Below are positions 1 to 64,000 of a DNA stretch of 64,000 nt, piece by piece. This DNA comes from Exiguobacterium sp. s122 (lineage in GTDB: Bacteria > Bacillota > Bacilli > Exiguobacteriales > Exiguobacteriaceae). Position 1 is the first letter of the stretch. The number at the start of each line of letters is the position of its first letter. The position numbers were made by a program, and so were the translations under genes. The notes beneath the pieces are model-generated. The model was not told the origin of the DNA and did not search any database. It was given only the letters and a program-made list of their open reading frames with translations. The stretch covers positions 124,001-188,000 of the forward strand of contig NZ_JACSMD010000003.1 of the NCBI RefSeq assembly GCF_018618475.1, read 5' to 3'.

Positions 1-223
1 CGAGATTCCAAAGGGTGCGAAAGTGACGTTCCTCGTCACGTCACCTGACGTCGTCCACGGCTTCCAGCTCGTCGGGACACCGGTCAACATGATGGTCGTA
101 CCGGGTCATATCAACTCACTCACGTATACGTTTAAAGAAACAGGAGAATTTCTAATCCTTTGTAACGAATATTGTGGGACCGGTCATCATATGATGTCGA
201 CAAAAATTAAGGTGGTGGAGTAA
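1..223 (+). CDS. cbaB: Cytochrome ba3-type oxidase subunit II, C-terminal part
   Basis: The reading frame is open from base 2, so the gene enters from outside the window; only its last 73 residues are visible. They form the CuA-binding cupredoxin end of subunit II: a histidine in DVVHGF and the cluster CNEYCGTGHHMM, which supplies the two cysteines, glutamate, histidine and methionine of the binuclear copper site. The protein takes electrons from cytochrome c and passes them to subunit I. It is short after the CuA motif and has no cytochrome c domain, as in ba3-type rather than caa3-type enzymes. One base separates its stop from the ATG of subunit I, so the two are co-translated. Confidence 0.93.
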   Translation, partial: EIPKGAKVTFLVTSPDVVHGFQLVGTPVNMMVVPGHINSLTYTFKETGEFLILCNEYCGTGHHMMSTKIKVVE

Positions 224-224
224 C

Positions 225-1910
225 ATGAACGACGTAGCTTCGAAATTAAAACAGTGGGAAATGGAACGGGGTGTGCCGGTACCGAGTATCGGTGTTAAAG
301 AAGCACGCCTCGCCTATGCCCACGTCGTCATCTCGGTCCTTGCCGTCTTAATCGGTGGGTTGGCGGGACTCATGCAGACATTGATTCGAACCGGTGTCAT
401 TCCGGAAATCTTCGGTTATTATCAACTGTTGACCGCGCACGGCATCATGCTCGGTCTTGTCTTTACAACGATGTTCATTATCGGTCTTCTTTATGCGCTG
501 CTCGCCAAGTCGTTCGGACGGTTCGAAGCCTTCCCGACACGCCTCGCCTGGCTCGGTTTTTGGATGATTATCGCCGGTGCGGTGCTCGTCACGATTATGG
601 TACTCGCCAATAAGGCGACGGTGCTCTATACATTTTACGCGCCGCTCATGGCCGATCCGGTGTTTTATATCGGTCTCGTCTTGTTCGTCGTCGGGACGTG
701 GCTCTCGGCGTTCGCCATGTTCCGAATGTACGCGGACTACAAGCGAGAGAATCCAGGGATTCACCCTCCACTTCCGGCGTTCATGAGTATTATGACGATG
801 CTCCTTTGGGTCATCGCCACGCTCGGTGTCGCAGGGACAATCTTGTTCCAATTGCTCCCGCTCTCGCTCGGATGGACAGATACGGTCGGAATCGAGTTGT
901 CGCGGACACTGTTCTGGTACTTCGGCCATCCACTCGTTTACTTTTGGCTCATGCCGGCCTATATCGTCTGGTATACGGTCGTGCCGAAAGTCATCGGTGG
1001 GAAGATCTTCTCGGATGCCCTCGCTCGAATGGCATTCCTGTTATTCTTGTTGTTCTCGTTCCCGGTCGGCTTCCACCATCAATTGACGGAGCCTGGAATC
1101 GATCCGTTCTGGAAGTTCGTCCAAGTCATTTTGACGTTCCTCGTCGTCATCCCATCGTTCATGACCGCGTTCTCGCTCTTTGCGACGTTTGAACTTCGGG
1201 GACGTACCCTCGGTGCTCGCGGCTTATTCGGCTGGGTGAAGAAGATGCCGTACAGTGACGTCCGCTTCCTCGCACCGTTCGTCGGCATGCTGTTCTTCAT
1301 TCCGGCGGGTGCGGGCGGCATCATCAACGCTTCCCATCAATTGAACGCGATGGTGCACAACACATTGTGGGTGACCGGTCACTTCCATATCACGGTCGGT
1401 ACGGCTGTCGCCTTGACGTTCTTCGGAACCGCGTATTGGCTCGTCCCTGTCCTACGTGGTCGTACCCTCACGAAAGCGATGAACCGCCTTGGATTACTTC
1501 AAACGGCAACATGGGCGTTCGGGATGTCGATTATGTCATATGCGATGCATATCTCAGGACTCCAAGGGAACCCGCGACGAACCGGTCCGGCGACATATTT
1601 CTCGGACGCGCTCACGCGGGAATGGATTCCGTACCATATCGCCATGGCAATTGGTGGGACAATCCTCTTACTCTCGGTCCTCATCTTCGTCTACTCGATG
1701 TTCAATTTATCGTTCCTCGCACCGAAAGGAGAGGAAGAGTTCCCGCTCGCCGAGACGGAAGAGGCCGCGATGGAGACGCCGCGCTTCTTCGAGAACTGGA
1801 AGCTTTGGATCACCGTCACGTTTGTCTTGATTGCGTTCGCTTATACGATTCCGATTTGGCACTTGATTGAAAGTGCGCCACCTGGCGCACGCGGTTGGGT
1901 GCTCTGGTAA
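225..1910 (+). CDS. cbaA: Cytochrome ba3-type oxidase subunit I
   Basis: 561-residue catalytic subunit of a haem-copper oxygen reductase, with about 13 hydrophobic helices. Visible ligands include the low-spin haem histidine in LLTAHGIMLG, the CuB/cross-link motif in GHPLVYFW, the histidine pair in GFHHQ, and the haem histidines in VTGHFHITVG. The subunit reduces oxygen to water and pumps protons across the membrane. Length and motifs fit the B (ba3) family, which usually has high oxygen affinity. A strong terminator follows, so subunits II and I appear to end the operon. Confidence 0.95.
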   Translation: MNDVASKLKQWEMERGVPVPSIGVKEARLAYAHVVISVLAVLIGGLAGLMQTLIRTGVIPEIFGYYQLLTAHGIMLGLVFTTMFIIGLLYALLAKSFGRFEAFPTRLAWLGFWMIIAGAVLVTIMVLANKATVLYTFYAPLMADPVFYIGLVLFVVGTWLSAFAMFRMYADYKRENPGIHPPLPAFMSIMTMLLWVIATLGVAGTILFQLLPLSLGWTDTVGIELSRTLFWYFGHPLVYFWLMPAYIVWYTVVPKVIGGKIFSDALARMAFLLFLLFSFPVGFHHQLTEPGIDPFWKFVQVILTFLVVIPSFMTAFSLFATFELRGRTLGARGLFGWVKKMPYSDVRFLAPFVGMLFFIPAGAGGIINASHQLNAMVHNTLWVTGHFHITVGTAVALTFFGTAYWLVPVLRGRTLTKAMNRLGLLQTATWAFGMSIMSYAMHISGLQGNPRRTGPATYFSDALTREWIPYHIAMAIGGTILLLSVLIFVYSMFNLSFLAPKGEEEFPLAETEEAAMETPRFFENWKLWITVTFVLIAFAYTIPIWHLIESAPPGARGWVLW

Positions 1911-1917
1911 ACTGAAG

Positions 1918-1946
1918 TCAGCCCTCATGTGAGGGCTGGCTTTTTC
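1918..1946 (+). terminator. Terminator of the oxidase operon
   Basis: Perfect stem AGCCCTC-ATGT-GAGGGCT followed by GGCTTTTT, eight bases after the cbaA stop codon. Its position rules out the upstream GTG at 1929 as the start of the next gene. Confidence 0.9.
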
Positions 1947-1964
1947 GTGAGAGGAGTGGGGAAG

Positions 1965-2570
1965 GTGAACATCCTTCGGAAAAACATAAATCAGGCATAC
2001 ACCAAACATTCAGCGGGAAAACCCTTCATCGTCGCAATCGATGGGCTGAGCGGGTCGGGAAAGACGACGATGGTCGAGCAGTTACGCGACCTTTCAAAAG
2101 ATGTAGTCGTCTTTCATATCGATGACTTCATCGTCGAGCGGTCCAAACGATACGGAACAGGCGAGTCGGAGGCGATGGAATATTATGCGCTCCAATGGGA
2201 CGTCGACTTGCTCGTGAAGACATTGTTCAAGCCGCTACAGGAGGGGAAAACGAAGTTGACATTGCCTTATTATGAGCGCGACCGAGATGAGGTCATCAAC
2301 CGAACGGTGGAAATCGCACCGAACGCACTCGTATTGATTGAAGGCATCTTTTTACTGCGTGACGAATGGCGACGATATTTTGACTATATCGTGTATCTCG
2401 ACTGCCCTCGAGAAGTCCGGTATGAGCGGGCATTACATCGCGATACTTACATCGGCGACTTAGCGGAACGGCTTGACAAGTATACACGACGCTATTGGCC
2501 GGGCGAAGCGCACTATGTGAAGACCATCAATCCAAAGGCGAAGGCCGATCATATCGTTCATGCGGATTGA
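1965..2570 (+). CDS. Uridine kinase-like P-loop kinase
   Basis: 201-residue protein with a Walker A motif GLSGSGKTT about 25 residues from the start, an FHIDDF segment and a late ALVLIEGIFL strand, the pattern of the uridine kinase / phosphoribulokinase / pantothenate kinase superfamily. It probably phosphorylates a small hydroxylated substrate; the substrate cannot be read from the sequence. I chose the GTG at 1965 because GAGGAG lies eight bases upstream and the longer frame would begin inside the preceding terminator. It stands alone between two terminators. Confidence 0.75.
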   Translation: MNILRKNINQAYTKHSAGKPFIVAIDGLSGSGKTTMVEQLRDLSKDVVVFHIDDFIVERSKRYGTGESEAMEYYALQWDVDLLVKTLFKPLQEGKTKLTLPYYERDRDEVINRTVEIAPNALVLIEGIFLLRDEWRRYFDYIVYLDCPREVRYERALHRDTYIGDLAERLDKYTRRYWPGEAHYVKTINPKAKADHIVHAD

Positions 2571-2601
2571 CGCATCCATATTCAAGTGGATGCGTTTTTT
2601 T
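2570..2601 (+). terminator. Terminator after the kinase gene
   Basis: Stem ACGCATCCA / TGGATGCGT with an eight-base loop, followed by a run of T, immediately after the stop codon. Confidence 0.9.
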
Positions 2602-2626
2602 GTTGGATAGTTTTTACAAATAATTG

Positions 2627-2655
2627 TTGACAGTGAAGTGTATTACATTGATAAT
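2627..2655 (+). promoter_or_regulatory. SigA-type promoter of the ytr-like operon
   Basis: TTGACA at 2627-2632 and GATAAT at 2650-2655 with a 17-base spacer, about 50 bases before the GntR gene. The repeated element GTGTATTA occurs inside the spacer as well as just downstream. Confidence 0.8.
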
Positions 2656-2665
2656 ACAGTCAGAT

Positions 2666-2689
2666 AGTGTATTAGTCGCATCATACACT
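2666..2689 (+). promoter_or_regulatory. Candidate operator of the YtrA-like repressor
   Basis: Inverted repeat AGTGTA-N12-TACACT just downstream of the predicted transcription start. A further half site, AGTGTATTAC, lies at about 2637 between -35 and -10. The placement suits autorepression by the GntR protein encoded next; the assignment is inference. Confidence 0.55.
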
Positions 2690-2703
2690 TAGAGAGGTGG
2701 CCT

Positions 2704-3096
2704 ATGATCATTCAATTTAACACGAGAGCCCCCGTCTATATCCAAGTCGTCGATTACTTCAAAAAGAAGATGGCGCTCGGAGAATTGCAGGCGGGTGAAG
2801 AAATGCCGTCCCGGCGCGAGCTCGCGACCGAACTGAAAATCAATCCGAACACTGTTCAAAAGGCGTTCAAAGAAATGGAGGAACAACAATTGATTACGAC
2901 CGAACGGAACCGGCCGAGCCGCGTCACGACCGATGAACACATTTTAAAACGAATCCGCACGGAACTAGTTGACGAAGCGGTCGCTGTCTTCGTTGAATCG
3001 ATTCAAGAGCTCGACGTCACGATGGATGAGCTCGTTGATAAAATCAAACGACAATACGGGGAGGAGAATCTCGATGATCGAAGTACTGGGAGTTAA
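2704..3096 (+). CDS. YtrA-type GntR family transcriptional regulator
   Basis: 130-residue repressor: an N-terminal winged helix (PVYIQVVDYFKKKMALG, then PSRRELATELKINPNTVQKA) with only a short helical tail and no large effector domain, which defines the YtrA subfamily. Such proteins usually repress the ABC transporter genes that follow them and are often relieved by cell-wall antibiotics. AGAGAGGTGG precedes the ATG. The 3' end overlaps the ATPase gene by 23 bases, so the genes are translationally linked. Confidence 0.88.
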   Translation: MIIQFNTRAPVYIQVVDYFKKKMALGELQAGEEMPSRRELATELKINPNTVQKAFKEMEEQQLITTERNRPSRVTTDEHILKRIRTELVDEAVAVFVESIQELDVTMDELVDKIKRQYGEENLDDRSTGS

Positions 3097-3754
3097 GAAA
3101 CGTTACCGCAAGAAACAAGTGCTTGAAGACGTGTCATTCACGGCTCAAAAAGGGGAAATCACGTGTTTGATCGGATTGAACGGTACTGGGAAATCTACGA
3201 TTTTGAAAGGCATCATGGGCCTCACTCCGTTCGACCGGGGCACGGTGCTCGTCGATGGGGAACCGCTCGATTTGAATCGCGTGGCGTTCGTTCCGGATCA
3301 CTCGACGTTTCCGATTCACTTCACGATCGAGCAGTGTGAGGCGTTCATGCGCGACTTTTATCCAAAATTCGATTCGAAACTGTTTGCCCGTCTCGTCGAT
3401 GAGTTCAAGCTGTTCCTAGAAGACAAGTTAAACGAGCTGTCGAAAGGGACACTCGCGAAAGTGAACTTGGCGCTCGGCATCGCGCAAGATCCGGACTATT
3501 TATTGCTCGACGAGCCGTTTTCAGGGATCGACGTGTTCTCAAAAGAACAGATCGTCGAGTTGTTTTCGAGTGATTTGATGGAAAACCGAGGCGTGTTGAT
3601 TACGACGCACGAGATTGACGATATCGAATATTTGGTCGACAAGGCCGTCATCTTGAACCGAGGACGAATCGTTCGTGAGTTCGACGTCGAGGACGTCCGT
3701 TTCATTCACGGTAAGTCGATTGTCGATGTCATGAGAGAGGAGTACGGGGCATGA
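3074..3754 (+). CDS. ABC transporter ATP-binding protein (YtrB-like)
   Basis: 226-residue ABC ATPase: Walker A LNGTGKST near residue 37, signature-like LSKGTLAKV, Walker B YLLLDEPFSG and H-loop TTHEID. The signature is LSKGT rather than LSGGQ, as in many small YtrB/BcrA-type ATPases. I start it at the ATG at 3074, preceded by GGGGAGGAG, rather than at an earlier in-frame GTG inside the gntR gene. With the permease downstream it probably forms an antibiotic-responsive or envelope-related ABC transporter. Confidence 0.88.
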   Translation: MIEVLGVKKRYRKKQVLEDVSFTAQKGEITCLIGLNGTGKSTILKGIMGLTPFDRGTVLVDGEPLDLNRVAFVPDHSTFPIHFTIEQCEAFMRDFYPKFDSKLFARLVDEFKLFLEDKLNELSKGTLAKVNLALGIAQDPDYLLLDEPFSGIDVFSKEQIVELFSSDLMENRGVLITTHEIDDIEYLVDKAVILNRGRIVREFDVEDVRFIHGKSIVDVMREEYGA

Positions 3755-4557
3755 ATTTATTAAAGTTAGTCGGATGGGAAGTCGAACGGGTGACAAAACC
3801 ATACCTCATTTTGATTTCACTGCTCGTCGTCACACAGTTCGCATGGCTTGGTTATTTCTTATGGAGCGAGACAGCGTTTTATGAAGAGATGCGTCGTACC
3901 GGGACGCCGGATTATGTGTTGACGTTTAGTAATTATATCGGGGGCACCCCATTCATCTTGTCGATTGGATTTGCCGTCACGGCGATGCTCATGTATAGCT
4001 TTTGGATTTGGTATCGCGACTTCCAAGGCCGTGGTACGTTCATGATGCGGTTGTTGATGATTCCGCAACAGCGGATGTTCGTCTTCACTGCGAAACTTTT
4101 CACGATGATGTTGATGGTACTCGGACTGTTTTCGATTCAGTGGATTGTATTAAAGATTGAGTACATAGCGTTCACAAATTGGTTCAATTCACAAATGATG
4201 CCGATTAGCGGCTCTTTTGAGCGGGCCATTAGCTTCGATGGAGCGTTAGCAATCATGTTTCCAGCCTCACTATTCAACTTTTTCGTACATCAAATAGTAA
4301 TTGTCCTCGTCATTTTGTTTATTTTTACGTTTGTATTAATTGAACGAAGTCTTTGGCAACACACAATTTGGGCATCTGTGTTCGCTGGTTTGAAACTTGT
4401 AGGTATTTTGGCCGTCCCGATTATTGGATACTTTTTTATAGAAAAACGCTTAATTTATGATGAAACGCTTTTATTTATCGGAGGCGTATTAGTCAGTATG
4501 TTCTTTATGACGGTCTGGATGATCCGACACTATTTGACAAAGAAATTGAATGTGTGA
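3751..4557 (+). CDS. ABC-2-type permease of the ytr-like operon
   Basis: 268-residue integral membrane protein with about six hydrophobic segments (for example near residues 18-38, 60-80, 110-130 and 185-205). Its ATG overlaps the ATPase stop by four bases, so it is the natural membrane partner. I do not recognise a closer family. From about 4.2 kb the base composition becomes clearly more AT-rich than in the regulator and ATPase. Confidence 0.75.
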   Translation: MNLLKLVGWEVERVTKPYLILISLLVVTQFAWLGYFLWSETAFYEEMRRTGTPDYVLTFSNYIGGTPFILSIGFAVTAMLMYSFWIWYRDFQGRGTFMMRLLMIPQQRMFVFTAKLFTMMLMVLGLFSIQWIVLKIEYIAFTNWFNSQMMPISGSFERAISFDGALAIMFPASLFNFFVHQIVIVLVILFIFTFVLIERSLWQHTIWASVFAGLKLVGILAVPIIGYFFIEKRLIYDETLLFIGGVLVSMFFMTVWMIRHYLTKKLNV

Positions 4558-4566
4558 GGTGACGAG

Positions 4567-5670
4567 ATGAAACGAATTTGGAACGTGATTGCTCTTGGAG
4601 CCATCATTGTGATTGGATTGGGCACGTTTGCAGTAAACGCGACAGAAACGACTGCAGAGTGGGTGCTTAAAGTCGGATCAAATCCGACGGTTTGGAAAGA
4701 CAGAACAGTTGATGTCAGTTATAGTATGCAAGATGCTGTTAATAAACAGTTTGAAGTTACATTGGAAGAAAGTCGTCCGACGACGAATTTGAGTTATTTC
4801 GAAGAAGGGCTTCGTTATCGAGAACGATTGAGCGGGGATGAACGTAAAATCCATCGACAAATGAATCGTTTGACGTTCGCTCAATCGATTCAAACCGGTC
4901 GAGGTTTCCTTGGTATCGGACAACGAGGGAATGACGAGCTAGTCGTCTTTAAACAACTTGATGGAGAGAGCATATCTACTTACACATTTGAAGGGAAAGA
5001 TAGTCAAATTTCTGATGTTATTACAGGATTTTGGGCAGGGTTATTTGTTCAAAAAAATGAATTAAATTTAATTTATCGTGAAGGGCATGACGGGGAAGAA
5101 CGGACGATGCTCGCGACGTTTAATGAAGCAATGAATGATGTCACAGTCTCAGAGATAAAAATGGATAAAGGGTTCGTTTCACATGTGTTTGGAACAAATC
5201 GATTTTATAATACGAACATGTTGATGGAAAAGCAGGATACTCGATTTGTACCTGTTGGGGTAGGAGGATATGAGTCGGTCATAGAATATGGACAAACATC
5301 TTATAATCAAACAGATTTATCTGGATTATATGCATATGATACGAAAGAACGTCAAGTTGTCAAGTTGCTATCAGATAAGGAGTTTTGGACATCTACGATA
5401 GTTGATAATGAATTGATTGCTTTAACCGCTGAGGGAGATGAAGTGGTCATTGATTTAAATACGTTGAAACAGACGACGAGAAAAACACTGGAAGGTTCAG
5501 TCAAAGAGGCATACTACTTAGACAACCTACTTTATCAGGTTCGCTCCATAAAAGATGGGGTCATCATCGATGTGTACGAAGACGGCGAACAAATCTCGAG
5601 TGCGACGGTTTTAGCTGAAAATGATGAAGCGAAAGCGATGCTCAATCATGCTACATTTTATGTGAGATAA
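4567..5670 (+). CDS. Exported or membrane-anchored protein of unknown function
   Basis: 367 residues with an N-terminal hydrophobic segment (NVIALGAIIVIGLGTFAV) that acts as a signal peptide or anchor; the rest is hydrophilic and presumably outside the cell. Repeated short beta-type stretches (for example SGLYAYDTKERQVVKLL and DEVVIDLNTLKQTT) suggest a propeller-like fold, which is inference. It lies nine bases after the permease and before the operon terminator, so it may be an accessory subunit. The gene is AT-rich compared with the window. Confidence 0.6.
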   Translation: MKRIWNVIALGAIIVIGLGTFAVNATETTAEWVLKVGSNPTVWKDRTVDVSYSMQDAVNKQFEVTLEESRPTTNLSYFEEGLRYRERLSGDERKIHRQMNRLTFAQSIQTGRGFLGIGQRGNDELVVFKQLDGESISTYTFEGKDSQISDVITGFWAGLFVQKNELNLIYREGHDGEERTMLATFNEAMNDVTVSEIKMDKGFVSHVFGTNRFYNTNMLMEKQDTRFVPVGVGGYESVIEYGQTSYNQTDLSGLYAYDTKERQVVKLLSDKEFWTSTIVDNELIALTAEGDEVVIDLNTLKQTTRKTLEGSVKEAYYLDNLLYQVRSIKDGVIIDVYEDGEQISSATVLAENDEAKAMLNHATFYVR

Positions 5671-5706
5671 AAATAACCGAGAGGCGACCGCCTCTCGGTT
5701 ATTTTG
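5671..5706. terminator. Bidirectional terminator between convergent genes
   Basis: AAATAACCGAGAGGCG / CGCCTCTCGGTTATTT with a short loop; A-rich and T-rich flanks let it serve the ytr-like operon on + and the 5699 gene on -. Confidence 0.9.
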
Positions 5707-6340
5707 ATGGTTTCGGAATGATGACGCCTTCTTCTAAATCGAGCAACAAATCAATCAGTTCCGCACAAAACTCGGGGAACTGGTCAAGAAACGCACCCGG
5801 GCCGACCTCGTCTGTGAAATCGATATATAAATCGGATACGTTACCCGCCATCTTTTTCGGGAGGGCGAGGAACGCCGATCCGAAACGCCAGCTGCCGCGA
5901 ATGTCGAGCAACTTCCCGAGCATGATGTCACCGAGCTCCCGCTTCTCAGGGAGGTTGACCACGTATGTTTCTTTCGTTTCCCAGTCGCGAAGACCGTTCT
6001 CGGTCACTTCAAAGACCGAACAGCGAGGGACGGCGAGCCCGCGGAGCGCATGATACAGGGCCGGGGACATATCTGCTTTATGATCCGCCAAATAGCGACC
6101 GTGCGGTGTCATCCCGTCCTCGTCCGTCTCAAAGAAGACGGCCCAATCGATGAACAGATCGCGGAACAGTTCGGCGTCTTTTAAATGCCATGTGCCTTCC
6201 GAGGCGATTTCTTGAATATAGTTCGTCCATTGTGTGCTTCGTGCGAGTGCTGCCTGCTCATACAACTTTTTCAGTTCGGCCAGCAATTCGGACTCTTCCA
6301 CAAGCAATGGGAATGGAATCACTTTCCGGTCTTTTTTCAT
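5699..6340 (-). CDS. Conserved-looking hypothetical protein coupled to a helicase gene
   Basis: 213-residue soluble, acidic protein with many aromatic residues (DLFIDWAVFFETDEDG near residue 65). I recognise no family, catalytic motif or transmembrane segment. Its ATG overlaps the stop of the upstream YfmL-like helicase by four bases, so the two are translated together. A role with the helicase in RNA metabolism is possible but rests on position only. Confidence 0.65.
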   Translation of the reverse strand: MKKDRKVIPFPLLVEESELLAELKKLYEQAALARSTQWTNYIQEIASEGTWHLKDAELFRDLFIDWAVFFETDEDGMTPHGRYLADHKADMSPALYHALRGLAVPRCSVFEVTENGLRDWETKETYVVNLPEKRELGDIMLGKLLDIRGSWRFGSAFLALPKKMAGNVSDLYIDFTDEVGPGAFLDQFPEFCAELIDLLLDLEEGVIIPKPSK

Positions 6341-7503
6341 CGTCTTGGTCCTCGCTTGTTCGCGGGACGCTTGACGACTTTCGGTTTGTCTTCGATTCGT
6401 TTCTCGATGACATCGCCGCGGTAAATCTCGAGCTCCTTCAACTCAACACCGAGTTGACGGGCGAACGCCTTCAAGTGCTTCAAGTCCTCATCGGTCACGA
6501 GAGAGAGGACAGTCCCAGCGGCATTTCCACGAGCCGTCCGGCCAGAGCGGTGAATGAAGTCGTCAATCGACTCGGGCAAGTCGAAATGGACGACGTGCGT
6601 CACTTCTTCGATGTCAAGGCCACGAGCGGCAAGGCCCGTCGTAATGAGGAGCGGGTACTCGCCTTTGCGGAATTCCCGGAGCGTCTCGACGCGTTCCCGT
6701 TTCCCTTTTAAGCTGTCGAGCATCCGATAGTTCACGTTCATTTTTTCGAGCTCTCCTTTTAACGGAGGCAAGAACGAGCGGTTGTTGATGAACGCGAGCG
6801 CTTTGACACCGTCGACGTGAGACAGACGACGGAGTAGTTCCGGTTTATAGCGGCGCGTCGTCAACATGTAGCCGTACGTCACTTGGTTATTCACGGCCCG
6901 CTCGATTTTGATGTGAGCCGGTTCGTTCAAAAATGGTGCGGCCCAGTCCGTTAACGAGTCTGTCAATGTCGCCGACACGAGGGCGATTTGACGATTTGCT
7001 GCTGTATGCTTGATGATGCGTTCTGCAGTCTCAGTGAGTCCGCTGTCGATGATTTGATCCGCTTCATCGAGAATGACAGTGTGCGTCTCATGCAACTTCA
7101 ATTTTTTCTTTTCAATCAATTCGACGAGACGTCCCGGCGTCCCGACAATCAAATGCGGTTTTTTCTTCAAGCGGTCGATTTGACGCTTCAGCTCAACCCC
7201 ACCGATGAATGAGCCGATCCGGACATCACCTTTCTCTGTGAAGCGCTGCGCGACGTTTTGAATCTGCATGACGAGTTCCCGTGTTGGAGCGACGATGACG
7301 ACTTGGATGCGTTCGTTCGTCGGGTCGATTTTTTCAATCGCTGGTAGCAAATAAGCGAGCGTCTTTCCGGTGCCGGTCGGCGCCTCGATGGTCACGTCTT
7401 TGCCGTCTAGCAAGAGCGGGAACGCTTCCGCTTGGACCGGCATCGGTTCATTGAAGCCGAGGCGTTCCCAGGCTTCATTAATAAATGGCTTTGTAAAGTT
7501 CAT
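6337..7503 (-). CDS. DEAD-box RNA helicase, YfmL-like
   Basis: 388 residues with the helicase core: Q motif QAEAF, motif I APTGTGKT at 41-48, PTRELV, GTPGR, motif II DEAD in VILDEADQ, motif III SAT, and motif VI HRSGRTAR. Its length and short basic tail (KRPANKRGPRR) match the small YfmL group rather than CshA or CshB. Such helicases remodel structured RNA during ribosome assembly and cold adaptation. AAGGAG precedes the ATG. The unknown gene at 5699 overlaps its stop. Confidence 0.85.
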   Translation of the reverse strand: MNFTKPFINEAWERLGFNEPMPVQAEAFPLLLDGKDVTIEAPTGTGKTLAYLLPAIEKIDPTNERIQVVIVAPTRELVMQIQNVAQRFTEKGDVRIGSFIGGVELKRQIDRLKKKPHLIVGTPGRLVELIEKKKLKLHETHTVILDEADQIIDSGLTETAERIIKHTAANRQIALVSATLTDSLTDWAAPFLNEPAHIKIERAVNNQVTYGYMLTTRRYKPELLRRLSHVDGVKALAFINNRSFLPPLKGELEKMNVNYRMLDSLKGKRERVETLREFRKGEYPLLITTGLAARGLDIEEVTHVVHFDLPESIDDFIHRSGRTARGNAAGTVLSLVTDEDLKHLKAFARQLGVELKELEIYRGDVIEKRIEDKPKVVKRPANKRGPRR

Positions 7504-7530
7504 ATCAGTTCTCCTTATCGTTGGGCAAAA

Positions 7531-7556
7531 ACAAAGGAAGCATAAGCGCTCCCTGT
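7531..7556 (-). terminator. Weak terminator after the 7558 gene
   Basis: On the minus strand GGGAGC-GCTTAT-GCTTCC, including one G-T pair, is followed by TTTGTTTTT. It separates the 7558 gene from the helicase gene. Confidence 0.4.
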
Positions 7557-7557
7557 C

Positions 7558-7980
7558 TCAAATATAACGAACATGTTCAGTGTCGCCGTCAAATGACGAG
7601 CGGAGTGTCTGCGTATACGTTTGGCCGTCTTCGATGAGCGAAATGTGCACATCCATCCCGTCGGCTGTCCGTTCAATGCCTTCGAGTGTAAATCCTTGAT
7701 AGACGCGGTACTGTAACTCCGCTACTAGCTGCTCATACGGCTTCAATTCAGGATGTGTCTCGATCACGTCAAGCGGGCGCGCGACGAGTGTGACGAGCAA
7801 ACTGTCTCGATAATCGATGAAATCTTCATTCTCGATGTCATCATCGAAACGAATCCAAAATCCTGCATCTTCAAATTCTGTGATGAATCCGTCACGCGAT
7901 TCTCCAGCTGAATCGACTTTAAGTGAAATCCGGTCCCCGACTTTTAAGTCGTGTTCGGGTGTCAATGGTTCATACGTCAT
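7558..7980 (-). CDS. Hypothetical protein
   Basis: 140 residues, acidic and soluble. The first 50 residues (KVGDRISLKVDSAGES, then DGFITEF and FWIRFDDD) look like a small SH3-like beta barrel, which is inference. No catalytic motif and no known family. GAGGAAGGGG lies upstream of the ATG. It is divergent from pflB, and its start lies at the edge of the long pflB control region. Confidence 0.6.
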   Translation of the reverse strand: MTYEPLTPEHDLKVGDRISLKVDSAGESRDGFITEFEDAGFWIRFDDDIENEDFIDYRDSLLVTLVARPLDVIETHPELKPYEQLVAELQYRVYQGFTLEGIERTADGMDVHISLIEDGQTYTQTLRSSFDGDTEHVRYI

Positions 7981-8062
7981 GGGAAGAACCCCTTCCTCTT
8001 CTACAATGTTCTGCCTTCATTGTGTCTGAAATGCGTCAAAAATTCAAGTTCTATCCCCGGAG

Positions 8063-8078
8063 TGTGAGGGATATCACG
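8063..8078 (+). promoter_or_regulatory. Candidate CRP/FNR-type site upstream of pflB
   Basis: TGTGA-N6-TCACG matches the symmetric TGTGA-N6-TCACA consensus with one mismatch. It lies about 280 bases before the pflB start, far from the proposed promoter, and could also act on the divergent 7558 gene. Known regulation of pfl by FNR in related bacteria makes it plausible. Confidence 0.4.
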
Positions 8079-8193
8079 CATGAAACTGTATACTTTGTCA
8101 CAGATATTCATGATGAGTACAGATAGAGTGAAACATAAGTCGTGGCGGGCATCACCTGTTTCAAATTAGTTAGAAGGTACGGTATAACAGATG

Positions 8194-8207
8194 GTGAAGC
8201 GCTTACA
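8194..8207 (+). promoter_or_regulatory. Candidate cre (CcpA) site upstream of pflB
   Basis: GTGAAGCGCTTACA matches 11 of 14 bases of the palindromic cre TGTAAGCGCTTACA, with a perfect right half and centre. It lies upstream of the proposed -35, where CcpA commonly activates overflow and fermentation genes. Inference from motif only. Confidence 0.45.
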
Positions 8208-8236
8208 AAAAGCGAGGGATATCAACGTTCATTAGA

Positions 8237-8254
8237 TTGTTACAACATTCACAA
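8237..8254 (+). promoter_or_regulatory. Candidate Rex box of pflB
   Basis: TTGTTACAACATTCACAA agrees with the 18-base Rex consensus TTGTGAAATATTTCACAA at 13 positions, including an intact right half. A weak promoter (TTGTTC or TTCACT, then TATTAT at 8294-8299) follows. Rex would link pflB expression to the NADH/NAD ratio. Confidence 0.45.
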
Positions 8255-8341
8255 GTTCGTAATACATCTTGTTCACTTTTTCACGTACACTCATATTATA
8301 GAAAGCAGGCAGTTATCTCAACCTATGAGGAGTGACCAACC

Positions 8342-10588
8342 ATGGCAACCGAAATCAAATCAGCGTGGTCAGGATTTGTTCCTGGTCAATGGACGACGGA
8401 AGTGAACGTCGGGGAGTTTATTCGATTGAACCGGCACGAGTATACAGGAGACGACCGTTTCTTGGCAGGCCCGACAGAGGCGACAAATCGTCTTTGGGCG
8501 CATGTGATGGAATTGACGAAACAAGAACGAGAACGTGGCGGGGTTTGGGATGTTGATCAACATACCCCATCGACCATCATCTCGCACGGACCAGGATACT
8601 TAGACAAAGCGTTAGAAAAAGTCGTCGGCGTTCAGACGGATGAGCCGTTCAAACGTTCAATCCACCCGAACGGCGGGATTCGGATGGTCGATGCGGCCCT
8701 CGAATCGTACGGGTTCGAGCCGGATCCACAGATTACCAAGATTTATTCGGACATTCGGAAAACGCACAACCAAGGCGTTTTCGATGCGTATACGCCTGAA
8801 ATGCGTGCAGCTCGGAAATCCGGGATCATCACCGGTCTTCCTGACGCGTATGGACGCGGACGCATCATCGGAGACTATCGCCGCGTCGCTCTCTATGGTG
8901 TCGACTTCTTGATGGCTGAACGGAAGAAAGATTTGGCAAACCGTGGTGGCTTCTTATCTGAAGCCGACATCCGCACACGCGAAGAGATGTCGGAACAACT
9001 CCGAGCGCTTCAAGAATTGAAACAACTCGGTACGGCGTACGGGTTTGACCTCGGCCGGCCGGCGGAAAATACACAAGAGGCGTACCAATGGGTGTACCTC
9101 GCCTATCTCGCTGCGGTCAAAGAACAAAACGGTGCAGCTATGTCACTCGGACGCGTTTCGACGTTCCTCGACGTCTATGCTGAGCGTGACATCGAAGCCG
9201 GTCGATTGACGGAGTCGGATGTCCAAGAAATCGTCGATCACTTCATTATGAAGCTTCGAATCGTCAAGTTTTTACGGACGCCAGACTATAATGAACTGTT
9301 CTCAGGTGACCCGACATGGGTGACCGAGTCAATCGGAGGCATGAGTGAAGACGGTCGCTCGAACGTGACGAAGAGCTCGTTCCGCTTCTTGCATTCCCTC
9401 TCAAACCTCGGCCCGGCTCCTGAGCCGAACTTGACGGTGCTCTGGTCGACGAAATTGCCAGAAGGGTTCAAACAATACTGTGCGAAGATGTCGATTGAGA
9501 CGTCGGCCATCCAATATGAAAACGATGATCTCATGCTTCCGACGTTCGGTGACGATTATGGCATCGCCTGCTGTGTGTCGCCGATGAAGATCGGGAAACA
9601 GATGCAATTTTTCGGCGCCCGCGCCAACATGGCGAAAGCACTCCTCTACAGCATGAACGGGGGACGCGATGAGAAGAGCGGCGACCAAATCGCACCGGCT
9701 TGGGAGATGAACACGGAAGACGTCCTCACGTACGAAAAAGTGTACGCCGACTTTGACCGGACGCTCGATTGGCTCGCTGAACTATACGTCAACACGCTCA
9801 ATGTCATTCACTTCATGCATGACAAATATGCGTACGAACGGATTGAAATGGCGCTCCACGACCCAGAAATTTTACGGACGATGGCATGTGGGATCGCCGG
9901 CCTCTCGGTCACAGCTGACAGTCTTTCCGCCATCAAGTATGCGACGGTGAAACCGGTCCGAAACGAACAAGGCATTGCTATCGACTTCGAGACAGAAGGC
10001 GACTTCCCGAAATTCGGCAACAACGACGACCGTGTCGATGCAATCGCCGTCGAACTCGTTGAATCGTTCATGCAAAAAGTACGCAAGCATAAAACATACC
10101 GTGACGCGCTCCATACGCAGTCGGTCTTGACAATCACATCGAACGTCGTCTACGGCAAGAAGACCGGGAACACACCGGACGGCCGCCGCGCCGGCGAACC
10201 GTTCGCACCGGGTGCGAACCCGATGCACGGCCGGGATACGAAAGGGGCTGCCGCGTCGCTCTCATCTGTCGCGAAACTTCCGTTCGAACACGCGCAAGAT
10301 GGTATCTCATACACGTTCTCGATTGTCCCGAAAGCGCTCGGTAAAGAAGAAGTGGCCCGTGAACTCAACTTAGCGGCACTCCTTGACGGTTATATGGGCG
10401 GGGCACATAAAGGCCATCACTTGAACGTCAACGTCTTCAACCGTGAGACGTTGCTCGATGCGATGGAGCATCCGGAAGAATATCCACAGCTCACGATCCG
10501 TGTCTCAGGCTACGCGGTCAACTTCATCAAGTTGACACGTGAGCAACAGATTGACGTCATCAACCGGACGTTCCACGGTTCATTGTAA
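8342..10588 (+). CDS. pflB: Formate C-acetyltransferase (pyruvate formate-lyase)
   Basis: 748-residue glycyl-radical enzyme that converts pyruvate and CoA to acetyl-CoA and formate under anaerobic conditions. The adjacent catalytic cysteines are residues 410-411 in GIACCVSPM, and the radical glycine is about residue 723 in RVSGYAVNF, 26 residues from the end. Length is typical. ATGAGGAG precedes the ATG. The activating enzyme follows 49 bases later in the same operon. The 361-base upstream region carries candidate FNR-, CcpA- and Rex-type sites. Confidence 0.98.
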
Positions 10589-10637
10589 ACAAAGGCTTTA
10601 GCGGCTCATGCCGCTCACTCGTTAGGAGGTCATTTCG

Positions 10638-11354
10638 ATGACAATGGGATATGTACACTCGGTCGAATCGTTTGGAACCGTTGACGGCCCGGGGATTCGT
10701 TTTATCGTCTTTTTACAAGGTTGTGCGCTGCGTTGTCTCTATTGCCATAACGCTGACACGTGGGATTTCAAAAAGAATAACCATCGTTCGGCCGAGGACG
10801 TTATTCAAGAAGCGCTCAGCTATCGTCCGTTCATGGAAGCGTCAAAAGGCGGCATCACGATTTCTGGGGGCGACCCGCTCGCACAGCCGGAGTTTTTAGA
10901 GGCGCTGTTGCGTGAAGCGAAGAAACACGGGCTTCATACGACACTCGACACGTCGGGTGCACTCCGTCCCCCTAACTTGGACGCGATTTTGGACCATACC
11001 GATCTCGTCTTGCTTGATATTAAACATATCGACGATGAGATGTGTAAGAAACTGACCGGACGGAGCAACGTCAACACGCTCGCGCTCGCGGAACACTTAT
11101 CCGAGCGCGGAACGAACATGTGGATTCGCCACGTCCTCGTCCCGGAATGGACACTCGATGAAGGCGCACTCCGCCGTACCGCGGCGTTCATTCGAAAACT
11201 CGACCACGTCGAGAAGGTCGAAATCTTACCGTACCATGAGATGGGCGTCTATAAATGGGAGGCGCTCGGCCTTGACTACCCGCTTAAAGGGATTAAACCG
11301 CCTACGTCGGAAGAAGTTGAATGGGCGGAAGGGATTTTGCAAGGAACGATTTAA
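10638..11354 (+). CDS. pflA: Pyruvate formate-lyase activating enzyme
   Basis: 238-residue radical SAM protein; the [4Fe-4S] cluster motif CALRCLYC (Cys29, Cys33, Cys36) is followed by HNADTW, and GGITISGGDPL is the SAM-binding GGE-like loop. It abstracts hydrogen from the PflB glycine to create the radical. TAGGAGG lies upstream of the ATG; a second ATG two codons later is the less likely start. Terminator after the stop. Confidence 0.97.
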   Translation: MTMGYVHSVESFGTVDGPGIRFIVFLQGCALRCLYCHNADTWDFKKNNHRSAEDVIQEALSYRPFMEASKGGITISGGDPLAQPEFLEALLREAKKHGLHTTLDTSGALRPPNLDAILDHTDLVLLDIKHIDDEMCKKLTGRSNVNTLALAEHLSERGTNMWIRHVLVPEWTLDEGALRRTAAFIRKLDHVEKVEILPYHEMGVYKWEALGLDYPLKGIKPPTSEEVEWAEGILQGTI

Positions 11355-11392
11355 AAAAACTGCGCAGACCGTCATGGTCTGCGCAGTTTTTG
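11355..11392. terminator. Bidirectional terminator between pflA and malic enzyme
   Basis: AAAACTGCGCAGACC / GGTCTGCGCAGTTTT with a six-base loop and A/T flanks, between convergent genes. Confidence 0.92.
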
Positions 11393-11394
11393 GA

Positions 11395-12621
11395 TTACAG
11401 ATGCTTTTGACTCACGTGCAGCCGGATGGCTTCCTCATCGAGCGGGCGTTTAGCAACGCCTGTTTCGACAGCGGCTTTCGCAACAGCGACGGCGACGGCC
11501 GGTGCGACGCGTTCATCGAACGGGCTCGGGATGACGACCCCGTTCGCCAAATCTTCTTCTGTCAACAGGTCGGCAATCGCGTGGACGGCGGCTTCCTTCA
11601 TTTCCTCATTGATTTCGGTCGCGCGAACATCAAGCGCGCCACGGAAAATACCTGGGAAGGCGAGAACGTTGTTCACTTGGTTGGCGAAGTCCGAGCGACC
11701 GGTCGCGACGATGCGGGCGCCGGCGTTTGTCGCGAGGTCCGGCATAATCTCCGGGACCGGGTTGGCGAGGGCGAAAATGATTGGGTCGACGGCCATTGAA
11801 TGGACCATCTCTTCCGTGACCGCCCCGGCTGCCGAGACGCCGATAAAGACGTCGGCCCCTTCGAGCACGTCCGAAAGCGACCCTTCGTGCTGTTTCTTGT
11901 TCGTCGCTTTGGCGATTTGGTCTTTGAACGGGTTCATCCCTTCGACACGTCCTTCATAAATCGCGCCTTTCGTGTCACAGATGACGAGGTCCTCGACGCC
12001 GAATCGCTTCAACAGTTTGGCGATGGCGATACCGGCTGCACCGGCACCGTTCATGACGACGCGGAGTTCAGGCATCGTCTTGTCGACAAGGCGTAGCGCG
12101 TTGACGAGACCAGCCAAAACGACGATGGCCGTGCCGTGTTGATCGTCATGGAAGACGGGAATCGGAAGCGATTGCTTTAAGCGAGACTCGATCTCAAAAC
12201 ATTCCGGTGCTTTAATGTCTTCTAGGTTGACCGCGCCGAACGTCGGAGCAAGCAGTTCGACCGTTCGAACGATCTCGTCGACGTCATGCGTGTCGAGGCA
12301 GATTGGGAACGCATCGACGCCGGCGAAGCTTTTAAACAATACGGCTTTCCCTTCCATGACCGGGAGGGCGGCCTCAGGTCCGATATTTCCAAGACCGAGG
12401 ACGGCGCTGCCATCTGAGACGACGGCGACGGTATTGGCTCGGAGTGTATAGTCATAGGACAGCTCTTTATCGTCAGCGATACGTCGGCACGGCTCGGCCA
12501 CACCGGGCGAGTAGGCGAGGCTGAGCGCCTCCTTCGTGTCGACCTCGACTTTCGGAGTCGTTTCTAATTTTCCGTGATGGAAAGCATGCATCTCGAGTGC
12601 GCGTTCGTTCAATGTTTTCAT
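11395..12621 (-). CDS. ytsJ: Malic enzyme (oxaloacetate-decarboxylating), YtsJ-like
   Basis: 408 residues; converts malate to pyruvate and CO2 with NAD(P). Family segments: SLAYSPGVAEPC, VSDGSAVLGLGNIGPEAALP, EDIKAPECFEIE, PVFHDDQHGTAIV and the dinucleotide-binding NGAGAAGIAI. The length (no phosphotransacetylase domain) and sequence are closest to B. subtilis YtsJ. I start at the ATG at 12621, where GGGAGAGAG precedes; the frame extends further upstream but lacks family similarity. NAD or NADP preference cannot be decided here. Confidence 0.92.
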   Translation of the reverse strand: MKTLNERALEMHAFHHGKLETTPKVEVDTKEALSLAYSPGVAEPCRRIADDKELSYDYTLRANTVAVVSDGSAVLGLGNIGPEAALPVMEGKAVLFKSFAGVDAFPICLDTHDVDEIVRTVELLAPTFGAVNLEDIKAPECFEIESRLKQSLPIPVFHDDQHGTAIVVLAGLVNALRLVDKTMPELRVVMNGAGAAGIAIAKLLKRFGVEDLVICDTKGAIYEGRVEGMNPFKDQIAKATNKKQHEGSLSDVLEGADVFIGVSAAGAVTEEMVHSMAVDPIIFALANPVPEIMPDLATNAGARIVATGRSDFANQVNNVLAFPGIFRGALDVRATEINEEMKEAAVHAIADLLTEEDLANGVVIPSPFDERVAPAVAVAVAKAAVETGVAKRPLDEEAIRLHVSQKHL

Positions 12622-12702
12622 ATCTCTCTCCCTATGGCTAAAACGATTTTGTCTATGGCAATTCGTGTCCATTGTAACGGAGAAACCGCTTTCTTTCGAG
12701 GG

Positions 12703-12749
12703 ATTTGTGCACATTTGATGGAACAATTTCTGAACGGATGTTCACAAAT
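12703..12749. promoter_or_regulatory. Long imperfect dyad upstream of malic enzyme
   Basis: Arms ATTTGTGCACAT (12703-12714) and ATGTTCACAAAT (12738-12749) are inverted repeats with one mismatch across a 23-base gap, about 80-130 bases before the malic enzyme start. Possible operator; no regulator can be named. Confidence 0.35.
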
Positions 12750-12790
12750 GTCGGACTCATGATAGGACATGGTGCTAATTGCATCCATCA

Positions 12791-12823
12791 AAAGAGGGAG
12801 ACACGGTCATTTCCGTGACTCCC
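12791..12823 (-). terminator. Terminator of the RsgA-like gene
   Basis: On the minus strand GGGAGTCACGG / CCGTGTCTCCC with one T-T mismatch and a six-base loop, followed by TCTTTTG just after the stop codon. Confidence 0.8.
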
Positions 12824-12829
12824 GATTCG

Positions 12830-13804
12830 TTATGCTTTCGTCTTCCGTTTTTTCTTTTCAGCGATACGAGCTGCCTCGGCTTGTCGTTTCTCGGCGTAGC
12901 GAAGTTCGCGTTCGAGTTTGACGAAACTTTGGTAACGTTTCGCATCGAGTGTTCCCGATTCAATCGCTTGCCGAACCGCACAGCCTGGTTCTGCTTGATG
13001 CGAGCAGTCGCGGAACCGGCAGGCATCCGCAAGCGTTTCGATATCGCGGAACGTATCGTCGAGATGATCAGCCCCGTCCCAGAGACCGAACTCACGCATA
13101 CCCGGTGTATCGATGACGAACAAATCCTCGATTTGGAACAGCGCGCGATGTGTCGTCGTATGCTTGCCCCGTTCATCCCGTTCCCGGACAGCTTGGGTCG
13201 TTGCAATCGTCTCACCGGCGAGTGCGTTCGTGAGCGTCGATTTGCCGACACCGGATGAACCGACGAGCGCAATCGTGCTCCCACTCGGTAAAGCCATACA
13301 TAGCGACTCGACACCATCCCCGGTGAGTGAACTGACAGGAAAGACGTCGACTCCGGGGACCGTCAAGTGGATGTCGCCGACAAGTGTCTCTACATCATCG
13401 GCTTGATCGCTTTTTGTCAAGACGATGAGCGGTGTCGCGCCGGTCTCCCAAGCGGCGAGCGAGTAACGCTCGAGGCGGCGCAGGTTGAAGTCGTGGCCGC
13501 ACGCCATCGTGATTAAAATGAAATCGACGTTCGCGCAGATCAGCTGTTCGCGCGTCTCGTTGCCGGCCGCTGCCCGTGAAAGGACAGTGCGTCGTTCAAG
13601 GAGACGTCGAATCAAGCCTTGACCATGCTCGCGAACGGTGAATTCGACATAGTCACCGATGACGGGATAATCGCGCTCGCTCTCGGCCTCATGCCGAAAT
13701 TTTCCGGATACGCTACACGTGTAGGTTTCGTTCTCCGTCGTGACTGTGTACATATGTTGGAACTGTGCCGTGACACGTCCCGTTGTGCTTATTGTTTGAT
13801 TCAA
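12830..13804 (-). CDS. rsgA: RsgA-like small ribosomal subunit GTPase
   Basis: 324-residue circularly permuted GTPase: N-terminal OB fold, then G4 (TKSD), P-loop VGSSGVGKST, G3 DTPGMREFG, and a C-terminal zinc module CRFRDCSHQAEPGC. RsgA helps mature and release factors from the 30S subunit. I start it at the TTG at 13804: GGGAGGA lies six bases upstream, whereas the longer frame overlaps a leader ORF and has its ribosome site abutting the ATG. It stands alone, unlike the housekeeping yloQ-type copy usually next to prkC, so it may be a paralogue. Its leader looks like a translational attenuator. Confidence 0.88.
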   Translation of the reverse strand: MNQTISTTGRVTAQFQHMYTVTTENETYTCSVSGKFRHEAESERDYPVIGDYVEFTVREHGQGLIRRLLERRTVLSRAAAGNETREQLICANVDFILITMACGHDFNLRRLERYSLAAWETGATPLIVLTKSDQADDVETLVGDIHLTVPGVDVFPVSSLTGDGVESLCMALPSGSTIALVGSSGVGKSTLTNALAGETIATTQAVRERDERGKHTTTHRALFQIEDLFVIDTPGMREFGLWDGADHLDDTFRDIETLADACRFRDCSHQAEPGCAVRQAIESGTLDAKRYQSFVKLERELRYAEKRQAEAARIAEKKKRKTKA

Positions 13805-13810
13805 ATAGAA

Positions 13811-13844
13811 TCCTCCCTTTAGTAGTGGAGGACAGTCGCCCTCC
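13811..13844 (-). promoter_or_regulatory. Mutually exclusive leader hairpins over the rsgA ribosome binding site
   Basis: On the minus strand GGAGG (13844-13840), CCTCC (13831-13827) and the ribosome site GGGAGGA (13817-13811) occur in order. CCTCC can pair with the first element (seven pairs, four-base loop) or with the Shine-Dalgarno (six pairs, about ten-base loop). Only one pairing can exist at a time, and both elements lie in or next to the leader ORF. Confidence 0.6.
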
Positions 13845-13887
13845 GATTGGCTGACAAGGTCGGTACTGCATGGATTAGGGTGCTCAT
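13819..13887 (-). CDS. Leader peptide ORF of the RsgA-like gene
   Basis: 22 codons, beginning MSTLIHAVPT and ending RRATVLHY, with AAAGGATG upstream of its ATG. It is in a different frame from rsgA and stops two bases before the rsgA Shine-Dalgarno. Ribosomes on it would cover or uncover the CCTCC element. I do not recognise the peptide. Reading it as a regulatory leader is inference from position and structure. Confidence 0.5.
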   Translation of the reverse strand: MSTLIHAVPTLSANRRATVLHY

Positions 13888-13919
13888 AAAACATCATCCT
13901 TTCGTTGTTCGATAGCAGT

Positions 13920-13947
13920 AGTATACCACATCGATTGAGAACGCTAA
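13920..13947 (-). promoter_or_regulatory. Promoter of the leader-rsgA transcript
   Basis: Minus strand TTAGCG (13947-13942), 16-base spacer, TATACT (13925-13920). The predicted start near 13913 gives a leader of about 110 bases. Confidence 0.55.
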
Positions 13948-13950
13948 CAT

Positions 13951-13968
13951 CTCAGTCTTCAGACCGAG
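13951..13968. promoter_or_regulatory. Candidate LiaR operator
   Basis: Inverted repeat CTCAGTCT-TC-AGACCGAG with one mismatched pair, about 22 bases upstream of a weak -35 for liaI. A dyad at this place fits activation by the LiaR regulator encoded in the operon; it also lies just upstream of the divergent rsgA promoter. Confidence 0.45.
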
Positions 13969-14012
13969 GGAAAACAGGCCTTCCGCTCGTCGCACCAAGA
14001 AAAATAACGTAT

Positions 14013-14018
14013 TATGAT
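14013..14018 (+). promoter_or_regulatory. -10 element of the lia operon
   Basis: TATGAT with no good -35 hexamer at 16-18 bases upstream, as expected of an activator-dependent promoter; it lies 30 bases before the liaI ATG. Confidence 0.4.
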
Positions 14019-14048
14019 AAGAGTGTACTTAACGAGGAGGGATGACAG

Positions 14049-14435
14049 ATGAATCGCCAGGTGAAGCAAGCGCTGTTCATCGTGGCCGCAATCTCTTTAG
14101 TTCTCGTTCTAATCGGCTTTTTACCAAATATGATTTTATTTGGTTTGGGGGCGCTCTTAGCACTGTGGGCTGGAGTCAGATTCATGGCTGTGACACATGT
14201 CGGCGCGAAAATCGGTTACGGCATACTCGCCGTAGTCGGGATACTCACTGTATTGTCGAACATTTGGGCATTGATCGGAATTTTGGTGGCATGGATCCTG
14301 TTTAAAGGGTATATGATGTATGCCAACCAAAAGCGGGATGTCGAGATTTTTAATGCGGACGGGTCACGTGCGAGTGGAAGAAGTAGCTTTCAATCGTTTG
14401 ACCAAGTTTGGCAGAAGTTTGTAAACCGTCGCTAA
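14049..14435 (+). CDS. liaI: LiaI-like membrane anchor
   Basis: 128 residues with two or three close hydrophobic helices (roughly 8-45 and 55-90) and a hydrophilic C-terminus. In B. subtilis LiaI is a small membrane protein that anchors the LiaH phage-shock protein at the envelope under antibiotic stress. Identification rests on size, topology and place directly before a PspA-family gene and a LiaFSR module. AACGAGGAGGGATG provides the ribosome site. Confidence 0.75.
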   Translation: MNRQVKQALFIVAAISLVLVLIGFLPNMILFGLGALLALWAGVRFMAVTHVGAKIGYGILAVVGILTVLSNIWALIGILVAWILFKGYMMYANQKRDVEIFNADGSRASGRSSFQSFDQVWQKFVNRR

Positions 14436-14457
14436 GATTCACAAGGAGGATACGATG

Positions 14458-15102
14458 ATGAAGACACCATTTGACCAGTTTCGTGATTTAGCTAATGAGT
14501 TGACGAAAGAGATATCGAAAGAAATGAAGAAGTATCAAGACAAAGAAGCCCCGCGTACGAGTGGCGAAGCCGAGTTGAACCGTCATATCCGCGGTGCTGA
14601 AAAAGAAGCGTTGTCGGTGGAGCGTCTCGTCGAGCGTCAAAAAACGTTGCTTGACGAATTGGCGACAAAACGAGATGACGCCAAACAGATGGCCGATAAG
14701 CGCTATGAGCAGACGGAATTGGCGAAAAAAGCAGGCGAAGAGAAGTTGGCAGAACGGGCCGCTCTCGAGTCGAAGCATTACGGGGAACAATACCGTTATT
14801 TCGAAGGCTTGATCGATGAAGGAACGCGGGAACTCGACGCCCTCGAGCGACGCGCCCTTGAAATGCGCTTGAAGCTCGATGAAATGCAAAACAAACGGTA
14901 CGAGTTTGCGATGCGTCAAAACATGGACTTGTTGAAAGGTGCGCTCGACCAAATCTTTGGAGCAGATCCATCGAAATCGCATCCGTTCACAGAAGAGGAA
15001 GAAAAGAAAGAGTCAACTTCAGAAGAATCAATCGATTCGGCAGATGAGGATGACTTCGAAGCAAAACTGAAAGAACTTGAGCGTCGTTTCAAACAAGACT
15101 GA
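14458..15102 (+). CDS. liaH: LiaH-like PspA/IM30 family protein
   Basis: About 214 residues, almost entirely charged alpha-helical coiled coil, with a disordered acidic tail (EEEEKKESTSEESIDS near the end) before a final helix. PspA/LiaH proteins form large ring-like oligomers on damaged membranes. Two adjacent ATGs (14455 and 14458) are possible; the second lies seven bases from AAGGAGGA. It follows liaI by 22 bases, and a terminator-like hairpin separates it from liaF. Confidence 0.82.
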   Translation: MKTPFDQFRDLANELTKEISKEMKKYQDKEAPRTSGEAELNRHIRGAEKEALSVERLVERQKTLLDELATKRDDAKQMADKRYEQTELAKKAGEEKLAERAALESKHYGEQYRYFEGLIDEGTRELDALERRALEMRLKLDEMQNKRYEFAMRQNMDLLKGALDQIFGADPSKSHPFTEEEEKKESTSEESIDSADEDDFEAKLKELERRFKQD

Positions 15103-15113
15103 CGCAACGGTTC

Positions 15114-15147
15114 AGCGATGGTCCGAGATAGGTTCGGACCATCGCTT
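15114..15147 (+). terminator. Partial terminator between liaH and liaF
   Basis: Stem AGCGATGGTCCGA / TCGGACCATCGCT with a short loop, then TTCTTTG. The tail is poor, so it probably lets some transcription through, giving more liaIH than liaFSR message, as described for B. subtilis. Confidence 0.75.
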
Positions 15148-15186
15148 CTTTGCTTCATCTTACATATTAGGAGAGGAGGAAGCCGG

Positions 15187-15879
15187 ATGGAACGTTGGAA
15201 CACACGCCAAATCATCGGATTTATGATTATCTTATTCGCCATCGGTCTATTCATCGATATCGTCACTGGCGGCAATAGCATTCTGTTCAGCATGATTTTA
15301 CCGCTACTTTTGCTTTACATCGGACGTCGCTTTAGCCGAAAAGGCAATCAGCCGGTCAGCTATGTCTTTTACGGCATCGGAGGCATCATGCTCGTCGGAC
15401 TCATCTTCTCATCGGCAGCGTTTGGGTTCGTTTTATCAGGACTTTTGCTCATGTTCGGGTATCGCCTTTATAAAAATCGTCCACTCGAATCGAATCGATT
15501 CCGCACCCATCTCCGGCAAGAGCAGGCGTTTTCGTTTGGCACGAAAGAGTCAGGACATTACGTGTTGAAAGACACGAACGAGTTCTTCTTACTTCGTGAT
15601 GTCGAAATGGACTTGTCTCGCGCCATCATTCCGGAAGGGGAGACGTTTTTACTGTTAAATGGACTCGCCGGTGACGTCCGCATCCTGATTCCGGCTGGGT
15701 ATGATTATTCGATTGATGCCTCGATTGGATTTGGGAAGATTCAAGTCGACGAATCGAACTATTCACCGGTCTTCAATCGTCGATTCTATACAGCGTCGGA
15801 CGACTATCCGACGGCGACACGCAAAGTCCGGATTCATATCGTGCTCATGAGCGGAAGTGTCGAGGTGATGACGGTATGA
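15187..15879 (+). CDS. liaF: LiaF-like inhibitor of the Lia two-component system
   Basis: 230 residues: four hydrophobic helices in the first 95 residues, then a soluble beta-rich C-terminal domain (for example GLAGDVRILIPAG and SIGFGKIQV) typical of LiaF/YvqF (DUF2154). LiaF keeps LiaS inactive without envelope stress. I start at the ATG at 15187, preceded by GAGAGGAGG. The stop overlaps the liaS start by four bases. Confidence 0.85.
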   Translation: MERWNTRQIIGFMIILFAIGLFIDIVTGGNSILFSMILPLLLLYIGRRFSRKGNQPVSYVFYGIGGIMLVGLIFSSAAFGFVLSGLLLMFGYRLYKNRPLESNRFRTHLRQEQAFSFGTKESGHYVLKDTNEFFLLRDVEMDLSRAIIPEGETFLLLNGLAGDVRILIPAGYDYSIDASIGFGKIQVDESNYSPVFNRRFYTASDDYPTATRKVRIHIVLMSGSVEVMTV

Positions 15880-16904
15880 AAAAAGATTCCTATCCAAGGA
15901 CGGTCGTCTGGCATCAACTATTCAGCAGCTTGTTGACGGCACTGTTCGTCACATCAGCCTTTTTAATAGGTGACTCGACTTCACTCCGAGATTTGTTTAC
16001 ACGTGAAGAAGGGTTGCCTTTCGGTGTGTCCATCCTCGTCATCGCCGTTTTGATTGGCAGTGTGTTCGGGGTCGGGTCCTACTTTTACTTACGTCGCGAT
16101 TTTCGAGAAGTCGCGAACGCCCTATGGAAATTAGAGAACCAAAAAGAAATCACGTTTCGTCCGTTGTCGCCTTATCGCGACACGTTAGAGCGAATCGTCC
16201 GGATCAGTAAACAACGGACCGAGATGGTCGAGGTCGCCAAACGCGTCGGGGACCGTCCCGTCAGCGTCGAGGAGGCGCGAAGTGAGGCGGTCGTTGAAGA
16301 GCGTCGCCGTGTGGCCCGCGAGTTGCACGACTCTGTCAGTCAACAACTGTACGCCATCTCGATGATGACGACGGCGGCCAAACAGACGATCAATGCCAAA
16401 CCGGACGTCGCCGCGAAACAAATCGCACAAGTCGAGGTCATGGCTCAAACCGCCCAAGCAGAGATGCGCTCGCTTCTTTTGCAACTGCGTCCTGTCGAGC
16501 TCGAAGGGATGACGCTGAAGACCGGGATTGAACGATTGTTAGAAGAGCTGTCCCGTAAACAATCGACTGAGCTTGTGTGGCGGCTTGAAGAAGTGCATTT
16601 ATCCCGTCACACCGAGAACGAACTGTTTCGAATCGTCCAAGAAGCGATCAGCAACACCCTCCGTCATGCCAAAGCGAAGCGACTCGAGATTGAGATGCGG
16701 ACCGTCCAACAGACGGTCATCTTGAAAATCAATGATGACGGCATCGGGTTTAATGTCGATGATACACAAGTCGCTTCATATGGCTTACAATCGATAAGAG
16801 AGAGAACGGCTGAGGTCGGTGGGACGTTACGTCTCGTGAGTGTCCCCGGTGCCGGTACTCAAATTGAAGTGCGCGTGAAACAACAAGTGGAGGGATTGGA
16901 ATGA
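15876..16904 (+). CDS. liaS: LiaS-like sensor histidine kinase
   Basis: 342-residue NarL-type kinase: two transmembrane helices (about 13-32 and 50-72) with a very short outside loop, HisKA_3 domain with phospho-acceptor His151 in VARELHDSVSQ, and HATPase motifs (ISNTLRHAKAK, DDGIGF). The tiny extracellular loop marks it as an intramembrane-sensing kinase. Overlaps liaF and liaR by four bases each. Confidence 0.9.
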   Translation: MKKDSYPRTVVWHQLFSSLLTALFVTSAFLIGDSTSLRDLFTREEGLPFGVSILVIAVLIGSVFGVGSYFYLRRDFREVANALWKLENQKEITFRPLSPYRDTLERIVRISKQRTEMVEVAKRVGDRPVSVEEARSEAVVEERRRVARELHDSVSQQLYAISMMTTAAKQTINAKPDVAAKQIAQVEVMAQTAQAEMRSLLLQLRPVELEGMTLKTGIERLLEELSRKQSTELVWRLEEVHLSRHTENELFRIVQEAISNTLRHAKAKRLEIEMRTVQQTVILKINDDGIGFNVDDTQVASYGLQSIRERTAEVGGTLRLVSVPGAGTQIEVRVKQQVEGLE

Positions 16905-17533
16905 TTCGAGTCGTATTAATTGATGACCACGAAATGGTCCGGGCCGGAGTGTCGGCTTTCTTGTCGACCCAACCGGATATTGAAGTCGTGGGCGAAGCCT
17001 CGGACGGGGCGACGGGCGCAGAACTCGCTATCGCGGAGAAACCGGACGTCGTTTTAATGGACCTCGTCATGGAGCCGGTCGACGGTGTCGAGTCGACGAA
17101 ACGCATTAAGGCGAGCTGGAAAGAGGCGAAGATTCTAGTCGTGACGAGCTTTTTGGATGATGAGAAAGTGTATCCGGTCATCGAGGCCGGGGCGATGAGT
17201 TACGTCTTGAAGACGGCGAACGCGAACGAGATTGCCGACGCCATCCGTCAGACGGCAGCCGGCAATCCCGTCATGGCCGCGCAAGTGACCGGGAAGATGC
17301 TCGAACGTCTCCGTCATCCGGAAACGACACTTCACGAGAGTCTGACGGCACGAGAGCGTGAGATTTTACAGCTGATGGCCGAAGGGAAAGCGAATCAAGT
17401 CATCGCCGACGAATTGTACATTTCGCTCAAGACGGTAAAGACACACGTGTCGAACATTTTGACGAAGCTCGACGTGTATGACCGGACCCAAGCCGTCGTC
17501 TATGCGTTCCAACATAATTTGGTGAGTAAATGA
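16901..17533 (+). CDS. liaR: LiaR-like NarL-family response regulator
   Basis: 210 residues: receiver domain with phospho-acceptor Asp54 in VLMDLVME, and C-terminal LuxR-type helix-turn-helix (LTAREREILQLMAEG, then SLKTVKTHVSNIL). Phosphorylated by LiaS, it probably activates its own operon through the dyad upstream of liaI. It overlaps liaS by four bases. Confidence 0.92.
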   Translation: MIRVVLIDDHEMVRAGVSAFLSTQPDIEVVGEASDGATGAELAIAEKPDVVLMDLVMEPVDGVESTKRIKASWKEAKILVVTSFLDDEKVYPVIEAGAMSYVLKTANANEIADAIRQTAAGNPVMAAQVTGKMLERLRHPETTLHESLTAREREILQLMAEGKANQVIADELYISLKTVKTHVSNILTKLDVYDRTQAVVYAFQHNLVSK

Positions 17534-18084
17534 GCGGTGTCATGATTCCGACGTTAGAGACGGAACGGCTGACGTTGCGGCCGCTCGAGGTAGTCGACGC
17601 AAGTTAGTTGTTCCCGATTTTTTCGAACGCGGCCGTCTTGAAGCATTATGGGATGGAGCCCCATGTCACGGTTGACGAGACAATCCAGATGGTGACGAAC
17701 ATGGTCGAAGGAATGCAGACGGGCACGGCAATCCGATGGGGAATCATACGCAAACGCGATTTGACCTTGATGGGGACGATTGGCTTTCATAACTTGGCTC
17801 GGCGTCATCGCCGTGCTGAAATCGGTTATGAGATTCATCCGGACTATTGGCATAACGGTTATGCGTCCGAAGCGTTGCGCCGGACGCTCGACTATGCCAC
17901 CCACGTGGCAGATTTTGAACGGGTCGGGGCGGTCGTCTACACGGGGAACATCGCGTCGCAACACATGCTTGAGCGGAACGGGTTTTTACGCGAAGGCACG
18001 CTCCGGCACTATATGCGCCAAGCGGAGAAAGCGCATGACGTCTATATGTATAGCTACATACACGAAAGGCAGGATCACGAATGA
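17530..18084 (+). pseudogene. GNAT acetyltransferase interrupted by one stop codon
   Basis: Read from the ATG at 17530, which overlaps the liaR stop, the frame gives a normal RimJ-type N-terminus (MIPTLETERLTLRPLE), then TAG at 17605-17607 (codon 26), and continues in the same frame through a full domain (GTIGFHNLARRHRRAEIGYE, then WHNGYASEAL, then NIASQHMLERNGF). One base change from GAG would explain the stop. A TTG at 17608 lacks a ribosome site. It is a recent pseudogene or a sequencing error; no other lesion is visible. Confidence 0.8.
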
Positions 18085-18096
18085 TCCTGCCTTTTA
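18066..18096. terminator. Bidirectional terminator between lia operon and yfmR
   Basis: AAAGGCAGGATCA / TGATCCTGCCTTTT with a short loop; it overlaps the end of the acetyltransferase frame. Confidence 0.88.
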
Positions 18097-19983
18097 CCGT
18101 TTCTGCGCCTCAATCTGTTCGTCAATTTCTGATAGGTATTCCCATCGTTCCATTTTCGAATCGAGCGCTTCTTTCAGCGTCGAGATTTCAGCATAAATCT
18201 CATTCACTTTTCCGAGGTCGCTGCCGGCATCGGCCAAGCGTGCCTCGGCGGTCTCGATGGCAGACTCAAGTGAGGCGATGTCGTCCTCAATCGTCTCCCA
18301 TTCCTTCTGTTCTTTAAACGTGAATTTGACGACGTCCGTCTTGACGCGCTCCTTCTTCTCTTTCGGTTCCTTTTTCGCTTGAACTTTCGTCTCTTCGAGC
18401 GAGGCCAAGTAGTCGCTATACTCGGCATGGTACACGTTGATTGCACCGTCTTCGAACGCGATGAGTCGACCGGCAATCCGATCTAGGAAATAGCGGTCGT
18501 GACTGACGGCGATGACAGTTCCGGGGAAGGATTCCAAATAGTCCTCGAGAACGGATAACGTCTCGGTATCGAGATCGTTCGTCGGTTCATCTAAGAACAA
18601 GACGTTCGGTTCATCCATTAAGATGCGCATGAGGACGAGACGACGTTTTTCGCCGCCCGAAAGTTTCGCAATCGGTTTATACTGGGCGTCTGGAGTAAAC
18701 AAGAACCGCTCGAGCATCTGACTCGCCGTAATCGATTCACCGTCTGGGGTGTGAATGACTTGGGCGATGCGCTCGATTTCATCGATGACACGGCGTGACA
18801 AATCCTCGAACTCGACTTGTTGGCCGTAGTATCCGATGTGAACGGTCTCGCCATGTACGATTGAACCAGACGTCGGCTCAAGTCGTTTCGCAAGGAGATT
18901 CATAAGCGTCGTTTTCCCGCTTCCGTTCGGACCGACGATGCCGTACCGTTCACGACGTCCGAATAGCCAGTTAAATTCACGGATGATTGGCGTGGCCTCA
19001 TATTGGAACGAAAGGTCTTCGACTTCGATGACCTTTTTCCCGAGACGACGCGATCCGACAGACACGTCGAGCGCTTCGTCTTCAGCGAGCGATTCTTGAT
19101 GTTTCAAGTCTTCGACACGTTGGATTCGGGCTTTCTGTTTCGTCGTCCGTGCTTTGGCGCCGCGTCGGAGCCAAGCGAGTTCGCGCCGTAAGATGTTCTG
19201 CCGTTTTTGTTCCATCGATTGGGCCCGTGCTTTCCGTTCGGCTCGTTTCTCAAGGAACAGCTCATAGTTTCCGTCATAGAAATAGCTCGTCCCGTCCGCA
19301 ATCTCTAAAATGTGATTCGTGACACGATTCAAAAAGTAACGGTCGTGCGTGATGAGTAAGATGGCCCCGCGATAGTCCGCGAGCACCGTCTCGAGCCAAG
19401 CGATCGTATCGGCATCGAGTTCGTTCGTCGGCTCGTCAAGCAAGAGCAAGTCCGCTTCATCGAGCAGGGCCGCAGCGAGGGCGACCCGCTTTTGTTGGCC
19501 GCCAGATAAAGAACTGACGTCAGCTGTCACGTCCGGAAGGCCAAGTCGGTTTAAAATCGATTTTAATTTCGCCTCGGTCTCCCATGCGTCAGCGGCGTCG
19601 ACGGCTTGTTGAGCTTTCATGAACCGTTCAAGTCGTTGTTCGCTCGCGGGGTCGGCCTCAAGTTGTTGTCGGGCTCGTTCATACGCTTTGAGTGCGAGGA
19701 CGGACGGGGTGTCACTCGTGAACAAGGCGTCTAAAATGGTTTGGTTAGGTGCGAATTCGACCGTCTGTGTCAAATAGCGGATGCGATAATCGTTCGGGTG
19801 TTGCATCGTGCCCCGGTCGGCCGTCTCATCGCCAGCGATGATTTTCATGAACGTCGATTTTCCGGAACCGTTGACGCCAATGATTCCAATGCGGTTTCCC
19901 GGATGAATCGTCATCGTCACGTCGTCGAATAGGACTTTGTCGGCAAACTCTTTATGGATGCCTTCGATTGTAAGCAAACTCAT
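18094..19983 (-). CDS. yfmR: ABC-F family ATPase, YfmR-like
   Basis: 629 residues with two ABC domains in one chain (GVNGSGKST and GPNGSGKTT; LSGGQQKRV and LSGGEKRRL; DEPTNELD and DEPTNDLD), a basic linker (RRGAKARTTKQK) and a C-terminal coiled coil of about 80 residues. There are no membrane segments, so it is a ribosome-acting ABC-F protein. Length and linker match B. subtilis YfmR, which helps ribosomes at difficult sequences. Its ATG overlaps the plsC-side frame by four bases. Confidence 0.88.
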   Translation of the reverse strand: MSLLTIEGIHKEFADKVLFDDVTMTIHPGNRIGIIGVNGSGKSTFMKIIAGDETADRGTMQHPNDYRIRYLTQTVEFAPNQTILDALFTSDTPSVLALKAYERARQQLEADPASEQRLERFMKAQQAVDAADAWETEAKLKSILNRLGLPDVTADVSSLSGGQQKRVALAAALLDEADLLLLDEPTNELDADTIAWLETVLADYRGAILLITHDRYFLNRVTNHILEIADGTSYFYDGNYELFLEKRAERKARAQSMEQKRQNILRRELAWLRRGAKARTTKQKARIQRVEDLKHQESLAEDEALDVSVGSRRLGKKVIEVEDLSFQYEATPIIREFNWLFGRRERYGIVGPNGSGKTTLMNLLAKRLEPTSGSIVHGETVHIGYYGQQVEFEDLSRRVIDEIERIAQVIHTPDGESITASQMLERFLFTPDAQYKPIAKLSGGEKRRLVLMRILMDEPNVLFLDEPTNDLDTETLSVLEDYLESFPGTVIAVSHDRYFLDRIAGRLIAFEDGAINVYHAEYSDYLASLEETKVQAKKEPKEKKERVKTDVVKFTFKEQKEWETIEDDIASLESAIETAEARLADAGSDLGKVNEIYAEISTLKEALDSKMERWEYLSEIDEQIEAQKR

Positions 19984-20681
19984 GACTCGTCTCCTTCCAC
20001 GACTTGGCGAATCGCGGCTTCGACCGTGGCGGCGATTTCTTTATTCGGGATATCGGCCGGATCGATGGACGGAAGAAACGTCACGTCGACTGTGCCTGGC
20101 GTGATGCGATTTTTCATCTCGAGCAGATGGTGACTTCCTTGAATGGCGACCGGTACGATTTTAGCTCCGCTCGACGTGGCGAGCGTCAAACTGCCGGCTT
20201 TGAATTCTTTGATCGGTCCGCCTTTTGAGCGTGTGCCTTCTGGGAAGATAATAATCGATTGGCCAGATTTAATCGTCTCGACTCCAGAGCGAATCGCCTG
20301 GATGGATTGACGTCGGTCGCTCCGGTCGATAAAGATACAACCCATCAATTCCATCCAACGCGGGATAATCGGGAATTTCTGTACCTCAATTTTCGAGATG
20401 AACGCTTTCGGATGTTTCGTTGCCGTGATCATAATCGGGACGTCGAAATTCCCTTGATGGTTCGCAACGTAGACGACCGGTTCGTTCGGAATGTTTTCGA
20501 GGCCCGTCACGCGAACCTTTGCCCCGGCGACCTTTAATAAGAAGTTGGCCCATTTATAAGCGATTTCTTGAACATAGCTGTAGCGAGCTGGGACTTCCAG
20601 CGTGCGTGCTTTCTTCAAGAACGGTAACGTCACGGGGAGTACAGCGAAAAACGAGAAAAACCAAATAGCGGTGCGGATCAT
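19980..20681 (-). CDS. plsC: 1-acyl-sn-glycerol-3-phosphate acyltransferase
   Basis: 233 residues; adds the second acyl chain to make phosphatidic acid. Motifs: HX4D in VANHQGNFD, the FPEGTRS block, and VPVAIQGS. One N-terminal hydrophobic helix. I start at the ATG at 20681, with AAAGGAG upstream; an earlier in-frame ATG overlaps that ribosome site. Its stop overlaps the yfmR start, so the two are co-transcribed. Confidence 0.92.
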   Translation of the reverse strand: MIRTAIWFFSFFAVLPVTLPFLKKARTLEVPARYSYVQEIAYKWANFLLKVAGAKVRVTGLENIPNEPVVYVANHQGNFDVPIMITATKHPKAFISKIEVQKFPIIPRWMELMGCIFIDRSDRRQSIQAIRSGVETIKSGQSIIIFPEGTRSKGGPIKEFKAGSLTLATSSGAKIVPVAIQGSHHLLEMKNRITPGTVDVTFLPSIDPADIPNKEIAATVEAAIRQVVEGDES

Positions 20682-20712
20682 ACAGTTGTCTCCTTTCCAT
20701 GTAGCGCGCAAT

Positions 20713-20752
20713 AAGAAAGAGTCTTCTTCTCAAATGGAGAATCCGACTCTAC
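20713..20752 (-). terminator. Terminator of the 20764 gene
   Basis: Minus strand AGAGTC and GACTCT pair around an inner CTC/GAG stem, followed by TTCTTATT. Confidence 0.55.
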
Positions 20753-20763
20753 GGCATGAAACC

Positions 20764-21024
20764 TTATTCCCAGAAGCGAGAATCGCTTTCCTCTTCTTCT
20801 TCCTCGAGTTCGAACGTAATTCGTTTATTCACCGGGTCGACGACGAAGTAAGCTCCGTCTTGTTCGATGCTTTTAATTTGCATCGCCTGATCGTTCCCGA
20901 TTTCAAGGGTGAGCCGAATCCGGTTGTCGTGATCGACGAGTAAGATTCCGTCTTCCTTTAACCACAGCTCCATTACCGGTGAGTAACGTAATAACCATTC
21001 GTTCGATAAGGGGATTTCATTCAT
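20764..21024 (-). CDS. Small acidic hypothetical protein
   Basis: 86 residues, no transmembrane segment, several predicted beta strands (DGILLVDHDNRIRLTLEI and YFVVDPVNKRITFEL) and a very acidic tail of seven glutamates within nine residues. GGAGG lies upstream of the ATG. I recognise no family. Confidence 0.6.
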   Translation of the reverse strand: MNEIPLSNEWLLRYSPVMELWLKEDGILLVDHDNRIRLTLEIGNDQAMQIKSIEQDGAYFVVDPVNKRITFELEEEEEESDSRFWE

Positions 21025-21110
21025 ACGTGTATGTGCCTCCTACGGTTCAATTCCGTTATGCGATCTACTATCTTCATTAGAATAACAAAACTGACCGTCG
21101 AAGACGAGTG

Positions 21111-21353
21111 TTATGTAGAGCGTTTGCGCGAGCTAGAATGCATCCGGGCGACGATTCGATTGATTCGCTTTTGGTCACGTCGTTCTTTGATAAGGTGGTT
21201 CGTTTGAGCGATTAGTTGCTTGAACGATGACAACCCCATCGCGAGTAGCGCGGCGAATAAGAACGTGCCGATCGGATCCTTGAAAAAACCGGTTTGGAAC
21301 GAGACGGATAAACCGACGACCGAGATAATCGTGGCGAGAAAGTAAAATAGCAT
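21111..21353 (-). CDS. Small two-helix membrane protein
   Basis: 80 residues from the ATG at 21353, which is preceded by GGAAAGGAAGAG. Two hydrophobic helices (about 2-18 and 28-45) and a strongly basic tail (RRDQKRINRIVARM). Function unknown. Confidence 0.55.
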   Translation of the reverse strand: MLFYFLATIISVVGLSVSFQTGFFKDPIGTFLFAALLAMGLSSFKQLIAQTNHLIKERRDQKRINRIVARMHSSSRKRST

Positions 21354-21448
21354 GAGTGACTCTTCCTTTCCGACAGGATTCAAAAAGTATCGAACGTTAT
21401 GTTCGTTCGACACCGGTTCGATAAATTCCTTTTTCTGTCGAACACAAG

Positions 21449-21482
21449 AAAAAAACGCCTTCTCGAACGGAGAGGCGTTTCA
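21449..21482 (-). terminator. Terminator of the 49-residue ORF
   Basis: On the minus strand AAACGCCTCTCC, a short loop, then GAGAAGGCGTTTTTT, beginning at the stop codon of the 21480-21629 ORF. It supports that ORF being a real gene. Confidence 0.75.
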
Positions 21483-21629
21483 CTCTTGGACCATAGTGAC
21501 GGATGAAGATACATTCGTATCCACACCGTTTGAGAAAATGAAGCTGAGTGAAGCGAGAAGGGCGAAGAACGTAATTAATAATCCCTTCATGAAGCGTTTC
21601 GCAAAAGAGCGAGATTGAACATCAAACAT
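21480..21629 (-). CDS. Small single-pass membrane protein
   Basis: 49 residues. The N-terminus is basic (RSFAKRFMKG), then one hydrophobic helix (LLITFFALLASLSFIFS) and a short polar tail. GGGGGA lies upstream of the ATG and a strong terminator follows directly. It could be a small membrane peptide or a cleaved, secreted peptide. No family recognised. Confidence 0.55.
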   Translation of the reverse strand: MFDVQSRSFAKRFMKGLLITFFALLASLSFIFSNGVDTNVSSSVTMVQE

Positions 21630-21916
21630 TTTATATCCCCCGTTCGGCAGTGGCTGAAACCTAATTGTTTAACAACACTCCTCTAATAATAACGTTTTCA
21701 AAATGTGGATACTAGATGGAAATATCTCGTTCACGAAATTGTCACAATTATTCAAACATTGACGACGCATCCATGCCATTTTTTCGCTTCATCTTATCGT
21801 CCCTGTTCACATTTTGGTCACATTTGTTTGGGGGAAGAAAAAGGAACATGATATGATTAGGAACGTGTGTAGGTAGGTATACTGACAGTAATAGAAGAAA
21901 AAAGGATGTGGATCAT

Positions 21917-22768
21917 ATGGCATTACGTGCAGGAGAAGTCGTAGACTTGGTCGCGGAACGTTCCGCTGATTTCGGTGTGTTCATCGGAAACGGTCGTGAA
22001 GAAGTACTGCTTCATCGAAAAGAGCAAACGGAAGAAGTCACGGTCGGACAGACGGTGCGTGTCTTCCTTTATCATGATTCAGAAGGACGGCTCGCCTCGA
22101 CGATGACGATTCCGAACGTGACGTTCGATGAGTACGAATGGTTCGAAGTGACGGGTGTCCGGTACAATACGGGCGTGTTCGTCAATATCGGGATTCAAAA
22201 AGATGTGCTCGTCTCACAAGACGACCTTCCTGAAAATCGGTCGTACTGGCCAAAAGAAGGCGACAAGCTATGCGTTCGCCTCAAGTACGACCAAAAAGGG
22301 CGTCTGTTAGGCGACCCGGCTCCATACGCTTACTTGAATTTATTAGCTCGCCCCGCAAAAGAAGAGTGGGGCAACCAAGACGTGTCGGCAATCGTATTAA
22401 ATAAACGAGACGTCGGGGTCAACGTTTGGGTCGAGAACGAGTCACTCGGTTTCTTACATGAAGCGGAGATGACAAGATGGCCACGCCTTGGGGAACAATT
22501 GACAGTCCGCGTGACGAAAGTGAAACAAGACGGGACGGTACTCGTCTCAATGAAGCCACGTGCGTACGAAGCGATTGAAGGGGACGCAGGAAACGTTCTC
22601 TCTTATATTGAAGAACGAGGTGGCCAAATGCCTTATGGCGATAAAACGGCACCTGACATCATCGACCGGGAGTTCGGGATGAGCAAAGCGGCCTTCAAAC
22701 GTGCCCTCGGTAAGTTATTAAAAGAAAAGCGAGTTGAAAAGCTCGACAACGGGTACAAATTGAAATAA
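21917..22768 (+). CDS. cvfB: S1-domain RNA-binding protein CvfB (YitL-like)
   Basis: 283 residues made of small beta-barrel S1-type domains (about 1-65, 70-140 and 145-215) and a C-terminal winged helix (GDKTAPDIIDREFGMSKAAF). In Staphylococcus the family binds RNA and affects virulence gene expression. The ATG at 21917 is better spaced from AAAAAGGA than the in-frame GTG at 21908. It is a single-gene unit. Confidence 0.85.
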   Translation: MALRAGEVVDLVAERSADFGVFIGNGREEVLLHRKEQTEEVTVGQTVRVFLYHDSEGRLASTMTIPNVTFDEYEWFEVTGVRYNTGVFVNIGIQKDVLVSQDDLPENRSYWPKEGDKLCVRLKYDQKGRLLGDPAPYAYLNLLARPAKEEWGNQDVSAIVLNKRDVGVNVWVENESLGFLHEAEMTRWPRLGEQLTVRVTKVKQDGTVLVSMKPRAYEAIEGDAGNVLSYIEERGGQMPYGDKTAPDIIDREFGMSKAAFKRALGKLLKEKRVEKLDNGYKLK

Positions 22769-22814
22769 GATTACTCATGCTGACGCAGTCATGAAAAGTT
22801 TTAGAATGTATTTC

Positions 22815-22843
22815 TTTCATTTTAGAAACGAATACGTTATAGT
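22815..22843 (+). promoter_or_regulatory. Likely promoter of cshA
   Basis: TTTCAT (22815-22820), 17-base spacer, TATAGT (22838-22843); the predicted leader is about 80 bases long and contains a terminator-like hairpin. Confidence 0.45.
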
Positions 22844-22875
22844 TAGTAAAGTTGACTAAGAGGAAACATTGAAAG

Positions 22876-22908
22876 AACGTCTGTTGAACGAACTCTCAGA
22901 CGTTTTTT
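22876..22908 (+). terminator. Terminator-like hairpin in the cshA leader
   Basis: AACGTCTG (22876-22883) pairs with CAGACGTT (22897-22904), followed by six T residues, between the predicted promoter and the cshA start. It is well placed to be an attenuator. Confidence 0.65.
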
Positions 22909-22931
22909 GTATGAACAAAGGAGAATATAAT

Positions 22932-24458
22932 TTGACAAAATTCCAAGATTTACAGTTAAGTGAAGCATTAGTAAAAGGTGTACTCAAGATGGGCTTCGAA
23001 GAAGCCACACCGATTCAAGCTGAAACAATTCCTGTCGCACTCACTGGAGTGGACGTATTAGGACAAGCACAAACAGGTACAGGGAAAACAGCAGCTTTCG
23101 GTATTCCGACAATTGAGCGAATCGATTCAAAGGCGCGTCAAGTCCAAGCACTCGTTCTTGCACCGACACGTGAACTTGCGATTCAAGTTGCAGAAGAATT
23201 GAACAAAATCGGGGAAGCGAAACGTGTATACGCACTCCCTGTTTACGGTGGTCAACAAATCGACCGTCAAATCCGCGGCTTGAAAAAGAACCCACAAATC
23301 GTCGTTGCGACACCAGGACGTCTCATGGACCACATGAAACGCAAGACGATCAAACTCGACGAGATCCAAACGGTCATCTTGGACGAGGCGGATGAAATGC
23401 TCAACATGGGCTTCGTAGAAGATATCGAGACGATTTTGGCTGGTCTTCCAGCTGAGCGTCAGACGCTTCTCTTCTCAGCGACGATGCCACCACAGATCAA
23501 GAAGATTGCTGAACGCTTCATGAAGTCGCCGACAATCATCAAAGTAAAAGCGAAGGAAATGACAGTTGAGAACATCAACCAACAGTTCCTCGAATTGCGC
23601 GAAGGCCAGAAATTCGATACGCTTTGCCGTTTGATTGACATCGACTCACCAGAACTCAGCATCATCTTCGCTCGTACGAAGAAACGCGTTGACGAAGTGA
23701 CAGAAGCCCTTATCAAGCGTGGTTACACGGCTGATGGTCTTCACGGTGACTTGACGCAATCAAAACGCGACCAAGTCATCCGTCGTTTCAAAAACGGCAC
23801 GATTGACATCTTAGTCGCAACAGACGTTGCAGCACGTGGTCTCGACATCTCAGGTGTCACACACGTGTACAACTTCGATGTGCCACAAGACCCGGAAAGC
23901 TACGTGCACCGGATCGGACGTACAGGCCGTGCTGGTAAAACAGGTACTGCTCTTACGTTCATCACGCCACGTGAGTTCGGCCAAGTCAAAGCAATCGAGC
24001 GTGTGACGAACAAGAAGATGAACCGTCGTCACGTACCGACAATCGCGGAAGTACTTGAAGGCAACCAAAAGCAAGCAGCTGAAGAGTTGATCGAACGCGT
24101 TCAAGCGGGCGACTTCAAAGCTTACACGCAACTTGCGACAGAGCTTCTTGAAGAGTATGAAGCAGTTGAAATTCTTGCGGCAGCCCTTCGTGGATTGACG
24201 AAAGAGCCGGATTCAACACCAGTTGAAATCTCATACGCAGACCCAATTCGCGTGAAGCGTCAAGGCGGACGCAACGACCGCGGTGGATACCGTGGAAACC
24301 GTAGTGGCGGCGGCGAACGTCGTGGCGGCGGAGACCGTGGCGGCCGTAGCGGTGGCGGCGGTGGATACCGTGGCAAACGTAGCGGTGGAGACGACCGTCG
24401 TCGTTCGGACGATCGCCGTCGTTCAGACGACCGTGGCCCACGCCGTCCACGTGACTAA
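22932..24458 (+). CDS. cshA: DEAD-box RNA helicase CshA
   Basis: 508 residues: Q motif, motif [27 protein letters not shown], and [13 protein letters not shown], then a dimerisation-type region and a long basic tail rich in Gly, Arg and Ser. CshA unwinds RNA in cold adaptation and mRNA turnover and associates with the degradosome. I start at the TTG at 22932 because AAAGGAG lies eight bases upstream and the family begins with this short N-terminus. An in-frame TTG at 22869, also with an AGAGG site, would read through the leader hairpin. Confidence 0.93.
24240..24440 (+). repeat. RGG-like low-complexity repeats in the CshA tail
   Basis: DNA repeats of GGTGG/GGCGG and CGTCGTTC units encode [10 protein letters not shown], and two copies of DDRRRS followed by DDRG. 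Such tails bind RNA non-specifically; the tandem units make length variation between strains likely. Confidence 0.75.
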
Positions 24459-24468
24459 TCGATAAATC

Positions 24469-24506
24469 AAAACCGCATTTCCTTAAGTGGATTTGCGGTT
24501 TTTTTA
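24469..24506 (+). terminator. Terminator of cshA
   Basis: AACCGCA / TGCGGTT stem with a paired inner TTTCC / GGAT region and seven T residues. Confidence 0.88.
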
Positions 24507-24559
24507 TTGCGGTCATGCTACACTAAACGAGTAGAGATGGAAGGATGAGGTGTCAACGG

Positions 24560-24811
24560 ATGGTAGAACTTAGTTTCGGTTTCGTCATACTGTTGGTATG
24601 TGTATTGGCGTTAAAGCCAATCGTATCAAAGACGGACCGGCCGAATTTTCGCTATATCCCCGTAGCGACGTTACTATTTGGCGCGATGATTTGGCTCGTC
24701 ATGGCCATCGGTGTCGGTGGGAAAATGGGAATCGGCTATGGGGTAATGAGTATCGTGTATTTCATTGCTTGTTTCGGTGCCTATATGTATGTGCATACAC
24801 GAGCGAGCTGA
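24560..24811 (+). CDS. Small membrane protein with three helices
   Basis: 83 residues from the ATG at 24560, with GAGGTG eight bases upstream. Three hydrophobic segments (about 4-20, 30-50 and 57-78) leave little outside the membrane. I recognise no family. It lies 48 bases before the ykuI-like gene and may be co-transcribed with it. Confidence 0.6.
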   Translation: MVELSFGFVILLVCVLALKPIVSKTDRPNFRYIPVATLLFGAMIWLVMAIGVGGKMGIGYGVMSIVYFIACFGAYMYVHTRAS

Positions 24812-24859
24812 AACCGGCTCGCTTTCTTATTTTTGATTAAATGAATGAGGTGATGACGA

Positions 24860-26044
24860 GTGGATGCAGTGGATGTGATGATGAATCCAGACGAAGTCGA
24901 GGTGACGTATGAGCCCGTTCTTGGAGCGGCGACGTTTCAAGTCGAAGGCTATATGGTGCATGGCCAGTTTAGGGGTGAATCGCTCACATCGTTCTTTTAT
25001 GATGACGACGTGCCGGTCGAATATCAGCTCGATATCGCCAAGCGGATGGAGCGTTTGGCTGCGGAGTCGCTCCGGGATGCAAAACAGTTCGTCACGTTTC
25101 GCTGTCGGGCTGAATGGATCCTTGAAGAAGGGGGCGAAGCGTTTCTCGCACCGCTTCACGAATTGAACTTCCCGCTCCATCGCATCTACGTGACGATTCA
25201 AGGGACCGACCTCGTCGATGTGTCGAGGTTATCGCGTGTCGTCCAGTATTACCGTTCATACGGTGTAAAAATCGCGCTCGACTGTGCGGAATCGACGAGC
25301 ATCGAAGACATCATGGCCATCGCGCCGGAACTATTGCTCGTTGACTTGGCGACGATGGTCGAGAAAAAGACGTTATCGGTGACGTATCCACACATGCTGC
25401 AGACGATGGAGTACATCGCTTCAAAACTTGGGGCTCCGCTACTTTATAAGTCAATCGATCACGTCGGTCAGTTACGTTACGCGTGGCAACATGGCGGACG
25501 TTATTATATGGGCGGGTTACTAGGTCAACGAACGATGTCACCTGTATACGAGACGAAAGGAATGGGTGTGCTCGCACAAGAAGTGCCGTCGTTCTTTCTT
25601 CATGATCAGGAACGGTTGCAGCGCCTCTATGAACTCGAGTTTGAGTTACACCGTCAAATTCAAGAGCTCGTTCAGACTGGAAAATGGTCTCGAGACAAGA
25701 AGGATGAATGGTTACTTCATATCGCTGCGAAGCTCGAAGGGAAATTTGTCCGATATTATCTAACTGACCGGACCGGATTCCAGACGAGTGCGAACATCTA
25801 TCAGGCCGATGCTGAATGGAAGGTCGACAATACGTATCGGGGATATAACTGGAGTTTTCGCCCATACTTTATTCAGACGATGGCGGCGATGAGTGTCCGT
25901 GGACGCGGTTACTTATCCGACGATTATCGGGATTTCAGCTCGAATGAAGTGACGCGGACGTTTAGCTACCCGTTACCGGACGGCATGTTCTTGTTTGCCG
26001 ATTTGTCAGAGGAATACTTATATCAAAACCGATTATTAGATTGA
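24860..26044 (+). CDS. ykuI: Degenerate EAL-domain protein, YkuI-like
   Basis: 394 residues, aligning end to end with B. subtilis YkuI: N-terminal EAL barrel (about 1-250) and C-terminal PAS-like sensor (ending PDGMFLFADLSEEYLY). The catalytic signature is gone: where YkuI has EVLGR this protein has MVHGQ, and the later Glu and Lys positions are also changed (YVTIQGTDL; LLLVDLA). It is unlikely to hydrolyse cyclic-di-GMP; it may bind it or another ligand. The start is the GTG at 24860 after GAGGTGAT. Confidence 0.82.
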   Translation: MDAVDVMMNPDEVEVTYEPVLGAATFQVEGYMVHGQFRGESLTSFFYDDDVPVEYQLDIAKRMERLAAESLRDAKQFVTFRCRAEWILEEGGEAFLAPLHELNFPLHRIYVTIQGTDLVDVSRLSRVVQYYRSYGVKIALDCAESTSIEDIMAIAPELLLVDLATMVEKKTLSVTYPHMLQTMEYIASKLGAPLLYKSIDHVGQLRYAWQHGGRYYMGGLLGQRTMSPVYETKGMGVLAQEVPSFFLHDQERLQRLYELEFELHRQIQELVQTGKWSRDKKDEWLLHIAAKLEGKFVRYYLTDRTGFQTSANIYQADAEWKVDNTYRGYNWSFRPYFIQTMAAMSVRGRGYLSDDYRDFSSNEVTRTFSYPLPDGMFLFADLSEEYLYQNRLLD

Positions 26045-26058
26045 AAGAGGGATGCAGG

Positions 26059-26808
26059 ATGCTTGATTATGATTACGATGCGTTACGTGAGATTGGCCGA
26101 ATCGTGGCCTTGGCGAGAGATGAAATGGCGAAAGCGGTCACGCCCGGTATCACAACAAAACAACTGGATGAGATTGGACAACGGATTCTTGAAGCGGAAG
26201 GTGCGGCCTCTGCGCCGATCACGATGTATGAGTTCCCCGGCTATACATGTATCTCTGTCAATGAGATTGCAGCGCACGGGATTCCAGGCGAGCTCGTCAT
26301 TCAAGATGGGGACCTCGTCAACATCGACGTCTCGGCCGTAAAAGACGGGTATTATGCGGACACGGGCCGAACGGTCATTGCCGGTACGCCGAAATCGTCA
26401 CAGCACGAGCGACTTGTCGAAGTTTCCCTCACGTCGCTTGAAGCGGGACTCAGCAAAGTAAAAGCCGGGACGAAAGTGAACCAGATCGGGAAAGCGATTT
26501 ATGCCGATGCCCGTAAGAATGGCTTCACGGTCATCCGTAACTTGGCCGGACATGGCTTAGGGCGTACGCTTCACGGAGAGCCAGAGTCGATTTCGAACTA
26601 CTACAACCGGGAAGAGAACGACATCTTGAAAGTCGGTCAAGTCATTGCCGTTGAGACGTTCATTTCGACGAAAGATGAAATCGTCTACCAATCAGAAGAG
26701 GACGGCTGGTCGCTCTTCACACCGAACAACAGTCTCGTGTCTCAATTTGAGCACACGGTCGTCGTTACTGAGGATGGCTATGAAGTATTGACGGGCTCGT
26801 TCCGTTAA
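26059..26808 (+). CDS. map: Methionine aminopeptidase, type I
   Basis: 249 residues; removes the initiator methionine from new proteins. Metal ligands visible: Asp in NIDVSAVKDGY, Asp in YYADTGRTV, His in GHGLGRTLHGEP, Glu in VIAVETF, and the final Glu in the segment before HTVVVTEDGYEVLTG. I start at the ATG at 26059 after an AGGG-rich site. This is a stand-alone copy, outside the ribosomal protein cluster where map often lies, so a second copy may exist. Confidence 0.95.
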   Translation: MLDYDYDALREIGRIVALARDEMAKAVTPGITTKQLDEIGQRILEAEGAASAPITMYEFPGYTCISVNEIAAHGIPGELVIQDGDLVNIDVSAVKDGYYADTGRTVIAGTPKSSQHERLVEVSLTSLEAGLSKVKAGTKVNQIGKAIYADARKNGFTVIRNLAGHGLGRTLHGEPESISNYYNREENDILKVGQVIAVETFISTKDEIVYQSEEDGWSLFTPNNSLVSQFEHTVVVTEDGYEVLTGSFR

Positions 26809-26812
26809 ATAA

Positions 26813-26847
26813 TAAAAGGCAGATGACTATGTCATCCGCCTTTTTTA
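26813..26847. terminator. Bidirectional terminator between map and menC
   Basis: AAAAGGCAGATGAC-TAT-GTCATCCGCCTTTTTT, between convergent genes. Confidence 0.9.
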
Positions 26848-27912
26848 TTTGAGCCGAATCGTCTCTTCAGCCAGGTGCTGAATCATCGCCCAGTCAGGTC
26901 TCGGATCGTCCGGGAGTGTCAAGACACCGTTTTTGACTTCGAGTGGGGCATCTAGCAAATCGGTCTCGAAATAGGCACTCGTTCCAGCCATGTCGGCCGG
27001 GAAGGCGGCGCCGCTCAAGGAAGCGAACAAAAGCGTATGATAACGCCCGATTGCGGATTCGTACATCCCACCGACCCAATACGGCACATTCATCTCACGG
27101 ATAGCGAGTGCCTCTGTCAAGCCCCCGACACGGGCCGGTTTGATGTTGACGATTCGTCCGGCGTCGAGTCTCGTCATCGTTTCGACGTCTTGTCGGCACG
27201 AGATGGACTCATCGAGACAAAGCGGAGTGTCAAGCCGGGCTTGCAAATCGGCAGATGCGCCCCAGTGGGTGCTCGGGAACGGTTGTTCAATCATCAAGAG
27301 ACGATACGTATCCAACTGTTCGAACCATGATTGCGGTTCATTCCCACCGCTACCGTTCAAATCGATCATGAGTGGGGCGTCAGGGAAGACAGCACGTATC
27401 TCGTTCAACGAAGACAATAAATCTTCGGGCGCCGCTTTTAATTTGATGCGATCGAATCCTGCCGTGAGTGCTTCTTCGATTGCGTTTAACGTTTGGGTTA
27501 AAAGGCCGATGCCAATCGTTCGACCACAAGCGACTTGATCACCTGCGCCGAGCAATTGTTTGAGCGAAGTCTCCCTCCGGGCCGCTTCAATTTCCCAACA
27601 CGCACTTTCCCACATCGCCTTCGTCATCGGATGGCCGATGATGGAGTGAGCGAGCGTCAGGAACGATTGAGGCGATATGAGGTGACCTTCTAACAGTTTC
27701 GTAATCAGTGTCGAGGCGTCGATTGTCGAACGGATGGTCTCTGCCGTATACCAGGGTGTCTCGAAGGCGACACCTTCCCCGTATCCGACGAGGCCATCGG
27801 TTGTCTCGATTCGGAGGATGACCGTTCGTCGCGTCGAGAGGACAGAATGGGCGGTCACGATCGGGTGTTTGAACGTCAATGGCACAATGTACAAGTCAGC
27901 GCGTCGAATCAT
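26845..27912 (-). CDS. menC: o-Succinylbenzoate synthase
   Basis: 355-residue enolase-superfamily enzyme that dehydrates SHCHC to o-succinylbenzoate in menaquinone synthesis. Visible: the lysine region FDRIKLKAAP, metal Asp in PLMIDLNGSG, Glu in LLMIEQPF, Asp/Glu in CLDESI, and NIKPARVGG. The ATG overlaps menE by 17 bases and has AAAGGAG within menE. It is last in menFDHBEC. Confidence 0.95.
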   Translation of the reverse strand: MIRRADLYIVPLTFKHPIVTAHSVLSTRRTVILRIETTDGLVGYGEGVAFETPWYTAETIRSTIDASTLITKLLEGHLISPQSFLTLAHSIIGHPMTKAMWESACWEIEAARRETSLKQLLGAGDQVACGRTIGIGLLTQTLNAIEEALTAGFDRIKLKAAPEDLLSSLNEIRAVFPDAPLMIDLNGSGGNEPQSWFEQLDTYRLLMIEQPFPSTHWGASADLQARLDTPLCLDESISCRQDVETMTRLDAGRIVNIKPARVGGLTEALAIREMNVPYWVGGMYESAIGRYHTLLFASLSGAAFPADMAGTSAYFETDLLDAPLEVKNGVLTLPDDPRPDWAMIQHLAEETIRLK

Positions 27913-29260
27913 AAGCGGTCTCCTTTAAACGATGGCGCATCAATTTTCCGTTCGCATTACGAGGGAGTTCGCGGACAGAATAAAACGCCTTCGGATGTTT
28001 ATAACTAGCTAGATGTTCCGTCAGCAGACGTTCGAGTTCGAGCGCGTCATACGTTCCGACGATATAGGCGACTGGGACCGTTCCCCACTTCGCATCTGGA
28101 CGTCCGGTGACACCGACGTCTTCAATACCCGGGCATCTTCGAAGTACACTCTCAATTTCAGCCGGATAGACATTCTCCCCTCCAGAGATGATTAAGTCAC
28201 TTCTCCGGTCATGAACATACAAATAGCCGTCTTGGATTGTACCCAAATCGCCGGTCCGCCAAAACCCGTCTTCCGTCCATGCGTCGGCCTCGGGTTGTTT
28301 ATAAAAGCCGGGTGTGACGGTCGGTCCGCTTACTTCGATTTCTCCATCTGAATTGATTCGGATGCGGGTCGGCAAGATGGTTCGTCCGCTAGAGCCGAGA
28401 TGGTCGAGTGCTTCCGACGGGAGTAACGTCGCCACTTGGGAACACGTCTCGGTCATCCCGTAAGTTTGGGCGACCGGAATGTGGCGTCGCTCGGCTTCTT
28501 CGAGAAGCGGTTGAGGGACGGGTCCACCTCCGACGAGTACGACGTGAAGGGCGTGGCGTTTGAGCCCGATTGCGAGTAACTGGTCGAGCATGACGGCGAC
28601 GAGCGAGACATGGGTGATGCCTTCTTTTTCAATCAAGTCACATGTCCGTGCGGCATCAAACTTCGGTTCTACATAGAGCGTCGAACCGAAACAGGCGGCG
28701 CGATACACTTGGGCGAGTCCGCTCATATGGAACAGCGGGGTAACGATGAGCATGCGATCATGTTCATCATACCCGAGGTGATGTCGGGCGGCCTCGGCGC
28801 TCGCGACGTGGTTGCCGTATGTCTGCTTCACGGCTTTCGCGCGTCCGGTCGTCCCGGATGTGAACATGAGCGACATTACCTCGTCTTGTTTCCACGCATG
28901 GAAGTCAGAGATCGGTTCGTCGTCGCGCATCGTAAGCGTGAACTGTGGAACCGGAATGTCAAACGGCTCATCGACGAGCATCAACTCGACATCCGCCGTC
29001 TGAAGTTGAGCTTCAATCTCACTCTTTGTTAACCGCGTATTCAAAGGAACGAGTGTTTTCCCAAGCAAGCGGACGGCATGAATGGCGATGACGTAATCGG
29101 CGCTATTGGCTGCATACAAGCCGATATGACGTGCATCGGGTGCGTTGCGCTTAATCAAGTGAGCGAGACGTGCGCTCTCATTCCGTAAGGCGCCCCACGT
29201 CATCCGGTGGTCAGATGTGACGAGGGCGAGACGATCCGTCGCGTGATTCAATATATTCAT
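27896..29260 (-). CDS. menE: o-Succinylbenzoate-CoA ligase
   Basis: 454-residue adenylate-forming enzyme: P-loop-like MFTSGTTGRAKAVKQ, AQTYGMTE, WRTGDLG and the C-terminal NGKLMRHRL lysine. It activates o-succinylbenzoate for ring closure by MenB. I start at the ATG at 29260, seven bases after GGAGG; the frame extends to 29446 through the terminator behind menB, which I reject. Unusually, its ribosome site directly follows that terminator. Confidence 0.93.
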   Translation of the reverse strand: MNILNHATDRLALVTSDHRMTWGALRNESARLAHLIKRNAPDARHIGLYAANSADYVIAIHAVRLLGKTLVPLNTRLTKSEIEAQLQTADVELMLVDEPFDIPVPQFTLTMRDDEPISDFHAWKQDEVMSLMFTSGTTGRAKAVKQTYGNHVASAEAARHHLGYDEHDRMLIVTPLFHMSGLAQVYRAACFGSTLYVEPKFDAARTCDLIEKEGITHVSLVAVMLDQLLAIGLKRHALHVVLVGGGPVPQPLLEEAERRHIPVAQTYGMTETCSQVATLLPSEALDHLGSSGRTILPTRIRINSDGEIEVSGPTVTPGFYKQPEADAWTEDGFWRTGDLGTIQDGYLYVHDRRSDLIISGGENVYPAEIESVLRRCPGIEDVGVTGRPDAKWGTVPVAYIVGTYDALELERLLTEHLASYKHPKAFYSVRELPRNANGKLMRHRLKETAYDSTR

Positions 29261-29273
29261 CGGGCATACCTCC

Positions 29274-29300
29274 AAAAAAAGAGTAGCGAAGTCGCTACTC
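29274..29300 (-). terminator. Internal terminator between menB and menE
   Basis: Minus strand GAGTAGCG-ACTT-CGCTACTC, a perfect eight-base stem with a four-base loop, then seven T residues and immediately the menE Shine-Dalgarno GGAGG. Confidence 0.88.
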
Positions 29301-29309
29301 TCGTACAAA

Positions 29310-30134
29310 TTAAGGGAAACGCGGGAATTGACCGAAGTCTGGGTCGCGTTTTTCTTTGAACGCGTCGCGTCCTTCTTTTGCTTCATCTGTCGTGTAATAA
29401 AGGAGCGTCGCATCGCCTGCGAGCTGCTGAAGACCAGCGAGGCCATCCGTGTCGGCGTTCATCGCTGCTTTCAAGAAGCGGAGTGCAGTCGGTGAGTGTT
29501 GAAGAATCTCTTGGCACCACTGAATTGTTTCCGCTTCAAGTTGATCGAGTGGGACGACCGTGTTGACGAGTCCCATGTCGAGTGCTTCTTGTGCGTCGTA
29601 CTGACGGCAAAGGTACCAAATCTCACGGGCTTTCTTATGCCCGATGATGCGTGCCAAATAGCCTGAGCCGTATCCAGCGTCGAACGAACCGACTTTTGGT
29701 CCGGTTTGACCGAAACGCGCGTTATCCGCAGCAATCGTCAAGTCACAGACGACGTGTAAGACGTGCCCGCCGCCGATGGCAAAGCCAGCGACCATCGCGA
29801 TGACCGGTTTTGGAATGACGCGAATCAAACGTTGAAGATCGAGAACGTTCAAGCGTGGAATCTCATCGTCACCGACGTATCCACCATGGCCACGAACCTT
29901 TTGGTCGCCACCTGAACAGAACGCTTTTTCGCCTTCACCTGTCAAGATGATGACGCCGACTTCTTTGTCGTCACGGGCGCGCGCGAACGCGTCAATCAAC
30001 TCGTTGACCGTGAGCGGACGAAAGGCGTTCCGTACTTCTGGGCGGTTGATCGTGATTTTGGCGATCCCGTTCCATTTCTCATATTTGATATCTTCATACG
30101 TTCGGACCGAAGTCCAGTTTGCTACTGATTCCAT
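29310..30134 (-). CDS. menB: 1,4-Dihydroxy-2-naphthoyl-CoA synthase
   Basis: 274-residue crotonase-family enzyme that closes the naphthoquinone ring. Oxyanion-hole segments [15 protein letters not shown] and [14 protein letters not shown], plus [14 protein letters not shown], are characteristic. The ATG at 30134 lies eight bases after GGGGG; the other ATG two codons earlier is too close. Its start lies inside the end of menH. Confidence 0.96.
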
Positions 30135-30912
30135 TTTCATTTCCCCCTAAAATCAATTTCTCTATCATTGTACCAAATTGTTGGGCATTCTCGATATGTG
30201 GAGCATGGCCGGCGTCGGGAATTTCATGGATGCGAATATGCGCTTGGCGCAGTTGCATCCGTTTTGCAATCTCCCGAAACTTTAAATCGTGTTTTCCGAC
30301 AATCAAATCGGTACGTGGCAACCGGTCGAGCATCGGCCAGACGGACGGCATACTGCCGGTTCCGATGGCGCGAAGGTGATCGGCGAGCGCCTCAGGACGC
30401 TGGGCCAACCGCTCTGGCCGAAGTGCCGCGCGCATCTCTTCGGTCTGATGCCAAAGTGGGAGTCGTTCCCACCGATTGACGAACGCTTCGATGCCGTGCT
30501 GTTCAAGAAAACCGGCGAGCGCTGCGTCTTGCGTTCTGCGCTCTTTCCGCAAGGTAGCGGACTCGAGCCCCGCGGTCGTGCTAATCCCGATGAAATGCTC
30601 GACCCGGTCGTCACATGCGGCTAGCGTCATGCCGATTCGGCCTCCGAGCGAATAGCCGATGACCGTCCATGGTCGATCGTCGCGGTCGAGCAGGGCCGAG
30701 AGGTCCCGGACTTGTTGACTCATCCGCATCCGGCCAATGGATTCGTGACTCGTTCCGCCATGCCCGAGGAGCGACGGGGAGATGAGACGTGCGGGTAAGT
30801 CAGGAAAGCGGTCAATCCAGCTTCCTTGCCCGGTAAATCCATGCAAGAGCAGGACAGGGCGTCCGCTACCGCGCTCGAACAGTTCATAATCGACTCCTCG
30901 AATTTGATGCAT
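30094..30912 (-). CDS. menH: SHCHC synthase, alpha/beta hydrolase
   Basis: 272 residues: HGFTGQG oxyanion loop, nucleophile serine in VIGYSLGGR, and catalytic His in [12 protein letters not shown]. It removes pyruvate from SEPHCHC. The ATG at 30912 overlaps the menD stop, and its last 41 bases overlap menB, an unusually long overlap in this operon. Confidence 0.92.
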
Positions 30913-32561
30913 CACGTCCCGTTCTCCAACGTCAAACGGTCACAGAGCGAACTCGTCCATTCGCGATGGGCTCTGACGTTCTCGGCCCGATCGGACGGGA
31001 ATTCAATCAAGTGGATCCCCGCTTCAATCGCTTCCTGAATAGCTTCTGGCTCTTCGACGAGGCGATAGCTCAAGCCATACGTATCGGCAAAGCCACGGAT
31101 ATTCAACTCAAGTGGAGTCCCGAACAAGTCTTCGAACAGTTGAGGCTCGATGGACGCTTGTGGCAGGAACGAGAAGATGCCGCCCCCGTTATTATTGACG
31201 ATGACGACCGAGAACGTGCCGGGATGCGTCTTCAACAGCTGAAGCGCGTTGCTGTCATGGTAAAAGGCCAAGTCGCCGACGAGCAAAGCGGCTCGTTCTG
31301 TATCGTAACAAGCCCCGAGCGCGCTGGATAAAATCCCATCGATTCCATTCGCACCGCGATTGGCGAGTACATCGAGCGGTTGACCTGCCCGTAACGTCGT
31401 GTCGACGTCTCGGATCGGCATACTGTTGCTGACGAATAGTCGCTCAATCGAGGTATTGAGCAATTGACGGGTCAAGGCACTTTCTCCTGTCAGTCCGCCC
31501 TTGGCAGCTTCTGTCGTACGTTCGAGCGCGCTGAGCCGGGCGCGATACGCGTCGTCGTACATGTTATTGATTTCACGTAAATAGTCACGCGCATCCCCGT
31601 ACACGAGAATCGCTGTGCTAGAAGGGTCTCGAAACGACCCGGGCTGTTCGATGATGACTTGGGTCGTGCGTCCGAGCCATTGGTTCAATCGTTTCGAGAC
31701 AGGTGCGGCCCCGAACCGAATGATCGTATCGGGAAGCCACTCGTCCCGATGCTCACTTGCGAGCCACGTATCATAGTTGACGCATACGTCCTCAAAGCGT
31801 CGCATCCCACTGAGTGGGTCTGCGAAAATCGGGATGCGATGGGTGGCCGCCGTCTCCTGTATTGCCGGTAACCAGTCGAGCGGTGTACCAGGTCCGACGA
31901 GGAAGGCGAGCCGTTCGACGTGAAGGCATGTGTTGAACCGGGACACGTCTTGTGGCGTCGGGCGGAAGTAGGTCGGCTCGTTCAATTCGTACGTTGACGT
32001 GAACAGCGTCTTCAACTGTTCGATATCAGGTAAGAGCGGTTCGCGAAACGGAACGTTGACGTGAACGGGTCCAAGCGGTGCTGATGCGGCGAGACGGACG
32101 AACCGGCTGATGGTCTGGCCCATATAGGACAAGGAAGACTCGTCTGGTACCGGCAAATCGACACTTGCTTTCACATGTTCGCCGTAGAGACGAACTTGAT
32201 CGATTGCTTGCGGTGCTCCGACGTTTCGCAATTCATGCGGCCGGTCAGTCGTGAGCACGACGAGAGGCAACTGCGCAATCGTCGCCTCGGCGATGGCTGA
32301 AAAATAGTTCGTCGCGGCCGTTCCGCTCGTGCAGACGAGCGCGACCGGTCGAATCGTTTCGCTCGATCGGGTCAAGCCGAGTGCAAAGTAGGCGGCCGAA
32401 CGTTCGTCGACAATGATATGGTGCCGAATTTCTGGGTGAAGATAGGATGCCATAGCGAGCGGTGTCGAACGAGATCCTGGACTGATGACGACGTCCTTGA
32501 CGCCTTGTTCGACGAGCCGGTTCACCATATGGGCAACCCATTTGGTTAACGTGTCGTTCAT
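30912..32561 (-). CDS. menD: SEPHCHC synthase
   Basis: 549-residue thiamine-diphosphate enzyme that joins 2-oxoglutarate to isochorismate. Visible: the N-terminal Glu region IVDERSAAYFALGL, the CTSGTAATNY segment, and a ThDP/Mg motif starting VGDLAFYHDSNAL and ending in NNNGGGIFSFLP. Its ATG overlaps the menF stop by four bases. Confidence 0.96.
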   Translation of the reverse strand: MNDTLTKWVAHMVNRLVEQGVKDVVISPGSRSTPLAMASYLHPEIRHHIIVDERSAAYFALGLTRSSETIRPVALVCTSGTAATNYFSAIAEATIAQLPLVVLTTDRPHELRNVGAPQAIDQVRLYGEHVKASVDLPVPDESSLSYMGQTISRFVRLAASAPLGPVHVNVPFREPLLPDIEQLKTLFTSTYELNEPTYFRPTPQDVSRFNTCLHVERLAFLVGPGTPLDWLPAIQETAATHRIPIFADPLSGMRRFEDVCVNYDTWLASEHRDEWLPDTIIRFGAAPVSKRLNQWLGRTTQVIIEQPGSFRDPSSTAILVYGDARDYLREINNMYDDAYRARLSALERTTEAAKGGLTGESALTRQLLNTSIERLFVSNSMPIRDVDTTLRAGQPLDVLANRGANGIDGILSSALGACYDTERAALLVGDLAFYHDSNALQLLKTHPGTFSVVIVNNNGGGIFSFLPQASIEPQLFEDLFGTPLELNIRGFADTYGLSYRLVEEPEAIQEAIEAGIHLIEFPSDRAENVRAHREWTSSLCDRLTLENGT

Positions 32562-33943
32562 GATGGACTGCCTCCTGGTACAGCTGGGTTTAATCCGAGT
32601 GCTTCTTTGATTGGACTCAATTTCATCTCGGTCTCTGCTAATTCGGATTCAAGCTCAGACTCTTGGACGATTCCACAGCCTGCATACATCGCGACAAATT
32701 GATGATGGACGAGCGCAGATCGAATGGCAACGACAAACTCGCCTTCGCCTTCGGTGCTCAACCATCCGAACGGTGAACCGTACCAACCGCGGTCGAATCG
32801 CTCGATGTCACGTAGCAACCGAACGGACGTCCGTTTCGGATAGCCGCCGAGGGCAGGGGTCGGATGAAGCGATTCGATGATGGACAACAGCGATGCGTTC
32901 GTATCAAGTGTCGCTCGAATCGGTGTGTGCAGATGATAGACAGAGCGCGTCTCTAAAATACGTGGTGACTCCGGAACCTTGATTGTTGCTGAGTAAGGGG
33001 CGAGTGCATGTTGAATATCTTTGACGACAATTTGATGTTCTTCAAGGTTTTTCTGATCGTGAAGCAAGTGCGCTTTCGCCGCCTCGGCTTCGTCTTCTGA
33101 GAGTGGACGTTTCGTCGTCCCGGCGATGGCTGCCGTCTCGATATACGGTCCCTCTTTTTTCACTAATCGCTCTGGCGTAGCGCCGAAGAAGCCCATTTCT
33201 CGTTTCGGTTGATATAAGAAGATGTAGCTTCCGAGCTGTTGCGCTTCGAGATGACGTAACGTCTCGGCAAACGGAAACGCTTCATCGGACGTCTGGTAAA
33301 TCTCTTCTCGGGCGATGACAATCTTTTCAACTTTTTCTTCCTTGATCGCTTGTTTGGCTTGTTGGAAGCTCGATTTAAAATGATCGACCCCATTCTTCAC
33401 TTGCGTATACGTAGGGGACGGGCTGTCTGGCGTCTGGAGCGAGCTAAACTGGGCCAACTGGTCTGCTAATTGAATCAAGTACTGTTCGACCGATTGTTTT
33501 GCCGATACGAGCGTCGACACGGTCAGCGTGTGCGTATCGCCGAGCCGGCGATATAAAAATTTCGGCACGACGAGTGAAGCTTCCCCGAACGCTTCCCACA
33601 TGTTCTTTTGAGGCCGAACGAACGTATCGAATGAAAAGCCCGAGAACGCGTATAAAATCGCGTCGACGTCTCGGCGATGCAAGCTCCAGTCGTACTGTAG
33701 TCGCTGAAAGCGCTCCGCACCTGACGCTGTTAGAACGAGGGCGTCGGCACAGCCGAGCATCTCGAGGGAACGGTCAGCGGAAGTGAAATAATAATGGGAC
33801 GTTTCCGTGTTTTGAATGATATGAAACGCATCGAACGAAGGGATTTCCCACGTGTAAGACGCAAGGACAGGACGTTGCCAAGCGCGGGCACGTTTATGGG
33901 CCTGTTCGATTCGTTGTTTAATATGTGTTTGAGTATCTGGCAT
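32558..33943 (-). CDS. menF: Menaquinone-specific isochorismate synthase
   Basis: 461 residues of the chorismate-using family: VKKEGPYIETAAIAGTTKRP, HPTPALGGYP, and the C-terminal YAGCGIVQESELESE. It converts chorismate to isochorismate, the first committed step. GAGGAGG precedes the ATG. First gene of the menFDHBEC operon, divergent from menA. Confidence 0.95.
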   Translation of the reverse strand: MPDTQTHIKQRIEQAHKRARAWQRPVLASYTWEIPSFDAFHIIQNTETSHYYFTSADRSLEMLGCADALVLTASGAERFQRLQYDWSLHRRDVDAILYAFSGFSFDTFVRPQKNMWEAFGEASLVVPKFLYRRLGDTHTLTVSTLVSAKQSVEQYLIQLADQLAQFSSLQTPDSPSPTYTQVKNGVDHFKSSFQQAKQAIKEEKVEKIVIAREEIYQTSDEAFPFAETLRHLEAQQLGSYIFLYQPKREMGFFGATPERLVKKEGPYIETAAIAGTTKRPLSEDEAEAAKAHLLHDQKNLEEHQIVVKDIQHALAPYSATIKVPESPRILETRSVYHLHTPIRATLDTNASLLSIIESLHPTPALGGYPKRTSVRLLRDIERFDRGWYGSPFGWLSTEGEGEFVVAIRSALVHHQFVAMYAGCGIVQESELESELAETEMKLSPIKEALGLNPAVPGGSPS

Positions 33944-34013
33944 GAACGAAAAGCCTCCTCAATCCGATAGAATTCTCATCTTTTAGTGTATCATGACTTG
34001 GCTGCTGACCCGC

Positions 34014-34049
34014 CTGTCAAATGCTCGAGGAAACGGCGGGCATTGACAG
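34014..34049. promoter_or_regulatory. Inverted repeat between menF and menA promoters
   Basis: CTGTCAAATGC (34014-34024) and GCATTGACAG (34040-34049) are inverted copies with one extra base in the first. The right arm contains the menA -35 hexamer. A shared operator is possible; only the repeat is certain. Confidence 0.3.
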
Positions 34050-34072
34050 ATTTTTTTACGTAGACGTAAACT
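34043..34072 (+). promoter_or_regulatory. Promoter of menA
   Basis: TTGACA (34043-34048), 18-base spacer, TAAACT (34067-34072), 20 bases before the menA start. Confidence 0.65.
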
Positions 34073-34091
34073 AACGAAGGGAGGGAAGGAT

Positions 34092-34991
34092 ATGAAACAG
34101 AGAGAGAAAGGTGCGTATTGGCGCATGATTCGGCCGCATACGTTGACGGCAAGCTTTATTCCGGTGTTGCTCGGGACGTTTATCGTCGTCGGTCAAGTCG
34201 AGTTGAAATGGGGATTGTTTTTAGCAATGCTCATCGCGTCCGTCTTGATTCAAATCGCAACGAACTTATTTAACGAATACTATGACTATAAACGTGGTCT
34301 GGACCATGAAGGATCGATTGGAATCGGTGGCTCGATTGTCCGGGATGGCTTCACGCCAGGGCAAATACTCGGGATTGCCCTCGGGATGTATGGGGTCGCG
34401 GCCGCGCTCGGTCTCTATATTGCCGCGTCTACAAGCTGGCACTTATTATGGATTGGCGCCTTGTCGATGGTCGTCGGCTATTTGTATACGGGCGGGCCGC
34501 TGCCGATCGCCTATACACCATTTGGCGAGCTGGTCGCGGGACTATTCATGGGATATGTCATTATCGGGATTTCTGGATATATTCAAGTCGGGACGGTGAC
34601 GACTGAACTGCTCATCGTCTCATTCCCGATGGCACTGTTGATCGGGGCGATTTTACTCGCCAACAACATTCGAGATTTAGACAATGATAAAGAAAATGGG
34701 CGGAAGACGATTGCGTGTCTCGTCGGGCATCAGCGAGCGGTGCTCGTCTTGGCGGGGTTCTTCGTGACGGCGCTTGTTGGAATCCTAATCGGTGTTGTCG
34801 TATACGACGTCACGCCATGGGTGCTCTTATCACTACTCACGATCCCGCTCATGATTCGTGCAGTGAAACGTTTCTGGGTGAAACGTGAACCAATCGAACT
34901 CATGCCGGCGATGGCGATGACCGCGAAAGTGAACACGTTGTTTGGCGCGTGGATGGTCATTGGATTATTGGTCGCTCGAATCATCGCATAA
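34092..34991 (+). CDS. menA: 1,4-Dihydroxy-2-naphthoate polyprenyltransferase
   Basis: 299-residue integral membrane UbiA-family enzyme with eight or nine helices. The two Asp-rich prenyl-diphosphate motifs are NEYYDYKRGLD and NNIRDLDNDKENG. It attaches the isoprenoid tail to form demethylmenaquinone. AAGGGAGGGAAGG precedes the ATG. It is divergent from menF, so the head and membrane steps lie side by side. Confidence 0.95.
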   Translation: MKQREKGAYWRMIRPHTLTASFIPVLLGTFIVVGQVELKWGLFLAMLIASVLIQIATNLFNEYYDYKRGLDHEGSIGIGGSIVRDGFTPGQILGIALGMYGVAAALGLYIAASTSWHLLWIGALSMVVGYLYTGGPLPIAYTPFGELVAGLFMGYVIIGISGYIQVGTVTTELLIVSFPMALLIGAILLANNIRDLDNDKENGRKTIACLVGHQRAVLVLAGFFVTALVGILIGVVVYDVTPWVLLSLLTIPLMIRAVKRFWVKREPIELMPAMAMTAKVNTLFGAWMVIGLLVARIIA

Positions 34992-35009
34992 CAAAAAGGA
35001 GTGGGGAAG

Positions 35010-35561
35010 ATGACAGTCGTAAAAGACATGTTAGCGTTCAATAAACAGTTCGTGACAGAAAAGAAGTATGAACCGTTCGTATCCGATAAATTTCCGGATA
35101 AGAAAATCGTCATTTTGACATGTATGGATACACGTTTGACAGCACTATTGCCACAAGCGCTCGGATTGAAGAATGGGGACGCGAAAATCATCAAAAACGC
35201 AGGGGCAGTCTTGTCGCACCCGTTCGGTTCAGTCATGCGTTCCATTCTCGTCGCTTTGTACGCACTCGGTGCCGAAGAAGTGATTGTCATTGGACATTAT
35301 GATTGTGGGATGGCTGCGATTGACCCGAATGCGGTCATCAGTGAGATGGAACGGCGCGGGATCGATCCGCAGACGCTCCAAACGCTTAAAGCATCAGGAA
35401 TGGATTTGGAGAAGTGGTTACATGGGTTTGATTCGGTCGAGGCGAACGTCAAAAACTCGGTCGGTCTCATTCGAAACCATCCGCTCTTGCCACCCGAGAC
35501 GAACGTTCATGGATTCGTTATTGATCCGGGGACAGGGCGCCTTGACGTAGTCGAGGGATAA
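35010..35561 (+). CDS. Beta-class carbonic anhydrase, YtiB-like
   Basis: 183 residues with zinc ligands Cys and Asp in LTCMDTRL and His and Cys in VIGHYDCGM. It interconverts CO2 and bicarbonate. I use the ATG at 35010 rather than the upstream GTG at 35001, since AAAAAGGAG lies just before. It follows menA by 18 bases and may share its transcript. Confidence 0.9.
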   Translation: MTVVKDMLAFNKQFVTEKKYEPFVSDKFPDKKIVILTCMDTRLTALLPQALGLKNGDAKIIKNAGAVLSHPFGSVMRSILVALYALGAEEVIVIGHYDCGMAAIDPNAVISEMERRGIDPQTLQTLKASGMDLEKWLHGFDSVEANVKNSVGLIRNHPLLPPETNVHGFVIDPGTGRLDVVEG

Positions 35562-35563
35562 CG

Positions 35564-35599
35564 AAAAAGGCGAACTCGATTGCGAGTTCGCCTTTTCTT
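35564..35599. terminator. Bidirectional terminator
   Basis: AAAAGGCGAACTCG / CGAGTTCGCCTTTT with a short loop, between convergent carbonic anhydrase and YihY genes. Confidence 0.92.
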
Positions 35600-36545
35600 A
35601 TCCATACGTATTGATTGGGATGTCTTTGTAGTCGTCTTCGGTTTCGCCTTTTTTCTTCGCTTTCTTGTTCTTCTTAAAATCACGTTCATACGCTTGTTCG
35701 CTCGGTGTTTTGAAGAAGCGCATCCACGTGGCGTTAATCTCCGAGCCAATCAAAATGATCATCCCGGTCAATTGGAGCCAGAGTAACGTGACGATAATCC
35801 CGCCGAGCGATCCGTACGTCGAATCGTAATTGCCGAAGTTCGATACGTACAGACTGAATCCGAGCGAGACGAGCTGCCACGTGATGACACCGAAGATTGC
35901 ACCCGGGATTGTACTTTTCCAAAAGACGTGCTGTTGGGGCGCAATCTTATAGAAGATGGAGAGTGTCAAAATCAAGATGATCGTCGTCAACGCATAACGG
36001 AAAATGTTGATTAAAATGACATCTGCCCCAGAAATCGGGAGAAACTTGGTGAAAAACGAGATGATTTGCGAACCGAATACGTTCGAGACGATGAGGAGCA
36101 ATACGCCCACGCCAAGTAGGAACGTCAACCCGAGGGCAATCCCTTTACTGACAAAGAATTTGCGTTCATTCTCTTCACCGTATGCGTGAATCGCCATATT
36201 GATGAGTCGCTCGACCCCTTTTGAAGCGGACCAAATCGCTAAAATCGCACCGATTGAGAGCAAGCCGCCGCGAGGTTCCCCGAGCGCTTCAAAAATACCG
36301 GTTAGAAACTCGGTAGCCGCGGCGCCGGGTGCCAAATCGTTCAACTGCTCTTGAAACGACGCCTGTGTGATGTCAAAGAACGACAATAAGGCGAGGATGA
36401 AGATGATTCCTGGAAAAATAGACAAAAACCAAAAAAAAGCGAGCGTCGCACCAAAATCTTGGACGTTATGCTCTTTAAATCGACGCAACAGTTCCTTCCC
36501 GAACGAGAGCCAATTCTTTTTTTCTTTCACTTCTTTCGTATCCAT
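35598..36545 (-). CDS. YihY/BrkB-family membrane protein
   Basis: 315 residues with six or more hydrophobic helices; family landmarks include FGATLAFFWFLSIFPGIIF near the start, IWSASKGVERLINMAIHAYG and LWLQLTGMIILIGSEINA, followed by a cytosolic basic tail (KKNKKAKKKGE). These proteins were once named ribonuclease BN, but their true role is unknown. GGGAGG precedes the ATG. Confidence 0.85.
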   Translation of the reverse strand: MDTKEVKEKKNWLSFGKELLRRFKEHNVQDFGATLAFFWFLSIFPGIIFILALLSFFDITQASFQEQLNDLAPGAAATEFLTGIFEALGEPRGGLLSIGAILAIWSASKGVERLINMAIHAYGEENERKFFVSKGIALGLTFLLGVGVLLLIVSNVFGSQIISFFTKFLPISGADVILINIFRYALTTIILILTLSIFYKIAPQQHVFWKSTIPGAIFGVITWQLVSLGFSLYVSNFGNYDSTYGSLGGIIVTLLWLQLTGMIILIGSEINATWMRFFKTPSEQAYERDFKKNKKAKKKGETEDDYKDIPINTYG

Positions 36546-36612
36546 AGCCTACCTCCCAAACGTTATCGTTAGAAACCATCTTCCCGATTTGGAGGGAGGT
36601 TACACCATGAAT

Positions 36613-37047
36613 TCAATCTTCGGCTAACGTTTTGTCATAGAAGCGCGTCGAGGTCTGGCTGAGTAGTTCCGCGAGCGAAGGGGGACGGACCGGGAGGTGA
36701 CTAAGGGCACTCCGTTTAATCCACATCGGCGTGTAAGAACCTTCCGTCTGTTCGGCTTGGAACTCTTCGCCTGTCCCGGTACCGAATTCGCCTCCGGTGA
36801 TGCGTGCCCAATAATAAGGGTTCAATTCGCCGTTAAATGCGACATGTGCGGCGACACCTTCGAGTTCGATCTGAACGCCGAGCTCTTCATGCGCTTCACG
36901 AATCGCCGTTTCTTCCGTCGTATGACCGAACTCGACACCGCCGCCCGGAAAGACATAATACAGGACGTCCGCTTTCTCACGTCGAATGAGGGCGACCTCG
37001 TCTTGTTCGTTGACGAGAATAATGGCGCTACGTTGTTTCGTTCTCAT
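36613..37047 (-). CDS. Nudix hydrolase
   Basis: 144 residues with the Nudix box from GGGVEFGHTTEETAIREAHE to ELGV, in which the glutamates bind metal. It hydrolyses a nucleoside-diphosphate-linked substrate that cannot be named. Two starts are possible; the ATG at 37047 is preferred because AAAGGA directly abuts the earlier ATG at 37059. Confidence 0.85.
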   Translation of the reverse strand: MRTKQRSAIILVNEQDEVALIRREKADVLYYVFPGGGVEFGHTTEETAIREAHEELGVQIELEGVAAHVAFNGELNPYYWARITGGEFGTGTGEEFQAEQTEGSYTPMWIKRSALSHLPVRPPSLAELLSQTSTRFYDKTLAED

Positions 37048-37077
37048 AAATCCAATCATTCCTTTCGGTATCCGAGA

Positions 37078-37110
37078 ACAAAACGCATCGACGCGGCGGT
37101 CGATGCGTTA
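37078..37110 (-). terminator. Terminator of the PfkB kinase gene
   Basis: ACGCATCGAC / GTCGATGCGT with a six-base loop, followed on the minus strand by TTTTGT. Confidence 0.8.
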
Positions 37111-37112
37111 GT

Positions 37113-38039
37113 TCAGTCGTGGGTAGGTTGTTCGAGGGAAGCATACATCTCAGGCGTCAATCCGTTGTCATGAGAACCGATGACTTTGCCAGCGACACGC
37201 ATGCCGAGGCGAAGTGCATCTTCAATCGAATGTTCTTTCATGAGTTCAGAAATGACGGCGGAGAAGAAGGAATCCCCGGCGCCGGTTGAATCGGCGACTT
37301 TCACTTTCGTCGTTGGCACATGGCCTTGTTCATTCGTACGAAGGTCGACATAGACCGCCCCGAGTTCGCTCATCGTGACGATTGTGAGCGGTGCGCCTTT
37401 CATCGCAAGCACTTCCGCGACGCGAAGGGCATCGTCGACCGTGACGATGGACATGTCCGAGAGGATCTCGGCTTCTTCACGGCTGCAGATGAAGCCCGTG
37501 AAGCCTTGAAGCAAGTGACGGTTGCGTTCGATGACCGAGAGGTGACCACATACGCCGTATAACGGTAACTTCATCTCACGACACAATTCAATCGTCTCAT
37601 TCAAGACGTTGACCGACAAGTCGAGGTCGATCGCGACGGCCTTACTCTCAGCGAACACAGTGTCGATGCGACGGAGAATACATTGTTCCATCATCGCTTC
37701 GTCAGGCTGTTTAGAGATTGACGTCTGGAGGTCACCGTTGTTGTCCATGACCGCGAGCCACATGCCCATGCCGTTGTCGTCGAGTAAGTCGACATGGTCG
37801 ACGTTGACGTTCAAACCGCGGAGTTCTTCCAGAACACCGATGCCGATTTGATCGTTCGTCACGGTCGAGACGAAACGGACATCGTTCCCGAGTACGCCTA
37901 AGTTTTGGGCGACGTTTCGACCTGTCCCGCCGTTTGAGAACGCGATGTCTCCGACGTTTTTCGCGTCTTTGTGAAGCGGGGCGAACGATGTTCCTTTTAT
38001 GTCGACAAACACTTTGCCGATTACTGCAATCGTATTCAT
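37113..38039 (-). CDS. PfkB-family sugar or nucleoside kinase, PsuK-like
   Basis: 308 residues: N-terminal GGTGRNVAQNLGVLG substrate loop and C-terminal STGAGDSFFSA anion hole with catalytic Asp. The N-terminal loop resembles pseudouridine kinase, but no psuG glycosidase lies nearby, so the substrate is open. I start at the ATG at 38039, after AAAGGTGG, because the upstream GTG overlaps that site. Confidence 0.75.
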   Translation of the reverse strand: MNTIAVIGKVFVDIKGTSFAPLHKDAKNVGDIAFSNGGTGRNVAQNLGVLGNDVRFVSTVTNDQIGIGVLEELRGLNVNVDHVDLLDDNGMGMWLAVMDNNGDLQTSISKQPDEAMMEQCILRRIDTVFAESKAVAIDLDLSVNVLNETIELCREMKLPLYGVCGHLSVIERNRHLLQGFTGFICSREEAEILSDMSIVTVDDALRVAEVLAMKGAPLTIVTMSELGAVYVDLRTNEQGHVPTTKVKVADSTGAGDSFFSAVISELMKEHSIEDALRLGMRVAGKVIGSHDNGLTPEMYASLEQPTHD

Positions 38040-38156
38040 ACCTTGTACCACCTTTAGCCAATCTACCTATTGTTTCGGTCTGTTAGACACATTGTTTCCA
38101 TTATAGCGAAATCGGCATTTGCTTTCAATGACGGTTTCGTGTCGTGTCGAAAAATG

Positions 38157-40061
38157 TCAGTCCCACGAAGAGCTAAGCAAACGCAGCCCGTTTAAAATGA
38201 CGAGAATGGTCGACCCTTCATGTCCGACGACGGCGAACGGCATGACGAGTAACTCAAAGATGTTCGTCGCAATCAAGACGAGGATGACCCCGAGAGCGAA
38301 GACGACATTTTGAAGGACGATGCGATTCAATTTGCGCGACTGCTCAATCGCTGAGCTGAGGCGAACGAGGTCATTTTTCATAAGCACGACATCCGCCGTC
38401 TCCAGTGCCGCGTCCGTCCCTTCTCCCATCGCGATTCCGACGTCAGCCGTCGCGAGCGCCGGCGCGTCATTGATGCCGTCGCCAATCATGCCGATTGAAC
38501 CATACTCCGCTTTTAACAACTTGACTTGCGCGACTTTTTCTTCTGGTAAGCATTCCGCGATGTAGCGAGTGAGTCCGGCTTCTGTCGCGATGGCGCGGGC
38601 TGTCGACTCGTTGTCACCGGTAATCATAATCGTCGCGATGCCGAGACGATTCAAGCGTTCAATCGCTTGTTTTGCTTCAGGACGGAGCGTGTCACGGAGA
38701 GCGAACGCGCCGAGTGTGCGTGACGCGTCACTAATGAAAACGAGCGTGTGACCAGCTGACTTCAACCGATTGACTTGATCCGTGAAGAAATCACCGCTTC
38801 GGTCCGCAAACTTTTGTTTACCGACCCGATACGTCATCCCGTCAATCGTTGCCTCGATCCCCGAACCGGTCACATCTTTGAACTCTTCCATGACGCCTTT
38901 GTGTTTCCCTGTATAGGCGACGAGTGCTTCGGCGAGCGGATGCATCGAATGTTCTTCAATCAAGCTGACGATTCGGTAGACGTCGTCTTGTGCGACATCT
39001 GGGTGCAGCAAGACGTGTTGGACCTCAGGTTTACCGATCGTGAGCGTGCCGGTCTTATCGAACGCAATCGCTTTAAGCCGTCCCATATTCTCGATGTGGG
39101 CGCCTCCTTTAAAGAGAATTCCGTGCTTCGCGGAAGCGGCGATTGCTGCCAAGGCGGCTGGAGTGATCGCGGCGACGAGGGCACAAGGGGAGGCGACGAC
39201 GAGCAAAATCATTCCACGGTAAATACTCGTCTCGAGTGACCATGATGTAAGGAAAGGACCGAGTAAAATGATGGCCGTGACGGAGGCGAGCACGATTTGA
39301 ACGTAACGGCCTTCGTAGCGGTCGATGAACTGAGCAGAAGGAGACTTTTCTTCTTGCGCTTGTTGGACCATTTGAATGATTTTTTGGAACAACGTTTCCG
39401 TGGCGAGCTTTGTGACTTCGATCGTTAAGACGCCGTTCAAGTTGACGCTTGAACCGAACACGTCGTCGCCGATGCCGCGGTCGACCGGAATCGACTCGCC
39501 CGTGATGGCCGCTTCCTCAATCGAAGCGTTCCCACTTAGGATGCGTCCGTCAACCGGGATGCGCTCGCCCGGGCGAACGTAAATCTGGTCGCCGACGGCC
39601 AAGTCTTCGATTTGGACGACTTCGAGTCTGTCGCCGGTGACGCGCGTTGCTTGTTCAGGTTGCAGTTCCATGAGTGATTCGAGGGCACGCTCATTTTTGT
39701 TCATCGTATACGTCTCGAGCGCACCGGATAAAGCGAAAATGAAAATGAGGATGGCGCCTTCCATCCAATACCCGATCGAGGCGGCTCCGATTGCTGCGAT
39801 AATCATCAACAGCTCGACGTTCAGTGATCTGGTTTCCCACGTGTCGGTCAATCCTTCTTTCGCTTTGGCGTAGCCGCCGATTAAAAAGGCGCTCAAATAC
39901 AGAGTGACGTAGACTGACGGCGCTCCAACTTGTTTTTCAGCGAGATAAGCGAGTACAATCAATACACCGCTGACGAGCGCCATGATGAGCTCGATATGCT
40001 CGAGCCAACTTGCCCGTTTGAATACGTGGCTTTTTTCGTGTGGGACGGTTGATGTGTTCAT
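38157..40061 (-). CDS. pfeT: P1B-type metal efflux ATPase, PfeT/ZosA-like
   Basis: 634 residues with no N-terminal metal-binding domain. Core motifs: TGES loop, transmembrane ASPCALVAA, DKTGTLT phosphorylation Asp, HPLAEAL and GDGINDAPAL. It aligns throughout with B. subtilis ZosA (PfeT), which exports Fe(II) and is controlled by PerR. The divergent upstream region holds Fur- and PerR-like boxes, which supports the identification. GAGGTG lies before the ATG. Confidence 0.9.
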   Translation of the reverse strand: MNTSTVPHEKSHVFKRASWLEHIELIMALVSGVLIVLAYLAEKQVGAPSVYVTLYLSAFLIGGYAKAKEGLTDTWETRSLNVELLMIIAAIGAASIGYWMEGAILIFIFALSGALETYTMNKNERALESLMELQPEQATRVTGDRLEVVQIEDLAVGDQIYVRPGERIPVDGRILSGNASIEEAAITGESIPVDRGIGDDVFGSSVNLNGVLTIEVTKLATETLFQKIIQMVQQAQEEKSPSAQFIDRYEGRYVQIVLASVTAIILLGPFLTSWSLETSIYRGMILLVVASPCALVAAITPAALAAIAASAKHGILFKGGAHIENMGRLKAIAFDKTGTLTIGKPEVQHVLLHPDVAQDDVYRIVSLIEEHSMHPLAEALVAYTGKHKGVMEEFKDVTGSGIEATIDGMTYRVGKQKFADRSGDFFTDQVNRLKSAGHTLVFISDASRTLGAFALRDTLRPEAKQAIERLNRLGIATIMITGDNESTARAIATEAGLTRYIAECLPEEKVAQVKLLKAEYGSIGMIGDGINDAPALATADVGIAMGEGTDAALETADVVLMKNDLVRLSSAIEQSRKLNRIVLQNVVFALGVILVLIATNIFELLVMPFAVVGHEGSTILVILNGLRLLSSSWD

Positions 40062-40111
40062 GAAGCACCTCTTTCTAATTGATAATGGATATCACTTAAA
40101 TGATAATAATT

Positions 40112-40130
40112 GAGGATGATTATCATTATC
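40112..40130. promoter_or_regulatory. Fur-type box
   Basis: GAGGATGATTATCATTATC matches 16 of 19 positions of the classical Fur box. It lies 50-70 bases upstream of pfeT. PerR can also bind such sequences, so the regulator is not settled. Confidence 0.65.
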
Positions 40131-40178
40131 TATCCCCTTGAAAATAGGGTTTATTTACGGGATTACTGATTTCCTTAT

Positions 40179-40193
40179 TTATAATGATTATCA
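40179..40193. promoter_or_regulatory. PerR-type box
   Basis: TTATAATGATTATCA matches 14 of 15 positions of the Per box TTATAATNATTATAA. It lies between pfeT and the divergent EamA-family gene, about 65 bases before the latter. Confidence 0.7.
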
Positions 40194-40258
40194 TGTAAAT
40201 TCATTTTATCATGGAAGAGAACAACTCACAAACTATAAGATTAAGGAGGTTTGGTGAC

Positions 40259-41197
40259 ATGCCCAACTTGTTTCAACGGCCTTGGACCGTCACGTTGTTC
40301 GCATTGTTGAACACGTTTTTATGGGGAAGTGCATTCCCTTTCATCAAGCTGAGCTATGATGCGCTCGACATCGGTGCAGACGAATATGGACAACAACTCA
40401 TTTTTGCCGGAGAGCGTTTTTTGCTCGCTGGCGTGCTCCTGTTACTGATCAGTCGCACGATCTTCAAACGACCGATCCGTCTGACGGTCGAGCGTGTAAA
40501 GGCGTATACACATCTCGGTACGTTTTTGACATTTTTTCAATACTTATTCTTTTATGTCGGGTTATCACTCTCAACGGGTGTTCAAGGATCGATTATCGCG
40601 GGGGCGACCTCTTTCTTCCAAATGGCGCTTGCCCATTTCCGTTATGAGGACGACCGGTTGAACCGGTTGAAAGGCATCGCCCTCACGCTCGGCTTTTCTG
40701 GAATCGTGATCGCCAACTGGCCGTCTGCGAGTTCAGAGATTGGTTTTGGGGTCGGGGAAGTGTTGCTTATTATGGCGATGATTTCGGGGGCGTTCGGGAA
40801 CTTGATTGCGAAAGATTACGCACGAAACCATGACGTCGCACCGATGACGGCTTGGGCGATGGTGTTCGGGTCGCTCGGGTTACTCGTCGTCGGACTCGTG
40901 CTTGACCCAAGCGGCGTGTTCATCCCCTATACGGCGAAGACGCTCCTGTTCCTTTTATACTTGGCCCTCTTGTCTGCGGTCGGCTTCACATTATGGAACA
41001 CCTTGATGAAATATAATCCGGTCAGCCGTGTGTCGCTCTACATGTTCTTTGTTCCCTTATTCGGGGTCATTTTATCGAGCCTTTTACTCGGCGAGGCGAT
41101 TCCGTTGAACGCACTCGTCGGACTCTTGTTCGTCGTTGCCGGAATCTATTTGTCCACTTATTTCCAAGGGCGTCAACGCACGTTCGGTCGGAAATGA
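40259..41197 (+). CDS. EamA/DMT-family transporter
   Basis: 312 residues with ten hydrophobic helices and the two-fold EamA repeat (LLWG-like FLWGSAFPFIKLS at the start; GVILSSLLLGEAIPLNA near the end). It probably exports a metabolite; the substrate is unknown. AAGGAGG lies nine bases before the ATG. It shares a metal-box control region with pfeT. Confidence 0.8.
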   Translation: MPNLFQRPWTVTLFALLNTFLWGSAFPFIKLSYDALDIGADEYGQQLIFAGERFLLAGVLLLLISRTIFKRPIRLTVERVKAYTHLGTFLTFFQYLFFYVGLSLSTGVQGSIIAGATSFFQMALAHFRYEDDRLNRLKGIALTLGFSGIVIANWPSASSEIGFGVGEVLLIMAMISGAFGNLIAKDYARNHDVAPMTAWAMVFGSLGLLVVGLVLDPSGVFIPYTAKTLLFLLYLALLSAVGFTLWNTLMKYNPVSRVSLYMFFVPLFGVILSSLLLGEAIPLNALVGLLFVVAGIYLSTYFQGRQRTFGRK

Positions 41198-41329
41198 ATA
41201 GGAAGCGCGATTGACGGAAATGCATTCTCATGGCAAAATATATTAAAAATTCTGAATTCTTTCAGTTCACTGTCGGTCTTCGTCGTAAAGACTTGCGTAC
41301 ACAGTATTGCAAAGAAAGGAGGAAAGGAC

Positions 41330-41632
41330 GTGACGAGAAACCAGATTGTCCGCAATATCCTTGTCTCGCGTCAACCGCGTGACGAGTATGTCAAGTACGT
41401 GATGAAGTGCGTGAGTCGGGGGTTGAAAGAGCACCATGACCAAGTGGATGCGCGTGCCGTGCGACAAGGCGACGACATTCAGACGAAATGGCAAATCAAC
41501 GACCGGGTCATCGAGGTGACGCTCAAGTCGGACGTGTTGGCCACACTTGAGACAGAACCGTATGCGCTCGATGAGGTTTTCATTCAAGCGTTCGAACGAA
41601 ACGACGTCCGTGTCGGTCCAAGAAGAGAATAA
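41330..41632 (+). CDS. Hypothetical protein
   Basis: 100 residues, basic N-terminus (TRNQIVRNILVSRQPRDEY), soluble, no motif I know. It starts at a GTG with AAAGGAGG upstream. A terminator follows. Single-gene unit. Confidence 0.6.
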   Translation: MTRNQIVRNILVSRQPRDEYVKYVMKCVSRGLKEHHDQVDARAVRQGDDIQTKWQINDRVIEVTLKSDVLATLETEPYALDEVFIQAFERNDVRVGPRRE

Positions 41633-41635
41633 ACG

Positions 41636-41672
41636 ATAAGGGATGGGGTTCCGGAGAGCCCCATCCCTTATT
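41636..41672. terminator. Bidirectional terminator
   Basis: AAGGGATGGGG / CCCCATCCCTT stem with an eight- to nine-base loop, between convergent genes. Confidence 0.88.
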
Positions 41673-42813
41673 AAATGTCGATCGGTTTGGCTTTTGCTGT
41701 AAACAGACTGACGGCGAGGATGCCAAGAATGAGCGCATACATGAGAAAGTATACGTCTTTTGGCAAACTGATCCAAAACGCGCCAATCATCGGTCCGCTA
41801 ATCGAACCAACACTGAATGCAATGCTATAAAGCATGTTGCCCGTCGGCAAAAGTGAACGGGGCAACACCTCGGTCATGTGGGCGAGTCCGAGCGAATACG
41901 TCGAACCGAGCCCGGCCCCGGCCAAGGCGAACAAGACGAGGAGCCACGCATAATGGTCGACGGCTAAGTTGGCGATTGCAAAGAGCACGGTGCCGATCGT
42001 CAACACGATTTGTAAAATGCGTTTCTTCCCGAAGTGGTCGGCAAGGCGACCGAGGGGAAGTTGAACGAGAATCGAGGCGACGATGAACGTCGTGATGAGC
42101 GTACTCGTCTGGGCAAGCCCGATGTCGTTTCGAACCGTGAAGATTGGCAAGTTCGCATTCAAGCTCGCCTCGAGAAACCCGTATGTAAAGGCAGGGAGTA
42201 GCGTATAGCCGGCCCCGATCATGACGAGTCGAATCCGACCGGTCGAATCTGTTTTAACCTTCTCGGCTTCGGGAAACTCGTTCTCGACTTTAAAGATGAG
42301 AAAGAGAGACGCGAGACAGAAGAAGATTAAGACGACGAACGGTAACCAGAAATGCAAATCGACGAGCGGTGCGATGAGCGGACCGACTGCGAAGCCGAGA
42401 CTAAACGACATCCCGTAGTACGCCATCGCGCGGCCGAGACTGCGTTTTTCGCTCACGGACGTCACCCACACTTGCGAGCCATAATGGAGTGCGGAGTCGC
42501 CGAAACCGATGACAAATCGCATGACCGCCCAGGCGAGAAGCGTCGGCCACAGGGGGAGGAAGAACGTCGCGAGTGCCGTCAAGACGATGCCGAGAACGAT
42601 CGTCGGTCGAAACCCGTACTTACGGACAAACCGTTCGAGTAGCGGCGCGGAGACGATGACGCCGAGATAGAGCATCGTAGCGTTTAAGCCGTTCAACCAT
42701 GCCGGGTTGCCGTCGCGTTCGATAAGCGTCGACAACAGCGGGATGAGCGCCCCTTGAATCAAACCGGAAATAAAGACGATGAGTAATAAAATTGAAAAAC
42801 GAAATCGTTGCAT
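41671..42813 (-). CDS. MFS transporter
   Basis: 380 residues with about 12 hydrophobic helices; MFS-typical RPTIVLG, LGRAMAYYGMSFSLGFAVGP and GRLADHFGKKR loops. Probably a drug or metabolite exporter of the DHA1 type; substrate unknown. GAGGTGA precedes the ATG. The small gene at 42855 lies upstream, separated by a terminator. Confidence 0.85.
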   Translation of the reverse strand: MQRFRFSILLLIVFISGLIQGALIPLLSTLIERDGNPAWLNGLNATMLYLGVIVSAPLLERFVRKYGFRPTIVLGIVLTALATFFLPLWPTLLAWAVMRFVIGFGDSALHYGSQVWVTSVSEKRSLGRAMAYYGMSFSLGFAVGPLIAPLVDLHFWLPFVVLIFFCLASLFLIFKVENEFPEAEKVKTDSTGRIRLVMIGAGYTLLPAFTYGFLEASLNANLPIFTVRNDIGLAQTSTLITTFIVASILVQLPLGRLADHFGKKRILQIVLTIGTVLFAIANLAVDHYAWLLVLFALAGAGLGSTYSLGLAHMTEVLPRSLLPTGNMLYSIAFSVGSISGPMIGAFWISLPKDVYFLMYALILGILAVSLFTAKAKPIDI

Positions 42814-42835
42814 AGTTCACCTCGTGAGCACATAG

Positions 42836-42862
42836 TAAAAAGCTGAGAAGAATCTCAGCTCT
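42836..42862 (-). terminator. Terminator of the 42855 gene
   Basis: Minus strand AGCTGAGA-TTCT-TCTCAGCT followed by TTTTA; it overlaps the end of the 42855 coding region. Confidence 0.8.
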
Positions 42863-43049
42863 TTGTTTCGTCAATCGGTTGGGAGAGATGATTCAAATGT
42901 AAGAGCTCGTCGTCCCAACTGCCTTGACTAAAGACTTCATCACGGTCTACTTTGTCTGAAACGAATGCGGCTGTCAATAAGATGCTGAGCACACCGCCGA
43001 AAATGACGATGGCCATGACGGTTATCATAAGAATATAGATCGCAGTCAT
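42855..43049 (-). CDS. Small single-pass membrane protein
   Basis: 64 residues from the ATG at 43049 after GAGGTG. One N-terminal helix (IYILMITVMAIVIFGGVLSI) and an acidic tail (DKVDRDEVF, then DDELLHLNHL). Function unknown. Confidence 0.55.
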   Translation of the reverse strand: MTAIYILMITVMAIVIFGGVLSILLTAAFVSDKVDRDEVFSQGSWDDELLHLNHLSQPIDETKS

Positions 43050-43101
43050 CACACACACCTCGATTCAGTTTAGTTACTAAACATTTCCCGATGAGAAGAA
43101 A

Positions 43102-44208
43102 TTAAAACGGTTCGGCGACACGTTTTTGAAAGTCGATGTCCGGATAATATGCTTGTTTGACAAGCGCGTTCGGGCCAAGACATTTCACCGCGGGACAATG
43201 ACAAGACAATGTCGCGTTCAAGGCGCTGTTCGTCCACGTCTCATACGCCTCTTGGAACGATGTATCGTAAAGCGTCCCGAGTGAACCGAGCTCGTCGCCG
43301 AAATCGGTGACGATGATCTCGCCATCGAAAATGTTCGTGTTAAGACGGGAACGTCCGTCCGGATCGTTTCGGACCGTGACGTTTTTCGACTCATGCAGCC
43401 GCTTCAATAAGGCACGGTCTTCTGGTAAATCGGAGCACGCATAGAACGGCAACGTGCCGAACAACATCCAGACGTTTTCGTCGCGCACGTCGAGCAGGTC
43501 GTGAATGGCTTGGCGAATGTCCGGGAGCGAGGCCGATTCGAGCGCACTCGCGAAATCGGCAGGGTACATCGGATGCACCTCCATCCGCTGACAGCCGAGT
43601 GAGACGATCTCTTCATGAATCGCTTTCAGGTGCGGGATCGTCCGTTTGTTTAACATCGTCTCAGCTGACACGATGACCCCTTCAGAAGTGAGGGCCCGGG
43701 CATTGTCTTTCATCGTTTGAAGCATCTTCCGACGAGCCGTTTCGCTCGGCTTCCGGTCCATCATCGCAAAGCCACCTTCTAAAAAGTCTTCGTCCGTTCC
43801 CCAGTTATGGGAGATGTGCAAAACGTCGAGGTAAGGGGTAATAAGATGGTAGCGAGACAGCGGTAGGGTCAAGTTCGAGTTGATTTGCGTCCGGGCGCCA
43901 CGTTCCTTCGCATAACGGAGGAGCGGCACGACGTAGTTGCGGACCGACTTCATCGAGAGCATCGGCTCACCACCCGTAATCGAGAAGGCACGTAAATGTT
44001 CAATCTCATCAAGACGCGAGATGAGCAGTTCGAGCGGCACTTCCGGTTCTTCTGTCTGGTCGAGCATATAGCCGACGGCGCAATGCTCGCAACGCATGTT
44101 GCATAGTTTGGTCGTCGTCACTTCGACGTTCGAAAGGACGAGACGGCCGAACTCGGTTTGATCGAGATAGGCTTCCCATGGATCAAACGTAATCGAGATG
44201 TTTTGCAT
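43102..44208 (-). CDS. yfkAB: Radical SAM protein YfkAB
   Basis: 368 residues: radical SAM cluster CNMRCEHC with ITGGEPML, and a C-terminal CxCxxxxC motif in SCHCPAVKC that defines the YfkAB family. The reaction is not established; the extra cysteines may hold a second cluster or a substrate. AAAAGGTGG lies before the ATG. The two halves, separate in B. subtilis 168, are one frame here. Confidence 0.88.
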   Translation of the reverse strand: MQNISITFDPWEAYLDQTEFGRLVLSNVEVTTTKLCNMRCEHCAVGYMLDQTEEPEVPLELLISRLDEIEHLRAFSITGGEPMLSMKSVRNYVVPLLRYAKERGARTQINSNLTLPLSRYHLITPYLDVLHISHNWGTDEDFLEGGFAMMDRKPSETARRKMLQTMKDNARALTSEGVIVSAETMLNKRTIPHLKAIHEEIVSLGCQRMEVHPMYPADFASALESASLPDIRQAIHDLLDVRDENVWMLFGTLPFYACSDLPEDRALLKRLHESKNVTVRNDPDGRSRLNTNIFDGEIIVTDFGDELGSLGTLYDTSFQEAYETWTNSALNATLSCHCPAVKCLGPNALVKQAYYPDIDFQKRVAEPF

Positions 44209-44293
44209 GTTGATTCCACCTTTTCATCTAGTCACACGAAATAGTATGCTATAATAACAACTCTTTGTCACGAACCAAAGGAGCGATCATGAG

Positions 44294-44491
44294 ATGGGTA
44301 AATCACGAACCGATACGGCAGGAAAAATGAATGTGTTGAAATCGAGAACGGAATTGCTCTGTCTATCAGTCAATACGTTGGACGAGCACACGACGCCAGA
44401 GGATTTGCATCGCCTGTTAGCTGACATTGATTCCTTACGTGCGAAAGTCGTACGTTACGCCAAAGATTTAGAACAAGGATCGAAAGGATGA
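44294..44491 (+). CDS. Small SE1561-like protein
   Basis: 65 residues, helical and charged, opening MGKSRTDTAGKMNVLKSR. Size and pattern suggest the SE1561 family of unknown function. It lies six bases before rlmCD and is surely co-transcribed with it. Confidence 0.6.
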   Translation: MGKSRTDTAGKMNVLKSRTELLCLSVNTLDEHTTPEDLHRLLADIDSLRAKVVRYAKDLEQGSKG

Positions 44492-44497
44492 AACACA

Positions 44498-45874
44498 TTG
44501 AAACTGATCGTAGGAGATTATAAGAGCGTTACCGCTGAACGCCTTGGGATTAACGGGGAAGGGATTGCGACCATCAATCGGATGGTCGTCTTTATTCCGA
44601 ACTTGTTGCCGGGCGAAGAGGCGAAAGTAGAGATCACGCGCGTCGAACGTAATTATGCCGAGGCTCGTGTCGTCAAGCGCGACAATGCGTCAAAAGACCG
44701 CGTTAAACCGCCATGTCCGATTTATGACGAGTGCGGGGGCTGTCAGATTCAGCATATGAGCGCACGCCTGCAGATGGAATATAAGGAAGAAATCGTACGC
44801 AACGCGTTCCGTCAAAAGACGAAATTGAACGTCGACAAATCGGACATTCGTCCGACGATTGGAATGGAAGACCCTTGGTATTATCGCAATAAATCGCAAT
44901 TCCCGCTCAGCGTCCGCCGTGGGGAAATCGTGTCGGGCCTCTATAAACCGAACTCGAACCACCTCGTCCCAATCGAACATTGTATGGTCCAACAGCGTGA
45001 TACGACGAACATCAACAATGCCATCGTTCGCATCTTAAATGAACTCGACATCCCGGTGTACGATGCGCGTCGTGATACCGGCTGTGCTCGGACGATCGTC
45101 GTCCGTTCCGGATACAACACGAATGACGTACAGGTCGTGCTCGTCGTCGGACATGAGGACGTGCCAGACTTAGATGAACTGAGTGACCGGATTATGGCGT
45201 TACCAAACGTCGTCTCGTTCCATTTGAACATCAACTCGAACCGTTCAAGCGTCATTTTCGGTTATCGGACGGTCCACATCGCGGGCCAAGAGAAGATGGA
45301 CGAACGGCTCGACGACGTCCATTACCACTTGTCGCCACGCGCGTTCTTCCAATTGAACCCGGCCCAAACCGAGGTCATGTATCGGGAAGTTGTCGAGGCG
45401 GCCGCTTTGACGGGCGAGGAACGTGTCATTGACGCGTACGCCGGTGTTGGCTCGATCGGACTTTGGCTCGCACCACACGCCAAAGAGATTCGTGGGATGG
45501 AAGTCGTGCCGGAAGCCGTCGAAGACGCAAATGCACACATGCGCGAGAACGGCTTTAATCATGCGACGTACGTCGAAGGCCGGGCCGAGCATTGGATTCC
45601 ACGGTGGGTGAAGGATGGATGGATCCCTGACGTCATCGTCGTCGACCCGCCGCGCACGGGGGTGGATCACCAACTATTAAATGCAATCATTTCTTCAAAG
45701 GCGCAGCGACTCGTCTACGTATCTTGTAATCCACAGACGCTTGCTCGTGATGCGGATCAACTTATGAAGGCCGGATACAAAGTCAACTATATCCAACCGT
45801 ATGACATGTTCCCACAAACGTCGCATGTCGAGTCGGTCGTCGTCTTTGAGAAAAAGAAAAAGAAGAAATATTGA
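44498..45874 (+). CDS. rlmCD: 23S rRNA (uracil-5-)-methyltransferase RlmCD
   Basis: 458 residues: N-terminal TRAM domain, iron-sulphur cysteines in CPIYDECGGC, SAM-binding VIDAYAGVGSIGL, VDPPRTGVDH, and the nucleophile Cys in VSCNPQTL. In Bacillus one enzyme methylates U747 and U1939 of 23S rRNA. It starts at a TTG, seven bases after AAAGGATG. The last residues are a lysine run (EKKKKKK). Confidence 0.92.
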   Translation: MKLIVGDYKSVTAERLGINGEGIATINRMVVFIPNLLPGEEAKVEITRVERNYAEARVVKRDNASKDRVKPPCPIYDECGGCQIQHMSARLQMEYKEEIVRNAFRQKTKLNVDKSDIRPTIGMEDPWYYRNKSQFPLSVRRGEIVSGLYKPNSNHLVPIEHCMVQQRDTTNINNAIVRILNELDIPVYDARRDTGCARTIVVRSGYNTNDVQVVLVVGHEDVPDLDELSDRIMALPNVVSFHLNINSNRSSVIFGYRTVHIAGQEKMDERLDDVHYHLSPRAFFQLNPAQTEVMYREVVEAAALTGEERVIDAYAGVGSIGLWLAPHAKEIRGMEVVPEAVEDANAHMRENGFNHATYVEGRAEHWIPRWVKDGWIPDVIVVDPPRTGVDHQLLNAIISSKAQRLVYVSCNPQTLARDADQLMKAGYKVNYIQPYDMFPQTSHVESVVVFEKKKKKKY

Positions 45875-45891
45875 CAAGACAATGAAAACAC

Positions 45892-45920
45892 TTGAGTAGA
45901 AAGCGTTTTCATTGTATAGT
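45892..45920 (+). promoter_or_regulatory. Promoter of cdd
   Basis: TTGAGT (45892-45897), 17-base spacer, TATAGT (45915-45920), 46 bases before the start codon. Confidence 0.6.
45898..45911 (+). promoter_or_regulatory. Candidate cre site inside the cdd promoter
   Basis: AGAAAGCGTTTTCA fits the cre consensus TGNAANCGNWWNCA except for the first base. It lies between -35 and -10, where CcpA binding would repress. A copy of the flank TGAAAAC occurs upstream, forming an inverted repeat. Confidence 0.5.
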
Positions 45921-45965
45921 TCAGATGTCAGACTTCCTTTATTATATGAAGCGGAGGAACATTCT

Positions 45966-46373
45966 ATGATTCCACAAGACCGAGTGAACGAACTTGTCCA
46001 AAAGGCGATTGCGGCCCGTACGCGCGCTTATACGCCTTATTCAAAATTCAATGTTGGCGCCGTCGTCATCGATGAGGCGGGGAAAGAGATTTCAGGTTGC
46101 AACGTCGAGAACGCCTCCTACGGATTGTCGATGTGCGCCGAACGGACGGCCATCTTCAAGGCCGTGTCAGAAGGCAGCAAGACGATTGAGACGGTTGTCG
46201 TCGTTGGCGACACCGACGGGCCAATCTCGCCGTGCGGCGCTTGCCGTCAAGTCATCGCTGAATTTGCAGGTGACGACTTCACGTTGATTTTAGCGAATAT
46301 GGCGGGCGACACGAAAGTGATGACGAAAGAAGAAATGTTGCCGTATGGATTTTCACCAAGCGATTTAACATAA
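45966..46373 (+). CDS. cdd: Cytidine deaminase
   Basis: 135 residues; zinc-binding motifs CAERTAI with the adjacent Glu and PCGACRQ. It deaminates cytidine and deoxycytidine in pyrimidine salvage. The ATG at 45966 has GGAGG upstream; the longer frame has no support. It has its own promoter and terminator. Confidence 0.97.
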   Translation: MIPQDRVNELVQKAIAARTRAYTPYSKFNVGAVVIDEAGKEISGCNVENASYGLSMCAERTAIFKAVSEGSKTIETVVVVGDTDGPISPCGACRQVIAEFAGDDFTLILANMAGDTKVMTKEEMLPYGFSPSDLT

Positions 46374-46408
46374 AACCAACTGGGTGCCTGCACCCAGTTG
46401 GTTTTTTA
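46374..46408. terminator. Bidirectional terminator
   Basis: AACCAACTGGGTG-CCTG-CACCCAGTTGGTT with A and T flanks, between cdd and the 46406 gene. Confidence 0.92.
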
Positions 46409-46612
46409 TCGACCATTGTACCGTTTTTCACTCGAAGAATCGTTCTTTGTCTTCCGCTTTTCTTTTTCTTCTTTCATCTCCTGGTTTAAGTCCTCGACCG
46501 GGATTGGATCGACCGTCTCCATACCTTCTTGATCGTATATGCTTTCTTTCTCCGTATCGAGTGCATCAGGATTATCGAATGGCCGGTTAGATGATTGTTT
46601 GGATTTTTTCAT
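46406..46612 (-). CDS. Small highly charged hypothetical protein
   Basis: 68 residues, about half charged (for example NQEMKEEKEKRKTKND), probably disordered. The ATG at 46612 lies eight bases after AAGGAGG. No family recognised. Confidence 0.55.
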   Translation of the reverse strand: MKKSKQSSNRPFDNPDALDTEKESIYDQEGMETVDPIPVEDLNQEMKEEKEKRKTKNDSSSEKRYNGR

Positions 46613-46735
46613 CGTCATCGCCTCCTTCTGTTTTGTCCTATTCCACTTCTGGATTTCATGTAAACGCTTCATGAAATGGTTTCAATTTGGGAGAAGGGTG
46701 GAATTATCCGTACATAGTGACTAAGGAGGGGTAGC

Positions 46736-47023
46736 ATGGATAAGAAAGTGTTGATGGGCATCGTCCTCGGCGTCGCCGGGGCCGCGCTCGTGGCGCCGAA
46801 AGTGGCAGCATTGTTGACGCAAGACCGAGAGGACGACACGTGGAGCAAGATGGACCGGATGGAGAGTGTCGACTCGGATAAGGACGAGGCCGAGGAAGGG
46901 CTCACCCAACTTGATTCGAGCCATCGGGCCGAGTGGCAAGCGAACGGCTTCCCGCAGACCCACGCCGAGCGTGAACGTCTCATGAACGAGTCCGAAGATT
47001 CGTTCAAAGGGCAAGACATATAA
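46736..47023 (+). CDS. YtxH-like small protein
   Basis: 95 residues. The glycine- and alanine-rich N-terminal helix (KVLMGIVLGVAGAALVAPK) resembles YtxH-type general stress proteins; the rest is acidic and polar. AAGGAGGGG precedes the ATG. A GTTTCA...GGGTGG pair upstream is a poor SigB-like match, so stress control is only a guess. Confidence 0.55.
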   Translation: MDKKVLMGIVLGVAGAALVAPKVAALLTQDREDDTWSKMDRMESVDSDKDEAEEGLTQLDSSHRAEWQANGFPQTHAERERLMNESEDSFKGQDI

Positions 47024-47051
47024 AAAAGGCAGCCGCGGCTGCCTTTTTTAT
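47022..47051. terminator. Bidirectional terminator
   Basis: AAAAAAGGCAGCC-GC-GGCTGCCTTTTTT, between convergent genes. Confidence 0.9.
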
Positions 47052-48439
47052 ATGTCAAATTCGTCGTCTGGTAGCAGGGGGAGTCCGAGTGTAACCGTCG
47101 TCCCGTGACCGACTTCTGATGAGAAGTGAATGGACCCATCATGGCGTTCCATAATGTGTTTGGCGATGGCGAGCCCGAGCCCGGTGCCACCGTCTTCGCG
47201 AGTCCGGGACTTGTTGACACGATAAAAGCGTTCCGTCAACTTGTCGAGGTCTTCCCGTGGGATGCCGCGACCTTCGTCTTTAATCTCGGTAATCGCATAG
47301 CCTTCTTCGGAAAACGTCTTCACATGAATCGATTTGCCGGCCTCCGTATACCGTAGCGCATTATCGAGCAAGTTCCCGACGACTTGCTCAAGTCGGTCGT
47401 GATCCCCGAGGATGATGAGGTCAAAGTCGAGTTCGGTCTCGATGGAGACCCCTTTTGCCTGGGCGATCGGTTCGAACCGATATAGGACGTCCTCGAGCAC
47501 TTGCGAGTAAACGACCGGCTCTTTCGTCATCGGATACGAGTCACGCTCCAGTTGGGCTAGATCGAGCAAATCGTTGACGAGCCGTTGCAACCGCTCCGTC
47601 TCGTTCTCGATGATGTCGTAGTATTGCGCTTTCGTCTTTTCATCGAGTGACGGGTCTTGCAGCATCTCCGTATAGCCGCGAATGTAAGATAACGGTGTCC
47701 GGAGCTCGTGACTGACGTTCGCTAAAAACTCTTTCCGTTGCTCTTCAACGAGCCCGAGTGATTCAGCCATCCGGTTAAGCGTTTCGGCAAGTTCCCCAAT
47801 TTCGTCATCATAATAGATGGGAATCCGATGTGAAAAATCACCTTTGGCATACACTTGCGAGGCACGCTTCATCTGGATGAGTGGCTGAATGATTGTGTCG
47901 ATGATTTGCGTTCCGAAGATGAGCAGATTGACGACCATGAGGATGAGTAAAAATGTGATCATGAGCCGAATCGGTTGGAACGGCTCGCTGATTTTACTCA
48001 GCTCCATATAGAGGATGAGCGCATTGTCGAGCTCGCCATCACGGATGAGCGGAAAGGCCGACATGAGAATATCGACGTCCTCCGTCGGGTGTTTCCGTGT
48101 GACCGAGATGGCGTAACCGTCTTGCAGTCTAGCTAAGTCTTGTTCGCGTAAGAACGTCTTCCCTGAGCCAAGCCCGTCTTCTTTAACGGAAGAGAGGAAC
48201 ACTTTTGTCTCGGTCAGCTCGTTCGTGTAGGTCATACTGTCTGAGAACGCGTCAGAGAACCCGTCCGCCTTGTAGATGGTGACGAGTTTCTCTCCGCGGT
48301 TGATGAGCAGTTCTTCTTGCGTCTGGATATAGAACTTGTCGTACAAGTAAAACGTCATGATGATGAACACGAACGCGGAGAAGAGGCTGGCCGTCCAAAT
48401 GGTGATCCAAATCCGCTTCCGGATCGTGTATTGTTTCAT
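47048..48439 (-). CDS. Sensor histidine kinase, OmpR-type system
   Basis: 463 residues: helix 1 about 12-34, an extracellular sensor of about 120 residues, helix 2 about 157-177, HAMP to about 235, HisKA with His244 in NVSHELRTPLSY, and an ATP-binding domain (DEGRGIP; GGTGLGLAI). The external domain has no motif from which to name a signal. Its ATG overlaps the regulator stop by four bases. Confidence 0.9.
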   Translation of the reverse strand: MKQYTIRKRIWITIWTASLFSAFVFIIMTFYLYDKFYIQTQEELLINRGEKLVTIYKADGFSDAFSDSMTYTNELTETKVFLSSVKEDGLGSGKTFLREQDLARLQDGYAISVTRKHPTEDVDILMSAFPLIRDGELDNALILYMELSKISEPFQPIRLMITFLLILMVVNLLIFGTQIIDTIIQPLIQMKRASQVYAKGDFSHRIPIYYDDEIGELAETLNRMAESLGLVEEQRKEFLANVSHELRTPLSYIRGYTEMLQDPSLDEKTKAQYYDIIENETERLQRLVNDLLDLAQLERDSYPMTKEPVVYSQVLEDVLYRFEPIAQAKGVSIETELDFDLIILGDHDRLEQVVGNLLDNALRYTEAGKSIHVKTFSEEGYAITEIKDEGRGIPREDLDKLTERFYRVNKSRTREDGGTGLGLAIAKHIMERHDGSIHFSSEVGHGTTVTLGLPLLPDDEFDI

Positions 48440-49125
48440 ACGTTCGCCTCGAACTTATAGCCGATCCCCCAGACCGTTTGAATGTAACCGCCGGCTTCAC
48501 CGAGTTTCAGGCGGAGCGTTTTAATGTGCGTGTCGACCGTACGGAGATTCCCGTGATACTCGGTGCCCCAAATCTGGTCGAGCAACTGTTCACGAGAGAA
48601 CACTTTCTCTTCGTTCGTGATGAACAAGTAGAGGAGGTCAAATTCTTTTCGCGTCAAGTTGACGGTTTTTCCTTTTACGCTGACCGCACGTCCTTCGATA
48701 TCGATGGATAAAACACCGACATCGAACGTCGCTTCTTGTTCTTTCGAGAAGTTGTGCGTCCGACGAAGCGTCGCTTCGATTCGGGCGAGTAGTTCTCGCG
48801 GACTGAACGGCTTCGTGATATAGTCATCCGCTCCGATTTTCAATCCATGGATGCGGTCGAGCTCCTCGGAACGGGCCGTGAGCAAGATGATCGGCACGTT
48901 CGAGAATTCACGGATGCGCATGCAGGCCGTGAGTCCATCGAGTTCAGGCATCATGACATCGAGCAAGACGAGGTGGAACGATTGTGCTTTCAACAGTTCA
49001 ATTGCTTCAAGCCCGTTCGTCGCCGTGATGGTCTCATATCCTTCTTTTTCTAGGTTCGAGACGAGCAAATCGCGCATTTGTTCTTCGTCATCTGTCACTA
49101 AAATTCGAAACGTTGGTTCTGACAT
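48436..49125 (-). CDS. OmpR-family response regulator
   Basis: 229 residues: receiver with Asp56 in LVLLDVMMPELDG and conserved Lys in YITKPF, and a winged-helix output domain ending VWGIGYKFE. Pairs with the kinase downstream. AAAGGAG precedes the ATG. Target genes are unknown. Confidence 0.92.
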   Translation of the reverse strand: MSEPTFRILVTDDEEQMRDLLVSNLEKEGYETITATNGLEAIELLKAQSFHLVLLDVMMPELDGLTACMRIREFSNVPIILLTARSEELDRIHGLKIGADDYITKPFSPRELLARIEATLRRTHNFSKEQEATFDVGVLSIDIEGRAVSVKGKTVNLTRKEFDLLYLFITNEEKVFSREQLLDQIWGTEYHGNLRTVDTHIKTLRLKLGEAGGYIQTVWGIGYKFEANV

Positions 49126-49264
49126 GGTTCATTCTCCTTTACAAAACAGTTAACGGGGCGTGTGACAATTCCCCCATACTTCTATCATACCTATCTCTCC
49201 GAATTAGAACAGAAATATTCATTGCCGTAAAGTTGTCCCCATGCAATCCACACAAAAACGCCAC

Positions 49265-49297
49265 AAAAAAGCCAATTCTTTGTCAGAATTGGCTTAG
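49265..49297 (-). terminator. Terminator of the 49294 acetyltransferase gene
   Basis: Minus strand AAGCCAATTCT / AGAATTGGCTT with a short loop, followed by a T run. Confidence 0.85.
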
Positions 49298-49860
49298 GCT
49301 TCGAGTTGTGCCTCGTAGGCAATCTCGAATTCTGGAGCGTGGAGCGAGTGCAAGTAGAGCTGGAAGCTCGACTTGGATACTTCATATAATACGTACTCGA
49401 CATCCCCTTGATTGATTTCAGCAAGCAGTTCCGAACGAACCTCATTGGCACAAAAAGCGTACGGCAACTTTTCAGCCGCGGCGATCGAGCGCTCATTTGA
49501 TTTTCGGATTTTTAAAAAGACACTTTCGATGTCAAGCTCGAAGAATAGTTCTGAGAAGAACGCCTCTTTCGCGACTTGATTGTAACCTTTCCCGTGATAC
49601 GGTTTGCCAAGCCACGTACCGAGGAACCCATAGCCGGATTCCACATCGAACAAGCTGATCGTCCCAATCGGGGTCCCGAACTCGTTCGTGATGGTGCGTG
49701 AGATGATGTTTCCTTGCTCTTCTAGCTCGATGACTTGCTTCGTGCTAAATAAAAACTCGTCAAAATGGACCGTCTTTTGACGGACATACGGAAAGACATC
49801 TGGGTGTTGCATCAGTTCGAACAACTCCGCGCAGTCGGTGAGCTCACGAAATTTGAGCAC
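49294..49860 (-). CDS. GNAT acetyltransferase
   Basis: 188 residues with the RimJ-like fold: GYGFLGTWLGKPYHGKGYNQ and RKSNERSIAAAEKLPYAF. The canonical Q/RxxGxG/A loop is only partly kept. Substrate unknown. It starts at a GTG behind GGAGGAGG. Confidence 0.75.
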   Translation of the reverse strand: MLKFRELTDCAELFELMQHPDVFPYVRQKTVHFDEFLFSTKQVIELEEQGNIISRTITNEFGTPIGTISLFDVESGYGFLGTWLGKPYHGKGYNQVAKEAFFSELFFELDIESVFLKIRKSNERSIAAAEKLPYAFCANEVRSELLAEINQGDVEYVLYEVSKSSFQLYLHSLHAPEFEIAYEAQLEA

Positions 49861-50038
49861 CTTTACATTCCTCCTCCTATTTCAGACCGCTGAAGAATAG
49901 TCGTAACGAAAGCATACTTCTGGCTTCGCTGTTCGAACCGCCTTGGTTGCTTTTTTGAAGTTACAAGATAATTTTATATAGAATTTTTAAAAAAGCAAGT
50001 AAATTATGCGTAAAAACGGTTATGAAAAATAATGAAAA

Positions 50039-51193
50039 TTAGTCCATCTCATGATGTGTCTTGGCGCGTTCTGTCGCATAGACGATTTGGCCGTTTACAA
50101 TCGTCATAATCGGCTTCGACATATAGTCGAGTGGGAAGTGGCTCCACAAGACGAGGTCGGCATCTTTCCCGACTTCGAGCGAGCCGATGCGGTCATCTAC
50201 CCCGAGCGATTCGGCGGGGTGAATCGTGATGGCACGGAGTGCGACATCGACCGGCAATCCTTCACGCGCGGCAAGGCCAGCGCAAAGATTCAAGTATTGG
50301 ACCGGTGTATACGGATGGTCCGTCGTGATGGAGACGATCATTCCGTGTTCATGTAAGATCCGATACGTCTCCCACGTTTTGTTTTGCAACTCGATTTTCG
50401 ATTTACGTGTGAACGTCGGACCGACAGTGACGTGCTTTACCCCGAGTTCCTGTAACTTTTCGGCAACGAGATGGCCTTCTGTACAATGCTCGATACGATA
50501 GTCAAGGTCGAACTCTTTAGCAAAGCGAACCACAGAGAGGATGTCATCGGCGCGGTGGGCGTGGACCCGAACCGGCATCTTTCGGTCGAGGGCGAGTTGG
50601 ATCATTTGGCTCCCGAACGTGCCAATCGTCTTTGTCGAGTCGACGGTCCGGAACGCTTCGCGGAGAAGTCCCATGATTCCCATCCTCGTCAAATCTCCCG
50701 TTTTCCCCATACTGTGGATGCGCTTCGGGTTTTCGCCGAGCGCCATCTTGAGGCCGGCGTATTGCCTGAGAATCATGTCTTCGATGAAACGACCGTGTGT
50801 CTTGATGACGCTCGTCACGCCACCGATTACGTTCATACTGCCTGGCATGACTTGTACGGCGGTCACACCGGCCATGAGGGCTTCTTCGAAACCTTCGTCA
50901 AGCGGATAGACGCCGTCAATCGCGCGAGCATGCGGTGTCATGGCTTCGACCGTCTCGTTCGCATCGTTTCCGACAGAGCCGGTTCCTTCATCGTATAAAC
51001 CGAGGTGTGTGTGGGCATCGATGAAGCCAGGGAACAAGAAATTCCCTTCAGCCTCGATGACCGTCTCCCCTTCGAGCGGGTCGAGTAGGTCGGCCAATTC
51101 GACGATTTTACCGTCCTTGACACGTAAATCTCCGTAAAAATGGGGGGAGGTAATCGGGTAAATATGGGCGTTACGAATCAATAAGTTGCTCAC
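50039..51193 (-). CDS. Amidohydrolase (imidazolonepropionase-like)
   Basis: 384 residues: metal motif HTHLG after FPGFIDA, VHAHRADDI, IEHCTEGH and ITTDHPYTP supply histidines and Asp of the TIM-barrel site; N- and C-terminal strands form the small beta domain (LVLWSHFPLD). It hydrolyses an unknown amide or ring. Start is a GTG about 11 bases behind GAGGAGG. Close to yfhF but separately transcribed or loosely coupled. Confidence 0.85.
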   Translation of the reverse strand: MSNLLIRNAHIYPITSPHFYGDLRVKDGKIVELADLLDPLEGETVIEAEGNFLFPGFIDAHTHLGLYDEGTGSVGNDANETVEAMTPHARAIDGVYPLDEGFEEALMAGVTAVQVMPGSMNVIGGVTSVIKTHGRFIEDMILRQYAGLKMALGENPKRIHSMGKTGDLTRMGIMGLLREAFRTVDSTKTIGTFGSQMIQLALDRKMPVRVHAHRADDILSVVRFAKEFDLDYRIEHCTEGHLVAEKLQELGVKHVTVGPTFTRKSKIELQNKTWETYRILHEHGMIVSITTDHPYTPVQYLNLCAGLAAREGLPVDVALRAITIHPAESLGVDDRIGSLEVGKDADLVLWSHFPLDYMSKPIMTIVNGQIVYATERAKTHHEMD

Positions 51194-51209
51194 GTAATGT
51201 AAATCCTCC

Positions 51210-52118
51210 TCAAGTTAAATGTAGCAGTTGTTTTAATGCAGGCTCCAGTGTCTCATAGCGGAATTTGAACTGATGATTGAGTGCTTTTGTCGGGACGACT
51301 TTCGCGCCTTCGAGGACGATGACGCTCTTCTCGCCGAGTGCGAGCTTCAAGAGCGGCGCCGGGGCAGGAATCCAGTGCGGGCGATGCATGACGCGGGCGA
51401 CGGTTCGACCGAACTCGTCCATCGTGACCGGCGTTGGGGCCGTCCCGTTGACAGGACCTTCAATCGTCGGCGTTTCGATGACATGGACGAACAAGCGAAC
51501 GAGGTCGTCAAGATGAATCCAAGGGACCCACTGTTTCCCGGAGCCGATTTTTCCACCGACACCGAACGTGTAGGGCAGCTTCATGAGTGGAAACGCGCCG
51601 CCGTCATTCGACAGGACGACGCCGGTTCGCATATAAGCAAGGCGAATTCCCATCTCTTTAATCGGATCGGCTTCTTTTTCCCAAAGGACGCACACGTTGC
51701 CTAAGAAGTTCGTACGGTCTGGGAGCGGAGTGGATTCGGAGTAGGTAATGGTCCGGTCTTCCCCATAAATCCCGATAGCCGAACCACTGATGACGACACT
51801 CGGCTTTTGTTTCATGTTTTTAATGATCCGGACGAGCTCTCTCGTCCCATCGAGTCGACTTTGTAGGATGGCTTGTTTTTGTTTGTGGGTCCAACGCCCA
51901 TCATTGATTGAGGCGCCGGCTAAGTGGATGAACGCATCGACGTCTTGAAGCGCCGTTTCCGGGTGGCTGTCTGGGGTCATCCATTCCACGAAGGAGATGC
52001 CTCGTTGCCGTGGCCGCGGATTGCGCGTCAAGACGATGACTTGATGGCCGGCTTCAGCAAGGGCGCGGACGAGCGGACGACCGATGAGCCCGGTTCCGCC
52101 AGTAATTGCAATTTTCAT
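51210..52118 (-). CDS. yfhF: SDR-like epimerase, YfhF / TIGR01777 family
   Basis: 302 residues: Rossmann motif GGTGLIGRP, followed by an NAD-binding fold, and the family's C-terminal DUF1731 segment. In B. subtilis the gene lies next to recX, as here. Function unknown. GGAGGG precedes the ATG. Confidence 0.85.
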   Translation of the reverse strand: MKIAITGGTGLIGRPLVRALAEAGHQVIVLTRNPRPRQRGISFVEWMTPDSHPETALQDVDAFIHLAGASINDGRWTHKQKQAILQSRLDGTRELVRIIKNMKQKPSVVISGSAIGIYGEDRTITYSESTPLPDRTNFLGNVCVLWEKEADPIKEMGIRLAYMRTGVVLSNDGGAFPLMKLPYTFGVGGKIGSGKQWVPWIHLDDLVRLFVHVIETPTIEGPVNGTAPTPVTMDEFGRTVARVMHRPHWIPAPAPLLKLALGEKSVIVLEGAKVVPTKALNHQFKFRYETLEPALKQLLHLT

Positions 52119-52277
52119 AAAGTGTCCCTCCAGTATATTGAAGCGATTTCAAAACGGGTATGAGTTCCATAAAGAAAGCGGACCGTTCCTATTGTGAATA
52201 CCCTTTCTTCTAACTTATCAAAAATCCTTCTTGAGCGGGGAACGTGATATGTTAGAACTAGGAAAAGGAGGGTTTTT

Positions 52278-53090
52278 GTGAAAATTGCCAAGTTTACGAC
52301 GCAACAGAAAAACAAAGACCGGCTAAACGTCTTCGTCGAGAAAGACGGCAAAGAAGAGTTCGCTTTCGCCATCGATGTCGACGTCTTTATTAAATATGGA
52401 TTGACGCGAGGGATGGAGCTTGAAGACGACTTCGTCCGAGACGTACTCGAAGCCGAAGAAGAGCAAAAGGCGTACAAAGCAGCCGTCAACTATTTGTCAT
52501 ACCGAATGCGCGCCGTCCGAGAGGTGCATGACTATTTGATAAAGAAAGAAGTGAGTGAACCGGTCATTAAACGGGTCACGGAGCGTCTCATTGAACAACG
52601 TTATTTGAATGATGCCGAGTTCGCCAAAGCGTACGTTCAAACAAAGTTTAATACAAGCCCGAGCGGACCTGTGAAAATCAAACGAGAGCTCGCACAGTTC
52701 CATATCGCACCCACAATCATTGAAGACGTGATCGCTACAATCACGCATGAGGATCAACTCGAAAAAGCCGGAAAGTTTGTAAAAAGGAAACAAATGGAAA
52801 CGAATCGACGTTCCGCCACAGAAGTGCAACAAAGAATTCAACAAACCCTGATGCAAAGGGGTTTCACGTTTGATATTATTTCAGAGGCGATTCATACGTT
52901 TTGGGAAAACGAGGATGAGGACGTCGAGCTTGCGGCCTGTCTGACACAAGCCGAAAAGTTGAATCGAAAGTATAGCGGGTATGATGCATTCGAACGGAAA
53001 CAGCGTATGAAGATGCAGCTTCGGCGCAAAGGGTTTCCGTATGATGTCATCGAGCGCGCGTTAGAGCGGCTCGTTGAAGAACAATCGTAG
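52278..53090 (+). CDS. recX: Regulatory protein RecX
   Basis: 270 residues made of repeated three-helix units (for example YLSYRMRAVREVHDYLIKK and then LIEQRYLNDAEFAKAYV). RecX binds RecA filaments and limits recombination. AAAGGAGG lies upstream of the GTG start. It is divergent from yfhF, as in Bacillus. Confidence 0.92.
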   Translation: MKIAKFTTQQKNKDRLNVFVEKDGKEEFAFAIDVDVFIKYGLTRGMELEDDFVRDVLEAEEEQKAYKAAVNYLSYRMRAVREVHDYLIKKEVSEPVIKRVTERLIEQRYLNDAEFAKAYVQTKFNTSPSGPVKIKRELAQFHIAPTIIEDVIATITHEDQLEKAGKFVKRKQMETNRRSATEVQQRIQQTLMQRGFTFDIISEAIHTFWENEDEDVELAACLTQAEKLNRKYSGYDAFERKQRMKMQLRRKGFPYDVIERALERLVEEQS

Positions 53091-53141
53091 TGGGACATCG
53101 GTTTACGGTATAGGGGAAAAAACTGAAAAGGTGGGTCTACA

Positions 53142-54782
53142 TTGACGATTTTCGAATGGATTACAGCACTGATGCCGATTGTATCGGTGCTTATCTTACT
53201 GGTCATTATGCGTTTGCCGGCATCGGTTGCGATGCCATTATCACTCGTCTTAACTGCCATTCTCGCGTTCTTCGTATGGCAACTCGACGCTACACAAATC
53301 ACGGCGGCCGTCCTGCAAGGGCTCGTCATCGCCATTACAGCGGCTTGGATCGTGTACGGTGCGATTGGAATGATGAACACGATGAGAGAAGGGGGCGGTA
53401 TGAACGCCATCCGCTCCGGGTTCGTCACGATTACACCGGATCCACGGATTCAAGTGCTCATCGTCGGCTGGTTGTTCGTTTCCTTCATCGAAGGTGCCTC
53501 AGGATTCGGGACACCGGCTACAGTCGCGGCCCCGCTTCTAATTGCACTAGGCTTCCCACCGATTGCGGCTGTCGTCATCGCACTGTCGGCCGACGTTTCC
53601 GCCGTCACGTTCGGCGCGGTTGGGACTCCTGCATTAATCGGAATCGGGAACGGTCTTTCGCTCGACGTGAGTCAACCGGAGTCCATTGAATTTTTGACGA
53701 GTGTCGTCCTGCAGACGGTCCTCATCGATATGGTCGTAGGTCTCTTTATCCCATTCATTTTGATTTTAATGTTGACTCGATTCTTCAGTAAAGAAAAGTC
53801 GGTCAAGCCAGCGTTTGATGTATTACCGATCGCACTTGTCGCTGCCCTCGTCTACAGTATCCCGGCGTACTTGTGGACGCTCGTCCTCGGATTCGAGTTC
53901 GGTGGTATGCTCGGCGGTTTGACGGGTCTCGTCATCTTAGTCACGATGGCGAAGAAAGGTATTTTGATGCCGAAACGCGTCTGGACGTTTGACGGGTACG
54001 CCGATGAACTCGGCGAACCGGTTGAACAACCGACTGTGAAAACAGGAAAGCGCGAACTTCCCCAGTGGAAAGCATGGGCACCTTACTTGATCTTGACGGT
54101 TTTCCTCATCTTGACACGGACTGTCCCGTTCTTGAATGAACTGACGCGAAGTATTCGCATTAATTTGCCAGACATTCTAGGGGTCGCCGGAATTTCGACC
54201 TCGTGGGAACCGTTCTACTCGCCAGGGTTCATGTTTATTTTGACGATCATCACGACGTTCTTCTTACACAACATGAGTTGGTCGCAAGTGACGTCGGTGT
54301 TTAAATCGACGACACTCGGTATCGGCGGGACACTGATCACGCTCGCGGCTTCTGTTCCGATGGTCCGGATTTTCATCCATTCAGAGAACGGCGGGGCGGG
54401 ACTAGGTTCCATGCCGGTCGAACTCGCCTCGGCAGCGGCCGAAGCGTTCGGTGGCATTTGGCCAATCGTCGCGCCGTGGATTGGGGCGCTCGGATCGTTC
54501 GTATCCGGATCGGCCACATTCTCGAACATGATGTTCTCGAGCTTGACGACGAGTGTCGCCGAATCGGTCGGCATGAGTGAGACGCTCGCCTTGTCGATGC
54601 AAATGGCCGGCGCGAACGCCGGGAACATGATTTGTGTCTTGAACGTCGTCGCCGTCGCCTCTGTTGCCGGCCTACTTGGTAAAGAAGGGACGATTATCCG
54701 CTATACGCTCATGCCGATGATTTATTATGTCGTGGCGACGGGGATTGTCGGTGTGATTTTAGCGACATTCTTCATCAACTAA
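53142..54782 (+). CDS. lctP: L-lactate permease
   Basis: 546-residue LctP-family carrier with about 13 helices; landmarks [19 protein letters not shown] and [14 protein letters not shown] and [14 protein letters not shown]. Imports or exports lactate with protons, fitting the fermentative genes elsewhere in the window. Starts at a TTG after AAAAGGTGGG. Confidence 0.95.
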
Positions 54783-54812
54783 AATAAATTACAATTTCTT
54801 TACAAAATCATA

Positions 54813-54842
54813 TTGACAATTTTCAGAACAGTCTGCTAAGGT
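54813..54842 (+). promoter_or_regulatory. Promoter of the bmr-rtcB operon
   Basis: TTGACA (54813-54818), 18-base spacer, TGCTAAGGT with an extended -10 (54834-54842). Confidence 0.65.
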
Positions 54843-54881
54843 TTTAGTAGATTTTCAAACTATGAAACGAGAGGAGCCAGC

Positions 54882-54953
54882 ATGATGAAGTTCATCACAA
54901 CACTACAACACACACACACAACATCATATGGCTACTCGTATTTGACTGCTTAA
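54882..54953 (+). CDS. Leader peptide of the bmrCD-rtcB operon (BmrB-like)
   Basis: 23 codons, beginning MMKFITTLQH and ending SYGYSYLTA, with GAGGAG upstream (best spaced to the second ATG). It includes a CA-rich run encoding HTHT. Position before a terminator and a heterodimeric multidrug exporter mirrors BmrB of B. subtilis, which controls bmrCD by ribosome-mediated transcription attenuation. I have not matched the peptide to BmrB itself. Confidence 0.65.
   Translation: MMKFITTLQHTHTTSYGYSYLTA
54908..54920 (+). repeat. CA dinucleotide run in the leader ORF
   Basis: Thirteen bases of alternating A and C within the leader peptide. Slippage would shift the leader frame. Confidence 0.9.
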
Positions 54954-55013
54954 ACGGGCAGCTGGATAGGGGTAGTGTCCTTTCCCTGACCATGCAAAAG
55001 ACTGAAGACTGTC

Positions 55014-55063
55014 AAGCGCACTTCATCCGATTGGTTGCACAATCAGGTGACGTGCGCTTTTTT
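55014..55063 (+). terminator. Attenuator terminator before bmrC
   Basis: AAGCGCAC / GTGCGCTT stem (55014-55021, 55052-55059), extended by inner TCATC / GGTGA and GATTG / CAATC pairs, followed by TTTTTT. It lies after the leader ORF and 36 bases before bmrC, where a simple gene-end terminator makes no sense. Confidence 0.85.
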
Positions 55064-55098
55064 GTGTGCTTGGAAAGGACGGAAGGGGGAAATCAGTC

Positions 55099-56823
55099 AT
55101 GAAACTGATTAAACAATTGGATTGGTTTATTAAACGGCAAAAACGGACGTATGTCATCGCCATCATTCTGTTAATCATTACCGGTGTCATCGACATGTTG
55201 CCACCGTGGATTATCGGTCAAGCGATCGATGCGATTCGAGAGGGGAGTTTGACGACGGAACGGCTCGTCCTAATCGTCGGGTCGCTACTCGGTATCATGG
55301 TCTTGTCGTACGTCATGTCGTACCTATGGATTGCCCGTTTGTTCGGGACGGCCTTTTTACTAGAGAAAAAACTGCGGGGGCGTTTTTTCGGTCATTTGCT
55401 CCGTCAGACGCCGCGGTTCTATCAACAGCACCGCACGGGTGATTTGATGGCGCTTGCGACGAACGACTTGAAAGCGGTCGAACGGACAGCTGGGTTCGGC
55501 GTCATGACGCTCGTCGATTCGTTCAACATGACGCTCATCGCACTCACCATTATGGGTGTCTTCATCGATTGGAAACTGACGCTCGCGGCACTGTTGCCGA
55601 TGCCGATTCTCGCCTGGTCGATGAATAAGCTCGGCCGACAAATCCACGCGCGTTTCACGGCGGCCCAAGACGCGTTCGGTGTCATGAACGATCAAGTCGT
55701 CGAGTCGATTTCAGGGCTTCGTGTCGTTCGCTCGTTCGTCCAAGAAGATGCGGACACGAAGAAGTTCGACACGATCACAGACGATGTGATGGCGAAAAAC
55801 ATGCACGTCGCCAAAATCGATGTCTTGTTCGAACCGGTCATCAAACTACTCGTCGGACTCAGTTACTTGATTGGCTTGTCGTTCGGGACGTATCTCGTCT
55901 TTACAAACGACATTACGCTCGGTCAGCTCGTCTCGTTCAATATTTATCTCGGGATGCTCATTTGGCCGATGTACGCCTTCGGGGAATTGATTAACGTCGT
56001 CCAACGCGGAACGGCGAGCTTAGAGCGGATTGAAGCGACGATGAACGAACGGCCAGACGTCGAGTCGACGGGGACGGCGGATGTCGCCGTACCTGAAAAA
56101 ATCACGTTCAAGTCGCTCACGTTCACGTATCCAGGATCGAACCGTGCGTCACTTGAAGACATCGTGCTCCACGTATCACGTGGAGAAACGATTGGGATTG
56201 TCGGACCGACGGGGGCAGGGAAGACGACGCTCTTGCGTCAACTGCTCCGGGAATACCCGATTGATGACGCACTGCTCGTCAACGGCATCCCGATCTCAGA
56301 CATCAAACTCGAACAAGTCCGCGGGTGGAGCGGCTACGTGTCGCAAGAACACTTGTTGTTCTCGAAGACGGTCCGTGACAACATCTTGTTCGGTTCAAAC
56401 GATGCGACCGAGGACGACCTTCAAACGGCCATCCGTCTGGCTGCGTTTGACTCGGACATCAATCATTTAGAGAACGGACTCGACACGGTCGTTGGTGAGC
56501 AAGGGGTCATGCTGTCAGGTGGACAAAAACAACGTCTCTCGATTGCCCGGGCCCTGCTCAAAGACCCAGAGATTCTATTGCTCGACGATTCGCTCTCGGC
56601 GGTTGATGCCAAAACGGAGTCACGCATTATCGACTCGGTCCGGACGAGCCGAGCGGAACAGACGACGTTCATCGTCGCACACCGCTTGTCAGCCGTCGCT
56701 CATGCCGATCAAATTCTCGTCTTACAAGACGGCCGCGTCACCGAACGTGGCACACACGACCAACTGATGGAACGCCGTGGTTGGTATTACGAACAGTACG
56801 TTCGACAAGGAGAGACGGAGTAA
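55099..56823 (+). CDS. bmrC: Heterodimeric multidrug ABC exporter subunit BmrC
   Basis: 574 residues: six transmembrane helices then one ABC domain (GPTGAGKTT, LSGGQKQR, and Walker B LLLDDSLSAVD). The catalytic Glu after Walker B is Asp, so its ATP site is the degenerate one, as in B. subtilis BmrC. I start at the ATG at 55099 after GGAAGGGGG. Together with BmrD it exports drugs. The operon leader probably senses slowed translation. Confidence 0.9.
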   Translation: MKLIKQLDWFIKRQKRTYVIAIILLIITGVIDMLPPWIIGQAIDAIREGSLTTERLVLIVGSLLGIMVLSYVMSYLWIARLFGTAFLLEKKLRGRFFGHLLRQTPRFYQQHRTGDLMALATNDLKAVERTAGFGVMTLVDSFNMTLIALTIMGVFIDWKLTLAALLPMPILAWSMNKLGRQIHARFTAAQDAFGVMNDQVVESISGLRVVRSFVQEDADTKKFDTITDDVMAKNMHVAKIDVLFEPVIKLLVGLSYLIGLSFGTYLVFTNDITLGQLVSFNIYLGMLIWPMYAFGELINVVQRGTASLERIEATMNERPDVESTGTADVAVPEKITFKSLTFTYPGSNRASLEDIVLHVSRGETIGIVGPTGAGKTTLLRQLLREYPIDDALLVNGIPISDIKLEQVRGWSGYVSQEHLLFSKTVRDNILFGSNDATEDDLQTAIRLAAFDSDINHLENGLDTVVGEQGVMLSGGQKQRLSIARALLKDPEILLLDDSLSAVDAKTESRIIDSVRTSRAEQTTFIVAHRLSAVAHADQILVLQDGRVTERGTHDQLMERRGWYYEQYVRQGETE

Positions 56824-56845
56824 TCCGGGAAAGGGGGAATCTCTC

Positions 56846-58891
56846 ATGATCGATCAACACGAATTAGATCCAGTTCGCAGGAAAAAGACGATTCGCTCGC
56901 TCGTCGGCTATGCCAAACAAGTGAAGCGCTCGATTTTCCTCGGCTTGTTCTTACTCTTTTTAGCGGTCGGCGCAGAACTTGCCGGTCCGTATATCGCAAA
57001 AATCATCATTGACGACCACATCGTCGCCATCGAGCGCGATTGGGTACAAGTCGAATCAGGCGGAAGTGTCTCCTTTGAAGGGAACGCCTATGAAAAAGAA
57101 ACAAGACTCGACGGGGAGACGGTCGTAAGACCGGTCTCCATCGTCCAAACGACAGATGGGTATTATCTTGTCCCTGATGCCGTCATGAACGGCGGGGTCC
57201 GGGAAGTCGACAACGGGGTCCTTACGATTACACGAAGCGATGAGTCTGCGACTTACGACAACATCGTACCGCTCTCCTCGACTGACGTGTTCCAGTTTTA
57301 TGAAACGGACCTCCGGGCTGTCCTCTTTTTATCTGGCCTTTACGTCGTGTTGCTGTTGATTGCGGCAGGACTAAACTGGGGGCAACAGATGCTCCTTCAG
57401 CGCTCGGCTCACCAAATCGTCAAAACGATGCGACTCGATGTCATGCGCCACTTGCAAACTATCCCGGTGCGTTATTTCGACCAAACACCAATCGGGAAAA
57501 TCGTCAGTCGGGTCACGAACGACACGGAGACGATTCGCGATCTCTATTTAGGGGTCCTCGCCCGTGTGTTCCAAAGCATTGTCATGATGATTGGTGTTTT
57601 GATTGCCATGTTCTTCTTAGACGTACGGCTTGGTCTTGTCTCGCTCATCATCATTCCGGTCGTTATTGTCTGGATCAAGTTGTTCCAACGTCTGTCGACG
57701 CGCAACAACTTCCGAGTACGTGCCCTCGTCGCGGATATGAACGCCCAATTGAACGAGAGTATTCAAACGATGCCAATCATTCAATCGTACGTGAAGGAAG
57801 GGCTCGTCTATGACGAGTTCAATGAAAAGAACAGCGACAACTTCCAGACGCGCCGGAAGCTGCTCAAGCTTGATGCACTCATGTCGCACAACTTAGTTAA
57901 CTTCTTCCGTAACATGGCGCTTGCCCTCCTCATCTGGGTCGTCGGGGCGCAGACGCTAGGGACAGGGAGCGTGCTCACGCTCGGAATTTTGTACGCGTAT
58001 ATCGATTACGTCTCACGGATTTTCGAGCCGGTGACACAAATCATGAACCAATTGTCGCCACTTCAACAAGCACTCGTTTCGGCAGACCGGATGTTCCAGT
58101 TGCTCGACGAGGAAGGGGAGGACGTATCGACCGACCGCATTCCACGCTTTAAAGGGGAAGTCGTGTTTGAGGATGTCTCATTTAGTTATGAGGCCGGGAA
58201 GCCGGTACTCCAACACATCGATATCCACGCCGCGCCTGGGGAGACCGTCGCGCTCGTCGGTCATACCGGTAGCGGGAAGAGCTCAATTATGAACTTGCTC
58301 ATGCGCTTCTACGATCCGTCGAACGGAACGCTCAACATCGACGGGATGGACGTGACGAAACTGCCGACGCAAGCGGTCCGCGATCATCTCGGCATCGTGC
58401 TCCAAGATCCGTTCTTGTTCACAGGATCGATTAAGACGAACGTGACGCTCGGGGACGAGACGATTTCCGATGAGCGAGTCTGGCAGGCGCTCACAGCGGT
58501 CGGAGCCGATCGCTTCGTCAAACAGTTGCCAAACGGTCTCGAAGAACCGGTCATCGAACGTGGTGCGTCGCTTTCGAGTGGAGAACGACAACTCATCAGC
58601 TTTGCACGTGCCCTCGTCTTTGACCCGGCGATTCTCGTCTTAGACGAAGCGACAGCCAGTGTCGACTCGGAGACGGAAGCGCTCATCCAAGACGCGCTCA
58701 AGACGCTCACGAAAGGACGGACGACGTTTGTCATTGCTCACCGACTCTCGACGATTCGGGAAGCCGACCAAATTCTCGTGCTCGATCATGGACACATCAT
58801 CGAACGCGGAAACCATCAATCGCTCATCGCGCACGGCGGTGTGTACGCCCGTATGCATGAGCTTCAAAGTAAACAACAAGCGATTAGCTAA
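56846..58891 (+). CDS. bmrD: Heterodimeric multidrug ABC exporter subunit BmrD
   Basis: 681 residues: helix 1, then a loop of about 100 residues outside the membrane (residues about 55-150), remaining helices, and an ABC domain with canonical Walker B VLDEATAS but the signature LSSGERQL. The extra external domain and the asymmetry with BmrC match BmrD. I start at the ATG at 56846 after AAAGGGGG, 22 bases from bmrC. Confidence 0.9.
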   Translation: MIDQHELDPVRRKKTIRSLVGYAKQVKRSIFLGLFLLFLAVGAELAGPYIAKIIIDDHIVAIERDWVQVESGGSVSFEGNAYEKETRLDGETVVRPVSIVQTTDGYYLVPDAVMNGGVREVDNGVLTITRSDESATYDNIVPLSSTDVFQFYETDLRAVLFLSGLYVVLLLIAAGLNWGQQMLLQRSAHQIVKTMRLDVMRHLQTIPVRYFDQTPIGKIVSRVTNDTETIRDLYLGVLARVFQSIVMMIGVLIAMFFLDVRLGLVSLIIIPVVIVWIKLFQRLSTRNNFRVRALVADMNAQLNESIQTMPIIQSYVKEGLVYDEFNEKNSDNFQTRRKLLKLDALMSHNLVNFFRNMALALLIWVVGAQTLGTGSVLTLGILYAYIDYVSRIFEPVTQIMNQLSPLQQALVSADRMFQLLDEEGEDVSTDRIPRFKGEVVFEDVSFSYEAGKPVLQHIDIHAAPGETVALVGHTGSGKSSIMNLLMRFYDPSNGTLNIDGMDVTKLPTQAVRDHLGIVLQDPFLFTGSIKTNVTLGDETISDERVWQALTAVGADRFVKQLPNGLEEPVIERGASLSSGERQLISFARALVFDPAILVLDEATASVDSETEALIQDALKTLTKGRTTFVIAHRLSTIREADQILVLDHGHIIERGNHQSLIAHGGVYARMHELQSKQQAIS

Positions 58892-58904
58892 GAAAGGAGA
58901 GCGT

Positions 58905-60080
58905 ATGGAGATTATCGGAAAGCATAACCGTGCCAAAGTATTCAATGAACGGATGGATGACATGACGCGGTCGCAACTCCAGACACTCGTCGACCAACCG
59001 TTCACAGAAGGCGCGACGATTCGAATCATGCCGGACATGCATGCCGGCAAAGGTTCGGTCGTCGGCACGACGATGACGATTCATGACAAGATTGTCCCGA
59101 ACCTGGTCGGCGTCGACCTCGGGTGCGGCATGCTCTGCACCGAGATCAAGGCGAAGCGAATCGACTTTCAAAAGCTCGATGACGTCATTCGTCAAAAGGT
59201 GCCGAGTGGAATGAACATTCGGGGGGAGGCGCATCCTTACGCATCAACGCTTCCGTTAGAAGACGTCCGAGCCCCGTTCAAACTCGACCGTGCCTTGCGC
59301 TCGGTCGGGACGCTCGGGTCGGGAAACCATTTTATTGAAGTGAATGAGGACAACGGACGGACGTATCTCGTCATCCATTCGGGGTCGCGTCATCTCGGTG
59401 TTCAAATTGCCGACCATTATCAAAATCGTGCCATCGAACACATGATGAAGACGAACGATGTGATGGAAGCGATTGACCAGTTGAAAGCGGCCGGGCGTGA
59501 GCATGAGATTTCAACGTATCTCGAGACAGAGCGTGAGGCGCGGAGAAAATTCCGTGACCTCGCCTATGTCGAAGGCGACGCGATGGAAGATTATATGCAT
59601 GATGTACGGATCGCCCAACAGTACGCTGCAAGTAATCGTCTGGCTATGACGGACGTCATCGTTGAGGCGATGAACTGGCACGTCCTTGACCAGTTCGACA
59701 CGGTGCATAACTACATCGACCATGACGATCGAATCCTTCGAAAAGGTGCGATTTCGGCGAAGGATGGGGAGCGGGTCATCATTCCGATGAATATGCGGGA
59801 CGGATCGCTCATCTGTACCGGAAAAGGCAATCCAGATTGGAACTTCTCAGGACCGCACGGGGCGGGACGGATCATGTCACGTTCGGCTGCGCGGAAGCGC
59901 GTTGACTTTAACGAATTCAAACAAACGATGTCTGGTGTGTGGTCGACGTCAGTCCGGCCGTCGACGATAGACGAGTCGCCATTCGTCTATAAATCGATGA
60001 AGGAAATCGTCCGTTATATCGAACCGGCCGTTACGATCGATCAAGTCATCAAACCGCTCTATAACTTTAAGGCGAACTGA
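58905..60080 (+). CDS. rtcB: RNA-splicing ligase RtcB
   Basis: 391 residues: Mn-binding DLGCGMLC, GSGNHFIEV, HSGSRHLG, and the guanylylated histidine in GPHGAGRIMSRS. It joins RNA 2',3'-cyclic phosphate or 3'-phosphate ends to 5'-OH ends using GTP. It begins 13 bases after bmrD with AAGGAGAG, and no terminator lies between, so it should follow the bmr attenuator. No RtcA, PrfH or archease gene is nearby. Confidence 0.93.
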   Translation: MEIIGKHNRAKVFNERMDDMTRSQLQTLVDQPFTEGATIRIMPDMHAGKGSVVGTTMTIHDKIVPNLVGVDLGCGMLCTEIKAKRIDFQKLDDVIRQKVPSGMNIRGEAHPYASTLPLEDVRAPFKLDRALRSVGTLGSGNHFIEVNEDNGRTYLVIHSGSRHLGVQIADHYQNRAIEHMMKTNDVMEAIDQLKAAGREHEISTYLETEREARRKFRDLAYVEGDAMEDYMHDVRIAQQYAASNRLAMTDVIVEAMNWHVLDQFDTVHNYIDHDDRILRKGAISAKDGERVIIPMNMRDGSLICTGKGNPDWNFSGPHGAGRIMSRSAARKRVDFNEFKQTMSGVWSTSVRPSTIDESPFVYKSMKEIVRYIEPAVTIDQVIKPLYNFKAN

Positions 60081-60108
60081 ACCACGTGTTCAGTTTCGTC
60101 TTTTTCTT
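60072..60108 (+). terminator. Terminator after rtcB
   Basis: AACTGAAC / GTTCAGTT with a five-base loop, followed by a T-rich stretch. Confidence 0.65.
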
Positions 60109-60149
60109 TTCTGTGAGAAATCTGATACGCTACAAGTGAGGTGAACGAA

Positions 60150-60464
60150 ATGGAAAAACGATTGAGTGACTTATCGAAATACGAATTGGAACAAGAGATT
60201 CGAGCGCTCCACGAACGAAAACGGAAAGCGGAGCAGATGGGGATGGTTAGTGAGATTGAAGTCGTCTTGCGCCGTATCGCCATCGCCGAGAGCTATTTGA
60301 TTGACCCATCGTCGTTCAAACCAGGAGAGACGTACATCGTCAACTACAATGAACGCCCGTTTCGTTTAAAGTTCGTCAATGGCGTCATGGGATGGGGCAC
60401 GTTCGAAGGTGAGACGACGGAGCATGCGATTCCACTTTCGGAACTGTCAGAGGTGCGCTCATGA
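60150..60464 (+). CDS. yfhH: YfhH family protein (DUF1811)
   Basis: 104 residues, the same length as B. subtilis YfhH; opens MEKRLSDLSKYELEQEI and has the PGETYIVNYNERPF block. Function unknown. The start at the ATG at 60150, after GAGGTG, is preferred over the GTG at 60141. Next to yfhJ, as in Bacillus. Confidence 0.8.
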   Translation: MEKRLSDLSKYELEQEIRALHERKRKAEQMGMVSEIEVVLRRIAIAESYLIDPSSFKPGETYIVNYNERPFRLKFVNGVMGWGTFEGETTEHAIPLSELSEVRS

Positions 60465-60730
60465 ACCGACCCGAACAATATGAACGATTGGCCGAGATGT
60501 TGAAAGCGAAAAATGATGTGTTGACAGAACTTGAGGCGTTGACATGGGTCGAGGTGCTTTGGGAAGATTTTGAGACGTCGCTCGCGCGAGCGGGTGAACC
60601 GTATCCGGGAGAGGCCAAGTCGTTTCAATACGTCGTACAACAGATTGATGCGTACGGGCCACAACTTCATTTATTTCAAACGAAAAATGAGAAGTTCAAA
60701 CACTTGATGTCGAAACGAAATCTTCACTAA
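60461..60730 (+). CDS. yfhJ: YfhJ family protein
   Basis: 89 residues with the WVEVLWEDFE signature of YfhJ. Unknown function. The ATG overlaps the yfhH stop by four bases. Confidence 0.75.
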   Translation: MNRPEQYERLAEMLKAKNDVLTELEALTWVEVLWEDFETSLARAGEPYPGEAKSFQYVVQQIDAYGPQLHLFQTKNEKFKHLMSKRNLH

Positions 60731-60758
60731 AATCACGCCACATTCGGCGTGATTTTTT
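60731..60758 (+). terminator. Terminator of the yfhH-yfhJ unit
   Basis: AATCACGCC / GGCGTGATT with a six-base loop and a T run. Confidence 0.88.
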
Positions 60759-60759
60759 A

Positions 60760-60770
60760 CTTGCAAACAA
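60760..60770. promoter_or_regulatory. Upstream half of an 11-base inverted repeat, over the -35
   Basis: CTTGCAAACAA; its exact reverse complement lies at 60863-60873. The promoter TTGCAA-N16-TATAAT (60761-60788) uses this element as its -35. Confidence 0.6.
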
Positions 60771-60862
60771 AACGGAATTCGGTATAATGAAAGGCGCTAT
60801 AAGTTCGCTTTTTTGTTAAGTATTTATAAACTTTCTTTAGTTGAAATCATTTTATACTAAAC

Positions 60863-60873
60863 TTGTTTGCAAG
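60863..60873. promoter_or_regulatory. Downstream half of the inverted repeat, before the XRE gene
   Basis: TTGTTTGCAAG ends a few bases before the Shine-Dalgarno AAAGGAGGG of the regulator gene. A repressor bound at both copies could loop the DNA. Inference. Confidence 0.55.
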
Positions 60874-60891
60874 CGAAAGGAGGGCGAAGAT

Positions 60892-61431
60892 ATGGAAGTC
60901 GGGCAAAAAATCAAACGGCTCCGTGTGAAAAACGGGTTGACGCAAGAAGAATTGGCGGAACGTACCGATTTGAGCAAAGGATACATCTCTCAAATTGAAC
61001 GCGATTTGAGTTCACCTTCACTTGAGACATTGTTTGACTTGTTAGAAGTACTCGGGTGCTCGCCAAAAGAGTTCTTCGATGAGGACGTGTTCCAAAAAGT
61101 CGTCTATACCGAAGAAGATCGGACGATACACGTCGATGAGGAGCGTCGCTATCGGACCGAATGGCTCATCCCGGAATCAAACGAAAAAGATATGGAGCCG
61201 ATTGTGCTCAAGTTTTCAAAAAACGGCGAGTTCAAACGGTACGAACCGTCACGCTCCGAGACGTTCGTGTATGTGTTGTCAGGACATATTGCCTTAAAGC
61301 TCGGCAATCGCACCTACTTTGCCAAGGCGGGCGAGACGCTTTATTATGTCGCCTCTGATTCGCATCAACTCGTCAACGATTACGACGGCGAGAGCGAATG
61401 TCTCGTCGTCGCGACCCATTCATACCTATAA
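60892..61431 (+). CDS. XRE-cupin regulator of the polyamine uptake operon (PuuR-like)
   Basis: 179 residues: N-terminal helix-turn-helix (IKRLRVKNGLTQEELAERT, with SKGYISQIERD) and C-terminal cupin (GETLYYVASDSHQLVN). Such regulators sense small molecules, often polyamines. It starts at the ATG at 60892 after AAAGGAGGG, and potA follows 15 bases later, so it probably controls its own operon. Confidence 0.85.
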   Translation: MEVGQKIKRLRVKNGLTQEELAERTDLSKGYISQIERDLSSPSLETLFDLLEVLGCSPKEFFDEDVFQKVVYTEEDRTIHVDEERRYRTEWLIPESNEKDMEPIVLKFSKNGEFKRYEPSRSETFVYVLSGHIALKLGNRTYFAKAGETLYYVASDSHQLVNDYDGESECLVVATHSYL

Positions 61432-61446
61432 GAAGGAGGAATTGAG

Positions 61447-62553
61447 ATGAACGAACAAACGATTATCCGCTTTGACAATGTCTCGAAGCGTTACGACGAC
61501 ACCGTCGTCTTAGAAGACATCAGTTTTGAGATTGAGCGAGGGAAATTTTATACGCTACTCGGACCATCGGGATGTGGAAAAACGACGATTCTTCGGCTGA
61601 TTGCAGGGTTCACCGATGCCTCGAACGGTGATATTCACTTTGATGGCAAACGGATTAACGAGGTGCCGGCCAATAAACGTCAAGTGAACACCGTGTTCCA
61701 AGATTATGCGCTCTTCCCGCACCTGAACGTGTTTGAGAACGTCGCATTCGGTCTTCGTATCAAAAAAATGAAAGAGGCTGACATTAAGACGAAAGTCGAG
61801 CAGGCACTCAAGTTCGTCAACTTGGTCGGGTATGATTCGCGTGAAATCGATGAGTTGTCGGGCGGACAGCGCCAACGGGTCGCCATCGCGCGTGCCATCG
61901 TCAATGAGCCAGAAGTCATCTTGCTCGACGAACCGCTCTCAGCGCTCGATTTGAAATTGCGTACAGAGATGCAGTATGAGCTACGTGAACTTCAGCAACG
62001 TCTCGGCATCACATTCATCTTCGTCACCCACGACCAAGAAGAAGCGCTCGCCATGTCAGACGAGATTTTCGTCATGAACAACGGGCGCATCGTCCAAAGC
62101 GGGACACCGACCGACATTTACGACGAACCGATTAACCGTTTCGTCGCTGACTTTATCGGTGAATCGAATATCGTCCCAGCTGTCATGCCAGAAGACCACG
62201 TCGTCTCGTTTGCCGGGAAGACGTTCGACTGCGTCGACCAAGGGTTTGACCGCAATGAAAAAGTCGAAGTGATCATCCGTCCGGAAGATTTGGAGATGAC
62301 GTCCGTCGATTCGGCGAAACTGGTCGTCGATGTCGATTCGCAACTGTTCCGCGGCGTCCATTACGAGATTTGTTGCTATGATGAAGAAGGAAACGAATGG
62401 CTCGTTCATTCGACGAAAAAATCAGTCGTTGGTTCGAAAATTGGACTCACGTTCGACGAGGAAGCGATTCACGTCATGCGCCTAGGAGAGACGGAGGAAG
62501 AGTTCGATCGCCGCCTCGAGTCGTACGAGGAGGTCGCCCATGAATCGAACTAG
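61447..62553 (+). CDS. potA: Spermidine/putrescine ABC transporter ATP-binding protein
   Basis: 368 residues: [33 protein letters not shown]-loop VTHDQEEA, and a C-terminal TOBE domain (RPEDLEMT). Powers polyamine import. AAGGAGG lies before the ATG; overlaps potB by 14 bases. Confidence 0.93.
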
Positions 62554-63361
62554 TCAAACAGCGAAGACGGTTTACATGACGACGTATTGGGTGTGGATTG
62601 CCCTATTCGTCATTGCACCGCTCTTCCTCGTTCTTTACTATTCTTTCTTTGATATTGAAGGGAACTTGAGTTTAGAGAACTATCGGACGTTCTTCACGTC
62701 GACGTATTTGACGATGACGCTGTCGTCGTTCTGGTATGCGTTCTTGATCACATTTTTCTCGCTCCTCATTGGCTATCCGACGGCCTACTTGTTGACGAAG
62801 ACGAAGCACAAACAATTGTGGCTCCTTCTGATCATCTTGCCGTCGTGGATCAACTTGTTATTGAAAGCCTACGCGTTCCTCGGAATTTTTGGGACGTACG
62901 GCATCACGAACCAGTTTTTAGAGGCGATTGGGATTGGGACGCGTCAGATTTTGTTCACGGACTTCAGCTTCGTGTTTGTGTCCGTATACATTTTTATCCC
63001 GTTCATGATTTTGCCGATTTATAACGCCATCGAGAAGTTACCGCCGTCACTCGTCTATGCGTCGCGTGACCTAGGGGCCTCAAACTGGACGACGTTCCGA
63101 CGCGTTATCTTCCCGCTCACGCTTGACGGTGTCAAATCGGGGATTCAAATCGTCTTTATCCCGGCACTTTCACTCTTCATGATTACACGTCTTATTGCTG
63201 GAAACCGGGTCATTACACTCGGGACGGCAATCGAACAACAATTCCTCGTTACGCAAAACTGGGGCATGGGCTCAACGATTGCCGTGTTCTTAATTTTGGC
63301 GATGGTGCTTGTCATGGTCATCACGCGTGACTGGGGTTCAAAAGGAGCGGTGCGTCGATGA
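62540..63361 (+). CDS. potB: Spermidine/putrescine ABC transporter permease PotB
   Basis: 273 residues with six helices and the EAA loop [20 protein letters not shown]. Overlaps potA and potC. Confidence 0.92.
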
Positions 63362-64000
63362 AACAACGAAAATTCAAATGGGCAAACTTGTATTTGATGG
63401 CGGTGTTCTTCATCCTATACGCGCCGATTCTTTACTTGGTCGTCTACTCGTTCAATAGCGGCGGGACGATGAGTAGCTTTGACGGGTTCACGCTCGAGTG
63501 GTACGAGGCACTCTTCACCGACACACGTCTTCTCGTCATCGTCTTAAACACGATTGTCATCGCGCTGCTCTCAGCGACAATTTCGACCGTACTCGGGGTC
63601 ATCGGGGCACTTGCCATCTATACGGCCAAACAGAAGTACACGAAGACGTCGCTCTTGTCACTTAACAACGTGTTGATCGTCAGTCCGGACGTGATTATTG
63701 GGGCGTCGTTCCTTATCTTATTCACGATGCTCGGGATCCAGCTCGGGTTCTACTCGGTGCTATTGGCCCACATAGCGTTCTCGGTCCCAATCGTCGTCAT
63801 TCTCGTCTTGCCAAAATTGCAAGAGATGAGCCCGACGTTAATCGATGCGTCACGTGATTTAGGAGCGAGCACGTGGGATGTGCTCACAAAAGTGATTTTG
63901 CCGTACATCACCCCTGGTATTTTCGCCGGCTTCTTTACGGCACTCACGTATTCGCTCGATGACTTCGCCGTCACGTTCTTCGTAACGGGGAACGGGTTCT
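63358..64000 (+). CDS. potC: Spermidine/putrescine ABC transporter permease PotC, 5' part
   Basis: The frame runs open to the window end: 214 residues so far, with EAA loop [20 protein letters not shown] and TM helices. The ATG overlaps the potB stop. The rest of the gene and potD should follow outside the window. Confidence 0.92.
   Translation, partial: MKQRKFKWANLYLMAVFFILYAPILYLVVYSFNSGGTMSSFDGFTLEWYEALFTDTRLLVIVLNTIVIALLSATISTVLGVIGALAIYTAKQKYTKTSLLSLNNVLIVSPDVIIGASFLILFTMLGIQLGFYSVLLAHIAFSVPIVVILVLPKLQEMSPTLIDASRDLGASTWDVLTKVILPYITPGIFAGFFTALTYSLDDFAVTFFVTGNGF

Follow-up and report, generated by a model that had tools for sequence, protein, structure and literature searches.

Results

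A second rsgA gene preceded by a short leader ORF

The gene described here lies on the minus strand of the window, by which we mean the whole 64,000-nucleotide stretch of DNA that was analysed, and is preceded by a short ORF and a set of complementary segments (Table 1). RsgA has a role in 30S maturation, and to our knowledge the control of its cellular level has been little studied. The product of the gene, here called RsgA2, scored 168.7 bits against TIGR00157 (curated cut-off, 100) and contained the Pfam domains RsgA_N (PF16745; 38.5 bits, cut-off 27) and RsgA_GTPase (PF03193; 159.1 bits, cut-off 30), so that by curated score and domain content it is classified as an RsgA. The same genome encodes another RsgA on a different contig, 35% identical to RsgA2, in a gene flanked by a PASTA-kinase (prkC-like) ORF on one side and an rpe-like one on the other, neighbours that we named by eye. 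The initial annotation had proposed checking for a second rsgA near prkC; the canonical copy is indeed found there, elsewhere in the genome, and therefore the window gene is the second copy.

The same annotation had described an ORF of 22 codons, equipped with a Shine-Dalgarno (SD) sequence, that ends two bases before the SD of rsgA, and the minus-strand sequence confirmed it: the ORF lies 3' of GAAAGGATGATGTTTT, and its TAA is followed after two bases by GGAGG (13816-13812), the rsgA2 SD. The leader stop and the rsgA2 TTG are 14 bases apart. The GGAGGA of this SD was invariant among 36 aligned sequences, and the TTG, noted earlier as a weak start, was kept in 38/38 loci of the two genera compared below.

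Table 1 Features of the rsgA2 leader region
Feature	Position	Strand	Description
rsgA paralogue (RsgA2)	12830..13804	minus	TTG start at 13804, 324 aa
Leader ORF	13887-13819	minus	22 codons, encodes MSTLIHAVPTLSANRRATVLHY*; from the ORF list and the genus comparison
Leader Shine-Dalgarno region GAAAGGATGAT	13893..13903	minus	identical in 19/19 genomes of the genus
Extended -10 promoter element TGTGGTATACT (putative)	13920..13930	minus	read by eye in the sequence
S1, GGAGGGC	13844-13838	minus	leader codons 15-17; can pair with S2
S2, GTCCTCC	13833-13827	minus	leader codons 19-21; can pair with S1 or with the rsgA SD
S3, GGAGGAT	13816-13810	minus	SD of the rsgA paralogue; can pair with S2

A consensus promoter scan found no promoter at the leader; the extended -10 element came from reading by eye, and its pattern TGnTAnAnT recurs in 19/19 genomes of the genus. 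The leader RNA would start at about 13913. A terminator scan of the window detected none at the rsgA2 leader. At the gathering score, Rfam 15 gave 0 matches in the window, so that no family of that release was recognised, and at E 0.1 the sole match among 11 loci was tsr24 in L114 (28.9 bits; cut-off, 50).

In the window the rsgA2 frame is also open from ATG 13897, and one could suppose that there is no leader, that the gene is a 355-codon ORF starting at this ATG, and that its overlap with the short ORF is accidental. This is hardly credible, because only 326-328 codons of the extended frame are open in L007, L014, L016, L018, L019 and L020, whereas the leader frame spans 22 codons in all 19 genomes of the genus. 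We rejected ATG 13897 as the gene start on these grounds: several relatives have a stop in the extended frame shortly before the TTG.

Two further features adjoin the locus. A near-palindrome, CTCGGTCTGAAGACTGAG, occupies window positions 13951-13968, just upstream of the rsgA2 promoter and between divergent genes; its pattern, CTYRGTCT-NN-AGACYGA[GT], was present in 19/19 genomes of the genus and 0/19 of the sister genus. It may serve as an operator, conceivably for the regulator encoded nearby, which in our judgement resembles LiaR. The divergent gene row at 14049-17533 resembles a Lia/Psp envelope-stress module, with an lmo0954-family membrane protein, a PspA/LiaH-like protein (below both cut-offs), a LiaF-like C-terminal domain, a HisKA_3 kinase and a LuxR-type response regulator.

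Conservation of the leader in two genera

RsgA2 was present in 19/19 genomes of the window's genus, whose close named relatives are Exiguobacterium, and all 19 leader sequences were distinct. Their common length of 22 codons depends on using GATGTTTTATGAGC, a motif present in all of them, to place the start; an automatic rule chose another ATG in L016, L018 and L019. Codons 12-17 read S-A-N-R-R-A in 19/19, with pN 0 and pS 0.342, and the variable sites (third positions of codons 13, 14 and 17, first position of codon 15) were all synonymous. For codons 12-14, which lie outside the hairpin, pN was 0.000 and pS 0.386. The other two frames over codons 12-17 gave pN/pS ratios of 0.76 and 1.09, and codons 2-11 were nearly free (pN/pS 0.86). 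These values are suggestive rather than strong evidence for constraint on the peptide encoded by codons 12-17, because independent changes are few: the signal comes from three synonymous variants at codons 13-14, and the pairwise counts are not independent.

A chance ORF was ruled out by the conservation of length and codons, by the shuffles described below and by 25 control genes of the window, 5 of which passed the same strict leader rule. We also rejected an amino-acid attenuator, as no codon runs were seen by eye in the leaders. Across 28 genes of the window no sense codon is rarer than AGG (7 of 11,235 codons), the invariant codon of R16; a rare-codon pause there is only an idea, and S1 fixes the AGG sequence regardless.

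The sister genus had an RsgA2 orthologue in 19/19 genomes (52-55% identity), again behind a leader, of 21-22 codons, in 19/19. This length holds when the start is taken as the final in-frame ATG found no more than 14 bases past GGAGTG; an automatic rule took an in-frame ATG farther upstream in L073, L074, L077, L078, L080, L082, L083, L089 and L090. The peptide is unrelated to that of the window's genus, ending in QGGVSLP in 18/19 and in KGGIRLP in L072, and the S-A-N-R-R stretch was absent from the 19 leaders compared. In 18/19, S1:S2 is GGGAGGG/CCCTCCC, with one base different in L072, and S2 together with the loop (GGTTTCCCTCC) can pair with GGAGGAAACC across the SD and spacer.

Two competing helices predicted at the rsgA2 Shine-Dalgarno

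The idea that CCTCC in the leader can pair either with the GGAGG inside the ORF or with the rsgA SD was borne out by folding, which predicted both helices in 38/38 sequences of the two genera. The helices are predicted to be mutually exclusive, with one sequestering the rsgA2 SD: S1:S2 would leave the SD free of S2, and S2:S3 would bury it. When the helices of the window sequence (L001) were folded separately, their energies were -12.5 kcal/mol for S1:S2 and -11.3 kcal/mol for S2:S3. The corresponding values were -12.4 or -12.5 and -9.7 to -11.4 kcal/mol across the window's genus, and -12.7 to -16.0 and -12.9 to -15.5 kcal/mol in the sister genus; the gap between S1:S2 and S2:SD, also from separate folding, was about 1-3 kcal/mol in the former and below 2 kcal/mol in the latter. 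In folds of the whole leader, S1:S2 was the more probable helix in 10/19 sequences of the window's genus and 18/19 of the sister genus. For the window's own leader, the probabilities of S1:S2 and S2:SD were 0.45 and 0.49, and with other flanks 0.28 and 0.64. The stability of the 151-nt leader as a whole was not unusual (z -0.81; 38/200 shuffles folded as well), and this measure was set aside as uninformative.

Over 36 distinct sequences, 99.6% of the S1:S2 cells were paired compared with 85.7% in shuffles, and the covariation score was 0.504 against 0.257, a score that 0/500 shuffles reached. Sliding the alignment by one or two columns, or by +3, lowered pairing to 70-73%, and by -3 to 80.6%. 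Pairs changed on both sides numbered 3/7, which 208/500 shuffles also reached, and these changes hinge on the alignment register and on a single split between the genera. The alignment of relatives proposed in the initial annotation bore out the ORF and the pairings; the two-sided changes stayed at the level of shuffles. A functional leader or RNA switch very probably precedes rsgA2.

Modelled effect of ribosome position

To describe how a translating ribosome would act on these helices, we assumed a footprint of -14 to +15 around the P-site codon and refolded the leader with a ribosome at each codon, in six sequences first and then in all 38; the folds are equilibrium folds, without kinetics. 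In the window's genus, the mean probability that the SD is open was 0.28 (range 0.12-0.57) for the ribosome-free leader, 0.24-0.28 with the ribosome at codons 1-6, 0.44-0.56 at codons 7-10 and 0.50-0.63 at codons 16-19; codons 8-10 and 16-19 taken together also gave means of 0.50-0.63. With codons 11-14 in the P site the individual values were at most 0.17 in 19/19, and this SD-closed interval overlaps the conserved S-A-N stretch. In the sister genus, the mean was 0.56 without a ribosome, and at the 8th to 10th codon before the stop the value was at most 0.03 in 19/19. A ribosome on the last two or three leader codons itself covered the SD in the six-sequence model.

We lean towards reading the leader as a translational switch for RsgA2 that is controlled by the position of the ribosome. 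As the anatomy of a ribosome-position switch the arrangement is well supported; its translation, its inducer and its direction we infer. A ribosome with codons 11-14 in the P site would cover S1 and leave S2 exposed, and S2 would then close the SD (OFF). One held at codons 8-10 would leave S1:S2 formed and the SD at least half open on average (ON), and one at codons 16-19 would cover both arms, again leaving the SD at least half open, so that a 30S subunit could load (ON). Normal dwelling over S-A-N-R-R would keep RsgA2 low, and arrest elsewhere, or loss of the dwelling, would raise it. This assignment of ON and OFF, with dwelling at codons 11-14 repressing and arrest elsewhere relieving, is tentative, because in the model the ribosome-free leader of the window's genus is itself mostly closed. 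Since the SD is mostly closed both in that state and with a ribosome at codons 1-6, scarcity of ribosomes alone or a very early arrest would not open it. The natural signal may, equally tentatively, be ribosome-targeting drugs or defective 30S subunits.

A rival reading is an inducible attenuator of the ermC/cat type, in which a drug or another cue would arrest the ribosome with about R16/A17 in the P site, covering S1 and S2 and opening the SD, and in which the SD would be buried and expression low when the cue is absent. Such a stall would follow closely on the conserved S12-A17, and in the window's genus a ribosome at codons 16-19 abolished S2:SD without covering the SD (six-sequence model), with the SD open at 0.50-0.63 compared with 0.28 in the ribosome-free leader. 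According to PMC6310831, a leader ORF mediates the induction of HflXr, likewise the product of a duplicated gene for a ribosomal GTPase. However, this modelled gain is modest, no drug-arrest motif familiar to us was recognised in the leader, and the absence of S-A-N-R-R from the sister genus argues against this reading. We regard the ermC/cat-type reading as rather unlikely.

A simpler scheme would sense nothing: ribosomes finishing the leader would reinitiate at the TTG, and the hairpins would block independent initiation. The short distances from the leader stop to the SD (two bases) and to the TTG (14 bases past the stop) suit such translational coupling, as does the modelled removal of S2:SD by a ribosome on the last codons. 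Coupling needs no S1, yet S1:S2 is kept in 38/38, and we consider this scheme improbable.

Leaders before rsgA2 in other Bacilli and other classes

The class sample yielded this second RsgA at E 1e-45 or better in 187 of its 398 genomes, and the phylum sample in 46 of 199. From the 149 class genomes outside the window's family (187 minus 38) we chose 52 loci by hand, not at random; an SD-led ATG ORF of 8-60 codons preceded rsgA2 in 43 of these 52, whereas dinucleotide shuffles predict 13.0. The loci that did not pass this strict leader rule were L093, L105, L117, L119, L127, L131, L132, L133 and L139, and in L117, L119 and L127 a candidate leader was seen by eye despite the failure. The RsgA2 frame of L119 has an in-frame TGA soon after its likely start and may be a pseudogene or contain a sequence error. 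In Listeria monocytogenes, MAIVKMENLIINTGVFYL* was read by eye before a TTG-started rsgA. At L148, on a plasmid of Lysinibacillus fusiformis, rsgA adjoins an annotated fosfomycin-resistance gene.

When four named loci were added to the 52, to which the strict rule had been applied, an intrinsic terminator lay within 200 bases of rsgA2 in 28/56 Bacilli loci (5.1 expected), some of the 28 being upstream of the leader, where they may end the preceding gene (L121, L127, L147). The anti-SD helix score was at least 7 in 32/56 (13.2 expected). A selected group of 13 Bacilli loci has a long hairpin, GGTCACAGG-ATCCTC / GAGGATTC-CTGTGACC, between the leader start and the SD, in which 2/19 predicted pairs were changed on both sides, and a possible four-segment version in other Bacilli was read by eye (alignment A1).

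For other classes of the phylum we hand-picked 20 loci from the phylum matches, again not at random and with the shuffle expectation above covering only the 52 Bacilli loci; 10/20 passed the strict rule. Among the 10 that failed it, L155, L157 and L161 show a leader by eye, and in the clostridial Peptoclostridium acidaminophilum a leader-like ORF was likewise read by eye before rsgA. Seven of the leaders have 18 codons and share (E/K)-I and a later E-V (e.g., MFKTFNAEIAVKGEVAAE), that of L169 has 19 codons, and that of L170 has 20-21 codons and an unrelated peptide; the match in L171, far upstream of rsgA2, is probably due to chance. Tblastn matches to RsgA2 were also seen in Chloroflexi and Planctomycetota contigs and in plasmid-collection records of Rhizobium, Streptomyces, Deinococcus and Vibrio.

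Eleven of these 20 loci were folded. GGAGG lies inside the ORF and CCUCC beyond the leader stop, and the S1:S2 probability was about 1 in 8/11. RNAalifold on 10 of the 11 (alignment A3, with L170 left out) gave a weak consensus of -3.8 kcal/mol with 3/11 pairs changed on both sides, a weakness that perhaps comes from misalignment. The leader stop falls between the hairpin arms in L152, L154, L155, L157, L158, L160, L162, L163, L166 and L169, and an outer helix in some of these loci (ATAGCA/TGCTAT vs ATTGTAT/ATACAAT) seems to covary. These hairpins could be a new RNA family.

The position of S2 bears on the direction of the switch. With S2 placed past the leader stop, as in the other classes, the SD should be shut whenever a ribosome occupies the distal leader, and leader translation should repress; such an S2 should also escape cover by a ribosome stalled on S1, against what the ermC/cat-type reading would need. 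Translational coupling leaves unexplained those leaders that end at least 50 bases upstream of rsgA2, with terminators or other helices, in other genomes. The designs predicted before rsgA2 are a three-segment SD switch (Exiguobacterium, other classes) and longer SD-sequestering structures together with terminators (other Bacilli). Leader-peptide control through several RNA designs may be the general rule for second-copy RsgA in the phylum, a reading on which we are close to undecided; a back-up 30S assembly GTPase would then be made according to the state of the translating ribosomes.

Discussion

If second-copy RsgA is generally controlled by such leaders, the result would be a circuit for ribosome assembly that serves homeostasis or the drug response, of which we found no earlier description. 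The leader layouts suggest that cells tune RsgA2 to the state of their own ribosomes, and an RsgA paralogue under leader control, with leaders at loci of many families, would connect the behaviour of ribosomes to their assembly in a directly testable way. The parallel with HflXr and VmlR makes RsgA2 a candidate for a role in how cells respond to ribosome-targeting drugs. HflXr is a duplicated ribosomal GTPase under leader-ORF control that confers drug resistance, as described in the portion of PMC6310831 available to us. A Staphylococcus aureus rsgA mutant is listed as antibiotic tolerant in the accessible part of a review (PMC10117726), and therefore the level of RsgA can matter for the drug response.

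Leader-peptide attenuation is a known kind of system. The initial annotation knew of no description of it for rsgA, and we likewise found none in the full-text literature searched or in Rfam 15, while an earlier report could exist elsewhere; this applies to the use for RsgA, to the compact three-segment switch in the last leader codons and to its recurrence in the class and beyond. The portions available to us of PMC10219788, PMC6310831, PMC9226507, PMC6912228, PMC8632094, PMC2965389, PMC8079631, PMC10502375 and PMC10117726 contain no rsgA leader, and in the retrieved text of papers with both 'rsgA' and 'leader peptide' the latter term was confined to reference lists.

Translational attenuators of the ermC type, to which cat-86 also belongs, served for comparison. 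The ermC (PMC10219788, in the part available) and cat-86 attenuators and the rsgA2 leader are alike in having a short ORF, alternative helices and a sequestered SD. The translational-attenuator layout first proposed for the window survives in its conserved leader, competing helices and TTG. Three segments were recognised rather than the four of ermC, the ermC-type arrangement of 1:2 plus 3:4 at rest and 2:3 on induction was not seen in the window, and the two arms of the switch are found within the final leader codons. The target also differs, being a ribosome-assembly GTPase in the window.

Comparable in target are rli80-hflXr of Listeria monocytogenes (PMC6310831) and, in Bacillales, the uORFC-6-1 motif found ahead of hflX (PMC8632094), which, in the portions of these papers available, also place a leader ORF before a ribosome-binding GTPase; hflXr is moreover a second copy beside another hflX homologue. 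Control of hflXr is described there as premature termination with an RLR motif, whereas the window has a predicted SD sequestration and neither a terminator by scan nor an RLR motif; terminators do occur at some rsgA2 loci of Bacilli. The vmlR leader of Bacillus subtilis, as far as the available text of PMC9226507 describes it, combines a uORF with an SD-sequestering hairpin as in the window and differs in its tripeptide uORF, separate stem-loops, terminator and target, an ABCF resistance factor. Among the rsgA2 leaders, the common logic would be a choice set by where a ribosome stands on the leader, between a helix that leaves the SD free, or allows RNA polymerase through, and one that does not.
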